Source: Cladochytrium replicatum
Lineage: Eukaryota; Chytridiomycota; Chytridiomycetes; Cladochytriales; Cladochytriaceae
Assembly: GCA_025526935.1 (NCBI GenBank)
Contig: JAHLKD010000025.1
Span: 248,001-312,000 of the forward strand
Reading direction: 5' to 3'
DNA length: 64,000 nt
Shown here: piece by piece, positions 1 through 64,000 of the stretch
How the letters are laid out: every line of letters begins with the position of its first letter
How positions within the stretch are numbered: the stretch's first letter is position 1
Made by a program: the position numbers and the translations under genes
The notes under the pieces: model-generated
What the model was told of the DNA's origin: nothing
Seen by the model: the letters and a program-made list of their open reading frames with translations, nothing else
Database searches by the model: none

Positions 1-1225
1 GCACCGTATGGTTGCTGAATTCCACCGATAGACAGCGTCAGTTGCGCTTGTTGCGATTGCTGAGGCTGGGAGGGATCGGCAGGCGGAACGGGAGAGGCAG
101 CAGGTGTGAATGTTGGGGAGAGCTGCATCGGATGCATGGATAGAGTAGGCGAAGTTGTAACGGAGGCCATGTAAGGCGAGAACGCAGTGGGGATAAGCTG
201 GTAAGGAGGGGGTGCGTTGGTTCCCATCGGGTGCAAATCGGGAGACAGTGGGGGAAGCATCGAAAGTTGAATGGGCGACGGAGGCATGTCAAGTCCGGGG
301 GAAATGTAACCACTGGGGGTCATGTACGAGTATGACGGCGGAGTCGCGATCGGTGCGGGATAACCTTGTGCGGGATAACCTTGACCAGTAGGAGACTGAG
401 CGTTCGGGTATCCGAACGGGTATTGACCCTGGTTCGGGTTTGGGTAGTAGGTTCCCATAAGTCGATGGCTAGAGTATTTTCGGCGGAATCCACCCTTTGA
501 TTTGTTTTCGTTTCCGTAACTGCCTGTACTACTTGTAGAAGCAGCAGTTGACGCAGTTGTGCTGACAAACTGAGGATTGCCCGAGTTATCAACGGCGTTT
601 TCTTCGTCGGTAATTTCTTTCTCTGGCTCCACGATTGAAACCCCACCTTCCTGAGATGTTGAGCTTTCCGGTCGTAAGACCTCTTCTGCTTCGGCAGCTG
701 TAGCAATTGGTTGTGCGAGCATTTGACTTTTGAGTGTTTGAGTTGGTGTAAACACAGCACGTTCGTTGGTCAAAGGGGCAACTACAGCTAAAAAGTGGAG
801 AATACGTGCAAGTTTGGTGAATTTGGCTGTGATGATAAACGAAATCGCAGAAAATAACCGCAATCCAGTAATACAAATAAAAAGCGAGCAGATCAGGGAC
901 TCGAAAGTTTAACTAAAACAAAAGACCCCAGACTGTCGGACAAATAACAGAAAGTTCCAACAGGGGACTCAGGAAAAAAAATGCCGAGAGTCTTAAACTC
1001 ACCTTTTGTATGGGTCTAATGCGTTAAGCTCAAGGTAACGATAACCGAGTTGTGATTTGTTGATGTTGCGAGCTTTATCGAACAAAGTAATCAAAAGTCA
1101 GTTTTTAACGGTCGATTGTGTTTAAACAGACACAGCGGTGTACAACTACAAGCACAACTGTGACATGAAACGTTACGACACTCACCTTTGAAAGAAATGA
1201 TATCGGAGACTCGAACGTGTTCAAA
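1..1225 (-). CDS. Unrecognised multi-exon protein with P/Q-rich tail (partial, runs off left edge)
   Basis: I do not recognise this gene. Two short 5' exons are well supported: about 1186-1225, preceded by a CTTAG acceptor and closed by GTGAGT, and 1003-1072, also closed by GTGAGT. They join in phase to read VSDIISFKARNINKSQLGYR followed by YLELNALDPYK. Below about 770 one long open frame continues to the window edge. It is first acidic (EPEKEITDEE), then Ser/Thr-rich, then has a basic patch (KSKGGFRRKYSSHR), then a low-complexity stretch with many Pro, Tyr, Met and Gln. That composition suits a transcription or RNA regulatory protein, but this is inference. The join between the second exon and the long frame is unresolved; an acceptor near 722-725 fits the phase but leaves a long intron. 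The start codon and any exon above 1225 were not found. The C-terminus lies outside the window. Confidence 0.55.
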
Positions 1226-1406
1226 CTAAGACCGAATTCCAGACCCCTAATGGTGGGACAGCAATATGGTGGAGTCCGATGAGGTGGGGTGCGCGGCGGA
1301 AGTTTCGGGGTCGGGACGGGATTATAGGGTCAGCAGACGCGGAAGTATTATTACGTGGGCGGTGGAGCAGCAGTAGCAGTAAGAGAACGCAAGAGAGGAG
1401 CAATCC

Positions 1407-2580
1407 ATGAGCACAATGGAACACGGCCACACAGGCGCACAACCTCCCCTCACCCACCGAGACCAGTTCCTCACCTTCCAAAAGCGTCCGTGCACTGTCC
1501 TGGAGAATCTGAAGACTTATTTTACACTGCGCCACTATCAGCGGATGGCTGCCAGATGGAACGAACGGAATCTGGAGACAGATACTCGAAACGGAAGATC
1601 AAACATTTTGGAGGAAAACTTAATGCATTAGACTGGGTCGCGTGGGTACATTTCAAGAGACACATTGCTGGACGATGATGATTATGATGTGGTAGAAGAC
1701 CCACGGAAGCGGTGGAACGTGGATGAGCGTGACTCAGATTCAGCCCTTGCAAGCCTTCAGAAAAGAGAACCGATCATGCGAGATCGAGGATGGATTTGAC
1801 GAACACTCTTCAGCTTAGCGAAGCATCGACTTTACAACTTGCTTTGCCGATGATCCAGCGGTTGATCAGTTTGCGCAAATAGTGCGATCGACCTTCGGCG
1901 ATGCCTCTGAACTTGTTGCTCCGTACGTATTCAAATTATCGCAGATACTCGCGGTGCCAACTTATATATCGTGCTTGATCCATTTTGTCTACGGATGACT
2001 TGAATTGCGGTGGTCCCCAAAAATGGTGTTATTTGTCGTCTTTCCATACTTGATGTGAAATCCTTACTATTCTTTGCTCGAACATCAAGATCTGGTGGCA
2101 GACATGGTCACCAAATCAAATCCAGAACCTCGGGAGTCCTCTTCCCCACCTCTCCACCCCAACGTTGCTCACCGAACACAAAGTATGGTGATCAATCTTT
2201 CCTCTATCCGTCAAGATCAGAATCGACGTCGGCGGGGACTTTTTAAGAAAATCGTCGAATTTGCTCGACGGGAGAGATACTTAGCGCTGATTGAGTCGCC
2301 GTGCACAGATGAGCGCGAAAGCAGAAAAGCATAGAACCTGTTGATCTTGACGAGATCAAGTTGGTAGGTTCTATTAGGTTGATCCTGAACTTGATATTCC
2401 AATTCACATTTCCCTCCGTTGAAAGAGAATCTTTCGATCCCAGTGTTTGCAAATGGCGATGTCTTTTCTCGAGCAGATGCGGATCCAATTGCCGAATACA
2501 CCGCCACAAGATTGGATATGCTGCGGCTCTTGAAAACCCACTTACACAAATGCTTATTATTGAGCGACTTAAAATATTCA
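1407..2580 (+). pseudogene. Eroded or heavily interrupted coding sequence, identity unknown
   Basis: Stretches with protein-like composition occur on the plus strand but do not form one frame. From the ATG at 1407 a frame reads DQFLTFQKRPCTVLENLKTY and on to an in-frame TAG at 1629-1631. The same frame then resumes with LLDDDDYDVVEDPRKRWNVD before another stop near 1797. Further segments follow: FADDPAVDQFAQIVRSTFGD (about 1830-1900), a basic segment RRRRGLFKKIVEFARRERY (about 2220-2285), and PVFANGDVFSRADAD (about 2440-2485). I found no set of consensus introns that joins them. It could be a decayed gene or a real gene with introns I failed to see. The PVFANGD stretch faintly recalls dihydrouridine synthases, but that is too weak to name it. 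Confidence 0.35.
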
Positions 2581-2905
2581 TTAGTCTTTTAGCGCTCATA
2601 AACTCTACTAGAAGCTATTCACAAACTGATTCGTCTCTCCCTAGCATTTCCCCAAACAACATTCTTCATCACACATCACCACCTGATGTATGATGGAGAA
2701 AGTGCTTACTAGGGCAGAGCGGTGAAGCTTCAACGCGTTGACATCGATGCCGGCTCTGCTTGACTGGCTGGAGATCCACTACGGGTGGACTGATGGGACC
2801 GATGCTCAAACTTTAATGAGGTTTTCGCAGAATGCAATTGGAAAGACGAGTTTATTTACAATTATTACATTGCGACAATATTTTTTAATGATGCAAGTAG
2901 GTCGT

Positions 2906-4653
2906 TCAGTAGTTCAATAAGGTGATACCCGCCTTCTCCATCAAAACTTCAAAATCCTCTTCAGAACCAGCATAATCGCCAAAGAAGGCGCTGACGATAT
3001 TGTGGAGATCTTTGGCTGTCACGCGCTTCCGACTTTCTAGCCAACGTTGAAGCTGGAAATCCTGCTGTAAATTCCCATGTTAAAACGTCCCTCGCAAACG
3101 ATTCCATCTTTCATGTTTATACCAGAAGCTCGCCAACATCTTTTTCGCACAAAGAATCGAAATGAACTATGTTCTCAGCTGAATTTCCCTGACTGGGCAA
3201 CTGCGTTGTGCAAGTTGATGCTGCTTTGCCCTGAAAAGAGAGCATTAAAAATGAACGCTGTTGCTGCCAGAAGTTTTCAAACGTTTTTTCCGCGTGAAAC
3301 CGTGTACTCCACTGTGGTTTTCGGCAACTCTCCCAGCTTCCCTTCTTGATTTGCGTTCGTTGGGGCCACTTTGTATTCAGTTAACTCTCCAATACCGCCT
3401 TCGTGCGTTGTGCTTGTCGAGGCAGCAATGTCGTCCGCGAGAATCGATTCCGCTGCAGCAGTTTCGCTTCCCAGATCGCGCTGACCGTCGTCCTGGCTCA
3501 GTTCGTCCTCGTACTCATCGTCATTCTTATGTTTGGCGTAGTAAGTGTCAGAGTCAAATCCCGGTTCATCGTCATCTTCAGTGATCGCTTCGGTGGTTAC
3601 AGATTCAGAAGTTTCACTTGAAAACCTCACCCTCTTTCCTGCTGACTGCGACTTCTTTTCGCCAACCAGCCCTTCAAGAGCTGGCAGCCTCTTCCCCGAG
3701 AAAAACATCGACGCGGGCAATCTCTTCCCGCCTGTTTGTGGGTGTCGTGAGATCTGTAAGTATTTGTTTCCAGCCCGAATCCTCTTCGCTACCGCTTCCC
3801 TCACCCGCCTTGTCCTGGGCTGCGGCTCGCTGTCATCCGACCAATAATCTGGCTCAGGCGACGTTGTTGGTGTGCATGAGCATGGTTCGGAGTCGGTTTC
3901 CATGTTTCGATCACGATCGATCGTGTCGTCATACTTGTCACACAAGTTTTCCTCTCCAATCTTCCAAGTCGGATCGTCAGCTTGATCGTCCTGCTCGATG
4001 ATCCTCCACAATATTCTGCTGAATTTCGCCGACTTTGGAGAGTACTCCCTCGGGCTTCTCAAAATCCCAGCCTCCAAGTCCTCTTCGCAGTCATAGGCAA
4101 ATCGGCTCGCCAAATCAGTAATATCCCCATCCCTCGACATGTAGGTCTCCCAACACTTCCCCCGATCCTCTTCGTTCCACCACAGAATCACAACGATCTT
4201 TACCACCTCACCCTCGAAGATCTGAACTACATCCTCCCAACCAAGCTCAACCACCTCCAACGCGTCCGCGACGTACGACAGCACCCAGCGCTGATTCGTC
4301 AGTTTCTGGAACGAAAACGGAAAGTACGCAGTCCGGCTTGACCCGCGATCGTTCATGATGGCTCCAAGTACTTTCCAGAATGCCGAGTGTGGAATGAGAA
4401 TCTCGCTTGATCGCTGGTTGATTGCTACGCGACGGCATAGTCTCATCGCGTTGACGTCGGGAAAGAGGCCCAGGGAACGCGAGACGGAGATGCTGGGACA
4501 GATTCGGGTTTGCTTGCATCGGCATTTGATGGTGATTCGAGTGGCGTGATGCTCCGGTGGTGCTGTACGAACACCGTTCCACACCGCGACGGCGTGGGGA
4601 TCTGCGAAACGAACATGCGAGTCCGTAATCTGGGGGGTTTCTGTGTCTTGCAT
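2906..4653 (-). CDS. Acidic nuclear-type protein with PP1-docking-like RVxF motif, three exons
   Basis: Start is the ATG at 4651-4653. Exon 1 runs to about 3283 and ends SRGKN. A GTTTGA...TTTCAG intron leads to an exon beginning GKAASTCTTQ. A GTATAA...TTTACAG intron then leads to the last exon, which reads QLQRWLESRKRVTAKDL and ends ITLLNY before TGA at 2906-2908. Both joins keep phase. The N-terminal 200 residues look folded (SFQKLTNQRWVLSYVADALE; FEGEVVKIVVILWWNEED). The middle is acidic and charged, with two GGKRLP/SGKRLP repeats. It also contains KRVRFSSE, which matches the RVxF motif used to dock onto protein phosphatase 1; HVRFAD near the N-terminus is a weaker match. The last 50 residues are predicted helical. 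I know no family with this architecture. A nuclear PP1 partner is a hypothesis only. Confidence 0.7.
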
Positions 4654-5041
4654 CTTGAAATTCGGATATTGAATACCCAGAGCGACACGTTGGGAACGCC
4701 CGGTGGATGTTGATGCAATAGCTCGGTATAGACTGAACTTTCCTGGGAATGATCCGCGTTCTGGAGTCTCCCCAGCTTGTCTCCCATGGAAATAATGTAA
4801 TCGAGATCATCTAGAAAATACAGGTGTTCCTAGGACTTAACAGTCTAGTAACCACCTCTGCAGCTGCTCACTTCCTGTTTTGTATCTTGATGAAGGGGTT
4901 GCTGCCCTGCACGGCTTCCACTTCAATTAAACATAGAACGATATTAAAGCGTATTGGATAGATTACGGGGGGTAAAGCATGTTTCGAAATGCCAAAACAT
5001 TGCTTGTAATGCTCGTACAACCACATCGGGGGAAAGATTTG
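4654..5041. other. Intergenic gap between two minus-strand genes
   Basis: An open minus frame beginning MGDKLGRLQNADH (ATG at 4785-4787) precedes the gene at 2906-4653, but I could not splice it to that gene in phase, so I kept the ATG at 4653. Nothing else is recognised here. The gap would hold the promoter of the RVxF gene and the 3' end of the ankyrin-like gene. Confidence 0.4.
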
Positions 5042-6340
5042 TCAAAGCAAACCGGACTTCCGCCACCATTCCACAACGTCATCATAGCCGTCATCTCTAG
5101 CGTACTGAATCCGATCAGTAGTGAACTTCATCTCCAGTCCACCGTCTTTCCACCACTTCAGAACCGCAAGGAAACCTCTCTCGCTCGCCCCATCCATCGA
5201 CCGACTAGTGTACTTCAACACCAGATCACTTTCCTTCCACCACTCCAAGATATCAATCAGCCCTTTCGAGCTCGACTCGTCGATCGCCGCGCTACTGTAC
5301 TTCATCTCAAGTTTGCTTGCCTTCCACCACTTCAGAGCATCGAGGTGGTTATTTGCGCTCGCTCCGTCAATAGCGTGATGCGTCCACGTGAGCTTCAACC
5401 CGCTCCGTCTCCACCACTCGAGCATCTCAACGTGGCCGTTTAAGCTCGCCCCGTCCACCGCCAAGCTGCTGTACCTAAATTCGAGACCACTCGATATCCA
5501 CCAATCCAAAACAATTGTTCTTCCTTTCATGCTCGCCTCGTCGATAGCACGCGGAGACCACTTCAGCTCCAATCCGCTCCGTTTCCACCACTCCAGCACA
5601 TGAACGTGGCCGTTCGAGCTCGCGTCGTCCATGCAGCCTTCACAATACGCCAGATCAAATCCACTTGTACCTCACCACTCAAGCGATTTGACTTTCCCGT
5701 TCAAACTAGCCACGTACATGGACCAAGAGCTAAAGTTCAGTTTTCGTCCACTCTGCTTCCACCACTCAAGGATTTCAACCTGGCCATTATGGCTCGCATT
5801 ATCCAGGGCCTTGCTGTACTTGAGCTCCAACCCGCTCTGATCCCACCAGTCGAGCACCTTAACATGCCCCTTCGAGCTCGCGCAATCCATCGCGTCCTCG
5901 CTCCATTTTAATTCTAGGCCGCTCGACTTCCACCATTTGAGAATTTCGACGTGGCCCTCCTCGCTAGCCCGATCCATAGACCAATTGCTCCAGCGTAATT
6001 CGAATCCGCTTGTTAACCACCACTGGAGAACGTCGACGTGGCCTTTTGCGCTTGCTTCGTCGATAGCGTCGTCGGTGTAGATGCAGGGCCCTTTTCCTTC
6101 CCGATGGAGATTCAGGACGTCAACGAGACCGCGCTTGCTGGCTTCGTCCATGGAGATAAGGAGTGGTACAAACTGGATCTTGATCCGACGACGGCGAAAG
6201 AGTGTTGCCAGTCTGAATGCGAGGGATGGATTCCCAGCCCACAGCCCGAGAAGTACTAAGATCATATCGATGGTCTCGAGCGGCAGTGACATTGGTGAGT
6301 TGTTTCTGTGGGGATGTGAAATAAATTTGTCGATCGCCAT
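5042..6340 (-). pseudogene. F-box-like plus WW-bearing ankyrin-like repeat protein, one nonsense codon
   Basis: The frame starts MAIDKFISHPHRNNSPMSLP and reaches SLPLETIDMILVLLGLWAG, which resembles an F-box start. About ten repeats follow, each near 35 residues, with the pattern ASxxGHVxVLEWWKxSGLEL-(K/R)(W/Y)SxxAID. The pattern is ankyrin-like (helix-turn-helix with GHVxVL) but has a WW pair and a short strand-like LELKWS. The frame is interrupted once, by TGA at 5672-5674, exactly where the second W of a WW pair is expected (SLEW-stop-GTSGFDLAYC). The same frame then continues with four more complete repeats to a TGA at 5042-5044. A single TGG-to-TGA change explains this. Alternatives are a recent pseudogene, a truncated functional form, readthrough, or an assembly error. 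Such proteins are often expanded substrate-binding families, but no ligand can be inferred here. Confidence 0.75.
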
Positions 6341-6410
6341 TTTTGTTACTTGTGTCCCGAGGATTAAAAATCAAAGAACAAACATTGCGGTCATTACGGT
6401 GACAATACGA

Positions 6411-7520
6411 TTCTCTGATTTTCTGCACCAGTGCTTGCATGTCTTGAAAACGGATCATAGCAGTGTGCAGAACCTCTTCGTGGATTGCCGTGACTTTCTC
6501 GTCTCCCTCTTTCGCAGCCTCCTTCACTTCTTCTGGGAAGACTGCAGCATATGCGCTTCGACCAAAGTCCTTCACTTCTTCTGGGATCACTGCAGCATAT
6601 GCGCTTCGACCAAAGTCCTTCACTTCTTCTGGGATCACTGCAGCATATGCGCTTCGACCAAATCCTGCGCAACTTTGTTTGTGATCAACTTCAACGCAAG
6701 AACCTTCATGTTGCAGTGTCGCGCAACGGTGATCTCTGAAACAGATGACATTCCAACAGCGTCGGCCCCAACATAGTTGCAAAGGAATCTGCATTCCGAA
6801 CGGGTCTCGAACGACGGACCACCTACGAAAACGTATACACGTTCCCCGAGCACTTAGTGGTCGTGAGGAACCGTTCCGGGTCCAGAAACGGGAGACAGTC
6901 CGCCGAGAGTTGCCTGATTCTTCGGGCAGGTTTGAAGCGAGACACCGCAAGTCAAAGTCGTAAGCAGTTGAAACGGCTGGGAAACGACGGCCGAATTCCG
7001 AGATATTACGACCGACGAGTGGGTTGTTTCCCGAAAGACCGGGAAGTGATACGAGGTCGGAGATCACAATGTCCCCGACTCTGAAATCGGGTTTCAAGCC
7101 ACCGGATGCGTTGGTGACGATGAGTACATCGACACCGGGCAGCTTCATTACACGGCACGGCGAAGGTGGTGTGCACCAACGGATGCCCTGCGATACAGAG
7201 AACATGGGGCTATGTCATTGGAAATTTGCTATGCGCACCAACGGAAATGTGGTCACCACGCCTTCCCATTATTGCAACCACATTTTTCTTGCCGAGAGAG
7301 CCGAAAACCAGCTTGCCCGCATGTCCAGGAACTGAAAAGAGAAGAACAGCAAACGTGAGAAACGATTGGTGCCATTGAAATCAATATATACCGTTGCTTG
7401 CAGGGACGCTCGGAATATCCTGTGCATTTCAATCGAAAACTGGAGTGTTGTTAGATCAAATGCGTTGTGAACCATTCCACCGTACCGTGTACTCAACCCG
7501 ACAGTTCGAGTGAGAGAGTG
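6411..7520 (-). pseudogene. Purine nucleoside phosphorylase (PNP), frame-disrupted
   Basis: PNP cleaves purine nucleosides with phosphate in the cytosolic purine salvage pathway. Family blocks appear in order on the minus strand but in different frames. They are YGGMVHNAFD near 7460, VPGHAGKLVFGSLGKKN near 7330-7270, GHPLVHTTFAV near 7170, then VDVLIVTNASGGLKPDFRVG and ISDLVSLPGLSGNNPLVG (7120-7060). Next come [17 protein letters not shown] (6835-6785) and [19 protein letters not shown] (6770-6715), then [11 protein letters not shown], and finally HEEVLHTAM with QALVQKI. The phosphate-site, GGPSFET and NKV motifs are recognisable. At least three frame changes lie inside otherwise conserved blocks and do not match intron consensus, so the gene looks decayed. 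No clear stop follows the last block; the frame reads into the 5' end of the neighbouring ankyrin-like gene. A 48-bp unit is triplicated inside it (separate entry). One or two genuine introns are probable near 7210-7290. Confidence 0.75.
6522..6665 (-). repeat. 48-bp tandem triplication inside the PNP relic
   Basis: Three head-to-tail copies of a 48-bp unit begin at 6522, 6570 and 6618. The unit starts cttcacttcttctggga on the plus strand. Read on the minus strand it encodes [16 protein letters not shown] three times in frame, where the family has one such segment between NKVAQD and the HEEVL helix. The copies differ at only one or two bases (gaagac versus gatcac), so the expansion is recent. 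Confidence 0.9.
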
Positions 7521-7599
7521 TCGTTGGTAACTCATTGTGTGGCGTTAACCAACCTTGTTCACTGGGCTAAAATACCAAGGTATTCTTAATCACAGTGTC

Positions 7600-8290
7600 G
7601 GTTGCCAAGACTGTCCTTTTCCAACCAACCTCGGACTTTTGGAACAATGACAAGAACATCAACTCATTCAAGCTTGCGGGTGACAGCATCAAGCAGGCAT
7701 TCAACAACGATGCTGAGTTCGAGATCCCTCGACAGTAGGGCTAGCCTTCTAACAAAGTGTTTCGCAAAACTAACTTTTTTAATGTGGTGCAGACATGAAA
7801 GTGGAGATGTCCCCAAAAGTTGCGCGCCATCTTGATGAATTTCAGGGAAACCGAAGCCAAAGTTGTTCTTGTTTTTGAGAAGGTTCTAAACCTCGATGAC
7901 GATGCGTTCGACTCGCTCCCAGACGAGTCCTTCCCTGTCTATGGTGAACTTTCCGGTGCCATATTCCACACTACCCGCAGCACCGCCCCCGTTGGTGACA
8001 CCAACACAACTCTCGCCACTCTCCATCCTCCACCTGTGCCCCCCAAGGATGCGCCAAAAGAAACTACGCGGGGTGGTTTGCAGGTCGACGATGCGTTCGA
8101 CAAGATTGGTGACCAAATCAATGCTGGAACCAGGAGATGGAGGACAAGTGGATGGACATCGTTAGGAACTGGATCGATCAGTTCCACTTGGAGGATAAGG
8201 CTCGTGAGATCACGCCGAGCGTTAAGAACAAGATCAAGGAAATGATGCACGGCGTGCACACTGGGCTAGCGGGTGAGGAAACGGAACGAT
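7600..8290 (+). pseudogene. Eroded coding sequence of unknown identity
   Basis: Three coherent protein segments lie on the plus strand in different frames. The first begins near 7594 and contains AKTVLFQPTSDFWNNDKN and DSIKQAFNNDAEFEIPRQ before a stop near 7737. The second (about 7820-8130) contains EAKVVLVFEKVLNLDDDAFD and later GLQVDDAFDKIGDQINAG. The third (about 8140-8310) contains MEDKWMDIVRNWIDQF and SVKNKIKEMMHGVHTG. Composition is helical and charged. I could not place introns to join them and I do not recognise the family. It sits between other decayed genes, which favours a pseudogene. Confidence 0.4.
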
Positions 8291-9029
8291 CATACAACAT
8301 AAGATGTTGATCCCATCAATCCAGAAAAATCGTTGAATTTGTCATTGGCTTTGTCACCATGATTCTTCACAGCAACATAACAGCCAAGGGTAGTGCAGCT
8401 ATCCTATGACTTGCCATTGCATTGCTGATCGTCACCGTCGTTTAGCACACCTCTGGAAGCTTAAATTCTCAACTCCATCATGGACAAGATCAACTAACTA
8501 ACCCTAATGGAATCAACGGAGGTGCGCGTAGCGAAGAAGACCGGCACTGGAACGGATCAAAAGAGGATCTTAAGAAGATGCGCCAGCAACAAGAGAAAGA
8601 GAAGGCAGAGGGGGAGGCTCAACAAATCTGCTGGATTGTGATTCGACCTCACATTCAAGGTTCCACGACTCCATCCTCCATCGCTTCGGTAATGCATGTT
8701 GATGTGCTTCGTTTGTCCTCGTTGCGGAGGGTTGTGCAGGAAAGCGATGCTCGACTGAGCTAATTTCATTCCATTCAGCGCTCCGCACACATTTCAGAAA
8801 CAGTGGTCGGGGACATAACGGTACATTTCGATGACAATGGAAACCTTTTGCGAGCTATCCACTTTGCACAACATAGGTCCGTGCCTATTGCGCGGGATCT
8901 CGCTTTGTGGAAAAAGAGCGCGATCTTATGGACCACTCAACTGAGCCACTATTCCTTAAACAGAGTGCAGCAGGCTGAATCGCGATTAAGATCTCCGCCC
9001 TTCCCTCCTTGATCACCATTTACTAGCCC
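8291..9029. other. No confident gene; possible further relics
   Basis: The plus strand has a hydrophobic stretch near 8340-8400 (VEFVIGFVTMILHSN) and, near 8790-8850, HISETVVGDITVHFDDNGN. The latter resembles a beta-rich segment of calcineurin-like 5'-nucleotidases, but the match is too short to call. Frames are short and broken. Confidence 0.25.
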
Positions 9030-9860
9030 ACGTCGGCTTGTATTCTGGAGGTTTGGGAAGTGCTTTCATCGATCTCTCCTACGTGGTTACGATCACTGAA
9101 CAGATCGGAATGTGCTCGAATCGGTTGCCATGCTTGAAACCGAGATGAATGCAGTTGAGCGAATAGTTCATTACGCGCAGAAACTTCCTCAAGAGCGTGC
9201 GAGACGACTTGAGTCTGACCCAGACATTTTGGAGTGGCCGACGCGGGGAGCAATCAGTTTTTGTGAACCTCGAGTTGTTGGATTATGAACGTTATAGGAC
9301 TCTGTAACTACAGTCACTTTAACAACCATAAACATAACACACTACACATATCAGGCTTACGTCCTATAACAACAGCAGAAGCCGGATGCTCCGATCTCCG
9401 AGGGAGGCGTAAACTTGCGCGTTGGACAGTGTCAGCTCATGTGTCTGGCTCGCGCTATTCTCAAGGAGCCACGCATTCTTGTGATGGACGGAGGTATGTC
9501 ATTATGATTTGTTTGCAAGACAAAATGCTGATACGCAACGTTCCCCAGCAACTGCATCGGTGCATACACAGGCAGACAAGCTAATCCAAGAATCCAATTG
9601 AGACTCACATCAGTGAAACAACTGTCATTTCCATTGCTCATCGCCTTAACACAATTGCTGGATTCTATCCGGTCGTTTCAGCAAACAAAGACCCATTAGC
9701 TCACCTATTTGTGATTAAGGGTCCTGGATGGTGGTAATTTGATCGAGTTTGACACTCCCTACCGCCGCGCTATTCATCAGTTTGGTGGATGCCACTGGAA
9801 AAGAAAACTCACAAGTTCTTCGCAGCATCGCAGCAGAAAAAGAGCGACAAAGACTGATGG
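9030..9860 (+). pseudogene. C-terminal relic of an ABCC/MRP-type ABC transporter
   Basis: Segments follow the order of the last transmembrane helices and second nucleotide-binding domain of ABCC transporters. First comes SAFIDLSYVVTITEQIG, then LETEMNAVERIVHYAQKLPQ leading into DPDILEWPTRGAISF (about 9130-9265). The signature-motif region APISEGGVNLRVGQ and LARAILKEPRILVMDG (Walker B) follows at about 9390-9490. After that come ASVHTQADKLIQES, the H-loop region ETTVISIAHRLNTIAG (about 9610-9665), and VLDGGNLIEFDTPY (about 9725-9765). Between the first block and the signature region only about 100 bp remain, so the Walker A part (about 100 residues) is missing. Several frame changes occur within conserved motifs, and Walker B reads MDGG where MDEAT is usual. 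This is a host-gene pseudogene lacking most of the transporter. Confidence 0.8.
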
Positions 9861-10315
9861 TCTCTAATAATGTTTTGGCATCGCATTTTTTACGTTAATT
9901 TGTGTTATCACTACGAACGTATCCTATGTGGTGAGTTTGTTGTCGGTGAAAATAAATACTAAAATAATACGTAATTCGTTTGACTTCGTAGCTAAATTTA
10001 TTTTATACTGTTCTGTTTCTCAGTATCAGCGAAAGTCGTAGGAATAATTCCGTTTCATTGCAATCATAAATCAAAATTCCAAGAGAAAGGCAGCAGCGGA
10101 AGGAAAAGATACTGGAGATAAAGTGTATAACTTAAAAAGGTACTTGACGGGACAACCTAACCATTCATGAACAGGTGTATAGTGAAGCGCATGTGAAACG
10201 AGTCATCGGAATTGCAAAGTCCTGCTTCAGTGCCATCCGATGTATATGTGGCAGTCATCGAATTCTCAAGGAAACATGGATTTCGAATCATTGGCGAATT
10301 TAGGTTGTGTAACGA
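9861..10315. other. AT-rich intergenic region
   Basis: No coding potential was recognised. It is rich in A and T around 9880-10080 and would include the 3' untranslated region of the minus-strand gene that ends at 10316. Confidence 0.5.
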
Positions 10316-11344
10316 TCAAGAAAAGATCGAGTCAAAGAATGCTAGGTTTGGTGTTGTTCGGCCATCGATGGGAGACGATGGTGCAGTGCTTTCTTCACTT
10401 TCAGAGGGCCAAATCACCGCCGCTTCAAAATCCATCAAGTTGGCTTGTTTCATTGAGAAATCTACAAAATTCTTGTTAGTCTGGTATTTAAGTTCTGTTC
10501 TCTTTTTGGTATCACTCACCTATATAGCAAGATTCGGCATCGCACAGAGAGCTGGGGGGAGATTCCAGCTCAAGAAGTTCAGTGCGTGCACACTCAAGGT
10601 CGAAGGAATCTTCAGAACTATCTTCCAGCGCGTCTAGGTTGGCTAGCGTTTCCGTTGACCACGGCATCGTTTCATCACTAAGAAAAGCAACGGACTCTGT
10701 GAAAACAGCTGGGATTGAGAGGAAACCAAAACACATTCGAAAAAGTCGAACATACCATTCTTCGGTGTTTCTTTAGGAGTTATGAGTTTTGCGTTCGTCT
10801 TAGTAACCATTTTGGATCTCAGAAGAGACGACGATGATTGGGATCCAGGCACTGGACTTTGGCTAGGTTTCAGAGATGAACGTTTCGGCAGTGGTGGTAG
10901 GCACGAAGTCGGGATGCATTTGGCAGGAGGAGATGTGGGCGAGGCAAAGAGACTGTTGAAACACAACAGTTCAGCACATGTATCCTGGAAGACTGATCAC
11001 AAAAACAATGACTCACGTTGGCTTTGATTGAAACGTTCGAACCTTGGATGAGTATGGAAGCGGTGTGGAGCGTGGTGTTGGAGACGGGGACCCACGGGTA
11101 GGAAGCAGAGATGCTCTGGTAGATCGTAGAGAGGTTGGAGTGGTTGGTGGAGAGGCAGTGGATGTAGGTCTCCGCAGAGAAGGTGTCGGAGACGGCAAAG
11201 CACTTGGCGATGGCAAGGAGCGACGGCTCACAAGTGAATATGGTGTAGAAGTATGACAAGCTAAAGTGCTCATTGTAGCAATTGCAGCTGATGGTGCGAT
11301 GGCGAGGGGATGGACAGTTTAAGGTGGTTTTGGGTGGGCAGGAG
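10316..11344 (-). CDS. N-glycosylated secreted or type I membrane protein with Ser-rich acidic tail
   Basis: Exons on the minus strand are approximately 11017-11344, 10756-10984, 10520-10696 and 10316-10461. All joins keep phase: KAN|DTC, PKN|E|SVAF and CYI|D|FSM. The first mapped exon follows a TTGACAG acceptor and lacks an ATG, so an upstream signal-peptide exon is missing from this model. This exon is cysteine-containing with several N-x-S/T sites (CLSTNHSNLST; VSNTTLHTASI; GSNVSIKANDT), which suggests an extracellular domain. The remainder is Pro/Ser-rich, then acidic and Ser-rich (LEDSSEDSFDLE; PSESEESTAPSS), ending FFDSIFS before TGA. No membrane helix is obvious in the mapped exons. 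The first intron is only 32 nt; introns two and three are 59 and 58 nt. I recognise no family. Confidence 0.65.
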
Positions 11345-11433
11345 CTGTCAAGATTTGAAGGACGGAAATAACACGTGGAACGCGTAAATGTTAAAAAAAG
11401 AAACACAGAAATAGGGAGCTGACTCTTGTTTTT

Positions 11434-14002
11434 TATATTGATCCGTACTCACGATTGCCTTCGAAAAATGTAGCTAGCACCTTAGTATCCAGAATTACTA
11501 CACAAAAATATAAACGTCAGGATTATACCATCAATGCCAACAACCTCATCACCTGAAGGATTGCCTCGCTCAGTTGCGGTTACAAAGTCTCGGTCGAAAA
11601 CAACAAAGTCTGCATATTTTCCAAGCGCAATGCTTCCTCGTTCCCTTTCCAGGAATGCGGCGTACGCAGCAGACAATGTGAAACCGCGAAGTGCTTCTTG
11701 GATAGAGAGCTTCTGGGAAGGGAACCATCCGTTTGGCCCATGAGGCTGTTATTTCCGAATGGCAACAGAAGATTGTTAACTCAACATTAGCTTCAGTTTC
11801 TGGAGATAATATACCGATGTTCCATCTTGGAAAGCTCTGGTGACCGCGGAGTAGAGACCGTGGAGAGGATCTGGGCGCTCCACGGGAAAGTCAGAACCAA
11901 GTGGCAAATGTTTTACTCTAGAATCATTTTTCGTGAGGTGATAAGCAACGAATTCGTACATTTCAGCTCACCCAGTTTCCAAGAATCCTTTCCAAACGTA
12001 TGCACCTTCTGCACGCTTGCCAATACGCTGCTCGACATACCCCATGTCGCTAGTGCCTAACCCACTTATTGACAAGACGCCCTTAAGAAGTTGTCAGCGA
12101 ACACTCACAATGGGTAGGCTGAACTGAAGGAAGTATTCCAAGACGTCCAACACGGGGTATATCTTCAACTCTCTGGTTTACAAAACATTAGAGAGCATTT
12201 GGATCCAGAACAAACAGTGCTACCAGAATCTGGGCATGCTCGATTCGAAGCCTAATATCTTTGTCGCGACCAAGTCGCCCAATTTCGGTCTCAAATGTGT
12301 CGATAACTAACTTGTTAGCGCGGTCTCCTATAGCATGCACGTTGACCTGGAACTCCTGAATGCATGGATATTAGATCTTCACAATGTAGCAGTCAGTTTG
12401 TTGACCATACATGATCTAGCCACTTATCAAGACATCCAAGAAGCAGATTTTAACGTGAGATAATTCCCACTGTAAGATCAGTTCTGTGCTTAATACCTCT
12501 CTCACAACTCCTGGGAACAATGATGGCTCGATCCGAATGAAACCAGTCTTTTCTGGCTCGTCTGATCCAGCCATTAGTGCAAGTAGTTAACGATCACGTT
12601 CTACTTACCAGAATAAGGCTGAAATGTACATATTCATTCGGTCAAAGGAGTTCAGAAGGTCAGTCATCCGGAAAACGAGTCTCACGAACACAAACCTGGA
12701 GCATTGACGCACCCCAGCTTCCAAGCGCTCCATCCAAGATCAATTTGACACCTCCAACACGGACTGGACCTTTCCCTTCCTTAAATCTCGGAGGCACACC
12801 ATCACCGCAGTACGCAGTTTGATTCCGCTCACAATGCACCATTGCATAGTTCCATATCCGAACTCTTCCAGATTCTACAGCTCGCTCATAGAACTTCAGG
12901 ATATCCACCGGCACTCCAGCGTCATGGACCCCCGTAAGCCCCACTCGATGCATCTCGCTAATAGCTTTAGAGAGCGCGTTGAACAGGTCTTCCTCGGTTG
13001 GTCGAGGTTGAACGCGTTCTTGAAGGGTATTGATCATCCAGATTCAGATTTTTCACCTCTGTCGAACTTACCGACAAAGACAATCGCATCGTCAATGAAA
13101 ATCCCCGTTGGTTTCCCGTTATCGTCGCGTACCACTTGCCCGCCTTCGACTGGCTGATCCGCCGACTTTCCAACCAGAGACAGTACCCGTCTGTTCACCC
13201 ATATGGCATGCTCGTCCACTCTTGTCAACACAATATGCAGCTTCCTCAACCTCGTGTCAACGTCGAGATCATCCTAATCGAATGCTCGTCAAGCTTACGT
13301 GCTCACTGGCCGTGAACTCACTCACCGCAACTGGGAACGAACCACCTGGCCACTTTGTTTGATCCCATCCTCGTCCGACCACCCACTTCCCAGATGCCTC
13401 AAAGTCCGGGTGTGCGTCCAAAAAAACATGAATCCGCGAACGTACTTCAGATAATGATTTCGCGCCCATGATGTCGACTGACATCAGCGAACGCCCAAAC
13501 GGCATTAGATGCTGCTTCATGGTGTGAGTTCCTATACGTGGACACTATTTTCTGTGAACTCAACCGCATGCGAATCAACGAGTCCTGGTGTAACCGTTTT
13601 TCCACCCAGATCTATCACCTAATTGCACGTTAAATATCCAGAAAACACCTATTTCCGTGTCCAGCATACTTTTGCCGCCGGGTGTGCCTTCACGAGATCA
13701 CTCCCTTCGCCAACGCCGAAGAATTTCCGATCTTTCACGACGAACCCTGTAGCTGACGGCATGTCGTCTTCCACAGTCCAAACCCGGGCATTCGTCACAA
13801 CGTAGTAATCCTCATTGGCCTCATTTTTTAGGCTCGAGAACCAGAAGCGCCATAACAGAAAAACAACGATTACAGCTAATGCAGCCCTTTTGAAGGTCTA
13901 TATGGCGTGGTGTAAGGTGTTCAACATTTTGTGTTTGGTTGTGTTTCTGTCACTACCGAGTAAATCCACTGGTTTCGACGCTTGCACGCCGGTTCCCTCC
14001 AT
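11434..14002 (-). CDS. Amidohydrolase of the YtcJ-like (Amidohydro_3) family, membrane-anchored N-terminus
   Basis: Amidohydro_3 proteins are metal-dependent hydrolases of the amidohydrolase superfamily; substrates of fungal members are mostly unknown. Start is the ATG at 14000-14002. It reads MEGTGVQASKP, then a 72-nt GTGGAT...ATATAG intron, then FKRAALAVIVVFLLWRFWF, a likely signal anchor. Family blocks follow: NARVWTVEDDMPSATGF; WVVGRGWDQTKWPGG; RVDEHAIWVNRRVL; GKPTGIFIDDAI; then RVGLTGVHDAGVPVDILKFY and GGVKLILDGALGSWGASM. Near the end are LGSDFPVERPDPLHGLYSA and SIALGKYADFVVFDRDF, which contain the expected metal-site Asp of SDFP and the cap-strand GKYADFVVFD. The last short intron (about 11511-11541) joins GID to VILDTKVLATFFEGN and ends YGSI before TAA at 11434-11436. 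About ten introns are present and no frame break was seen. The N-terminal intron placement is the weakest part. Confidence 0.85.
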
Positions 14003-14367
14003 GCTGTTGTCCGCCTGCTCTGTCTCGGTGATTCGGACAGCAATGCCGAGCTCTCGCTCGGGCCGTCGACATTTTTCCGGTTGTGAAGGGTCATTGGACA
14101 CGTGGACGCTCACAATGCTCAGCAGAAACAAGACATTAACATATCTGAGGGATCCTCTTTGCGAGCAGGGGAGAGTTGGCTTTGCCAGCTAGGATTAATC
14201 AACAGATGACACAAAAAAGAGATTAGTTTTGAAAGAAACGAGCGACATTTTGAATCTGATGATAGAAATCAACGGGCTGACACATGTGGGAAAATTTTCA
14301 AGTGATACTTTGAATAGCCTTCCACCTTCTTTCGAGAAAGCATAGCACACTGACAGCGACCACAACC
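14003..14367. promoter_or_regulatory. Divergent intergenic region between amidohydrolase and stomatin-like genes
   Basis: These 365 bp separate two divergently transcribed start codons and so must contain both promoters. No clear TATA box or repeat was found. Confidence 0.4.
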
Positions 14368-15731
14368 ATGTCGCAGCAACAATACACGAACCACTATGCC
14401 ATTGAAATGGCTCCCGCCGGACCGTCCGCACAGCAGCCTATGAACACGAACAGCGTCCCGCGAACTTTCGCAAAATCACTTCCCCGACCTAGTCAGGAGG
14501 ACCGCTGCTACTCGGGGGCTATGGGAAGTCTCGGTGGATGCCTTGGCTTTTTCGGTTCAGTCTCATTTATACAGATATCTTGTCGGGCACATAATGTTGA
14601 CACCTGTACCTGTGACTAGGGTCGATTCCGGGATGTGTGTGCTTCCCTAACCCGTTTAAGACCATCGCGCAGGGCAATGTTGGCCTCATCTCTCGTTGGG
14701 GCCAGTACTACCGAACGTGAGTTAACTTGAAAATGTAAGCGATCAGCCTCGAAGCTAAGTTATTCTTTTTAAAGCGTCGATCCTGGGTAAGCAAGAGAGA
14801 GCATCGAGCGGTTGACAACTTTGCTTATCAGTGTTGGATATGGACAGCCTCTACTCCGTTAATCCATGCACAGAAACTCTGCATCAAGTGGTAAGCCTAA
14901 GCATATGCCGTGGGAGCTAACTCAACTCACTCTATTAATAAAAGGACATCAAAATCCAGCTCTCCGATATCCCATCCCAGTTTGTTATGACCAAAGATAA
15001 CTGTAACATACGTATTGATAGTGTCATCTACTGGTGAGTTTCAATCCTAGTTCAAACAAGTACATGCTTTCATCTTCGCATCGACCAGGCACGTAGTTGA
15101 CCCGGTTATCGCCGCATTCGACGTTCAAGATGTCCGACAGGCACTTGTAGAGCGCACGCAGACAACGCTCCGCCAGATTCTTGGTGCTCGCACTCTTCAG
15201 GACTGTATTGAAAACCGAGAGGTCCTTGCTCACGAGATCGAGAGAATCATCTCTGGTCCTGCAGCGTCATGGGGTGTAAAAATTGAAAGCATCTTGGTTC
15301 GTAACTGGATCCTTGATTGTCCCAAGCTCAATGTTGCGGTCAATTTTAGATCAAAGATATCACGTTCGCTCAAGAGCTTCAGGAAACTCTTTCAGCGGCA
15401 GCCAAACAAAAGCGTGTGGGTGAAGCCAAAGTCATTGCGGCTGCTGCGGAAGTAGACGCAGCCAAGCTCATGCGGGAAGCCTCGGACATCTTGAACACCC
15501 CTGCTGCCATGCAGATCCGATGTGAGTTTCAAGTTTTCCCCATGGAGATAATGAGCGTATCTAACATCATTGCATCCAGACCTCGAAACACTCCAGACAA
15601 TGGCAAAAGCGTCGAACTCGAAAGTGATCTTCATGCCAACTACAAACGGGGGTGTCGATGCAAGTCTTAAACAAATAGTTGATCGTACAGTGTTGGAGGG
15701 CTACGACGACGGTGCCAAAAAGCAGCGGTGA
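14368..15731 (+). CDS. Stomatin/prohibitin-like SPFH (Band 7) membrane protein
   Basis: SPFH proteins oligomerise on the cytosolic face of membranes and organise lipid microdomains. Start is the ATG at 14368. A polar N-terminus (MSQQQYTNHYAIEMAPAG) is followed by GGCLGFFG, a GTTCAG...GACTAG intron, and the family block CVCFPNPFKTIAQGNVG then LISRWGQYYR. The SPFH core reads VDIKIQLSDIPSQFVMTKDN, IRIDSVIYWHVVDPV, ALVERTQTTLRQILGARTLQ and NREVLAHEIERIISG with WGVKIESILV. The helical tail includes LSAAAKQKRVGEAKVIAAAA and ASDILNTPAAMQIR, then RYLETLQTMAKASNSKVIFM, and ends GYDDGAKKQR before TGA. The cysteine-rich hydrophobic hairpin near the N-terminus could be palmitoylated, as in stomatins (inference). 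There are about seven short introns with no frame damage. The nearest neighbours share no obvious pathway. Confidence 0.9.
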
Positions 15732-15976
15732 TTGAGTTTTCTTTTTCCAGCCATCGTATGTTTCCTCTCAGTTTCCCAAGCCATTTCTCCTTTTGAATGT
15801 TGTTTCTGTTGCTGTGTGGTCTCTCTCGGTATTTCCAACAATGCGTAGCTGAATAATTTCGGCACTCTCTTCGGCACCTAAGCGGCGAGTAAAAATGTGC
15901 GGACCCAGGAAGCTGTCGGAACTAAAAGATATAAATAGACAATTCTTGCCAAAGTGATCACACAGAATCGCAAACA

Positions 15977-17103
15977 ATGGCTGCAGAACACCTTGCCGCA
16001 ATCATTCCATCGAAAGGGTCGGAACTCGAAATCGTGAGCCGTCCTACCCCGACTCCAGGGCCAGAAGAAGTCCTCATCGAAGTGCACGCCATCGCTCTCA
16101 ACCCCATCGATGTCTATTCCCAGTCTATGGGCTTCATGATCGACTCGTACCCCGCCGTGATCGGCTCGGACGTTGGTGGTGCGGTCCTAAGTGTAGGATC
16201 AAGCGTTCCCACTAGCACGGATATAAAGCCTGGTCAGCGAGTGGCCGCTCTTGCACCGTCGTTTGTCAGGAAAGGTGCACCGGACTACGGCGCATTCCAG
16301 AAGCGCGTGATCGTGCCATATCAGGCTGTTACGCTTCTGCCCGATTCGATCTCTTTCACCGAAGCCGCGGTTCTGCCTTTGTCGGTCATGACTGCTGTGA
16401 GTAATATACATTGCAAGACATAATCTCATCCACAAAACTAAATCCGTTCGATCGGCTGTTTCAGTGGTTTGGCTTGAACACGGTTAGCGTGTCGATCTCC
16501 ACAAGCCATTCCCCTGAAGACAAAAAGGGGTTCCTGTTGTGGTCAGCATCCGGAAGCGTTGGTACTGCGGTGCTCCAGGTCGCAAAGTCGATGGGTTTCT
16601 ACGTCTACGCAACTGCGAGCTCCAAGCACCACGAGTACTTGAAAACGCTCGGTGCCCACCGCCTGTTCGATTACAACGATCCTGATGTCACTGCGAAGAT
16701 CATCCAAGCTGTCAGAGGCGATGGCGTTGACGTTGAAGCGGGATACCTTGCAAGCGGCGATCTTGATTTGGCAACGTCGATCGTCGAGAAACTTAGGGGA
16801 GATAATCAGACACCGGCCAAGTTTGCTTGCGCAACAACTGCGAAGGAGCTAGAGTGGTGGGCGAAGAATCCGACCTACCGTGGGATGATTGTCAAGTTTG
16901 CAAAACTTCCGGACGATGTGAAGGAAAGAACCGCCTTTTCGCGATTCGTTTTTGGTGAGTGGCTGAAGGAAAAGCTTGGAAGCGGAGCCTATGTTCCTAG
17001 CCCCAAGGCAAAGGAACTTCTAGGTGGTCTGGAAGGAATCCAAGCCGGGTTGGATGAGCTCAAGCAGAGTGTGAGCGGAGTCAAACTGGTCGTGAAACTG
17101 TGA
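15977..17103 (+). CDS. Medium-chain dehydrogenase/reductase, enoyl-reductase (zinc-independent) type
   Basis: This is an NAD(P)H-dependent MDR-superfamily oxidoreductase. The start MAAEHLAAIIPSKG is followed by the GroES-like domain (GPEEVLIEVHAIALNPIDVY; SYPAVIGSDVGGAVLSVG; GQRVAALAP; GAFQKRVIVP). One 68-nt intron (16397-16464, GTGAGT...TTTCAG) follows MTA. The Rossmann domain has the nucleotide-binding motif LLWSASGSVGTAVLQVAKS and VYATASSKHHEYLKTLGAHR. The C-terminus has YVPSPKAKELLGGLEGIQAG and ends SGVKLVVKL. The sequence is about 350 residues, as expected. The catalytic zinc cysteines of true alcohol dehydrogenases are absent, which fits quinone or enoyl reductases of the fungal TOXD-like group. 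The substrate is unknown. It is convergent with the cystathionine gamma-lyase gene; only about 310 bp separate the stops and these contain the duplicated tail. Confidence 0.9.
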
Positions 17104-17112
17104 TTCCTTGAT

Positions 17113-17129
17113 ACCGACTCCGAGTCGGT
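17113..17129 (+). terminator. Perfect inverted repeat just after the MDR reductase stop
   Basis: ACCGACTCCGAGTCGGT is an exact palindrome with 8-base arms around one central base, starting 9 nt after the stop at 17103. As RNA it could form a 6-7 bp stem with a small loop. A role in 3'-end formation is possible but unproven. Confidence 0.4.
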
Positions 17130-17145
17130 TAATACACCTCTTGTT

Positions 17146-17443
17146 GCTTGTAGTTATTCTTGGTCGTACTGTAGTTCAGTCATTCATTGAATCCAACAAT
17201 CTATTGAACTATTGTAACTCCATCTGCACATGGGCATGATTCAACATCGCAACGAAACGTGCTTCTTACTTCGCTTTCGCCGCAACCTCGATGGCCAGCT
17301 TGTAGTTATTCTTGGTCATACTGTAGTTCAGTCATTGAATCCAAGAATCTATTGAACTAATGTAACTCCATCTGCACATGAGCATGATTCAACATCGCAA
17401 CGAAACGTGCTTCTCACTTCACTTTTGCCGCAACCTCGAGGGC
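17146..17443. repeat. Tandem duplication (about 150 bp) of the cystathionine gamma-lyase 3' end
   Basis: Copy 1 spans about 17146-17297 and copy 2 about 17298-17443, at a period of 152 bp. Both contain gcttgtagttattcttggtc, a caatc/gaatc-rich middle, gattcaacatcgcaacgaaa, and the final codons of the minus-strand gene. The copies differ at roughly eight bases plus a 4-bp insertion in copy 1. On the minus strand copy 2 ends the real protein (ALEVAAKVK then TGA) and copy 1 carries the paralogous tail (AIEVAAKAK then TAA). Confidence 0.9.
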
Positions 17444-18811
17444 CTTCTTGATATCTTCTACCAAATCTTCTGTCTCCTCAACTCCACAGCTCAACCTCAC
17501 AAGCCCAGCGTCGACTCCAAGCTCCCTTCTCGCTTCCTCAGTCAAGCTCGCGTGCGTCATCACGGCCGGTAGCTCCGCAAGGCTTTCAACGCCTCCGAGA
17601 CTCTCAGCAAGCGCAAACAACTTCAACGCGCCTAGGAACGCGTTGCTCTGCTCCAGGTTCCGCGACGCGAAACGGAACGAAACCATCCCGCCGAAACCGG
17701 ACTGCTGCTTGAGGGCAAGGTCGTGCTGTGGGTGGCTCGGGAGGCCGGGGTAGATCACCTCGGCTACGAGGTCGGTGCGATGAGAGAGGAGGGTGGCGAC
17801 GGCGAGGGCGTTGGTTTGGTGTTGGCGCATGCCTGGAATGGAATGGAATAAATGTTATTAAACTTTGGTTGCTAGAGGATCGGAAACTAACTTACGGAGG
17901 TGGAGGGTTTTAAGTCCTCGTTGGGCGAGGTAGCAGTCCATTGGGCTTGGGATTGCGCCGATGGAGTTCTGGAGGAACTTGAGGCGGCTGTAGATGGCTT
18001 CGTCGTTCGTCGCAGCGACGCCCATGATCACGTCCGAGTGACCGTTGAGGTACTTTGTAACAGAGTGCACTACCACGTCTGCGCCATGGAGCAGAGGGTT
18101 CTGGAAGTAGGGGGACAAGAATGTGTTGTCAACGACCAAAAGAGGTCGCAAAGGGTGTGCGTGGGCAATAGTTGCGACGGCAGAAATGTCAATGAGTCGG
18201 AGGGTGGGGTTCGTTGGCGTTTCTATCCACACCATCTGCGCAAAACAAAAACTTAAGCATACATTCACGTTTGCGGATTGATAATCAGTACCTGTGTGTT
18301 CTCCTTCAAAGCTCCCTTCAAGTTCTCAGCGTTCCGCAGGTCGACAAACGTCACTTCAACCCCATTGACAGGTTCCGCGACCTTTGTAAAGTATCTGAAA
18401 GTTCCTCCGTACGTATCGTTGACAACCACAACATGTCCGCCAGCCTTCACCAAGTGCACCAGCGTCGCAGTCGTCGCAGATCCAGAAGCGAAAGCAAGTC
18501 CGAAACGAGCCTTCTCGAGCGCGGCGATCGCAGTTTCAAAGTTGGCACGGGTGGGGTTCCCGGAACGGGAGTAGTCGTAGCCGGAATGCACACCAGCGGC
18601 GGATTGAGAGAAAGTCGTAGAGAGCGAGATCGGAGGGATCACTGCCCGTGTGATGGGGTCTACAGTGGTGGAAAATCTGTTTGAACAGTTGTGCTTCGGT
18701 CGGCAAACACAAAGAACTCATACCATGCTCTTGTCCGGAATGGACAGCGAGGGTTCCGAAACCATGGTGGGCAGCGGCGTGGCCGTTGGTTGTTCCGTTA
18801 GTGGGGGACAT
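17414..18811 (-). CDS. Cystathionine gamma-lyase (Cys/Met PLP enzyme)
   Basis: This PLP-dependent enzyme cleaves cystathionine to cysteine, ammonia and 2-oxobutyrate in cytosolic transsulfuration. Start is MSPTNGTTNG at 18809-18811. FGTLAVHSGQ is followed by an intron, then DPITRAVIPPISLSTTF and GYDYSRSGNPTRANFE, which contains the family Tyr-Ser-Arg and NPTR. Next come LAFASGSATTATLVHL, VVVNDTYGGTFRYF, ETPTNPTLRLIDI and LLVVDNTFLSPYFQNP, which carries the PLP-pyridine Asp. The Schiff-base lysine lies in VVHSVTKYLNGHSDVIMG. The C-terminal domain has GFGGMVSFRFAS, LAESLGGVESLAELP, MTHASLT and VRLSCGVEETEDLVED. About three or four introns; no disruption. Cystathionine gamma-synthase and beta-lyase are close relatives, but the motifs and length fit gamma-lyase best. 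The last exon end lies in a tandem duplication described separately. Confidence 0.9.
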
Positions 18812-20468
18812 GGGAAGATGTTTCTGAGTTGTGAGAAACGTGGAAGGTGCGCGCTTTTTGAGTTGGATCCGGTGCTGCGGAATCAGAGAAAATGATGATT
18901 TGAAAATCAGACAAATTCGTAATAATTGGAAAAAGATGGCATCATGCGGACAAATTGTAACTGTGGGGTTAACGGTAAGAGTATGTTACATTTTGAGAAG
19001 CAGAGCGAAGTATACCAAATCCAGATATCAATACATCGGTACAGCTTCAGAGAACGGAAAAAGACAGATAAAGTAAGCAATGAGACAAAGTGCACGAGAA
19101 GCACGTTTTCGTACAACTACACAGAGAGTACGCCATACATCATTGCTTCGGAAGGGAAAAAAAAGAAGGAAGAAATAAGATGCAAAATGATGGAATGCAG
19201 GGGAACAAATCATGTCTGTGAAACGAAACTGGGAGGAGACTAGCTGCCTAATATACTAACGAAGCATGCTATCCAAAAAGGGAAACGATACGAGTTCTTG
19301 TCCTACTTTGCCAAATTCTGGCGATGTAACTGTTCTCTTTAATCTGTCGCAACTGCAAAAAAAAAAGGTAATCATATTTCGTGGCCTTATGTCTGTGAAT
19401 GGCAGGTACGCTGCAATTAAACGCACAAGGAAGCAAGATGCGGTAACAAGACATACACCGATCGACGAAAGGGGAAAAATCACATCCCTACACACCGCAA
19501 CTTGAATGGTACACAGATGCGAACGAAAAAATAAGAAACACGACACTAGGAATGCTAAAAAATAACTACTTGATTTAAAACTCATCATTGTAGACGGCAT
19601 AAAAACACATTTTGAAAAGTCACTGACTGGTGATAGTTGGAGAAGCGACTTCAAACGGATTTGCGGTTTGGAAGAGGCGTAAAAAGCAAATAACTATGCC
19701 TTCTGTCATAGGTATCAAAGAAATCACTGTCGAAATCAGCCGTGAGGCAGGATGTGAACAAAAGTAAGCGTGTGTGCAGAATAGTTGTAAAGATGAGAAA
19801 TAAAAAGCCCGGGGTGGGGTGGCACAAAGTGCGTATTAGTGGGGAAAAAGGCTACGAACTACTACACTAACTATCTGGAGCTAAAAGACTATCGGAAAAC
19901 AAAAAGTGCCAAAAACAAACAACGGCAAACAAAGAATACAAAGATTGAGGTTTTCAGAGGTCCTTCTTTTTTGGCGGAAACGAGCAGGGAGATATAGAAG
20001 AAAATTAGTGGAGGGAGAAATGGAGGTGGAATTGGTTCGAAGCTAATAAAAGAACCATCACCCAAAGAAGGATTGATACTTTCTATGGAGATTGAAAGAA
20101 GGAAGAAAATGGTGGTGTATGTCTAGGGAGAACCGGCATAGGTTAAACATGAAATGCAAAAGGTATGTGCATTGTGTGAGGTCAAAAGGGGACAAGTAAT
20201 ATAAGATAGGTCCAAAGGAAAACCCCAAATTATTGGGTAGATTAATATTGGCAAGCAGAACTGAATGGGCAGGGTAGAGTAAAAATTAAAGGGTTGGTAG
20301 GATGATAAAACTAAGAAGTGTCCAATAACAAGCTAAGCAAGCCAAATCCTCACAATGGAGTGCTTCGACGAGGACTCTGGTTAGACCACGCAAGTCCTTT
20401 GGGGTCGTAAGATTAGCGGGATTCCCCGCGGGAGAGGCGATACGGCAATCGTCAAACGGCGTCCGCGT
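18812..20468. other. 1.65-kb non-coding interval, purine-rich on the plus strand
   Basis: It separates the start of the cystathionine gamma-lyase gene from the end of the TALE homeodomain gene, both on the minus strand. No open frame looks coding. It is A/G-rich on the plus strand with A-runs, for example at 19356-19366, so a minus-strand transcript would be pyrimidine-rich. It may hold a long 3' untranslated region of the homeodomain gene and the promoter of the lyase. No repeat or RNA gene was recognised. Confidence 0.5.
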
Positions 20469-21531
20469 TCACTGCAACAGTTCGACGGCGTCGAACTCCT
20501 TCGCGAGCTGCGGGAAAATACGACGTCGCTTCTCGACCCATCGTGGAACGAATCGCCAGACCGCATTCTTGCCCTTCTTGTCCTTAGTGCGAACTGCGCG
20601 ACGACGAGCATTGTCGAACCTGCAAGAAAATTTGAGTCAGACGCATGTCATCAGGATAATTTTACACTCACCAGTGCATGACCTGGTTGTCCTCGGTCTT
20701 GGTTTGCTCCATGAGACTCTGCTTCTCGTGCTTGTCGGGGTAAGGGTGACGGTAGTGCTTGAGCAACCATCGCACAAAGACTTCCTCGACTTCCGGAGGG
20801 TGGTTTGCACGTCCACGAGCCCGCGATGCTGCGCTCTTGTGAGCAACGGGCGATCGGGGAGATTCGGCGTCCCCATCCTCTTCATCGTCCTCAGCGTCGT
20901 CGGTCTTCGACTGCGAGTCCGCAATCGAAGGCGACTCAACTGTAGACAAGGCAGGAGATCCAACGGAGGAAACAGGGGTTCCAGGAGACTTAGGAGGAGG
21001 GGTTGGGCTCTGAGCGGGGGCGTTGAACGAAAGCAAACCATCGGCGTCGAGGCCACAGTCCGTAGGGATTGGAGTCGAAGAAAGCGAAGCAGGGGCAGGG
21101 AGCTCGAGACCAAACAGGAACGGTGAGACCAAGCTTGCGGGAGAGATCATGCTTGCTGGAGTTGCCATCATCAGGAAGGTCGGGTCGATCGGAGTGGCGG
21201 CGTACAGCTCAGCAAGATCCTGACCATAGATGCTCTCAACCGGGAATTCGAAGGGCGACAATAACGGGGTCGCTCCGGTGGCGTCGAACATCGGCGAAAA
21301 AGCAGATCCGGCGGGGATCTGAGGGAAGCCCAGACCGAGCAATTGAGACTGTTGCTGCCATTCATCGAAGAGCGTCGGCTGGGCGAGCTGTGGGGGGGAT
21401 GATGCACTTGTCGAAGGAGTGTCGAGGAGAGTGTATGGAGATGATGGAGTTGGCACCACGAAGTTGTGGGGGAGATACAGGAGCGGTGAGCGCTTCTGGT
21501 AAGACAGGGTAGGTAGTGGTGATGCGATCAT
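20469..21531 (-). CDS. TALE-class (KN) homeodomain transcription factor
   Basis: This is a nuclear DNA-binding protein. Start is MIASPLPTLSYQKR, the first ATG in frame at 21529-21531. The first 220 residues are Pro/Ser/Ala-rich (activation-domain-like). They are followed by an acidic stretch, DDAEDDEEDGDAESPRSP, and a basic patch. The C-terminal homeodomain reads NHPPEVEEVFVRWLLKHY, then RHPYPDKHEKQSLMEQ, then QVMHWFDNARRRAVRTK. The three-residue loop extension around HPYPD and the recognition helix WFDNARRR, with Asn51 and Arg53 present, are diagnostic of the TALE class. A 52-nt intron (20620-20671) splits the W codon in the recognition helix, a position seen in other homeobox genes. After the domain the protein ends with VWRFVPRWVEKRRRIFPQ and ELLQ before TGA at 20469-20471. 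In fungi TALE factors act in mating-type or developmental regulation; the target here is unknown. Confidence 0.92.
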
Positions 21532-22116
21532 TGTGGATGGTAGACAGGTTGCGCTAATGAGTTGACAGCTGGGGTGGAAAGGAGAATGACAGACAGACGG
21601 GGAGGGAAGGGTAGATATGGACGGGAACTGGTTAGAATGACGGATCGGATGACAGGTTATGCTACGGCAGATGACAGAGAGGAAATTATAAAGGAGGGGC
21701 AGGACGCACAAGCCAGCCGGAGCGCACAGACCATCTTGAAGTACACATCCCTTACCTTGTCTGAGTGTGGATCAAATGGTGATTAGAGATTGTGAAACGA
21801 TCACAGTAAAGACAGAAGGAAGGTTGACGGGATGTCCAACGCTCTTAAAGAAAGTTGACCCGCGCAATTAGCCCAGAATGGAAGGCGTCTACGATTAAGA
21901 AAACAAAGACTACGAAGAGCGGAGGCACTGCCAAGCTGTGCCCTGAAACAAAAAATAAGGATGGCACCGCCACTGGTGACTGCTGGGGATGAGAACCGTG
22001 CACTTGGCTTGCTCTGCACCCGACCCTCGCAGGTTGGCAACAACAACACCACTCCAGTTTCAATAAACACGACTTTAACCCACCGTAACACCGCGAGCCC
22101 TGTCGACGGACATTCT

Positions 22117-22162
22117 GACATCCGAATCAATCACGCCTCGACATCCGAATCAATCACGCCTC
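22117..22162. repeat. Exact tandem duplication of a 23-bp unit
   Basis: The unit gacatccgaatcaatcacg plus cctc occurs twice head to tail with no mismatch, about 590 bp upstream of the homeodomain start codon. It contains AATCAATCA, which resembles TALE/PBX-type sites (TGATTGAT on the other strand). Autoregulatory binding is conceivable but untested. Confidence 0.8.
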
Positions 22163-23716
22163 ATCAAATATGAAAATTCATCCGATCTGACGGATCCGAA
22201 ATGTCACGTGAGGGCTGGGAGAGATGAGATCATGCATTTGATTAAACATTGCAGCTGGCCACAGTTGGAGTTTTGTAGTTTCACTTCGGATCATATGGGA
22301 AGGATGAGATGTTTGAAACCTTCGGAGTTTCTCTGTATCAGGATCCATTTGGATCTGCACTGATTGGAAGACTGATTGGAAGAGTGGATCAATTCTCCAA
22401 CTCTTGCACACCAACAGGTAATGAGTAATCCATCATCGTCATCATTCATATGCGTGGACCCTTCGCTTATGATTTAAGTAACGTAGTGAATCAAACGTGA
22501 TTACATTTATGCCCAACTGCGAAGACTCAGAACGAAGCCTTCACCAAGTAACATCCAGTCACCATAAAAGAGCAACCTCCTAAATCCCAGCTCGCCGAGT
22601 AGGGCGGATTTCCAAAAATAAATAATTATGGTAGCGATATGGTCTTGATTGCCATTCCTCGTCGTTGTGTTGGTAAACTGAGACCAACGCACCAAAATCC
22701 CAGAAAAGCCGAGATCTCTGCACCAGACTGCAGAGACATCCCCCGTTTTGAACAGGCCTATGAAATGAACGTGCTAAGGTTCTGGCGATGCCCAGGTTTC
22801 TGCTGGTCCGACATTCCTCCACCGACAAGAGACAAGAACCAACCCTTGAATGGATATGTGAATATCTGTACATACACTCTGCTGCGCCACACATACGGGG
22901 CGTCGCGCCGATTTCGCTTGTGAAGTGACTCTCTCTGCACAGCACCTTCCCGCCTTCCTGAATGTCCTCAAACGTATCGTAGGTCCACAGTCGCTACCGC
23001 TTGATTGCTACTCCACATCACTAAAAGTGCTTCCGCGTGCTCCAATCCCCTACAATGTGGTTGGGTTATGGGACAATGCGGTCGCGCGACTTTCGTATAT
23101 AATGATTTAAAGAGAAGACTCCAAGTACGTCGTCACCAGTGATAGATTTTTTTTGTGTTTGAATATCTCAACATGACGATGAGCATCCTCCCTCCGGCGG
23201 CCTGGCAGGCACGATCGCCAATCCCAACATTGGATGGATAGCCGTATCGATTGGTGAATCATTCATGTGAAAAGTAGAGAAGGAACCAGCAATCCAGTAT
23301 GCCTTTGTGGCAGTCGCTTAATTATCGTGCCTTGTATTTACTGGCACACCAAGAACGTTCAAGTTGGAAACGAACCAAATTGGAAAGTGAATGGTGACTG
23401 AATTTGATGCCATCAAACACATAAACACGAATCTGAAACATTAACCAATCCCCTACGCAGATGCTTAATTAATAACTCAGACAAAAATACTGCGCAAATC
23501 CAAAGGATGGGTGTTCCAATTGACACACTGTGTTTTCAAGCACATGCGGATATGTCCGGTGCATCTTCCCACACTCCACAAACACAAGGCAAACACAGTG
23601 AGCCACCCGGTCCAGCAGTGCCACCGCACCCACTCTTCCCAAATCCGGACATATTTCTGTTTCCCTCACATCTCCATCTGATCGGTGCATCGTCCATTGC
23701 TGGGTGCCACTGTTCC

Positions 23717-23724
23717 GATAAATA
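23717..23724 (+). promoter_or_regulatory. TATA-like element
   Basis: GATAAATA lies 90 bp before the ATG at 23814 and is the best core-promoter candidate for that gene. It is a sequence match only. Confidence 0.35.
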
Positions 23725-23813
23725 CCCGGCGTGCTACTCTCTGTGTTGCTGTTCGAACGTTAACTCTTCCAACTCGGCTCAACCGCTTTCTGATCTCGAC
23801 TGCTGTTATCATA

Positions 23814-24479
23814 ATGGCTCCTCCTGCTTTACCTTCGCTGAGTAAACTTCATCGTGATGACTCGTCAGCATCAAATCGCTGTTCGTCTCCTACTCGCGAT
23901 ACAGACACTCAGCAACGCACCAACGTGCGTCAACTTGATCACCCTCTCCCCCTCGTCGCAACCGCACACTACGATCCTCCTAAAAACGATCCTGCTGGTC
24001 TCAAGACTGTGCCAGGAATGCGCATCTGGGCCATGGCAGTCTGTCAAGGATCCTACTACGCAACCAACTGCCCCGCTCTCCCGTTTTCTTCCAATGCTCG
24101 GTCGGGCTGGGTCCCCGCTGGCCACGTCGTTCGTCTCGATGTGCTCCCGGTAGTCTCTCCACCCCCTCGGCATCGTCTTACCGTTGATCCACCTCCTGTG
24201 ATCCAACAGCAAAAGCCGACTGAACCGAAACGCAGACCTCCGCCGCAGGTTAACCCCTTCGCTGTCTCTGACGGGGTAGATTCGGCTATCTCGGGGATGT
24301 CGGCTTATGACAAACCATCCGAAAAATCCATCGCTGCCGCCGAACAGGCTGTGCTCATGACCATGCGTCGCAGGGCTTCAGAGGCTCACCAATCCACCTT
24401 TCCATCCACCAACACATCCACCTCTCGTCTCCGTGCGAGATCGATCCCGTCTTTACGCTCAGGCACATACTGTGCTTGA
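23814..24479 (+). CDS. Proline-rich protein of unknown function (221 aa), intronless
   Basis: The frame is uninterrupted from ATG at 23814 to TGA. An upstream in-frame ATG exists at 23685, but the start MAPPALPSLSKLHRDD has a better context (ataATGGCT) and lies just after the TATA-like box. Residues 60-105 look folded: DPAGLKTVPGMRIWAMAVCQ, then GSYYATNCPALPFSSN and SGWVPAGHVVRLDVLPV. The rest is low complexity: a Pro-rich middle (KPTEPKRRPPPQVNPFAVSD), a helical patch (EKSIAAAEQAVLMTMRRR) and a Ser/Arg-rich tail ending SGTYCA. The KRRPPP segment could bind SH3 or WW domains. The WVPAGHVVRL block itself loosely recalls an SH3 fold, but this is speculative. I do not recognise a family. Confidence 0.65.
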   Translation: MAPPALPSLSKLHRDDSSASNRCSSPTRDTDTQQRTNVRQLDHPLPLVATAHYDPPKNDPAGLKTVPGMRIWAMAVCQGSYYATNCPALPFSSNARSGWVPAGHVVRLDVLPVVSPPPRHRLTVDPPPVIQQQKPTEPKRRPPPQVNPFAVSDGVDSAISGMSAYDKPSEKSIAAAEQAVLMTMRRRASEAHQSTFPSTNTSTSRLRARSIPSLRSGTYCA

Positions 24480-24695
24480 TAACTTATTCTCTGCATTGTC
24501 GAATTACTCTCATTTTTCAACGCACTTTTGTACATTTCCTCTTATCGCTATGCCGGAAACTCTCAAACCTCTTGCGACCGTATCGTCGTAATTTCTTCAA
24601 ATGATGGCCTCGTCTTGATGATGCTGTACAGATCGATGATAATTATTTTGGCCCCATTTCACTTCTGTGCTTTCTATCACCATACCTTGATTCAC

Positions 24696-27600
24696 CTAGC
24701 TCTTCCCATGCTGTAAATACTGCCCAAGCGTCTTTGCACAGTTTCTTATTTCTGACCCTTTTTTTGCACTTTGTTTTGTACAAATAAATGTTCTTGGAAT
24801 AAACGTTAATTCCTCCTTTTCATTCCCTGCTTCAAATTGCTCTGGTTTTATAAACTGGCTGCTGTAAAACAATCCAACACCACAGATTCTGGTAAAATTT
24901 CCCCGCTCAGTTACAGTGTTGCATATATCCCGGTCGTGTTCTCCTCCCCATTTTGTGTGACGTCGAAAACACTCTCGGAGCAGCAGCAAAGCATCCGCAT
25001 ATTGTCTAAGCTGGAAGGTTGAACTCCGCCATTGCCCATGTTTGCGACTCTTTTCCCTTCGCTTTGTCCGCTTATCTTCGGAGCTGTCAGCCGATTCACG
25101 TCGTTTTCGGTGTTTCTGCGTGTCTCTTCTGCGTGTTTTCCGTTCGTCGTCGTCGCTATCGCTTTGAGAACGCCCTTGACCTTTCCTTCGTCCACCATGC
25201 GAAGAAATAGGAGGCTCTCTCTCGATGTGGATCTCATCCGACTTCTTATCATACAACGTCCGATCTTCTCCCTTTCCTGGCCTCACAATTTCAAGCATGT
25301 GCTCTCGTCCTCTAGCGTCTCCGACTTCGACCGACACAGCTGTTGGAACAGGAACCAAGAAACCGTCTGCGTCCTGTACAAACTCGATCGACTCTTCAAC
25401 CACCCGTATCGCAGGGGCGCTATCAGGTTCATACCCACTTTTTCGATTTCTCTTTCTTCGGGTCTTTTCCGCGCTTGAGTCGTCCGAATCTGAGCTGGAA
25501 GTAGCCCGTTTGCTTTTCTTGGATTTTTTATCCTTCGTTTTCTTCTCCCTTTTCTTTCTTTCTTCACGGGAAGGTGACAGTGGTGGTGGTGCAACGACCC
25601 ATTCTTCAACTGCTCCTCGGCGATAGCATCGTTTTGTTTTGGTGTTGATGGTATCAATACTACCGACGATTGCTGTGTGATTGAACCTGTGGGCGTTTGT
25701 TGTGGGAGAAGAGATAATTGAGTGGATGATGGTGGAGATTCCTTTTTCGAAGATTCGGTGCGGAAATCTTTCCCAGCATTATCATCGACTGTGATTCGAC
25801 GTGGAAAAATGCTCGAATCAATGGACATATCACCGATACCCGCCGCAGAATCAGTCACTCCGATAAATATCTCCTCAGATTTTGCTTTCTTCTTTTTCAC
25901 AATCGATCTATAATGATCGCCTTCCTCTTCCCATGAGAGTGCAACCGGCACAGCTTTCCGCTTTTTCGTCTTCGAGCTCGACTTTGCTTCCGTAGCAGTC
26001 GAATGAGAACTTTGTTTTCCTCCAGACATTGATGTTCGGCGTCCCTTTGGGACAAAGGTTGGTCGGAAAGATGAGGGGTCAATTGTTGTGGTTGGAGCAG
26101 CAGAGGCTGTAGTTGGTACTGCTTCTTCAACAATTTGATTCAGCCGAGCATCCGCTTTCAGCTCTGGGTTGTTCTCGGCTTTTTGAGGGGCCATCTCTTG
26201 TTCAGTATCATCATCATCATCCTCGTCAGAATCAGCGAAGATAGCCTTAAAAAGGTCCATCGGTGGCCTTTCCACCTCTTTCTCGTCGACTTCCTCATCA
26301 GGCACGTCTGCTTTCTCGTTTCCATCCTCTTGCACCGAAGCCTGCTTCTGTGACTCCGATCCCAACTAACCGTTCAACCCGTTTCTCGTCTGCTCTTCTC
26401 GCTCAGTTCCTCGCGAAGCCGGCGCGGTCCCATCAATCTGCATTTTTCCCAGAAGGCGATCTCGTTCGTCCATCAATTGCGCCATAACTTTCCTGTCCTT
26501 ATCCTCCAGTGCCGCTTTCACAACCATGCCTGGATTGAAGCCTTTCTTGCTCCTTGACCGATACAAGGCTGAAAACGGAGCGCTCCGGTCCTGACAGCGG
26601 CACCTCACCAAATATTGCCCTCCGCTGATCTGCGTTCAACTGAACCTGACCACCAGCGACACCATTGTCCAAGAAAAACTTATTAATAGAACTTGAGGTC
26701 TTGGCAAACTTGTTCCGAAGCTCTGCCATTCTTTGTTCATGCCAGCGCTGAACCGTTGCATCTTTGTCAGACGAGATCCCGTTTGATGGCACCAGAGTCT
26801 GTAACGGTCCTCGATCTTCAAATTTATGTACGGGGATCCAGCTGGGAGGCATTTTAGGCGTGGGGTATAGCTTCATTCGCACTGGGGGGTCACTAGCAAA
26901 AGTGAACCCTGGCAGAGGAGTTCGACCGTCGTGCCTAACTTTCGATCCCTGAACTTACGACTTTTCACTGGCTTTAGTCATCGAACGAGTTGGCTGCGAT
27001 TTAGAATGGGAAGACGAACCGAGAATAATGGGTCCTTCATCATCATCATCGCCTTCGTGGCGAATCACACGATTGTAGTTTGATGATGCTTCTGCATATA
27101 CATCTTCGTCATCATCGTCTTCAAACACTCCAACGCCGAATCCTGTGATTGAAGATATTGTCGGATCAATTCATTCAAACAACAGAGTACGCAACTTGAT
27201 CCGCGATCTTTAGTTTGGTTTCTCCGGCCAAATAATGGAAAGTTCATATTTTCGTCATTATCATCGTCGGGTATAACTATTTCGCTTTCTGCGCATGACA
27301 AAATGCATCAGAATGTGATTCTCTGAATCATGTCATAGATTTACCTCTGTGAGAATATGCTCGCAGCTCTGGTGCGTGTGCAGAAGGATTAAAACCTAAC
27401 CCGTGCACATCACGCTTTGCCTCGACGAGAAAGGAATCAAGTCGCTCACCTTGAGGGGCGAATGTGTGCTGCGAAGCGTACAAATCATCTTCAACATCAG
27501 CCTTTCGATCTCGCTTGACACGAGGGCCGATTCCCTGGCCCTCTCTCCAACCAATCTGCCTTAAGAGCTTTACGCCCACGGCATCTTTCCCTGGACCAAT

Positions 27601-27912
27601 AAGATCTGCTATGAGGGACTTCGGGAGAGCAGCAATAGCACTGCACAGTGTAATTGAGATCACTGTCGGGACAAAAGAGTACTCAAAACACGCGAACCTT
27701 GGACCTCCATCTGCTTGGATGGACTTTGCTGCGGCAGCCTGACGCATCCGCTCCTGTTCTCCCAACTTCCGTGGATCAAATTCTTCCGAAATGGTGGGCA
27801 ATCGAGCTGAAGCTAATTCCTGCAGATCCTCTTCATCCATGAAATCCTCCGCTTTTGCCTGAGCGTAGTTTGAACGATTTGATCTCGATGAAACGAATTG
27901 GGAAGGTTGCAT
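24696..27912 (-). pseudogene. GPATCH1 / TOUGH homologue (G-patch spliceosomal protein), apparently frame-disrupted
   Basis: GPATCH1 is a spliceosome (C-complex) associated nuclear protein. Start is MQPSQFVSSRSNRSNYAQAK at 27910-27912. Family blocks include the G-patch GVKLLRQIGWREGQGIGPRV then FAPQGERLDSFLVEAKRDVH and GLGFNPSA. Next come FGVGVFEDDDDEDVYAEASS, then MPPSWIPVHKF and LNADQRRAIFGEVPLSGPER with SVFSLVSVKEQERLQS. Further on are PMDLFKAIFADSDED, SSFRPTFVPKG, EWVVAPPPLSPSREERKK and a Lys/Arg/Ser/Asp-rich tail typical of splicing proteins. Genuine introns separate the first exons. However, the frame changes near 26545 and near 25595 inside conserved blocks without intron signals, and a TAG stands in frame at 26366-26368. 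It is either a decayed copy, or it contains unusual introns or sequence errors. It is head-to-head with WDR83, another spliceosome-associated protein. Confidence 0.75.
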
Positions 27913-27949
27913 TTCATCACGACTGAGTGTGGCGTTGCAATGAGTGGTT
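27913..27949. promoter_or_regulatory. Compact bidirectional promoter between GPATCH1 and WDR83 homologues
   Basis: Only about 40-60 bp separate the GPATCH1 start codon from the first recognisable WDR83 coding sequence on the opposite strand. Any promoter must be shared or must overlap the transcribed regions. Confidence 0.5.
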
Positions 27950-29148
27950 GAACTGAGAGCTTTGAGCGGGCATTCGAGCCAATGTACTCGGCTACGTACT
28001 CTGCAGACTTACAGTACGTTCTCAGCGCCGGGGCAGACAAGTCGGTCAAGTTGTGGAACGCGATCCGCGTTGCCTGTGTGAAAACTCACTCGCACATGAA
28101 GCTCTCCACGTCAAAGTGTAAGCGCCTATGTTAGATCAATTGGAAACCTATTTATCCATCTATATTTTTCAGTGCGCCGGATAACTCCCGTTTGTTACTT
28201 GAGGTGCAGACAAGAATGTATTCCTCATTTACATTGGACAGGCAAAACAATTCGTAGATGCACAGGACACTTGGCTCGTGTGAGTGGAGTTGATTTCAAC
28301 CAAGATCCATCTGTTATCGCATCCGCATCATGCGATGCCAGAGCTCGATTATGGGATTTGAAGTACTACAAAGATGACAAATTATCGACAAAAGCATGAA
28401 AACTGATCTTCTGAATCTGGGCACAGTCTCAACTTCCAATTCAGGTGCTAAAGATGACGTTACTGGTGTTCAAATTATTGGAAACGAGATTCTGACAAGG
28501 TGGGGATGTTGTCGACCGGAGCTGCGAATCCTTGTTCATCCCAAATTGATAATAGCTCGGTGGACGGTTGCATTCGAGTTTACGATGTTCGTTTTGGGCA
28601 GTTGAACGCAGATCAGATGGGTTGTAAGTGGTCCATGAAAACACATCAAGCCTTCGATTGACGTTGCAATTTTGGTTCATGATAGTCCCCGTAACTTCTG
28701 CTTCTTTCTCCAGAGACTGCAGTTGTATTCTTTTGAGCACGCTAGACAGCACTGTTCTCTTGTCAACGGGCAGTTGCTCGGAGAGTATGTGAGATGTTAT
28801 TGCTCGCGCTTCCCCTCAGCTAATGGTCCATTTCGAAGGTACGGGTCACAAAAACTCTGAGTACAAGGTCCGAAATTGCTTGAGCAATTCCGACTCGCAT
28901 GTCTCTGGTGGATCAGAAGATGTGCGAATTCTGATTTGGGACTTGGTGGGTGTTAGTATGCATGATGCTTCGTTGTGAACGGTTTCTAACTACCGATTAG
29001 TCGAAAGTCGTCAGGACTCTTTAAGGGCACACTCGTTCGCTGACTTCGCTTACATATCATCGCAGTGATGGGGTGTGACCACTTCAATAGATGGGACTGT
29101 TAGATTATGGGAAAGGCCTGAGCACTTGTCAGAATCTACAGCATAAGC
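27950..29148 (+). pseudogene. WDR83 / MORG1 homologue (WD40 protein), frame-disrupted
   Basis: WDR83 is a seven-bladed WD40 protein associated with the catalytic spliceosome and with MAPK scaffolding. Recognisable blades in order are FERAFEPMYSATYSAD with LSAGADKSVKLWNAIR, GADKNVFLIYIG, TGKTIRRCTGHLARVSGVDF and PSVIASASCDARARLWDLK. These are followed by KDDVTGVQIIGNEILTGSVD with GCIRVYDVRFGQLNADQMG, TLDSTVLL, then NGQLLGEY. Near the end are GHKNSEYKVRNCLSNSDSHV with SGGSEDVRILIWDL, then SIDGTVRLWERPEHLSESTA before TAA at 29146-29148. The GSVDGxxRxYDxRxGQL and GHKNxEYKxxxCL motifs are diagnostic of this family. Blades lie in different frames, with about four changes unsupported by intron consensus and no clean ATG (ATGAGTGGTTGA is the nearest). 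It appears decayed, as does its divergent partner. Confidence 0.75.
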
Positions 29149-29213
29149 ATTACATGAGAATGATAATTGTAAATATAGAGAAAAATTGGCCACCAATTTT
29201 TGCAATCAGTCTT

Positions 29214-29918
29214 TCAGATCTTGATGTTAAATGAAACCTTGCAACCACACGATGATTCTGCGTTAGGATTGTCAACAACTTGGAAACTGGAGCCGATCAA
29301 CTCCTCGACATATTCAAGTCTGGACCCTCTGATGAGGTCAATTGATACTGGGTCCACAAGAACCCTGGCACCATCCTTTTCAAAAATACTATTGCAGGGA
29401 AGGCTTGAGCAAAACAATCACCTTCAGTATTTTCCTCCTCTAAAACTTACATGTCGTCTTCCTCCTGATCTGTTGTCAGCTCCATCTTGTACTGATATCC
29501 ATGACAGCCACCAGAGTCGACGATGATCCTTAGTGCTTGATTCTTCTTCTCAATTCCATTGATCTCGTTTATTCTCTACAGGATAAAGACTCTCAGTTCA
29601 AACTAAACGATTAGAAAGTTGGTTTATCATGCTGACCTTTGCGGCGCTGTCCCCAAGGGAAAACACTGGCGCTGGGTTTAATGCATCAATAATCTGTTTT
29701 GAAGTGATATCGGACTGTGTGTTGCTTTGGAATTGCGTTGCTTGCAACAGGCGAGAGTGCGTGGAAAAACCTCTAGTACGCCTACCACGACCGAGTCCAG
29801 TCGATGTATTGCACTGGGACAGCGCACTTGTTCCGCACCAGAAGCACAAGGTCCTTTTTCCTATTGCGCGAGACGACCGTGCCAGAGGGGAGGCCAGCGA
29901 AGCAGCTTGCCGGAGCAT
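29214..29918 (-). CDS. ISCA2: ISCA2-type mitochondrial iron-sulfur cluster assembly protein
   Basis: This is an A-type scaffold needed for [4Fe-4S] cluster formation in mitochondria. Start MLRQAASLASPLARSSRAIG at 29916-29918 is a typical presequence (Arg/Ala/Ser, no acidic residues). Exons are 29637-29918, 29451-29575 and 29214-29388, with introns of 61 and 62 nt and both joins in phase. The A-type domain reads LRIIVDSGGCHGYQYKMELT, then IIFEKDGARVLVDPVSIDLI with GSRLEYVEELIGSSFQVVDN. It ends ESSCGCKVSFNIKI. All three conserved cysteines are present: one in SGGCHGYQY and two in SCGC. The sequence VDPVSIDLI-GSRLEYVEEL matches ISCA2 better than ISCA1. It is intact, in contrast to both neighbours. 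Confidence 0.93.
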
Positions 29919-29919
29919 G

Positions 29920-30600
29920 CCGGGTTAACCTTGTCAAGTGTGGCGCTAATTCAAATATATCGAAGCGGTTGATGCCACGGCACAAGGAACTCATGATCGA
30001 TGGGTTGAAGCGGGAACCGACGACAATAGCATTGAAAATTCTTTACGGTGGAGAAGATCCCACACTGGAGTGATACTCTTGGCCATGTTGGTTCACCACA
30101 GTTGCATGGACTCTCTCGTGGCTGCCTCCGAAAATGGAACCGTAGTGGGCCTCTGTTGTCCTTTTGGCACACTGAAGAAGCAGCAGAATCGTTTGAGGTT
30201 TACAATGGAGAATATTCAGACTTTCGTGCCGGCCAGAATTTGCTTGATTCGATTCGTCAGAAACATCCTGATGCCCAACCTGATTGGCCCACTGCGAAAT
30301 GGAAGGCACCGCCCCCGCCCCGGGAGAAATATGAATCAGCGAGGAAGGAAAGGCTTTGCTCAATGGTGCAGATCCGAAATTTTGGAGATTCAAACTGTCC
30401 GAATCGCATTCTTGGTTATCGAAGGGGATGGGTATCGCAAAAAGGCTGGTCGATGCAGAGGGAAGTCGCGTCTTCGAAAAATGTGGATTCACGGGAATAT
30501 CTTCCCCTTCCATACACAGGCTACGATGATATGGACATCTCAGGGTATACAATTAATTGCCCATCATGCTTCCTACGTAGATCCATCGTAATTTAGCCCA
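29920..30600 (+). other. Possible eroded plus-strand coding sequence, unidentified
   Basis: The most protein-like frame runs about 30150-30590 and contains FWHTEEAAESFEVYNGEYSD, FRAGQNLLDSIRQKHPDAQP, DWPTAKWKAPPPPREKYESA and YTGYDDMDISGYTINCPSC. Upstream, in other frames, are DATAQGTHDRWVEAGTDDNS and HHSCMDSLVAASENGTVVGL. No intron model joins them and I recognise no family. Part of the stretch is also open on the minus strand, so strand assignment is not certain. Confidence 0.3.
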
Positions 30601-32950
30601 TAGCAGCACAAGTCGAAACAAGTGCTCGAGTTTAAGATCACTTTGGAAATCCCCCTCCCGCGGTCTCCAAAGCCGTCGCGATAAGAATCGCTGACGGAAC
30701 ACCCCCAGCTACCGCCGACGCCAGTACGCAGTTTTATTTCCTCCACCAGCCGTCCTATGAAACAAGACATGAACACGAACCCTACGATTGGTCCTACAAT
30801 GTTTTGCTTCTGAAATCCTCCCGCGCCTGCAACAAAGATGATTACGGGCAAAGTTGACTTATTCCCTAGTTTAGAAGGTTGGACTTTCGAAAGCGATTGC
30901 CCCAACGAGGAACCCCCAGAGAAGATTCTGGCATACAGATCCAATGCCGAAGAACCGTTGGGGATCAATTGTACCTCAGATCACTGAAACGATTGGTATC
31001 CTATCAGTTGCCAATCACCTTGTCCCAACGGAATCGATTGCTGAAGCATCATCCACCACATGAAGGAAATATACCAGGCTCCCAAGAGAAGTTCCAGTGA
31101 TCTGTATCGCAAGAATCGTGAATGGAGGGATCTTGAGATAATGTCCCATCTGAAGATCCGTTAGGAGAGTCATTGCTTAGGCGGCGGTATTGAATCCAAT
31201 GGATTTAAAGCACTCCCGGCAATGGTGTTTCCGTATATAAGAAGGCCTCCGATGAACTGCTGGAGAGCATTGAGCCCAATAGCGGTGCCCATGATCGCTT
31301 GTATAATTCCGAGTGGCAAAATAAAATACCGATGAGTCCGCCGTCGCAAGGGTCACGCTGTATATCTTTGAAGGAAAGGACAGAACCTAATTGAGCGAAA
31401 CAAAACTTTGCCCAATTATCTAACTTACCGGCATCCGAAACTCTGTCACGGCGCATACCACGCACAACACAATCCAGCTGCAAATAGCCACTAAGGCACT
31501 TCAGTATATGCGCCCATCAGCTTGTTATGAATGTCCATCTCATCGTTAACCTGATGAAGTGCAGCCTTGCCATTGGGAAAAATGAATTGTGCTCCAAAGC
31601 AAGGTTTATTTCGGTTTCCATACCAACACGCAACATGTACAACCATCGCCCGCAAAACCATACACTTGATTAAGTAACTGACAGCGAAGAACTCGGAGAT
31701 GTCCACCGGCGCCATGGATCCGTACACTGTTCCATTCAACCCGTAGTCCGCAACCCGGTATAGCTCTCTCGGGCTCAATCTCAGTCCTTCGTGATCGAAC
31801 ATCCACACAGAGAGTTGACGTACCGTCTGCGAAAGGTTTGGTTTCCAGGTGACTCGCGTTTACCTAGAAGGGGTACTGGTCGTCCAAATGCGGTGGAAAG
31901 AAATAGTGAAGTGGAAACTGCGTATGTTATCAGCCAGTTGCCGATGTAGCTTTGGATCTGATAGATCCCAGGAATGACGAACACTCCTGTGCCAAAGCAC
32001 TGGAGGTCGAGCGTTAGCGAGAGCAGGCCTGGACCCGAGGCTGGCAGGCTCGCGGATGCAAGAAACCGTGCAACCGAGGCGCGGCTCATACGACTGAGTA
32101 TAGAGGAACGGTTGCAACGCTCGTGAATCATATTATAGTTTCACATCTCAGAATCGTCAAATGTAAAACAATCGTTTCCTTACATTGGGAATCAACTCCT
32201 ACAGAAATATGCAGCCTAGCGCAATACTGAAAGGCCACTTTCCCGAGACGGATCATCTGTGTAGTTACGATCCAGGCTAATGACGGAGCAAAGTCAACAT
32301 ACGAGTTTTGCCATGAACCAGTGTAACGTTGCGATGCAACGTTGCAAACAGCAAAAGAACCTGCCGAGAAACGATTAGATCTGGTGAGGCGAACGTAATT
32401 GGTGAATTACGTTCAGCGTGAATGGTATGGGACTTGTCTTGAACTGACAGGTGCCAAGCAGCACTGTCAGAGAACCAATCTGGCCAAGAGCAATCCCATT
32501 GGGTAATTCAAGAGTGTCGCGAGGGTAGGGTCCAGAATGATGAATTTCGTTCGAAAAGCCAAGATTCCGTTTTGGGTGGCCATCCCAGCACACCAGATAC
32601 GCATTCCAATTTAGAGAGATTGAAGCTTTAGATCTGCAACAGAGACAACCTCTTACAATAGATGAGTAGTTTGCGGGTCGTTTGTGACCGGGACAACGGC
32701 ACCAGCTATGGAATCTGCCACGATTGCATAAGTCAATTCAGCATCTTTTGCTTGCACATCATCCAAGTTTTTAACTCTGCAACGTCAGCCATTGTTTCTT
32801 CGGATGGATTGTCGTTCTTAGCTGGAAATGATTATCTTCCCTTCGACTAGCTTCGGAGTAGTTCCAAAACGTAAAGTGTGCGAGTAGGTTTGGGTCTCTT
32901 CTGGGTGGTACAGAATGGACTGTGGAGAATTCGCAGGCAACCCACCTGTT
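30600..32950 (-). pseudogene. Oligopeptide transporter (OPT family), decayed
   Basis: OPT proteins are proton-coupled peptide or siderophore importers of the plasma membrane with 12-16 helices. Blocks in family order on the minus strand are YAIVADSIAGAVVP (about 32730-32690), FRTKFIILDPTLATLLNYPMG (32555-32495) and FVIPGIYQIQSYIGNWLITY (about 31975-31915). Next are SPRELYRVADYGLN and FAVSYLIKCMVLRAM with VVHVACWYGN (about 31690-31620), then the family hallmark NDEMDIHNKLMGAYTEVP (about 31545-31490). After that come a MTLLTDLQMGHYLKIPP-like block near 31170-31130, QRFFGIGSVCQNLLWGFLVG near 30950-30880, and a final ETAYWRRW-like end. Frames shift repeatedly and stops interrupt the conserved helices, so it is non-functional. 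The DIHNKLMxxYxEVP motif makes the family assignment firm. Confidence 0.75.
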
Positions 32951-34158
32951 AAAATGTGCAGGGAGACATTCCACGAAACTTGTTTGAGGCCCCATAACCC
33001 CAGTCTGCCCTCTCGATCATTTTCATGTCTTGAAAGGATGCTTCAAACTAAGCTAAACCAAACAAACGCAAACCGAGGAATGTATTTTTGTTTTTTTGTG
33101 TTTTTGGGCGAACCAACTCTTGGAAATAGGAGAGTCCAACCCAACAGCTGGTCCGCAAAAATAATGAACGCAACCGAACCGCTCAACACGAAAGACACTA
33201 CATCACGTGTCCACTGGAGGACAACGTACGAACACTGTCACTCTAAGAAAAACGTAACCGCAGTACGCGCAGGGGAAGGGGATTGAAGACCACAAACACT
33301 GGTGTTTGTGGCCCAAAAGGATACCAGCAGCAACAAGTCAAACAGCAGCACCATGCGAACGCCCGCAAACGGATTAAAGGAGCGCCTGCACCCTCTCATC
33401 CCGAAACACGCCAAGCAAAGCATGAACAAAATGATCCGAACACGCTGGCGGATAAACGGAGGTGAAAGGAAGAACACATTCAAATTGAAAAAAAGCAAGA
33501 TACAAGAAGCAAACTAGCAAATCTGATAACGAAAGCGAGAACGATGCAACGGAAGCAAAGAAATAACGAAAGGATGACCATTTAAGGTTGTCGTAACGAA
33601 TGAAATGGGCGGAATAATTAACAGTGTAGAACAGTCATACCGTCAAGAGATATGCCGCGTAAGGGGGGGTCGTGAGTCGCTGTCCGTTGCACGAACAAGC
33701 CGATGATGGAAGAAACAGGAAGGAAGAAATAATACACAAGAGTCCAAGAAAAAACCCAGGGGCGACTTTCAAGCGGTATACATGATACTTCCATGGAAGC
33801 CATCCGGGGAAAAACAATACGATCCCATCATGGGTGATGCTCGACAAATGCGGTAGTTTTTAAGTAAGGAACCCCAGAAAGAAAAGGGAGGAATAGTGCG
33901 AAAGAGAAAGATTGTACGGAGAAATGGCTTTCGACATCATCCCTCATTCCTCCTATGAGGTCCTCAACAAAAAAACAAAAACTGAAAAGACATTAAAACC
34001 CAAAAAGGCTAGTTTAGTGTGCAGGTATACGTAAGAGAGAGCTTGGCTTTTCCAGAGAAAGACGGTGTTCGACGACGAGAAATAAACATTGAGAAACAGA
34101 AGAAACGAAGGCAACCGAAAGAAGCTAAACTACGGAGTAAACTCTTACGATTGAGAGT
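32951..34158. other. 1.2-kb A-rich non-coding interval
   Basis: The plus strand is A-rich with runs of AAAA. No coding sequence is convincing. It would contain the 3' untranslated region of the minus-strand SAP gene that stops at 34159. A 22-bp palindrome at 33290-33311 is listed separately. Confidence 0.5.
33290..33311. repeat. Perfect 10-bp-arm inverted repeat
   Basis: CCACAAACAC and GTGTTTGTGG are exact reverse complements separated by two bases. It could be a dyad protein-binding site or an RNA hairpin; its function is unknown. Confidence 0.7.
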
Positions 34159-35572
34159 TTAGTGGTGACGAGCTGCCTCGATAGTCTGAAGAGCAGCAAG
34201 CTTCTTCTCGGGATCGGCGCTGGTGGCAAGTTGCTTCTTCTTGCGGTTGATGTACGCCTGAAGACGCTTCTTCAGAACTTTTCGGTTGCCGGTGGTGTTA
34301 AGACCAACGGCCTCCAGACGGGCCTTCAAGAAACCAGCCTCACCAAGCTTGGCGGGCTGCCCGTCCTTGGAAGTTTGCGATCCGTTGAGCACGTCAAACT
34401 GACCGAGCTGCTCAAGCTCGTCGGCGAGGGATGTACCGATCACCTCGTTGTTAGAAACGCTGCTGGAGGAAGAGCTGCTCCTGTGCCGGAGCACTGGAGG
34501 TTCATCCTCAGCGTTCATAACAACGCCGCTGTCGTCACTGGCAGAGCTCGGTGCTCGGCCGCTGAATCCAGCAAGTTCCCTACCGAGTGTGTTGGTAGGT
34601 TCGGGTGCTTGTTGGTCGGCGTAGCCGAATTCGTCATCGTCAAAGGCTAACCTGGATCGAATGCGGCGAACGCCGCGTTCGGAAATAATTTGAACGACCG
34701 GAAAACCGTCGTCGGTTCGGAGTGGGCCGAGCCCATCGTTCTCTTCTTCCATGCCAAACATGGATTGCTCGTCACGTCGCTCGAGATCATCCATCAAAGT
34801 GCTAAGTACTCTTTGATAATCGATGATCTCTCGTCCCATGTTCTTCACTTGCTTGTCCTTCGAAGAGAGAGCGGTCTGAAGATCTTCAATTGTTTGGCGA
34901 AGCTGTACAGCAAAATGATCAGGAAAGTATATTGTTGAACATGGGATTGATTAACCTTCTCGTTCTCCTCGCGTGCATCTTTCAGCGAAAACGCACTCGA
35001 CTGTTTGCGGACATTGAAGTATGAATTGTCGGTGAACGAGATACCATAAGAATCCCGTGGTGAAGGAGGAGGTGAAGGGTTAATCTCAAGAACGGAACCT
35101 GGCGACTCCGGGTCGTCGTAAAAGTCGTTGGAATTTGCACGAGACCGCCTGAAGTCGGATACTCGGCCTTCAAGCTCTTTTGACTTCGCCTTCAGATCGA
35201 TAACGGCACGACGAAGTGCAGCCTCAGTATCGTTGAGCCTTTGTTTCGTCTCATTGTGTTCTTCGAGCTCACGGTCGAGCTGGCGAGAAAGGTCGTCGTT
35301 GGCACGACGTAATCGGACAAGTTCAGAAAGTAGCGACTGCTGCTCCTTCTTCAAGGAGTCAACAGCAGTCTCGTATTGGACGACCTGGTGTTGAGTATCG
35401 CGCCAGAAAACACGTTCCTGATTGGTCAAAGACTTTGAGTGGAAAATCTAAGGGTACAGTGCTGGGTAACTACCTTCTTCAGTTCTTGGATCTCCTTAGT
35501 TATTTCCCTGTTGCGTTCGGAAAGCGCAGCTAGTTCAGAGGCAAGTTGGGCCGGGGTCCGGTCAAAGCTCAT
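34159..35572 (-). CDS. Coiled-coil protein with C-terminal SAP domain
   Basis: SAP domains bind DNA or RNA in nuclear proteins. Start is MSFDRTPAQLASELAALSER at 35570-35572. Residues 1-115 are heptad-rich coiled coil (VDSLKKEQQSLLSELVRLRR, ANDDLSRQLDRELEEHNETK, AALRRAVIDLKAKSKELEG). A Ser/Pro-rich linker (PSPPPSPRDSYG) and a second coiled coil (LRQTIEDLQTALSSKDKQVK) follow. The middle is acidic and disordered. Near the C-terminus AGFLKARLEAVGLNTTGNRK with VLKKRLQAYINRKKKQLA matches the SAP helix-turn-helix, and the protein ends TIEAARHH before TAA. Two introns lie after EELKK-like and DAREENEK positions; their exact edges could shift by a few codons. No disruption was seen. I do not know a named orthologue. 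Confidence 0.85.
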
Positions 35573-37796
35573 GGTAAGGAGGTGTGGTGGTCACTAAAAA
35601 GATGGAATCGCGGGATGCGGAGTTTTTTAAGAGGTCGGAAAAGCGAGGACAGGAGGGTGGTCAAAGAGCAATGTACACTAAATCGGGTTTAAAAGAACAG
35701 AAAAAGCAGAAAGAAGGTCAAGAGGTCGGTGTCAAAACTTAAGTGACAGGTTATGCAGATGTCAGTTCGAAATTAGACAGGTGGAGAATTGCGCAATGAC
35801 ATACCCAAGAGAAATCTAGAGGAAAAAGTCTAGGATTCGGATAGTGGTGCAATTTGGTTGTGGGTAAGAGGGACAAAGTTAGGGATAGCAAACAGACAAT
35901 AGCAGTTGGTGTAGCGTTTGGTGAGGTCAAACCTGGCGGAAATGAGTGTCATATACCAGCACAGCCACCAGCAGAAAAAGTTTTGACCTTTCCTTTTTTG
36001 TAACAGATCAAGCCACACGCCGAGACCGTGCGAAAGGAAATTACATAATCCGACGTGGGCTTTGCAATTGTTTCTGCTTTCGTGGCCGACTGGCAGATTT
36101 TCCCTTGAGGACAGGGTTAGCAGAGGCCACACCATGAACCTCATATCTCCCAATCCACCAATCACTGCTGAAGTGCAACCCAATTTACCACTGCCATTTA
36201 GTAGAACAGGGACTGGTTGTCGAAAATTGGCTAGTTTGGTTCACTATGATAATTACGTTTCATTGGTTGGTGGTGGGGAGAGAAACTGCAACCATGTCAC
36301 AGCGGGTTCCTTACTGTAACCAGCCAAACTGCCAGCCAAGCTGCCCAATAAGAAATGATAACACTCATCACCCAAAATTTTGTATAGAGTGGTCCTGGTC
36401 GATTTGTGATGGACGAAATTAGCGTTTAAAAGGCCACTTAAGAACTGGAGAGATGGGATAACGAGAAAGCCATCCTGCGAATGACATCTTCAGATCTGAC
36501 ATTCGGAGCTGGTTGGTTGGATCATCCATCACAATTGCCATACCAAAAATTTTGCAAGATCAACACGCGACTGCCAAACTTTGGCAAACAAGGAGCACAT
36601 CACTGAGCACATGTGTGATAAGTGTGATAAATATTAGGGACAGCTCTCAGGAATTGATAATCGGTGATCCCAATTACCCGGTTTCGTGGAGAAAGATCAC
36701 AAATTGTGATCCATCCCTTCCAGTTGTGGCTTTCAGAAACGGGGAAGCTTGACATTCAGGTTTGCTCTCTAAGCTCGCACAGAAAGCTTTCGCGAGAAGA
36801 AGTTCCGTTTCCCATCCGTTCCTGTGATGTGGAGTTAAGGTGGGAGAAAGATCCGCTTTTGCTTTTTGTTGCTTTTCTGCGATTCGGAACCACACAACAC
36901 ATATCTGCCCATACCTGAACGCGCCACAAAACAAACTGGAAAAAGTGTCAAAAAGGGTTGATAGAAATAGTCGGTATTTGCGCTTCCGCCCTATTTCAAA
37001 TATTCCTCCCATCCCAGTTTCAATCCTGGGGAGTATGCCCCTCAACCAACCAACGGATGCAACAACGATCTATATCCTTCCCACCATCCTTCCTTTGCTT
37101 TATTCTCCGCTTGTCAAATGGGCTGACTTGGAATAGCGGAAGGGATTGAGAATCCTCGCATTGCAACTTATCCCATTTGAAGCGGGGAAGAAACAACATG
37201 TGTGCTGCGCGTTTACAGACAATCCACCAATATCATTCCTCGCATTCGATATGTGCGTTGCGGTAAGGTTTTGTGAGGGATTTCATGTATTTTGGTGGGA
37301 TGGTTTGCTCATTGGTGTGTGAGATTGATCCGACTCGGTGATCCATACTTGCCGATCTGAGGTTCTTCAGGGATTGATTTTCATACTTTACACTGACTGG
37401 TGCTAGATCGAAGAGTCGTCAAGTCGATGTGGGGGTTTGATTGGTTTTGGTTGAATGAATTTACGGTTTCGTCAACAGTCTTGCGGCAACAGCAATGGTG
37501 ATCGAGACCATTCGCGTCCCAACGAGCGAATTGGCATTGTTTTCTTCCCAGATGGAAGGAAGCATCTATAGTCGTCCACGGCCGTTGGTCATAGGTTTAT
37601 CAGATATGCCTAGGTTGATTGGATTCGCAGGAAGGACGAAAGATTTACTCTTTATTAGGTACGCGAGGAATGATTTGCAGTGGGATATAATTCTCAAAGC
37701 GGAGTAGTGAAATCGGTGTGAGGTTGGATATCAATGAGATTTGCACAAACATGTTGAAACATTGCATAGCCAACCACCGGATATAGGATATGACGT
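35573..37796. other. 2.2-kb intergenic region, nothing recognised
   Basis: It lies between the start of the SAP gene and the 3' end of malonyl-CoA decarboxylase, both on the minus strand. A 70-codon plus-strand frame at 37495-37707 (MVIETIRVPTSELALFSSQM) is the only candidate gene; it has no known motif and I do not call it. The rest is AT-rich without coding character. Confidence 0.45.
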
Positions 37797-40290
37797 TCAC
37801 AGCATTGACCTATCCTTGTCTTTCGTGATTCCCGCCAACCCAATTCCCGGATCTTCCCCTCTGGCCTTTTTAAATCGCCGACGAACAGCCTCCCCAGGTG
37901 CCCTCACATAACGCACTTTAGAAGTATGTATGCCATATGCCAGAGCACCAGCTCGAGATGCCAGAGTGGAGTAACCCGATGCCCCACTCTCATCGACAGA
38001 AACCAGTTGCTGCACGGCCCAGATCAAGGATGGATCAGGGGAAGTGATGAAGTTGCCATCGTCGACGCTGTTGTTTGGATAGGAGATGATTGAGACGGTG
38101 CCGTCGAGAAGGTACTGCTGGTTGTTTCGTTCGACTTGGGGGAGAACGTAGTTGTAGTTAGCCATGATTCCGAAAGATTGCCGGAGACCGTTGGCTGTGA
38201 ATAGATGGAGATGAATGCTTAGCAACAACAGGAAGCACAAGAGGAAAGCATACCGGAGGTGTCGGCGAGCCAGTTGATGCGGTGGACGCATGCACCATTG
38301 CGGATGTGAAAGTTGGCTACAAGACGCTCAGGCAGGTTTAGGATCAATTCTTTCCTTACGTACCAACTGGGTCGTACGCAAAAGTCCGCTTCTTCTCTAC
38401 TAGCAGGTATCGACCGCACAGCCTGAGCAAAATTGGCTTGAGTAGTTCTAATTGCCGTGCATCAGTCAACCAGGAGTCATCGTTCAAAGATTTCTTGCAA
38501 CAAGTCAGTGATCTATAACAAAACAAATGGGCTTCATCAATAGCTAACCTGAAGTCTTTTGATCAGTTCAGAATCTTTAGGAACTCCATAAAACGACGCA
38601 ACCTCGTCTGCCTCGGCATCCAGAACTAAGTTGCTTAATCCTGGCTGCACTGCACCGTTCTCGTAGTTTGTCAGAACGTTGTTCAGCTGGGTGTTGAGCC
38701 AATGACGGAAATTTGGTATTGGCGATAACGTGCAGAAAGTGGTAACTGACGGAACATGCTTCTGGATTTCCTTGACCACTCGCTTGATTAGGAAATTGCC
38801 GAGGTCAACTCCAGATAACCCTGCAAAGCAGTATTCTTAAACCTCACGTAAAGCATATTTACAAACGTCGTACCTCGCTGAGATGAAGAGATAGAATAAA
38901 AGATTGCTGTTGTGTATTCATCTGCGTGGGTATGTCCAGGGGATGGATCATTGAGAATGTCCTGAAAAAGATTATTAGGATATTTAACATGGAGTTGGCA
39001 TATTGTGCATACCTGAACATTGTCTGCGATCTCTTGAGTCAAAGCAACCTGATGACAGAGAAAAGGCATGAGCACGATCTCCTTCATCGAAACGGTAGAA
39101 ATATATTACATGCACAAACGTCAAAGGCTCATGTGGCATTGCACGATGAAAGAATGAGTAGCATAGCCTTCCGGTTCCAAGTCGCTGCTTCAATGAATCC
39201 CATCCAGGAACTTCGTGGACCGCCTCATACTTCATGATCTGAATAGAAAATTAGCTTCAAGACTCCATAGATTTAATACATGTCGTACCTTCTCCAGTAC
39301 GTTTGCGGAAGTGCTCCAACTGATCCGCTCAAGTTCAAGGTTGCCGATGCCGAACCACCCTTGCAGCTGCTGTTTCAACCAGTCATTCACCAAGCGCAGT
39401 GCTGGACTATTATCGGTTTGCATTATTTCCTGTACAAAAACAGCAGCTCAAACAAGAAGTTAAACAACTAATATCGTGAGAAGTACCAAAATATCTTGAC
39501 GCATGTGCACCAGAAACTTCATGCCGCCAGGAAGCTGGTTGATATGGGCAAAAAACCTCTCGCAGCCTGGAATCATGGCATCGCGAAGATCTTGTTGTGC
39601 CTTGACGTTCACCTTGTCGTTGTGCTGTTTCATCGCATGAGCGATAAAACTGTAAAAGTTCGTCTAAATACCTCGTTGACATACGCAGAAGCTGCTTTTA
39701 CAACGCTGTTCCGATCAACACCGAACTCATTCCCGAGCAACTTCAAGAATTGGGCACGTTCGGTCTAACCGTGGCGAAACACTTATGTGGTCGATGCAAC
39801 AGAAAGCAAGACATTGAAACCTTACCTTATGCAATATCTCGTACAGCTCACAGCATTTTCGTGCGTATAAACTTGGTAGCAAATCGCCTTGCTCTTTCCC
39901 GGAGCGGACTGCCCCTTTCAGTAGTTGTTGAGCAGTAGCGAGCTTCTCTTCAGATGTTTTTTCAGCGAAAGAGTCGGATGGAACATTTTGTCCCAGTTGG
40001 AAACTCTCTGAAGGTAAGAATCACATATGAGTCATAGTTGGGCGAATCAAAAACCCGCTTGTTTGAGCACCTGGTTCTGTTGAAAACTTCATGATCGCGT
40101 CCCAGAAGTTTTTAACGCTCTCTGTTTCGACGGAAGGAGTGACGTAGCTGTCGGTCAAGACGAGGTCAGCGTCTTCGAACGGGAAATGGTATGATCGAGG
40201 AGCAGCGGCAGTATGTTGGGTCGAGAAAGGCCTCCGTCGTGCAGCAACAAGATACTTCCATAGAAGAACATGGCATGAGCACGGCACCCA
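37797..40290 (-). CDS. MLYCD: Malonyl-CoA decarboxylase
   Basis: It converts malonyl-CoA to acetyl-CoA and CO2, relieving inhibition of fatty-acid import and allowing beta-oxidation. The N-terminal region carries a presequence-like stretch (KYLVAARRRPFSTQHTAA), but the first ATG is unresolved and an upstream exon is likely. Helical-domain blocks include LKLLGNEFGVDRNSVVKAAS and LQGWFGIGNLELERISWSTS. Catalytic-domain blocks are VPGWDSLKQRLGTGRLCYSF, FFHRAMPHEPLTFVHVALTQ, TTAIFYSISSSQRG, TTFCTLSPIPNFRHWLNTQL and VANFHIRNGACVHRINWLAD. The Ser of TLSPIP and the His of NFHIRNGA are at the known catalytic positions. The tail is long and ends RSML before TGA at 37797-37799. SML is an accepted variant of the PTS1 peroxisomal signal (human ends SKL), so dual mitochondrial and peroxisomal targeting is plausible. 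About ten introns; intact. Confidence 0.9.
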
Positions 40291-40625
40291 TAAGTACTGG
40301 CGAATTTATTCGATGACGAATTAATGCTCACAATGGCAGCCCCAGGCAGTGTTTGAAGCAAATGTGGCGAGATGCTTGGGATAACGGAGCGGGAAACAGC
40401 CAAGAGGAAACACTGAGGCATTGAATGAGGAGAGAGCGTTCTGCGGCCGAGAGAATGATAGACTTCGTGGAGATCTGAGGTGTAGCCGTGGTTGATGTGG
40501 AATTCAGGGCAGAATAATCTACCAGATGAGGCTTGGAACGCTGAACCTCGGTCAGCGGTCATCGCCCAAACCTTGCGTTTGGCCGTTCCAAACGCTGGAC
40601 TTTTCAAGTGCTGCATCCGCACCAA
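40291..40625. other. Unassigned minus-strand open sequence between divergent genes
   Basis: A minus-strand frame spans 40155-40625 and contains LSPHSMPQCFLLAVSRSVIP and LLQTLPGAAIVSINSSSNKF. It overlaps the 5' end of malonyl-CoA decarboxylase in another frame. It could hold that gene's first exons or belong to a separate small gene. I cannot decide. Confidence 0.25.
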
Positions 40626-42944
40626 TGCACTCCCCAGCTATCATGTATGTGGACGCAGATTATGCCAAAGCAACGCATCTAACTTTTTCTTCTCAAGTCC
40701 CCAGCATAACATCAGACTGGTAGTTGTCCTAGTCGGCTTGCCCGCGAGGTGATTTAGCATGCTTTTTTTTGGGCTCCTCATGTTTGATTCATTTGGGCGT
40801 GATTTTTGATGTACTTAAGAGGCAAAACCTACATCTCTCGGAAGATCGCCCGGTACCTTGCATGGTTAGGATATGTTACCCGCATCTTCAACGTTGGAAA
40901 CTACCGTCGAGATGCTTTTGGAGCATCTGTTCCCCATGAGTTTTTTAACCCAACCAACGAGGAGTTCTCCAAGAGACGTTTTGAAGTCGCTTTGATGGCG
41001 CTTGACGACGTGCTCCGATGGTTTGGAGTTGACGAACCGCACAGCGAAAGTGATAGTCGCGAGCGGGTATCACAAGCCATGGCTTCTCTTTCGCTGGACA
41101 CAAAGAACCACGGGAAGCCACAGCCGGCCTTTCTGAAGAACAAGCCAGTGGTGTTCCGTGGGATTGGCATTGCCACGTCTACATCTGATCTTCGAGCGAA
41201 CGCTACGTCCCCAGGTGAAGGTGCTCATGGTGGAGTTGCCGTGTACGACGCGACCAACTCAACGAAGGAAAGGAGGAAGATTATCTTGGACAAGTTGACT
41301 TCCCACGGAATTCAAGTCATGTTTGTAGAGAGCATATGTGAAGATGAAGATGTTGTTCTGAACAACATTCGAGAGGTATGGGGAGCGACACCTGGTTTGT
41401 ACAGGGTATATCCTGAATCGCATAAAGGTCAAGATATCATCTCCGGATTACGTTGGAGTAGATCCTGAACTGGCTGCACAGGATTTTATGCAGCGAATTA
41501 AGCACTACGAGAAAAGCTATGAACCTATTAGTGTCGACGAGAACGGAGGCGACATGCCAATGGTCAAGTTGGTCAACGTCGGCTCACAAGTCATTGTGAA
41601 CAAAATCCAGGGATATCTGCAGTCACGGATCGTATATTTCCTTATGAACCTCAACATTACCCCGCGTCACATCTACTTCTCTCGTCACGGTGAATCGATG
41701 TACAATGTTGAAGGGAAGCTTGGTGGTGACTCGGATTTATCTCCTCGCGGCCGGCTCTTTGCAAAGAAACTGCCAGATTTAATTGTGGAGCAAATTAAGA
41801 AGAATAATGACCAGAAGCTAACTGTATGGACCAGTACGTTGCGCAGAACAATTCAAACTGCCGAGTTCTTGCCATACCCTCAGATTCAGTGGAAACATTT
41901 GGATGAGCTGGATTCCGGGGTCTGTGACGGCTATACATACGAAGAAATTAGCCAAATGTTTCCGAACGACTTTCAACAACGAGACTCGGACAAGTACAAC
42001 TACAGGTGGGTCTTGAAGCTGGCTGTGACAAGCGAGACTAAACATTGACGACTTTGGCTTGGTAAAGGTATATTGGAGGTGAATCATATCGTGATTTGGT
42101 CCAGCGATTGGGTAGGCTGAAGTTCAGCAGCCACTTCTAGTAGCTGATCAAATTTGATCAAATGCATTCGTATAGAACCGGTTATCATGGAGCTTGAGCG
42201 CCACCACGAACCTGGCCACAGCCTTTTGATTATTGGTCATCAAGCCGTTTTGCGTTGCATTTACGCCTACTATATGAATTACTCACACGAGGAGTTGCCT
42301 TACTTGAAGATTCCACTCCACTCAGTCGTCAAAATCACTCCAAAAGCGTACCACTGTGTGGAGGAGCGGTAGGCTTTTAAATTATATACTGGAATCCCAA
42401 TAGTGACAATTGGTCCGTTGACTTTGCTAGCTACAAGCTCGATGTTCCTGCGGTAAACACTCATCGCGACAAAGGCTCGCCCAGTGTCTCCCCGACTGGA
42501 CCAAGCATGCCTTTGCAAGACCTTGCGATCGCCCGACCCTCAAGCTCATTACCTCAACTCAGTTCGATCGCTCCAAGCTCCACCACACCGAACCCCAATT
42601 CGCCCGGCGTCAACAACGTCATCCCGAAGCCGGGTGGGAACAATGGGCCAGGACAATCCCCGCTTCGTCACGCCGTCAATTCTCCCAGAGTTGGAGCGTC
42701 TGCTGTCAACGGTCGTCGGCGCTCAATAACATCGCCGCAGTACATGGGAACGCATTTGACGGCAGCTTCTTCACAGGAGACATCTGTTGTTGATTCGGTA
42801 GAGCAGTTCCATGAGGAGCACTATGAAGAGGCGTCGAAGGAAGCGGACATTGATGGAACGACAGATGTTGCTCAGCCCGCTTCACCGTCACCAAGGTCCC
42901 GAGCTTCAATGGATCAGAATCGGAAAGAGTACTTCCAGACATGA
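40626..42944 (+). CDS. 6-phosphofructo-2-kinase / fructose-2,6-bisphosphatase
   Basis: This bifunctional cytosolic enzyme sets the level of fructose 2,6-bisphosphate, the switch between glycolysis and gluconeogenesis. The kinase P-loop is split by an intron: [11 protein letters not shown] then [18 protein letters not shown]. The kinase domain continues with [40 protein letters not shown] and [20 protein letters not shown], then [20 protein letters not shown]. The bisphosphatase domain carries the phosphohistidine motif [28 protein letters not shown], the acid in [17 protein letters not shown], and the second His in [18 protein letters not shown]. An intron inside RREVxKI and three later ones all keep phase. 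The C-terminal 170 residues are Ser/Pro/Asn-rich and disordered (likely phosphoregulated) and end NRKEYFQT. The N-terminal exon is uncertain, so the start is approximate. A region of tight hairpins follows the stop. Confidence 0.92.
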
Positions 42945-43010
42945 ATGTTTGTTATTTATGAAGGCTACTGTATTGCTATGTAATGCTGGAATAGAGGCTT
43001 TCAAACTTCT

Positions 43011-43105
43011 GAGAACGACGAATCGTTCTCGCCCCTGGAAACTCCTCCCTCTCCTTACCGCTAGGAGACAGGCGGCTCGTCTCCGGGTCCGTGCACCCCG
43101 GACCC
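43011..43105. other. Cluster of three perfect hairpins in 95 bp downstream of PFKFB
   Basis: Hairpin 1 (43011-43030) has 8-bp arms GAGAACGA/TCGTTCTC around CGAA (a UUCG tetraloop if transcribed from the minus strand). Hairpin 2 (43064-43084) has 6-bp arms GGAGAC/GTCTCC. Hairpin 3 (43085-43105) has 7-bp GC-rich arms GGGTCCG/CGGACCC and directly abuts hairpin 2. The segment is GC-rich within an AT-rich surround, lies 67 bp after the PFKFB stop, and is followed by A-rich DNA. It could be a structured 3' UTR element or a small RNA. Confidence 0.6.
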
Positions 43106-43907
43106 CGATATTTCAGACAAAAAGAACAAAAATGTACAATGAAAAATAAAAACAAAATAAAGAAATGAAGGAGAAGAAGAAATAAAAGAAAAAAAGAAAG
43201 GACCGCAACAAGCTCTGAGAATCGAATTGTCCCTTCTGGCATCAACGCAAATCGAATTTTTAGTCGTTCGAGAGGAATTGGTGGGAGCCAAAAAAATGCG
43301 CACAAAAGGACTTCAATGCGGAGAGTGTTGTAGCTGTCAAATAATGATGAACATGCTATCCTTCTTCTCCAGGTAATCCTGTATATATGCAATGAAATTA
43401 TGAGTTCTACTGGAGAGAGAAAGGAAGAACAAGAACATACCTGATGTGACTCTATGTTCACCCATAGTCAATAGGCTCCTCAACAGATGCCATATTTAGT
43501 GGATTGGCTTCAAGTGTGTGGAGACCTTTTTGAGTGGATGTTGTTATTGTTGTTATTGTTGTTGTTCTTGTGGGGTGCTTGTGAAAGTGAGAGAATGGGC
43601 GGCTACTTATACGAACTTGAGTTGGGGTCGGGCAGAACGAGGGATGGCCAACCCCTTACAAAATTGGTTTAGTGATTAGTATTGCGACAGACCATCCATT
43701 AAGCTCATGCGCACATGGATCGTACACTACGGAAAAACAAACAGAGTGACGTGAGGGATCGATCAATTGCGGTTCCCCAACTACGCGTATTCTCGGCATA
43801 ACGAATCTCTCCAGACTGAGCAAAACACCGACCCAGCATAAATATTCCCACGGTTGACAGCCACACGTCGTCGTGTTGCGTTGGTCTTAATTCAAGAAAC
43901 GCAAGAA
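43106..43907. other. Intergenic region before the inhibitor-2 gene
   Basis: It is A-rich from 43110 to 43200. A GTT-type repeat (gttattgttgttattgttg) lies near 43545-43570. A plus-strand frame at 43487-43675 is leucine-rich only because of that repeat and is not called. It contains the promoter of the gene at 43908. Confidence 0.5.
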
Positions 43908-45011
43908 ATGCCACCAAAGGGAATCCTCAAGGTTAAGCCTTCAAACGATTCGGGCACTGGATCACACAGGTACTGCCCTTCATTCTTACTTTGAGGCGAT
44001 GAACTGCCATCTGTTTTCTTCCAACTGGGGAATGACTTTTCGAATAGTTTTTCATTGGTCGGTCATTCATGCTTTTGTCAGCAGAATACAATGGGATGAA
44101 GACAATATTCAGCTCACAGAGGCCCAGAAGTCTGCGACCATGAAGATAACAGAACCAAAAACGCCTTACATTCATTACAATTCCGATACAGACGAAGTGA
44201 TTGGCAATTCAGGTCAGTAACAAACCCGATTCTTGTGGTAAAAGCTCATTTCTTTGCGGTAAAAAGGGAACATTCCTCACATGGAGCTCACAAGCGCAAT
44301 TCAACTAGCTGCAGACTCAATGCAGCACAGCACCTACTCCATTGAAGACGTACAAATGCTGTCAGCATCGTCATCCAATTCCTCTCTCTCTTCATCTTAT
44401 TTCAGAAACGGCACAGAGGGTCTTGGGCTCTCGGGTTCGTCTTCGTCGTCACGCGGCGAACGTCATGCACATTACGGGGACATGCCACCCATATCTCGCC
44501 AGGGATCTAACGCGGCGTCAGATGCTGGCTCTACTTCCTCTCTTTCCAAGAAACGAGGGGAGTGGGATTCATCGGAAGAGGATGACGAAGATATGTCAGA
44601 GGAAGGTTGGTTCGAAAGATTTGAACTGTGTTTGTCAACTTTGAACCAATTGACCTTCCACCAGCAAAAGCTCGACGACGAAAATTCCAGCAGATGAGAG
44701 CACAGCATTACAATATGCGCGACGCGTTGCGAAAAGCGCGCGAACTGGAAGCAAAACATGTTCACCACCACCCACCGACTGATTTATGTGAGAGTGACGA
44801 CGAGGATCTCGCAGCTGTTATCCAGGCGACCAGTGGGGAAGGGAAAGGGAAGCGGAAAGTTAGTCTCCCGAATGAAAAAGTGGACGATGGTGGAGATGGG
44901 GATGATGACGAAGAGGACGAAGAGGACGCGGCGGACGAGGAGGATGATGTAGATGAGAAGGATAGGAACAAGCACTCTCAGCATCATGGGATGGACACCT
45001 CTGATTCATAA
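43908..45011 (+). CDS. Protein phosphatase inhibitor 2 (PPP1R2 / Glc8 family)
   Basis: This intrinsically disordered protein binds and regulates protein phosphatase 1. Start is MPPKGILKVKPSND, which contains the PP1-binding KGILK motif at the extreme N-terminus. After an intron comes RIQWDEDNIQLTEAQKSATM, then KITEPKTPYIHYNSDTDEVI. The TEPKTPY segment contains the conserved Thr-Pro site phosphorylated by GSK3/MAPK in the family. A Ser-rich middle is followed by WDSSEEDDEDMSEE, an intron, and the hallmark block ARRRKFQQMRAQHYNMRDAL then RKARELEAKH, which includes the HYNM motif that enters the PP1 active site. The protein ends with a very acidic tail (DDDEEDEEDAADEEDDVDEK) and MDTSDS. Three introns, all in phase. 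All three PP1-contact regions are present, so it is likely functional. Confidence 0.92.
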
Positions 45012-45267
45012 GTCATTTTTTGGACCAACTTTTCTGTGCTCAATTAGCGCTTGGCTCGCTGAAAAGGGATCTGTTGGAAGATTGATGTAAAGATTATTAT
45101 TGCTCCGACTTTTGTCTGTATCGCCAAGATCAAAAAATGTGAGCTGTACAAACCGATTGAGTTGAGTGCTATAAAGCTCCAACTGCAATTTCTGTTTTAC
45201 TAGCATAATAACACCGAAAACAAAAAGATGCCCGCCGCGGAAGACTTTACCAACTTGTTAGCATAAC

Positions 45268-46094
45268 ATGAATCATCCAGATCTTCCTGATCGCTCTAAC
45301 CTACCCGCACTGTTAGAACTACCGGAGACCACAACCGAGTTAGGGAGCTCTACCAGTACTACCAGCACACCTCTCCCGGGAACACCGAACAACGCGAAAA
45401 GCTTGCAAACTCGATCATTCGAGAGGTAAAGGCAAAATTTGTCTGACTTGACAACAATCAAATGTAGCTTGCTCTGCACTCTGTTACCGAGGAGGTAGGG
45501 ACCGCATTGGTATTCCATAGTTTATTGACTTGCTCAAAGATGGTGGTGTATCCTGAGTTTGAAATGCGATTGTCCGACTGGCGCAAGCTAGCGCAACTGT
45601 GCCGCAACGAGCACAAGATCTTGAAGAACGAGTTGTATATGCTCTGGACAAAGCTGGAATTAACGACTCAAACTTTGATGCGACCCTTCAAAAGATAATC
45701 GGCGAGTTCGATCGTAAGTACGCTCGGTCGAGCATCAGTTACTTTGCTTTTACGTGTTCTTGTTCTATTTTAGACCAGGAGAACATGAGGACGCATTTGA
45801 CATGCCTCGGCTGCGTCAAGCAAATGAACGCGGACGAGGCGGTGAAGCTGGCGGAGTCGTTCAACAATATGAAGGTTTTGCAATTTGCAGGTTTGCCTGA
45901 GGTGTATTTATAGTTCAATCAGGCTTTGGTTCCCACCCATCCTCACGCATCGGCAGCGAACAAGGTAGTTACCTGAATTATAGTGAGTGGACAGTAGTTT
46001 AACGTGTTACTAGGGCGGAGTTTGGGAGTCGGTTGTGGGACTTGTTAGCAAGCCAATCGACAAGCTTTGGGATGCGACCCGCCAATTCGCTTGA
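45268..46094 (+). CDS. Small helical protein of unknown function, multi-exon
   Basis: The gene model is incomplete. Coherent exons encode TEQREKLANSIIRE then LALHSVTEE, next VPQRAQDLEERVVYALDKAG with INDSNFDATLQKIIGEFD, next HQENMRTHLTCLGCVKQMNA with DEAVKLAESFNNMKVLQFAG. The last exon reads GGVW-ESVVGLVSKPIDKLWD and ends ATRQFA before TGA. Between AGLPEVYL and FNQALVPTHPHASAANK a TAG stands in frame. Either a 23-nt segment GTTTGC...TATAG is removed or the frame is interrupted. The assigned ATG at 45268 (MNHPDLPDRSNLPALLEL) does not connect in phase to the next block without another intron. The protein is alpha-helical with a CLGC pair. I do not recognise the family. Confidence 0.45.
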
Positions 46095-47257
46095 TCGGCG
46101 TAACAGAGAAAGCGGAAAATGTTGTCGTGACGATCATCAGTGTATTTCCTCTGTATATATGCATTGAAAGATGTGAGACTTTCTTTAGTGATCTTAACTA
46201 GGTGAAATACCACCAATTTTGAACTCTGAGAAAGTACTGATCTCCTCCTACAAAAGAACGCTGAAAACTTAAAGACCTGAACAATCAAGCTCAACAAACA
46301 ACAGATTCAAGCTCAAAAATCTGCAAATCACACAAATTAAGCCAAGCTATGCTAAGTTTATTGAGCCCGACCGTTGCTGCAGAAAACAAGCGCTGTTTCG
46401 CCAACGTGCATTTCACAACTTGTTTGGCTTCTCGGAAACCAAACCAAAATTCATGAGACAACCAATGTCATCGAAAGGCTTCATCCGGCCGCGAACACAG
46501 TTCCAGACTGTTACTTTGACGAGATCAAAGACTTTTGGCTCAATGTCGTCTGCGCGATGGAACTGATTACCCCAAAAGACGATCGCAACTTGCATGATCC
46601 AGGTTCAGCGAAATCTCGAACGAATTCCAAATCTGATTGGCATTCTTTGGAGGATTGACGCCAATGACGAATCGGCGGGAAGGGGCCTTTCGGCTTGGAT
46701 ATCGATTGGCGGCAGGTCAAAAGCGGGGTTGACCAAAAAGCTGCATATTATTGTTGCAAAGGATCACAGTCTTGGGTCTGGATCTTCGATGCATATGTCG
46801 CATAAGGCGTTGTTGCTGTCCAGCTTCGCGGATCTCAAGGAACTGTGCGGCAGATGGAAGGTAATAATCTGGAACGGAGCCAATCAGACTACTCGTATCC
46901 AACTAGGCTTCTGATGCAATGGCAGAGGTTTCACGAATCACAGTCGTTATAGAGTTAGGTCAATGCAAGTTTTCGGAAGAAACTGACATGAATGCTTACT
47001 CTCAACGCAAGTATCTTGTAAGAGACATTGCAGGAAATCTGTTAGTTTCTTGCAGAGCATCTTTAGTCCTGTTTTGATTCTGGGTGCTGAGAAAACTCGT
47101 ATTATTTGCCTGGAGGCCAAAACATTGAAGCCAACGAGAGCACTCACATTAGAAGCAGCCAACAAAACAATTAATTCGTATGATAGGAAAGCGAGAACAC
47201 AAGGAAAAAACAGAGAAGACAACCCCAACATTCCCCTTTCTGCAGTCACTTCAGACT
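46095..47257. other. 1.2-kb region with broken open frames, possible relic
   Basis: Plus-strand frames near 46374-46914 carry YFDEIKDFWLNVVCAMELIT and SAWISIGGRSKAGLTKKLHI in two frames. They look protein-like, but introns and family are not evident; a decayed gene is possible. The rest is AT-rich. Confidence 0.3.
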
Positions 47258-48357
47258 TTACGCATCTTCACCGATAGCTTGCAACAGCGACTCCACATCC
47301 TTCACCCCGTCCACGTAGTACAACGCCTCCGTCTGCTTCTTCCCCACCGTCACCGTGTAGAAAGGAATCCCCGCATTCCTAAACATTGCAAGGTTCAACC
47401 CGACCGCAGGCGACGTCGTCGGTTTCGACCCGTTCTTCGTGTCGGCGGGTGCGACTCCGGCGTTCGCGACCGCAGTGACGCCAAAGGTCTCGTGGAGTGT
47501 ACTGAAGACCACTTCGTCGGTCTTCCCGTCGCCGATGCAGAGGAGGAAGTCGCATTCGGAGCCCAGGAGTGCACCGTCTTCGGAAACGAGAGAGTGCAGG
47601 ATGGTCTCGGGGGACAGCTTGGTTTCGGGGTCGGAGAGGCGGGGTTTGGAGGCGAGGTGTGCTTGGGCGTTTGTTGGGGGGATGTCGTGGTCCTTTAAGA
47701 TCGCACGGGCGGCGGAGGCTTTGTCGACTGTGGAGGGTCGGAGTTCAAGAGTGCGGTTGCCGAGAATGATCTGTTGAAAAGTTCGGTTAGGCAAAGATAA
47801 AGTTCATCTGAGAGTGAATTACTCACCGAAACAGCCATGTGGGTCAAAATCTTCTCAAGGTTGACCTGCAGCTCTGCTGCTTGCCAAGACCCGAATTCAG
47901 GGTCGGCGTTACGATAGTGCCACGTAAGGTTGATCTCTTTCTCCTCGATGAACGACCCTGGGGTTCGCTCAGTGTAGTGCATGAAGAGGGGGCGGATCGT
48001 TTCACGCCACGAAGAGTCAACTTGATCTACCAAAGGATACCATCCGTTGTTCTTGCGTCGATTTGTCATGGCTCCTTCATTATCAGTGGAGAATCCGGCA
48101 ACGTCCACACCACCGAAATCTTCGCCGAGACTGGATGGATGGCGGTAAAAACAGCCGTGTTCCGCGGAAAGACCTACACCAGTCTGGGCGAACCAGTTGT
48201 CAAGATGGATGCGCGAGCGGCCAGAAATGATGTAGATGTACACATCTGGTTTGGAGGCAATCTTCTTCAGGAGCATTAGAAGTGCGGTGGATGGCTTGGC
48301 GAACTCTGGGAGTTTGTGGGATGTTGTAAGGGTTCCGTCGTAGTCCAGGAAAATGAC
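47258..48357 (-). pseudogene. Trehalose-6-phosphate phosphatase domain lacking its 5' exons
   Basis: The enzyme domain dephosphorylates trehalose 6-phosphate (HAD superfamily). The reading frame begins at an apparent splice acceptor (CACCATTCAG at 48358) with VIFLDYDGTLTT, the DxDGT nucleophile motif. It continues VYIYIISGRSRIHLDNWFAQ, GLSAEHGCFYRHP and SFIEEKEINLTWHYRNADPE. After one intron come IILGNRTLELRPSTVDKAS, CDFLLCIGDGKTDEVVFSTL (motif IV GDGxTD) and FYTVTVGKKQTEALYYVDGV, ending AIGEDA with TAA at 47258-47260. The domain itself is intact and all catalytic motifs are present. In fungi this domain normally follows a glycosyltransferase-20 synthase domain in one polypeptide. Here no ATG or synthase exon exists in the 75 bp before the next gene's stop at 48433. 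The gene therefore looks 5'-truncated, unless a first exon lies beyond the neighbouring gene. Confidence 0.75.
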
Positions 48358-48432
48358 CTGAATGGTGAAATTAAGGCAGCTGCTCAATGAATATGAAAAT
48401 TGCAGTAATTCTAGAGATCTTTCAACCCTTGC

Positions 48433-51033
48433 CTAGCGATTTTCATGGCTCGCCTCGCTCCCACTGCCCCGATCTCGCACGGGACTCCTCGACCTCGACC
48501 TCTGCCTCAAAGTATAATTATGAACTCTCCCAACCGACCCGGCGTGTACACTCGTGTCCATATAATGCATCGCTGGAACCCCAAGATGGTATTGAAAGTT
48601 AACCGCCGTCGTCCTCCCTCCAGATCTCGGGCTTCCGCATTGCGGCGACTGCGTTGTTTCCGGACAGTCCGGGCACACCGCCGCAATCACAGGACTCCGT
48701 CGCGGCGGGCTGTCGCTGTCCCCGTATCGCACCGGACTCACCGACCTGCCGGGACGACCGGACCCCGACCGCGAATGTACGATGTGGTGGTGATGGTGCA
48801 CGTACGTATGGGGTACCGGAACCGCGATGCCTTCTCCGACAACCTTGACAGTCCAATCGTCTTCGAGCAGGTCATGGAACGATGTGAGCTGATCGACGCG
48901 GACTTTCCTACGGCGCTTGGAAGCCGCGCGCGATGGGCCGCGAGGTGAGGAAGGCTCTTCTTCGTCTTGGGGTGAAGCCAATGCGGTCTCGTGGACCGAC
49001 TCGGCTTCAATCAGGTATTCCAGTGAATCGACGTCCCCGGGTCCTGTGATGACGTCATTGCTGTCCGTCCCGTCGCCACTGTACGTTTGCTGCACTTTGG
49101 CAAGCACGCCATCGTTCCAGGCCCAATCGCACACGTTGAGCAGGACAGCGAGCGCGGTGGCAATCAGACTCATCCCCATGAAGAAGTACTCCACATTCGT
49201 AAAGTCAGCGGGGTCGGACGAGGCTTCGTCGGTGTTCCTGATACGCGCGACCACCAGCGGAAACACAAAGAGGGAGAAATTGAGGGAGACTGTCATGAAC
49301 CCGTATGCCGTCGCAATTTGGTGGCGTCCGACCAGATAGGGCACACAGGGCCAAAGAGCTGAAGCAAAGACTGAATAGGCTATGCCGAGAACGGTCATGG
49401 AGAAGAATGGGGTGAGGGTTGTGAAACAAAGGAGGGCGTGGGTTGCGAAGAGCATAAGGCCGGCCAAAGGCAGCACTGTCGAGCGGTGACCGTGGCGATC
49501 TACTAATATTCCGCACAGTGGAGATCCGACGGCCGAAATCAAATCGGGAATTGACATCACTGGAAAACAGAATGAATTGTTTGGCCGAGCAGGTTCTTTG
49601 TAAGCTTACCAAGTCCCGCAGTTTGGTAGTCCCCTGGAAACCATTTCTGCTGGAAATCTATTCCAAAGTTCAGAAACGAGTTAGGGTTTTGCACAAACAC
49701 TTACAGTCTGTGCAAATGTGGAAGAATGGAACGGCAGTCGCTGGAAGGAGAGCTTGATCAGGAAAATTCAAAAAGGAAGCAATTTTCGATGCAAACCATA
49801 AAGGGCTATCGTGGTAAGACACAGGAGCCAGAACGACAAGCTGAATCCGCACCGAAGATGTACAGTTTCATCCTCCACATCATATTCTTCCGATGCATAT
49901 GAATCGTTCTCATCCGAAGAGCCTTCCGTTTCCCCAATGAACTCGTTTCGGGAGACCTTGAGAGCCAGCTGCAAATACTGCTTCTTTCCAGGTACACCAA
50001 CATAGGTGGACGAACTCGTGGTCGCAGACATGCTCTCTGGGACTGAAAGAAGCGGCCTACTTGATTCTTCTTCTATGGAATCCTCCTCGTCCACGTCTTG
50101 ATCCTCCACATGGAACAACACGCTGCGACCGTCGTTGTCCGCATCCATATCGTCATGTGAAATCACGGCATTGGAGATCTTTTGATTCTCTTCGTCGCAA
50201 TCATCGGCATTGTCGACTGCGACTCCAGCCGCGATTCTTGATGCAGGTCGGTCAAGGTACACCAGTGCAGCGCTGCACGCAAAGGACAGCAAACAAACGC
50301 CGAGTCCGAACCACCCCGCAACAGGAGTCCGGCTGAGCCCGTCTCTCAGCATTCCTCCAAATTCCACAGCTTTGTTAACAAGGCTCCACACCATCCCACG
50401 CTTACTCTCCTCATTCTCATCCGCGGGTCCGACTAGCCAAGGGCTCAAGTTATCGTTCAACGCCGTCGCGACCCGCGCGAACGACAAGTTGAGTCCCAAT
50501 GCAAACGCAAGCGCGCGGCCTTTGAACCAGTCGGTCGTAATCCGAGCCTGCGCGACCTCGAGCGATTCTCCGCCGAGACCGAACACGACGCGACCGACGA
50601 GCATCAGCTGGAAATGCTTCAGCGCGATCCCGAGGGCGAAGAGGAACTGGCCCAGGCACACCAGGGAGGAGAATCCGAGAAGGGTGAACGTTGGACCCAC
50701 GGAATCGACAAGCATTCCGCCGAAGAGTGGGAGGAAGATGTTGGGGAGGGAGTAGACGGAGTAGAGGAGGTTGATCTGATACTGGTACTCGCCGTACTCT
50801 GTTCCTAGCCATTTCTTGGAATAGGTTCAGGGAATGCGATTTGGAGAAATGATCGGGTAGTGTACCTGTAATGGGACGTTGAGAGCGGCGGGGATATCGT
50901 AACAGTAGTAGTTTCCCATCATGATAGTGCACGCGCAAACGAGGACAACCCAATGGCGGGCCGTGATCCCAGATGGTCTCCTTCGCATAATCCTGCGTGG
51001 GGCCTCATCGCTCAGGTTGCCAGGACGTGACAT
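48433..51033 (-). CDS. MFS transporter, MFSD1-like (lysosomal type)
   Basis: This multi-pass transporter resembles MFSD1, a lysosomal dipeptide exporter. Start MSRPGNLSDEAPRR is the first ATG in frame (51031-51033). The first helix is HWVVLVCACTIMMGNYYCYD. After an intron come YQINLLYSVYSLPNIFLPLF with GGMLVDSVG (the MFS loop 2-3 motif) and LVGRVVFGLGGESLEVAQAR, whose GGESLxVAQ is characteristic of MFSD1. A long acidic central loop (SHDDMDADNDGRS; VEDQDVDEEDSIEEESSR) precedes the second half: LSAVGSPLCGILVDRHG-like, FASALWPCVPYLVGRHQIAT, AYGFMTVSLNFSLFVFPLV and FFMGMSLIATALAVLLNVCD. The cytosolic tail is about 190 residues, Ser/Arg-rich with a run of His (YVHHHHHIVH), and ends SHENR before TAG at 48433-48435. 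About three introns; intact. Confidence 0.88.
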
Positions 51034-51439
51034 CACTGAGGCTTCAGCGTGTGGCTTCGTGCGCGTCGGGATAGCACCACGATGGAACGATGCTTCATTG
51101 TTGTAATTACCACACGAGGACGTTGTTGCCCTCCGGCCTCCGGGCAACTTCACAATACAAACGGGACATCCTGAGCATTACATCAGGACCACTGTGTCAA
51201 TAATGCGACAATTACTAGTCTTCACCCACACAAGCCATCGCCATAGAGCCATCATGACAAGGTTGCAGTTTGCCCCTGATTTGGTTGCCATTCGTGTGCT
51301 GACGGTGCCTCGACTACAGGCTTATACCCATACAGAGCCGAGCGCGATTTAGCGCATCTCCCGTCTTTTTGCGAAACGCAGACAAAACGGTGCGTCATTT
51401 GATCAACGAATTTCTCCGAGTATATCTGCTTAATCAATA
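51034..51439. promoter_or_regulatory. Divergent intergenic region between MFSD1-like and trimethyllysine dioxygenase genes
   Basis: The minus-strand frame stays open upstream of 51033 to a GTG at 51153 but has no earlier ATG. The interval must hold two divergent promoters; no element was recognised. Confidence 0.4.
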
Positions 51440-52919
51440 TTCTGTTTATTTCCAGGCGTGGGCTTCCAATGGAAAGATCATGATCTCTCTGGGATACAAA
51501 GAAGCCATCCGCATTGTAAGTCAGACTGGAAAACCGGAATTATCATTGATGTATCAATTTTAAATCTCATTTTGCCACCTTTTCTGGCTCCCGGATCACT
51601 CCCATGCCAAGAATGCTTTCACCAGATTACAAAACAGCGACTTTTGGACACTGTCAATGTTCCTTCGGACATTGCTCCAAATGAAATGACTTTGAGTCCG
51701 GATGGAAAGAAAATCCGAATCACTTGTGAGACATGAGCTGCTTGGGAGCAATGATTGGAAATCTTATGATTTTTAAGGGACCCACGGCGGGCATGTTTCT
51801 GAATACACTCTAGAGTGGCTTCGAGAGCATTGGTACGACCCACCTGTGAAGACGCAGACTGTGCTGAACCGGTACTGGTGAAACGAGATTACTTGATTCA
51901 AAGATACTGACTGTAATCAAGTCCAAAGCATTTGTGGGGGGTCGGAGCTCGAAAACAAGCTGCCTACAGTATCCTTTGATGAAGTGATGCAAAGCGACAA
52001 GGGACAGTTGATTGCTGGTTCTGCACTTGGACTGTCATCGAGAAGCACACTCAAACTTTACTGTTCAGGATGTCTATGGCATCGCCTTCGTTGACGGTGT
52101 ACCAGCCAGTGAAGAAGGCACACGTAAAGTTTCGGAGCGCATTGCATTCATTCGTAAATCGCACTATGGTACTGAGATACACTTATAGTATTTATTATCA
52201 ATTTGTAATCGTTTGTGTAGGCACGCTGTGGAGTTTCACGAATGATTTGGAGCATGGAGATACTGCTTACACAGACCTTGCGCTTCCAGCACACACTGAC
52301 ACGACCGATTTCACCGACCCAGTAGGGTAATTTCTGGGATCTGATGCTCTTCCCAAAGACTAATGGCAATATGTTCAGGCTCCAACTATTCCACGTTATT
52401 CACTTCGAAAACACTGGTGGAGACTCGCTCTACGTAGACGGGTTTCACGTTGCCCAGCAACTGAAAGAGTCTGCCCCGGAACACTTTGACACGCTTTCGC
52501 GTATCCCAATCCCAACACACTCTGCAGGGGACGAATCTGTGCTCGTGACCCCGTCAGTGTCTCGTGGAGTCCCGATCTTGAACCACAACCCTCTGACCGG
52601 TGAGCTGCGTCAGATCAGGTTCAACAATGACGACCGCTCAGTGCTTGACGGACGATACGTTGAAACATCAGAGGACATTCCGCGGTTTTATGCAGCACTG
52701 AAGGAGTGGACAAGCTTGCCGAGGAAGAAGGAGAACGAGTTGTGGATCCCGTTGAGGCCTGGGAGGGTAGCCGTTGTGAATAATTGGAGGGTGTTGCATG
52801 GACGTGGGTCGTACAGGGCGAAGCGGCGGGTGTGTAGAGCGTATGTCGGAATGGACGATTTCAAGAGCAGGTTGCAAACGGTGACGCTTGGTGCAAAAGC
52901 CAAAGAGATTGATTTGTGA
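51440..52919 (+). CDS. Trimethyllysine dioxygenase (carnitine biosynthesis)
   Basis: This Fe(II)/2-oxoglutarate enzyme hydroxylates trimethyllysine in mitochondria, the first step of carnitine synthesis. Blocks in order are ITKQRLLDTVNVPSDIAPNE, THGGHVSEYTLEWLREHWYD, PTVSFDEVMQSDKG, and VYGIAFVDGVPASEEGTRKV with SERIAFIRKSHYG. Then come WSFTNDLEHGDTAYTDLALP and AHTDTTDFTDPVG, whose HTD holds two iron ligands. These are followed by LQLFHVIHFENTGGDSLYVD, GFHVAQQLKESAPEHFDTLS, QIRFNNDDRSVLDG and GRVAVVNNWRVLHGRGSYRA, which carries the third iron-ligand His. The protein ends AKEIDL. Introns are short and clear in the second half. The first exons and the ATG were not resolved, and the join near 52000-52070 is uncertain, so a 5' defect cannot be excluded. 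Confidence 0.82.
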
Positions 52920-52991
52920 ACGGAATAAAATTGAGCGCTGCTTATACACGTGCGTGATTGGCATCCCAAGTGCCCCTGATCCGTGCGAAAG

Positions 52992-55040
52992 ATGGCTGAT
53001 CGTCGAGTGTTGAAATACGAATCTCCTGCTCATCAAGAGGTTAAACCCGACATCAGCGAAACTCTGCTCGAGCTGAAGAGATCTCTGCCGTTTCTCCCAG
53101 GCCATCAGTTTGACATTGATAAGGTAGAAGATCCGTTCGACTGTGCTGTGTTTGAACATAAGCAGATTCTCCCCCATCATAGGAAATCCCAAGCCTTTGA
53201 TTACTGCAATGGGGTCGCCGTCTTCAAGGAAGAAGCTCCAGGGATAGGTATTTTACAGTTTTTCTCCGAATAAGTCTCGGAAATCACTGATTGCGGTCCA
53301 GGCGGAATACCTTTGACTGGTCAAGAGGAGGTCAAAGTTCACACGTCCTTGGAGATCTATCCGCACATGGATGGGGTTGGAATCAGCGTGCCTGCCTGGG
53401 TAGCCTTTGATCAGAAGGTTTGAGAAAAAATTAACCAGATTTTCAAAGAATTCTGAGGATCTGCCGTAGGTGCTGAGATTCTATGCGTACTTCCAAGAAG
53501 CTGTCCATGAAAAGCGCGAAGAGCAGTATCGTGTTCGAAAGTATGCAAGGCCATCTACTGCCACGATCTATTTAACGATTGTGCACTACAGAGTGAACAT
53601 CTATTTCTACCTTGAAGACGACACTATCCATGTCAGTGAGCCAAAGACTCAAAATAGTGGAATTCCTCAGGGTATGAACTGATGTACGTAGAGTTTTGAG
53701 GGTCTCAATTCCTCATTTTTCAGGAACATTGATAAGACGCCACCGTATTCCCAAGGCGGATTCGGTGAAAGGACAACACTACATTGTCACTGATTTGAAT
53801 GTTGAGAAAGAAGTCACTTTCTATTCTCGAACTTTCAAGATTATCGGATGTGATGGATTCACCAGGGTTTGTTCAAATGATTCAGTCCACACTTCAATTG
53901 CTCATGTGATTCTTCGCCAAATAGGATTTCTTGGGCGCTCTAGGAATTGAAGTACCGAAGGGTCAAGAGTTTCCAAAGGATCCCTATGAGACCCACCGCT
54001 CTGAAATGTTGTCTCGAATCAAGAAGACATTGCAATCAAACACAAAACCACACATTTCGCCTCTCAAGACGTTTCTTGAAAACGATCGCCGGGTTCTTCG
54101 TTTCTACTGTGTGTGGGACGATACCAACAGTGTGTTTGGCGATGTGCGTCACATGGTCATCCACTATTACCTCAGCGACGACACAATCGAGATTCGCGAA
54201 GCGATTCCGCCCAACAGCGGCAGGGAGCATAACACGTTGTTCTTGAGACGCTGTCGCCTCCCCAAACGCTTCCACAGCAACAGTCTTGGGTTTACCCAGA
54301 ACTCAAACATCCCCAATAGCGCGCATCTGAATCCGAACGGGGAGACCGGGGATGAGTTTTACACTGACCGGGACCTGATGATTGGTTCGGTGCTTCATCT
54401 CTATGGTCGACCCTTTGTGATCTGTGACTGCGATGAGTTTACAAAGGAATACTACCGTGAAACGTATGGCCTTGAGAACTTTGATCCTCTGCGCATCGAG
54501 GACTACGATGTTGTAGAGGAGAACAGAGCGCAGGAATTGATGTCGTTTTTCCCTATCGCGGCTGAGAAAGCAAACGAATCTTCCTCGCTTGCTATCCCGT
54601 CGACTACAAACAACCTTCCCAAGAAGGATTTCAGAAAGATCTCCCAGTTTGATGGTGTCACACTTCGGTACTCGGCGACTTTAAAGTCTATGAAGCGGGT
54701 GGATCAGGACCGAAAGTTTGTCATTTCTTTGTACCCTGCTGACGACTCGATCACTGTTTTTGAGCCGCATCAGCGCAACTCTGGGATTATCGGTGGTAAG
54801 TTTTTAGAGAAGCAAAACATCCGAAAGTCCGACGGGACCTACTTCACTGTCCAAGACTTTTACATCGGTAATATGAACAGAAAGTTAAACCAAGTGCCTT
54901 GATTGATTATTGGTCTTGCAGGTGCCGAAGTTGAGTTTTATCATCATATTTTCGTCCTTGGTGGTGCCGATGATTATGCTGTCAAGTTTATGGATCAGCA
55001 CCCCGAAATGTTTCCCAAACACAGGCCAGCGGCGCAGTAA
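52992..55040 (+). CDS. EFHC/Rib72-type axonemal protein with three DM10 domains
   Basis: EFHC proteins are microtubule inner proteins of ciliary doublet microtubules. Start [20 protein letters not shown] is at 52992. The N-terminus has [20 protein letters not shown] and [20 protein letters not shown], the family signature. DM10 domain 1 is [20 protein letters not shown] with [20 protein letters not shown] and [12 protein letters not shown]. Domain 2 is [20 protein letters not shown] with [20 protein letters not shown] and [16 protein letters not shown]. Domain 3 is [20 protein letters not shown] with [20 protein letters not shown] and [20 protein letters not shown]. The linker [19 protein letters not shown] also fits. 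The protein ends HRPAAQ before TAA at 55038-55040, so the C-terminal EF-hand of the animal and algal proteins is absent. About five short introns; no frame break. It supports a zoospore-forming organism. Confidence 0.9.
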
Positions 55041-55289
55041 AGTCTGCTCATTTCTGATAAATATAATTACCAGGAAAGACATACTCCGATAAAGTGAAAA
55101 GCATAAACGTTGGTACATTAAATTCACACGGTTCGACTGGTGCGAAGTGAGAGATTCTCGTCACAAAGGCAAGCATCGGACCGATACAACGTTGGAACCA
55201 AGGACTCCCGAGCTTATCTTCAAGCTATCTCACAGTATCTGCGTATAAGCAGTAATGCAGCACAGAAAGAAATACGGCGCATGAAACAT

Positions 55290-58200
55290 GGCCCGTCTCG
55301 CAAAGTTGAAAGAATCGCTCATTGCAGGACGGCGGAAAAGAGGAGAAGGTGGAAGGGAATCAGAGGCATCTCATCGATAAGATTCTTGCCAGATTTTCGG
55401 CTGAGTTTACAGAGGCGAGTTAAAGTCCTGCAGATACACCAAAAATGCTGACCCTGTCCATGAGCTAAGCAAAAATCCAACGATGCAGTTCGCGTCATAA
55501 TTTGATCGAAGGGGAGTGTTAAGCATGATTTCCAGGTGCAACATAGGCTCAGATTATCTTCCACGTCGACCTCTCGAAGGTGTCTGCGACTGCCAGTGGC
55601 TCGTTGAGCTTGTTCTCTGGAATAGGTGGGCATAAGACCGCGAAGACAGTTACAGCTGTTGAGAACAACGGAAGACCGTTCTCGGGGGATGATTGGAGGC
55701 GACTGAGATCGATTGCAGAGGGGAGCCCAGATGAACAAAAGGTGCAGTCCTTTCAGTTTTTTATGATCCTATGATACCGACGCAACATCTGCATATTATG
55801 TACATTCGATTTTTTGGTGGGATCACATATGATAACTTCTTTTTGATGATGAGCTGAACAAGTTGAACAGGAGTCGGATTTATTCGCTCTTCAGCATAGC
55901 CGAAGAGCCACTCGTGACATACGGGAATGAATGCATGGTGTGTTTCTGGAAAGGTACAGGGCCCCACCTTTTGTATGCTCGAAATCTTTGCTTATTGTTT
56001 CGCAGGCGACCACTGTTCACAAAGACAGACAACTTGTATAGACGTTCTCAGTGGACCACATTCGATTTGGCTCTGAGAGAGCCAATAGAAGTGCCAGAAG
56101 TCCAGGAATTTGGCCGCTTCCTTGCCACTTCAGTTGCTTTCACAAACAAGCTCCGCAAAATTGAAGTGTTTTTCTAAGATCAGAGAGTCCTATACTTCGA
56201 GAAGAAGGTTGAAGATCCTCAGCCCTTACCACTGCGCAGATCTACTTACATCGTCAACTCTCGAAACAACATATTTACTCTGGAATCAATTAATGTCAAG
56301 CAAGTGCAACTGGATGTAGTGGCACTGCTGGAGTTTGAGTTAGCAGTCCGGTATTCCAGGGTATACCGGACCCTCGACAGACCAAAGAAAGCCATTTCAA
56401 CTTGTCTATGCGGACTGCTGTGGGCGAGATCAAAGTTATGCTGTCAGACGCATTCAACAAAGAGATGGAGCGAACGACAAAGAAGCGACCATCACTTTAG
56501 ACGAGCATACAACTCATGTTTTCCAACTCTTATGAATACGAGAATAGTTCTGGATTGAGCGATAAAATCTCAATGTTCGATGACTTAATCCCATCCCCGA
56601 AAGAATGTGTTTCTCTACAAAGATCCCACACTGTCTGAACACGGATTTCCAACTCATCAGACAACGGGATGTGCAATTCAAATGGCGTCGCATTTAATCT
56701 TCACTGTTGAGCGATAGTCGATTGACTGTGTGGATAAGACTCTGAATATATTCACTAAGGAAGTTCTTTTCGTGCCTGGTCTCTTAGCCAGAATCATATA
56801 CGATGAGGAAATGAAGTCTATTGATTGCATGTAACAAGAGATGTCCTGGTCAGGAAAATATGGGAGATTGTACATGAACGATGTGATCTCTGTGTCAGGA
56901 ATTAGAACTGGTTTGTCAGTCATTAATTGACCAGAAGCAGTGACCAAACTGGGTGATTAATCATCACAACTTGCCTTCAGGAAACCTTTACGGCAGTGTG
57001 CTTTGAAGAAATGAGCCCACAAATCTTTACGGAATCGGAAATGGTTGCGCTGATGAGATGGTGGACCGAGTTTCGAAAGAGAGTTGCTGTGATGCGCTTG
57101 GAAATTCATTAGTTCTTAAATCTGGCTAAGTTTTTCTTTGACACCAAATTCGATATCGAAGGACAATCGCGGTGAATGGTCATTAAGCCAGATTAACCAC
57201 CATTTCAACCAGAAGATCTTTCCGCCCGATCTTCCCCGTGCTTCGACGGTTCTACCACTGGAGATAGGCAAGAACTTTGCAAAATACGACTTTGAGTCAA
57301 GTTTTGGGTATCTTTATCTGTAATTTTGCGATTATTTCAGTCTGAGAGATTCTCGGGGGTTGGACTGAGCTCACTGTGGTTGACTGGACTAGACACCTTG
57401 TGAAGCTTTCCGAGTTTTCTAGTGATACTTGTATGCTCAAGGCAATACCGAACGCTATCGAATGAGAATCGGACAATACTGTTCTCACTCCTCACATCAC
57501 AAAATATATCCCAACAACGATAGGACTCTGCATCCTCCAGGATCCCAGTTAAGGTCGCTAAAACGGTGGAAACCACTTGAAGTTCAACACGCTCCCTGCT
57601 CCCAGCTTTCGAAAGAAAGCATCCGATGCACTCTTGTGGTTGAGTGTGACAACAGGAAAATCACCGAACTGAGCTACTGTACGCAAGTACGCCTCACATG
57701 CAACTCATCAAGTATGTCAGCAACGTGAAATAGAAGTCACCGACGTTGAACTTGGACGTCTCAAGTTGACGCCGCTGTTTCCGACGAACCGCCAGGTCCT
57801 CATCAATCACCAACCGACCGTTACATCCATCATAAGTGGCATCACGTCTTCGTCTTCCTCCACGCCAAGCTTGTTCTGAAAGCTTGCCGAGGTAGCAGGT
57901 GGCAGTAGCAGAGACTCCAAGGAAGGGAAGCAAAGTTCCTCTTCTTCGAGCTTGAAGAGCAGCAGCGCAAGTACTTCCGTACCTGAAGCTACACCAGCCC
58001 CTTCTCAAGATACGAAAGTGACGTTGACACCATCGACGAAGAGGTACAAAGCATCAGAGCTCTATCCTCCCGATGAGCTGTTCCGGTCGATTGCACTTCC
58101 AATCATCGATTTGATGGAGACCTACCAGTGAAGATGGTGTATCAGAGATTGTTGTTTGATGGTTTCCAATGTTTGCTTTCAGCCCAGCTCTTAACAAGAT

Positions 58201-60190
58201 CGGACTTAATGCTTTTGTACCGCTGGAGAGCCTCTTGGACATCATCGCCAAGGCATCGTCTTCAGCTCTACGAATGAAAACGATCAATTAGATTATTCAC
58301 GAGTGGAGGTTTCCAAGCGTCTTTAAGAGTCAGCGGACGGCTCCGTGTCTGATGATGGATAAGCTTACCGGGACCTACTATTTGCTGATTTCAGGCGAAT
58401 AAGACTTCCTCAACGCTCCTTTCAAAAATCCTTGGAGAATCTCAAGAGGAAAGGCTATCCGGTCGATCGAATCTTGAACCTTACTACCAACAAGTTTGAA
58501 AGAAGCGGCGCTTTTGCAGGAGCAGAAGCAAATCAAACCGCAGAAGGAACTTCAGATTCAGCTTGAGGCCAGAAGAAGAAGGAGGCTTAACAGAAACTCG
58601 AGGAAGCATCGCGAGGGTCCGAGATTAAGCAAACACCAGTCAACGCGCCACAAGCCCCCATCATCCTCTACATCAACTCTCACGGAAACAGCAAGTTCAG
58701 TCGGTCAAAAGCCCAAGGAAAACACCAACGCGGTTCAAAGTCTGCCGAAAGACGCACAGAGGATCGGTGAAGCAGTCCAATCAATGTTCCCAGATGCAGA
58801 TTTGTCGCACGTGAAGAAGTTGGAGGGAGATTATGAATATGGGTGGTATGGTATTGTATTGTAATGTATTGTATTGTATTGTAGTGTATTGTAGTGTATT
58901 GTATTGTAGTGTATTATATTGTATTGCATTGTAGTGTATTATATTGTATTGTATTGTATTGTTTTGGATTGAATTGTGATGTATTGTATTGTATTGTATT
59001 GTATTGAGCCAAGGGCTGAAGCTTGGTCCTCTGAATGGAGGCAATCAATCGTGCGATTCAGAATATTTCAAATTCGATGCTTGACAAGGGCCATCCGAAA
59101 GGAAAAGTTAACAACCAACCACCACCGCTACCTGATCGGAAGGATGAACACGATGAAGTCACGCCAAAGACCGAGCCTAAACAAACGGAAGGGCCGGGGG
59201 AGATTGTTTAATCAGATTGGAAAGAATCTTGGGCTTTGGGAAACAGTGGAACAAGCAAAGCAGGGAGGTGACCTCAATGGAAGGAACTCTGTTTCGTCTG
59301 GACCAGGTTCTGGCGTTATGACGAAGGGCAACCCTCTGGATCAGATCAATCAACAATACCCGTACTCACTGAAGCGACACCTTTTTCAATCTCTTCAGAC
59401 ATTAGAGCCGAGTCGGGATTTGGCCTTTCGAGCGGAAATTCCAGGCGATCCATATCAACCTCCTCCCGGGACTCTTCCACAGAACTCACTTTCAGACGCA
59501 ACATGCTCAATTATTGCTGATAACAACCTCGTTCTTCATCCTGAACCCGTTGGTGCTGGGCCTTCTGAACCCGTGGTGCTGGGCCTTCTAAGAGGGGGAT
59601 TCCGTTCTATATCGACAAGCATGCCCTCGAAGAGGTCCAAACCTGAGTTGCCAGTACCCCAGAAGAACACGAGGGCTGCGCGTCGGTTTACGTTTATGCT
59701 CAATTTATTGGCAGAATTTGTGTTTGGTGTTCAGCCCGGGATCTACTACGACAATCGAGGCGAAACTGTCGTTCAACAAGAACCTCGCACTGTTTTTCAA
59801 TGCCAGATATTACATTGGATTGCATTTGAAGCAGACGGATTCAGGTCGGGTAGTTTCAACTTCTTCCGGTGGTACAAGTTACATTCCCGGGCAGCTCTTT
59901 CACGTCACCGCCAAGCCCGTCGACTGCTCCATTGGAGCTGTCTCTGGCCCGCCTTAGACGGAGGAGACAGAAACGGATGCCTATTGCTACTGGTTCCTGG
60001 TTTGCTGCCACGAACTTGGACACAATTTCGTCTCTGAACGCAACAGCCAACATGAGTTTTACATGTCGGTCTTTCGTACAGGTAACTAGCATACAGAAAT
60101 TTGAAGTTAATGTACTTTTCCATTGCAGAATTACTCATCCAGATGTTGGATCAAGAGAAGATCAAGCTGTGAGTTGTGCAATAGCCCATC
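55290..60190 (+). pseudogene. Fungal DUF3684 protein (HSP90/sacsin-like ATPase), extensively decayed
   Basis: DUF3684 proteins are large fungal proteins with an N-terminal HSP90-like ATPase and unknown role. Blocks in family order are RHLIDKILARFSAEFTEAS (about 55345), SNDAVRVII, FSIAEEPLVTYGNECMVCFW (about 55890-55950), and RRSQWTTFDLALREPIEVPE with FGRFLATSVAFTNKLRKIEV. Then come LYFEKKVEDPQPLPL, NKEMERTTKKRPSL and SMFDDLIPSPKECV, then GFPTHQTTGCAIQMASHLI and DCVDKTLNIFTKEVLFVPGL. Near 58395-58475 is RLPQRSFQKSLENLKRKGYP. The C-terminal part has FNKNLALFFNARYYIGLHLK (about 59775) and CYWFLVCCHELGHNFVSERN with QHEFYMSVF (to about 60075), which includes an HELGH metallopeptidase-like motif. 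Many frame changes and stops interrupt these blocks, so it is not functional as it stands. A pentanucleotide repeat interrupts it at 58851-59006. Confidence 0.8.
58851..59006 (+). repeat. GTATT pentanucleotide microsatellite
   Basis: About 150 bp of (GTATT)n with interspersed variants (gtaatgtatt, gtagtgtatt, gtattgcatt, gattgaattg). The purest runs are at its start and end. It sits inside the decayed DUF3684 gene. Confidence 0.95.
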
Positions 60191-60402
60191 CAAAGAAGCT
60201 TCAGGATTCAGCATTGCTACAACAAAAATCGAACGCTAAAACACTTTCCCAAATTTTTCAGTTTTAATAATATTTCAGTAAAAAATTCGCGTGGCAGAGA
60301 CCAGAGACATCCATCGCAGCGAGACGAAAGAGACATCGCAAAGGAATTTAATCCACGAAGCAAGGACGTTCACCGCATTTTGAGGTTTGAGTTGCTGCGA
60401 AA

Positions 60403-63066
60403 ATGCTGACGAAACACTTCGCTTTCGCATTCGCCCTGTTACTTGCAACTGTTTCTATCACCACCGCAAGGCCTCAGGGTGGTGGTGACTCCGATGATGA
60501 TTCAAACTGGGTTCCTGGTTCTGGTGGAGGATCAACTAGCACGGGAAGCGGATCGACCGGAAGCACGTCACCGCCAGCAACTTCCCCTGCACCGCAACTA
60601 CAAGCCATTGCTATCCTTAAACCAACCACCGGGAATACTGCGGAGGGCACTGTTGTGTTCACACAGGTGTCATCGACAATTGTCGAGATTACCGTCTCAC
60701 TAACAGGAGTTTCTTCTGGTGCACACGGAATGTAAGTGGAAGCGGCAGTCGATCATTTTTGATGATTTTAACAATCGTACAGTCATATTCATGCTTTTGG
60801 AGACATATCCGATCCTGCGGGTCTGGCAAGTGGTTTGCACTACAATCCGACCAACCGCGAACACCGATGCCCAACTGGAGACGGAGCTCGCTATGGAGGT
60901 CATGTCGGTGACATTGGCAACATTACCGCTGATGCTTCTGGAACGGTCAAAACTACCGTTAGAGTCTCACACATGTCGCTTCTTCAGCAATCACCCTTCT
61001 TTATTGTCGGTCGCGCAATTATCGTCCACTCCGCATTCGATGATTGCATAGTATGTATATCTCATTGAACGTGTTGAAATTGGTGCTGACGTTTCAAATA
61101 ACAGACCCAACCCACTGGAAATTCTGGTGGACGACTGTCACAGGGTGTGATCGGCTGGCAAACCGAGCGCGGCCGGTCGATTGTCAGCATTTCACAGTCT
61201 CCCGACCCCAACCGTCCGATCGACGCCATCGCTGTCCTCACACCCTCGAACGGCTCAGACGTGAGGGCGGTTGTTCTGTTCCACCAAGACAGTATCGATA
61301 GCCCGCTCATGATCTACGCTAACATTACCGGACTCCCCGCTGCCACCGTACACGCCTGGCATATACACGCGCTGGGTGACATATCCGACCCCAACGGAGC
61401 TAAACTCGGACTCCACTTTGACCCGTTCAACACTGGACGTCACGGGTGTGTGAGACTTAATCGCACACGTCACGCAGGCGATCTTTCCAACCTTCCCCCA
61501 GTCAGCGCTTCTGGCGTGATCTCTCAGTTTGTGACAGTCCTCGATAGCCCGAACATCCTGTCGCTCTACCGAGGCACACCTGGGTACTTTATCGGACGTG
61601 GCCTGATCATTCACCAGAACGTGGATGACTGTGTGTCACAACCTGTTGGCAACGCTGGTGGGAGATGGGCACAGGGTGTCGTCGGATACAGGAACTCTAC
61701 CATAAACACAGTCCAGCGCATCTCGTTCCGACCTCCTCGTTCTGCTAGCCCTGGTGGTCAAGGTGGAAGCTCCGGTGGAGGGGGAGGAAGTTCGAGCCCT
61801 GGTGGAGGAAGCAGCAGTGACGACTCGTCCCCTGAGAGCTCTTTCAGACCGTTTGGAGCTGCATCAAACAACTACGATTATGGATACGATGGCGACGATG
61901 GATACAGCGATGACTACTCTTACGATGGTGGTTACAATGACTACGGTGGAGATTACTACGACAACAGCTACGGTAGTTACGAAAGCGACTACGATAGCTA
62001 CGAAACTGGTTACGATGGGTACGGATCTGGCTACTCTGGCGATTACAGCAGCGGTGGCTATGATGCTGACTACGAGTCTGGTTACGATACCTCCTACGAC
62101 CAAACCTACGACTCGAACGATTCTGGGTACGACTCCCCGCCATATAACTCGCGCTGCGAAGACGAGTATCAAAGGACCGTACGCTCATGCCGCGCGATCC
62201 GCAACCGCAACACCGTCGAGAAGTGCGTTGAGCGAGCGGAAGAGGTGTTCCAGTACTGCTCTGGTCAAGGAGATGGATGGACCGAGTACGACATGCCGCC
62301 TGCAACTTCGTCGACCGACTCTTGTCAGGAAGGATACGAGCGTGCTATTAAGATTTGCAAGGAGAAGAGCTTGGGAGATGAGTGCACTAAGTCTGCTGAG
62401 TCGGGTTTGAAGAGCTGCGAGGCGCAATGGGGTGGCTCGAGCGGTGGATCAGGAGGCTCAGGAGGTGGTAGCGGTGGCTCATCTGGATCCGGCGGATCAA
62501 GCGGAAGCAGCGGGTCTGGAGGATCCAGTGGCGGTAGTGGAGGGTCAGGTGGATCAAGCAGTGGCAGCGGAGGGTCAAGTGGTAGTAGTGGTGGGTCTGG
62601 AGGGTCCAGTAGTGGCAACGGAGGAGGAGCGGCATCGTCGACAGACTCATGCCAGTTGACGTACGAGAACTCCATCAAGATTTGCGAAGGTGGCGGGTTG
62701 GGTCCAGAGTGTTTCCAAGCTGCAGAGACGTGGTTGGCGAACTGCAGGCAAATGAACGGCGGTGGATCAAGTGGTGGATCGGGCGGTGGTGGCTCAGGCG
62801 GAGGTGGTTCTGGAGGCAGCGGTGGGAGCGCTGGTGACCCACCGGTAAGCTCAACTTTTAGCGCCGCCGCACCACCACCGACCGAAACTGCGAGTGCTGA
62901 AGAAGCGCCCCCAGCCGAGACTTCCGCTTCAGTCGGTTTGGCATTCCCGACCGCTGCAGCAGCGGCTCTTCAAGTCGAAGCAGGCAGTGGAGCGTCACAC
63001 GCCATGTCGACATCCATGTGGGGAGTTGGCGTTGCGGTTCTTGTGCTTTGCGTTTTGGCGGTGTAG
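60403..63066 (+). CDS. Surface protein with two Cu/Zn-SOD domains, Tyr-rich region, three four-Cys repeats and likely GPI anchor
   Basis: Exons are 60403-60731, 60783-61050 and 61105-63066 (introns 51 and 54 nt), giving 852 residues. A signal peptide (MLTKHFAFAFALLLATVSIT) and a Gly/Ser linker precede SOD domain 1: AHGIHIHAFGDISDPAG, LHYNPTNREHRCP, GGHVGDIGNI and IIVHSAFDDC. Domain 2 has VHAWHIHALGDISDPNG, LHFDPFNTGRHGC, RHAGDLSNLP and LIIHQNVDDC. In each domain all six histidines and the zinc aspartate of Cu/Zn-SOD (superoxide dismutation) are present. The usual disulfide cysteines are replaced by an HxC/DDC pair. A Gly/Ser linker then leads to a Tyr/Asp/Gly-rich stretch (DYGYDGDDGYSDDYSYDGGY). 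Three cysteine modules follow (C-x10-C-x8/11-C-x10-C), the second and third separated by about 70 residues of Gly/Ser. The end (STSMWGVGVAVLVLCVLAV) is a GPI-anchor-type signal. It is probably a cell-wall or membrane antioxidant. Confidence 0.92.
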
Positions 63067-64000
63067 CGGATGGCGAGCACAACCAAACGGCGCAAATCGC
63101 GGATATTGACTATGTATGCTTTTAACTCGTTTCATATCTGCCTTACTAGCGGCTTTCACAACCCCAAAACTATTTGATTTGTAACTAGCATTTCTTCCTT
63201 TGGCAAACATGTTTAATAGCGGCTGAGAAAATGTGCAACATGAAGCTTCTCGGTTTGAGAAAGAGAGAGAGAGGTTATCAAGAGTTAAAGCAAAGATGGC
63301 TGTTTTCAAGAGATTATCAAGAGCAAGTGCAGACTTTCAAGAGCTTATCAAGGAAAACCAGACAAGACAGCTGGATGGACTGTCAGTGCATCTTTATGTG
63401 TACTGAATTGGTTGATTTTCTCCTCTCATTCCATGGAAACTTGACATTCGACATTCCGAGACACCTCGTGGGAAATTCTCTTCTTGAAGCAAACATCCGT
63501 TTGACTACAAAGCAACTTTTGCTTTTTGTTTTCACATATAGATATAATTGTTCGAGAAGAATTTTGTTTGATCGATATAACAGGAACACATGTTGCGGGA
63601 GTTATTGGTGCAAACTCTACAGCGAATTCTTCACTATTGTTGCAACTGACGTTACTTTCTGTGTGGTTGACCCTTCCATATCTGGACAGCGCGACAAAGA
63701 CCATCACGAAACTCACTGCTAGTAACTAAACTGTTTCATCCAAGCTCGCGTTTGAGAAGGTCTTCAACGAGGACACCACCCCTGTGTCGCCCAAAGCCCT
63801 CGAGCTCCCTACTCTTGTCTTTTACTCGATGGATGAAATGACACTTGTTGGCACTGGTTGAAACGAATGGCACTGGTTGACACGTTCGTTTCAACCGTTG
63901 TTTGGCATATCGTCGATACATGTAGCGGACTGTTTAAATGCTTTGTTGTGCAAACAGTATTCAATTTCGCCGCCAAAGAAATCTGCCCTGCAGTGAATCG
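63067..64000. other. 3' flank of the SOD gene and unresolved relics to the window edge
   Basis: Near 63260-63350 the motif ttcaagagattatcaag recurs three or four times imperfectly. Near 63855-63885 gcactggttga occurs twice. A plus-strand frame at 63574-63615 reads DITGTHVAGVIGAN, resembling the His-site of subtilases (GHGTHVAG), but without flanking domain sequence. FEKVFNEDTTPVSPKALELP lies near 63745-63805. No gene can be assembled. Confidence 0.35.

Follow-up and report, generated by a model that had tools for sequence, protein, structure and literature searches.

A predicted GPI-anchored tandem Cu,Zn superoxide dismutase with relocated cysteines and a tyrosine-rich stalk in a zoosporic fungus

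According to a 2026 review, fungal Cu/Zn superoxide dismutases (SODs) are exclusively intracellular, the extracellular SODs of fungi are Cu-only, Zn-free enzymes, and fungi have retained these extracellular SODs as single domains (PMC13017621). The fungal Cu-only SODs, of the Candida albicans SOD4/SOD5 type, combine the Sod_Cu fold with a reduced loop VII and are found outside the cell, either GPI-anchored or secreted (PMC13017621). They have a single domain, no Zn site and the usual SOD disulfide, in which a Cys of loop IV is joined to the Cys of a GxRxxCG motif. In animals and in Capsaspora, the Cu-only SOD repeat proteins (CSRPs) carry tandem Sod_Cu domains joined by short linkers in a secreted or GPI-anchored chain, with 4–12 repeats that lack the Zn site and of which the N-terminal ones are often dead (PMC13017621). 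Among bacteria, the Bacteroidetes Cu,Zn SOD 7b4o/7b4p, of which 7b4p was solved with Cu and Zn bound, and related SODs consist of a single domain, with the usual disulfide in most members.

Here we describe a gene in a 64-kb stretch of Cladochytrium replicatum DNA (the window) whose product is probably, at about 0.7 on the evidence of its sequence, a surface enzyme that a zoosporic fungus secretes and GPI-anchors; its tethered pair of Cu,Zn-SOD domains would convert extracellular superoxide. The 852-aa protein is encoded by three exons on the + strand (60403–60731, 60783–61050 and 61105–63066) and was rebuilt by splicing the window sequence; the spliced coding sequence of 2559 nt runs from the start ATG at 60403 to the stop codon that ends at 63066. 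All parts of the architecture outlined in the first-pass annotation, namely two complete SOD domains, Gly/Ser linkers, a Tyr-Asp-Gly region, three Cys modules and a GPI-like tail, were recovered in the sequence and with Pfam (Table 1). That annotation had also chosen the right fungal comparison in the single-domain, GPI-anchored SOD of Candida (PMC13017621); the full Zn sites and the relocated cysteines of both domains had escaped it. Its view that the combination was unknown holds in part: animals already provide examples of tandem SODs that end in a GPI tail (PMC13017621), whereas the Zn-retaining pair, the moved cysteines and the stalk are undescribed in fungi in the literature searched. 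That literature, on chytrid SODs, two-domain SODs and chytrid dityrosine, contained no description of this architecture.

Table 1. Coordinates of the parts of the tandem SOD gene, as positions in the 64-kb window
Feature	Position	Strand	Details and basis
ATG and predicted signal peptide, residues 1–22, MLTKHFAFAFALLLATVSITTA	60403..60468	+	Sequence; its 12-mer ranks second in hydrophobicity
N-terminal low-complexity Gly/Ser/Thr/Pro spacer, residues 23–61	60469..60585	+	Sequence
SOD domain 1, exon 1 part, residues 62 to start of 110	60586..60731	+	Pfam Sod_Cu, PDB matches
Intron 1	60732..60782	+	51 nt, GT..AG; retention gives an immediate stop
Exon 2, SOD domain 1 core: Cu ligands H111, H113, H129, H192; Zn ligands H129, H137, H150, D153	60783..61050	+	Alignment
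Exon 2, SOD domain 1 core: new Cys C139, C198	60783..61050	+	Cys list
Intron 2	61051..61104	+	54 nt, GT..AG; in-frame stop if retained
Exon 3 start, end of SOD domain 1: rest of loop VII, catalytic R209, last strand	61105..61161	+	Sequence, alignment
Interdomain linker, ~20 residues	61162..61221	+	Sequence, alignment
SOD domain 2, residues 239–396: Cu ligands H285, H287, H303, H369	61222..61695	+	Pfam 7.7e-25, alignment
SOD domain 2: Zn ligands H303, H312, H322, D325; R386; new Cys C314, C375	61222..61695	+	Alignment, AlphaFold2 model
Gly/Ser linker 1	61750..61830	+	Composition
Tyr/Asp/Gly-rich segment, 96 aa	61867..62154	+	Composition; no Pfam family
Cys module 1, C-x10-C-x11-C-x10-C (C550, C561, C573, C584)	62155..62259	+	Pattern, Cys list
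Cys module 2, C-x10-C-x8-C-x10-C (C606, C617, C626, C637)	62323..62418	+	Pattern; AlphaFold2 helical hairpin
Gly/Ser linker 2	62431..62640	+	Composition, repeat scan
Cys module 3, C-x10-C-x8-C-x10-C (C715, C726, C735, C746)	62650..62745	+	Pattern, Cys list
Gly/Ser linker 3	62758..62835	+	Composition
Ser/Thr/Pro/Ala-rich stretch before the tail, putative wall-spanning or O-glycosylated stalk	62836..62946	+	Composition
GPI-signal-like tail: small residues, then MWGVGVAVLVLCVLAV, stop	62980..63066	+	Most hydrophobic 12-mer of the protein

Sod_Cu (PF00080) was the sole Pfam family found in the protein, where it matched two stretches (E = 3.4e-59; profile score 199.5 bits over the two, against a gathering cut-off of 28.9), with domain 2 alone scoring 88.3 bits (7.7e-25). 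Both domains align over their full length with solved Cu,Zn SODs. Alignment to human and spinach SOD and to 7b4o showed that the Cu ligands H46, H48, H63 and H120 and the Zn ligands H63, H71, H80 and D83 (human numbering) are conserved in both, as are D124, D125 and the catalytic R143, represented here by R209 and R386. The signature of Cu-only SODs, a lost Zn-ligand His together with E110/D113, is absent, and both domains have His/His/His/Asp at the Zn site. Judged by ligand set, both are of the bimetallic Cu/Zn type and not of the Zn-free Cu-only type, and the complete Zn ligands in both domains rule out membership in the Cu-only SODs or the CSRPs. The protein thus differs from the fungal Cu-only SODs in having two domains, full Zn ligands and relocated cysteines, and from the CSRPs in having two intact, Zn-retaining domains; no stalk of Tyr or Cys-hairpin type has been described for CSRPs, unlike the protein here.

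Loop VII is six residues shorter in both domains than in human or spinach SOD and equals that of 7b4o/7b4p; since 7b4o has this loop and is bimetallic, its shortness is compatible with a Zn site. The positive residues of SOD1 loop VII that steer superoxide are absent. By sequence, 7b4o/7b4p is the closest solved single-domain relative, with the same register of the Zn loop, while the best PDB sequence match of all is 6dtk, an engineered tandem dimer of human SOD1 with an interdomain span of 22 residues, compared with ~23 here. An AlphaFold2 model of domain 2 (pLDDT 88.6, pTM 0.84) likewise found its best structural match in 7b4p (Z 25.0, rmsd 1.5 over 148 residues). The next matches were ordinary Cu,Zn SODs at Z ~24, indicating a fold common to the whole SOD family. 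Domains 1 and 2 share 39% identity (E = 9e-36) and are sisters in trees (support 0.96 and 0.94), which places the duplication inside the gene, with active sites kept in both copies.

Neither of the cysteines of the canonical SOD disulfide (C57–C146 or its bacterial equivalent) is present in either domain, as seen in both the alignment and the Cys list. Each domain has exactly two cysteines, at positions that align between the two: C139 and C314 lie two residues past the Zn ligand H71, and C198 and C375 directly follow D124–D125. In SOD1, D124 bridges H46 and H71, so the new cysteines are expected to be near each other, next to the Zn site. It is a natural inference that C139–C198 and C314–C375 form a moved disulfide that replaces the C57–C146 bond; the domain 2 model is less certain around these cysteines (block means 75 and 80). 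Among 159 bacterial and viral SODs scored, neither new cysteine occurred in any, while the usual C146 was present in 124; the new pair was likewise absent from all 34 loci from planctomycete genomes, some of which repeat earlier loci. Outside the tail the protein has 16 cysteines, every one of which belongs to a matched set (two in each SOD domain and four in each of the three modules), a pattern that would be expected if the protein is extracellular and oxidised; the one further cysteine, C848, sits in the tail, which GPI processing would remove. Loss of the canonical disulfide does not exclude a working enzyme, because many planctomycete SODs also lack it.

When all 12-mers of the protein are ranked by hydrophobicity, the top two begin at residues 841 and 6, and it is from this hydrophobic N-terminus and C-terminal tail that we infer secretion and GPI anchoring of the double SOD protein. 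Five of the six N-glycosylation sequons are located within the SOD part. The C-terminal half contains three modules of the pattern C-x10-C..C-x10-C, of which module 2 was predicted to be a helical hairpin (AlphaFold2 pLDDT 91.3). The module has no family in Pfam or NCBIfam, and the PDB held nothing significantly similar to it by profile or by fold; Luffin P1 was a weak match to its model. It resembles the alpha-hairpinins and CHCH hairpins in its predicted two helices, each with two cysteines and presumably joined by two disulfides; the spacing in those hairpins, however, is CX3C or CX9C rather than CX10C. No further copy of the SOD gene or of the Cys module was found within the 64-kb window.

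A mechanism can be proposed in which the two Cu,Zn SOD domains, linked by ~20 residues, would sit at the distal tip of a stalk that is long and flexible and is made up of the Gly/Ser linkers, the acidic Tyr/Asp/Gly segment, three putatively disulfide-braced helical hairpins and the Ser/Thr/Pro/Ala stretch. This stalk would place the SOD domains within the wall or outside it, at a distance from the membrane. Cysteine oxidation and maturation would occur in the secretory pathway with no part played by CCS, the chaperone whose target is C57, and the domains would be metallated with Cu and Zn. The new disulfide would tie the Zn subloop to loop VII instead of forming the C57–C146 bond, domains 1 and 2 would pair in cis as a tethered dimer, and the anchored domains would convert extracellular superoxide to O2 and H2O2. 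The activity of domain 2 may be reduced, as this domain is the more diverged.

Other explanations can be set against this reading, beginning with the gene itself. Because the gene model was derived from genomic sequence only, it could be an artefact in which two adjacent genes, or a misread repeat region, have been joined on paper, and the first-pass annotation had pointed to separate transcripts for exons 1–2 and exon 3 as grounds for abandoning its proposal. SOD domain 1, however, is spread over all three exons, beginning in exon 1, with its core in exon 2 and the remainder of loop VII, the catalytic Arg and the last strand in exon 3, which goes on to encode all of domain 2 and everything downstream. 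Separate transcripts for the two SOD domains are very unlikely, since domain 1 is completed only by the opening codons of exon 3. Translation of splice variants gave an early in-frame stop whenever either intron was kept or exon 2 was skipped, so that an uninterrupted frame requires each of the three exons; we reject two genes or two transcripts because of these stops and because domain 1 is split. Exon 3 is moreover open over 654 codons, and the parts are not divided by any stop or start signal. Synonymous codons are mixed in the Gly/Ser and Tyr stretches, where DNA-level repeats are weak (73–86% match, 2–3 copies), which gives these stretches the look of maintained coding sequence, with no fresh repeat expansion. 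An artefact of the gene model is, on this evidence, scarcely credible. It is also improbable, although to a lesser degree, that the SOD domains are degenerate and act as structural or binding modules in the manner of the non-catalytic repeats of animal CSRPs: the divergence of domain 2 would fit such a role, but all ligands and the catalytic Arg are retained in both domains, unlike in inactive CSRP repeats.

The Tyr/Asp/Gly segment allows more than one reading, neither of which we consider likely enough to adopt. Its 96 residues include 25 Tyr, 21 Asp, 17 Gly and 16 Ser, with a further 3 Glu and a single Arg, and its predicted pI is ~4. Flexible Tyr-rich segments undergo cross-linking in other extracellular proteins, and with 25 Tyr in the same chain as two domains predicted to produce H2O2, the tyrosines might, as the first-pass annotation had suggested in outline, be coupled to dityrosine with SOD-made H2O2, by a peroxidase or by a Cu site acting as one, which would fix the protein in the wall or form an adhesive coat. 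This would add to the main explanation without excluding it, but we regard it as unlikely: among the ORFs scanned no cross-linking enzyme was found within or beside the gene, nothing relevant appeared in the literature searched on chytrids and dityrosine, and the equally strong Asp content would suit a metal-binding role, or that of an acidic spacer, just as well. It is possible, if still short of an even chance by some way, that the stretch instead collects Cu or Zn and supplies the SOD domains with it, or does no more than lengthen the stalk. The excess of 21 Asp and 3 Glu over one Arg, and the low pI that goes with it, would fit such a role, and the Cu-only SODs of fungi acquire their Cu extracellularly (PMC13017621); on the other hand, the segment has neither a known metal-binding motif nor a Pfam family.

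For the anchored tandem Cu,Zn SOD that we favor, the wider consequences depend on its location. If the protein is anchored outside a fungal cell, the gene contradicts all three statements of the review on fungal SODs (PMC13017621), and Zn loss would not be the price of extracellular life in fungi. The moved Cys pair would, in addition, provide a natural test of the extent to which the conserved SOD disulfide, and CCS as its maker, can be replaced. A bolder proposal, that the gene represents an extracellular class of fungal SOD separate from the Cu-only lineage, bimetallic, dimeric in cis, with a moved disulfide that staples the Zn subloop to loop VII and frees the enzyme from CCS, possibly of bacterial origin and with a Tyr-rich stalk cross-linked by its own H2O2, is doubtful when taken as a whole.

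Trees placed domains 1 and 2 inside the bacterial SODs and away from six eukaryotic SODs, with low inner supports and with no fungal or extracellular eukaryotic SODs included, so that horizontal transfer of the SOD domains from bacteria is offered here as a lead only. No close relatives with these exact domains were found in viral contigs or prokaryote genomes, where a broader alignment gave only general SODs, and phage and plasmid collections contained only single-domain bacterial SODs at 30–39% identity. One planctomycete locus (L191; genome G075, contig C72, 185–1087, - strand) encodes a 360-aa chain with a lipoprotein-like N-terminus; like the protein here, it has two bimetallic Sod_Cu domains with a short linker between them. 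This bacterial protein differs in its nearly identical domains, from a separate duplication, in its Cys pattern and in having no stalk. As judged from L191, whose duplication is independent, a tandem SOD alone is not unique to this gene; because that duplication was separate, tandem anchored bimetallic SODs would have arisen at least two times, which fits a benefit of tethering two SOD units at the surface. Other planctomycete SODs (L162, L163, L164, L161, L168–L171 and similar loci) have lost the usual disulfide cysteines, with GDI, GDV or GDL for GDC and GxRxx(C)G without its Cys, while keeping all metal ligands.

Several further features were seen in the window, in which spliceosomal introns are present. 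A GTATT pentanucleotide microsatellite of 32 copies (58846–59006) precedes the SOD gene by ~1.4 kb. Upstream of this is a fragment of a DM10-domain (EFHC1-like) gene (53925–54899, + strand, E = 1.5e-59), a marker of a flagellar protein family, and at 47698–48432 (- strand) a trehalose-phosphatase gene whose only strong PDB matches were 5dxl, 5dxi and 5dx9, which are fungal-type enzymes. A gene resembling 6-phosphofructo-2-kinase / fructose-2,6-bisphosphatase extends over two overlapping ORFs (40803–42045, + strand), and a fragment of a homeobox KN (TALE) gene is found at 20671–21771 (- strand). Taken together, the spliceosomal introns, the trehalose-phosphatase, the homeobox gene and the DM10 protein indicate a zoosporic fungal host. 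Finally, a purine nucleoside phosphorylase-like ORF (PF01048; 6123–7214, - strand) contains within its frame a 48-bp repeat of 3.1 copies at 97% identity (6520–6666), the coded unit of which includes (I/F)PEEVKE.
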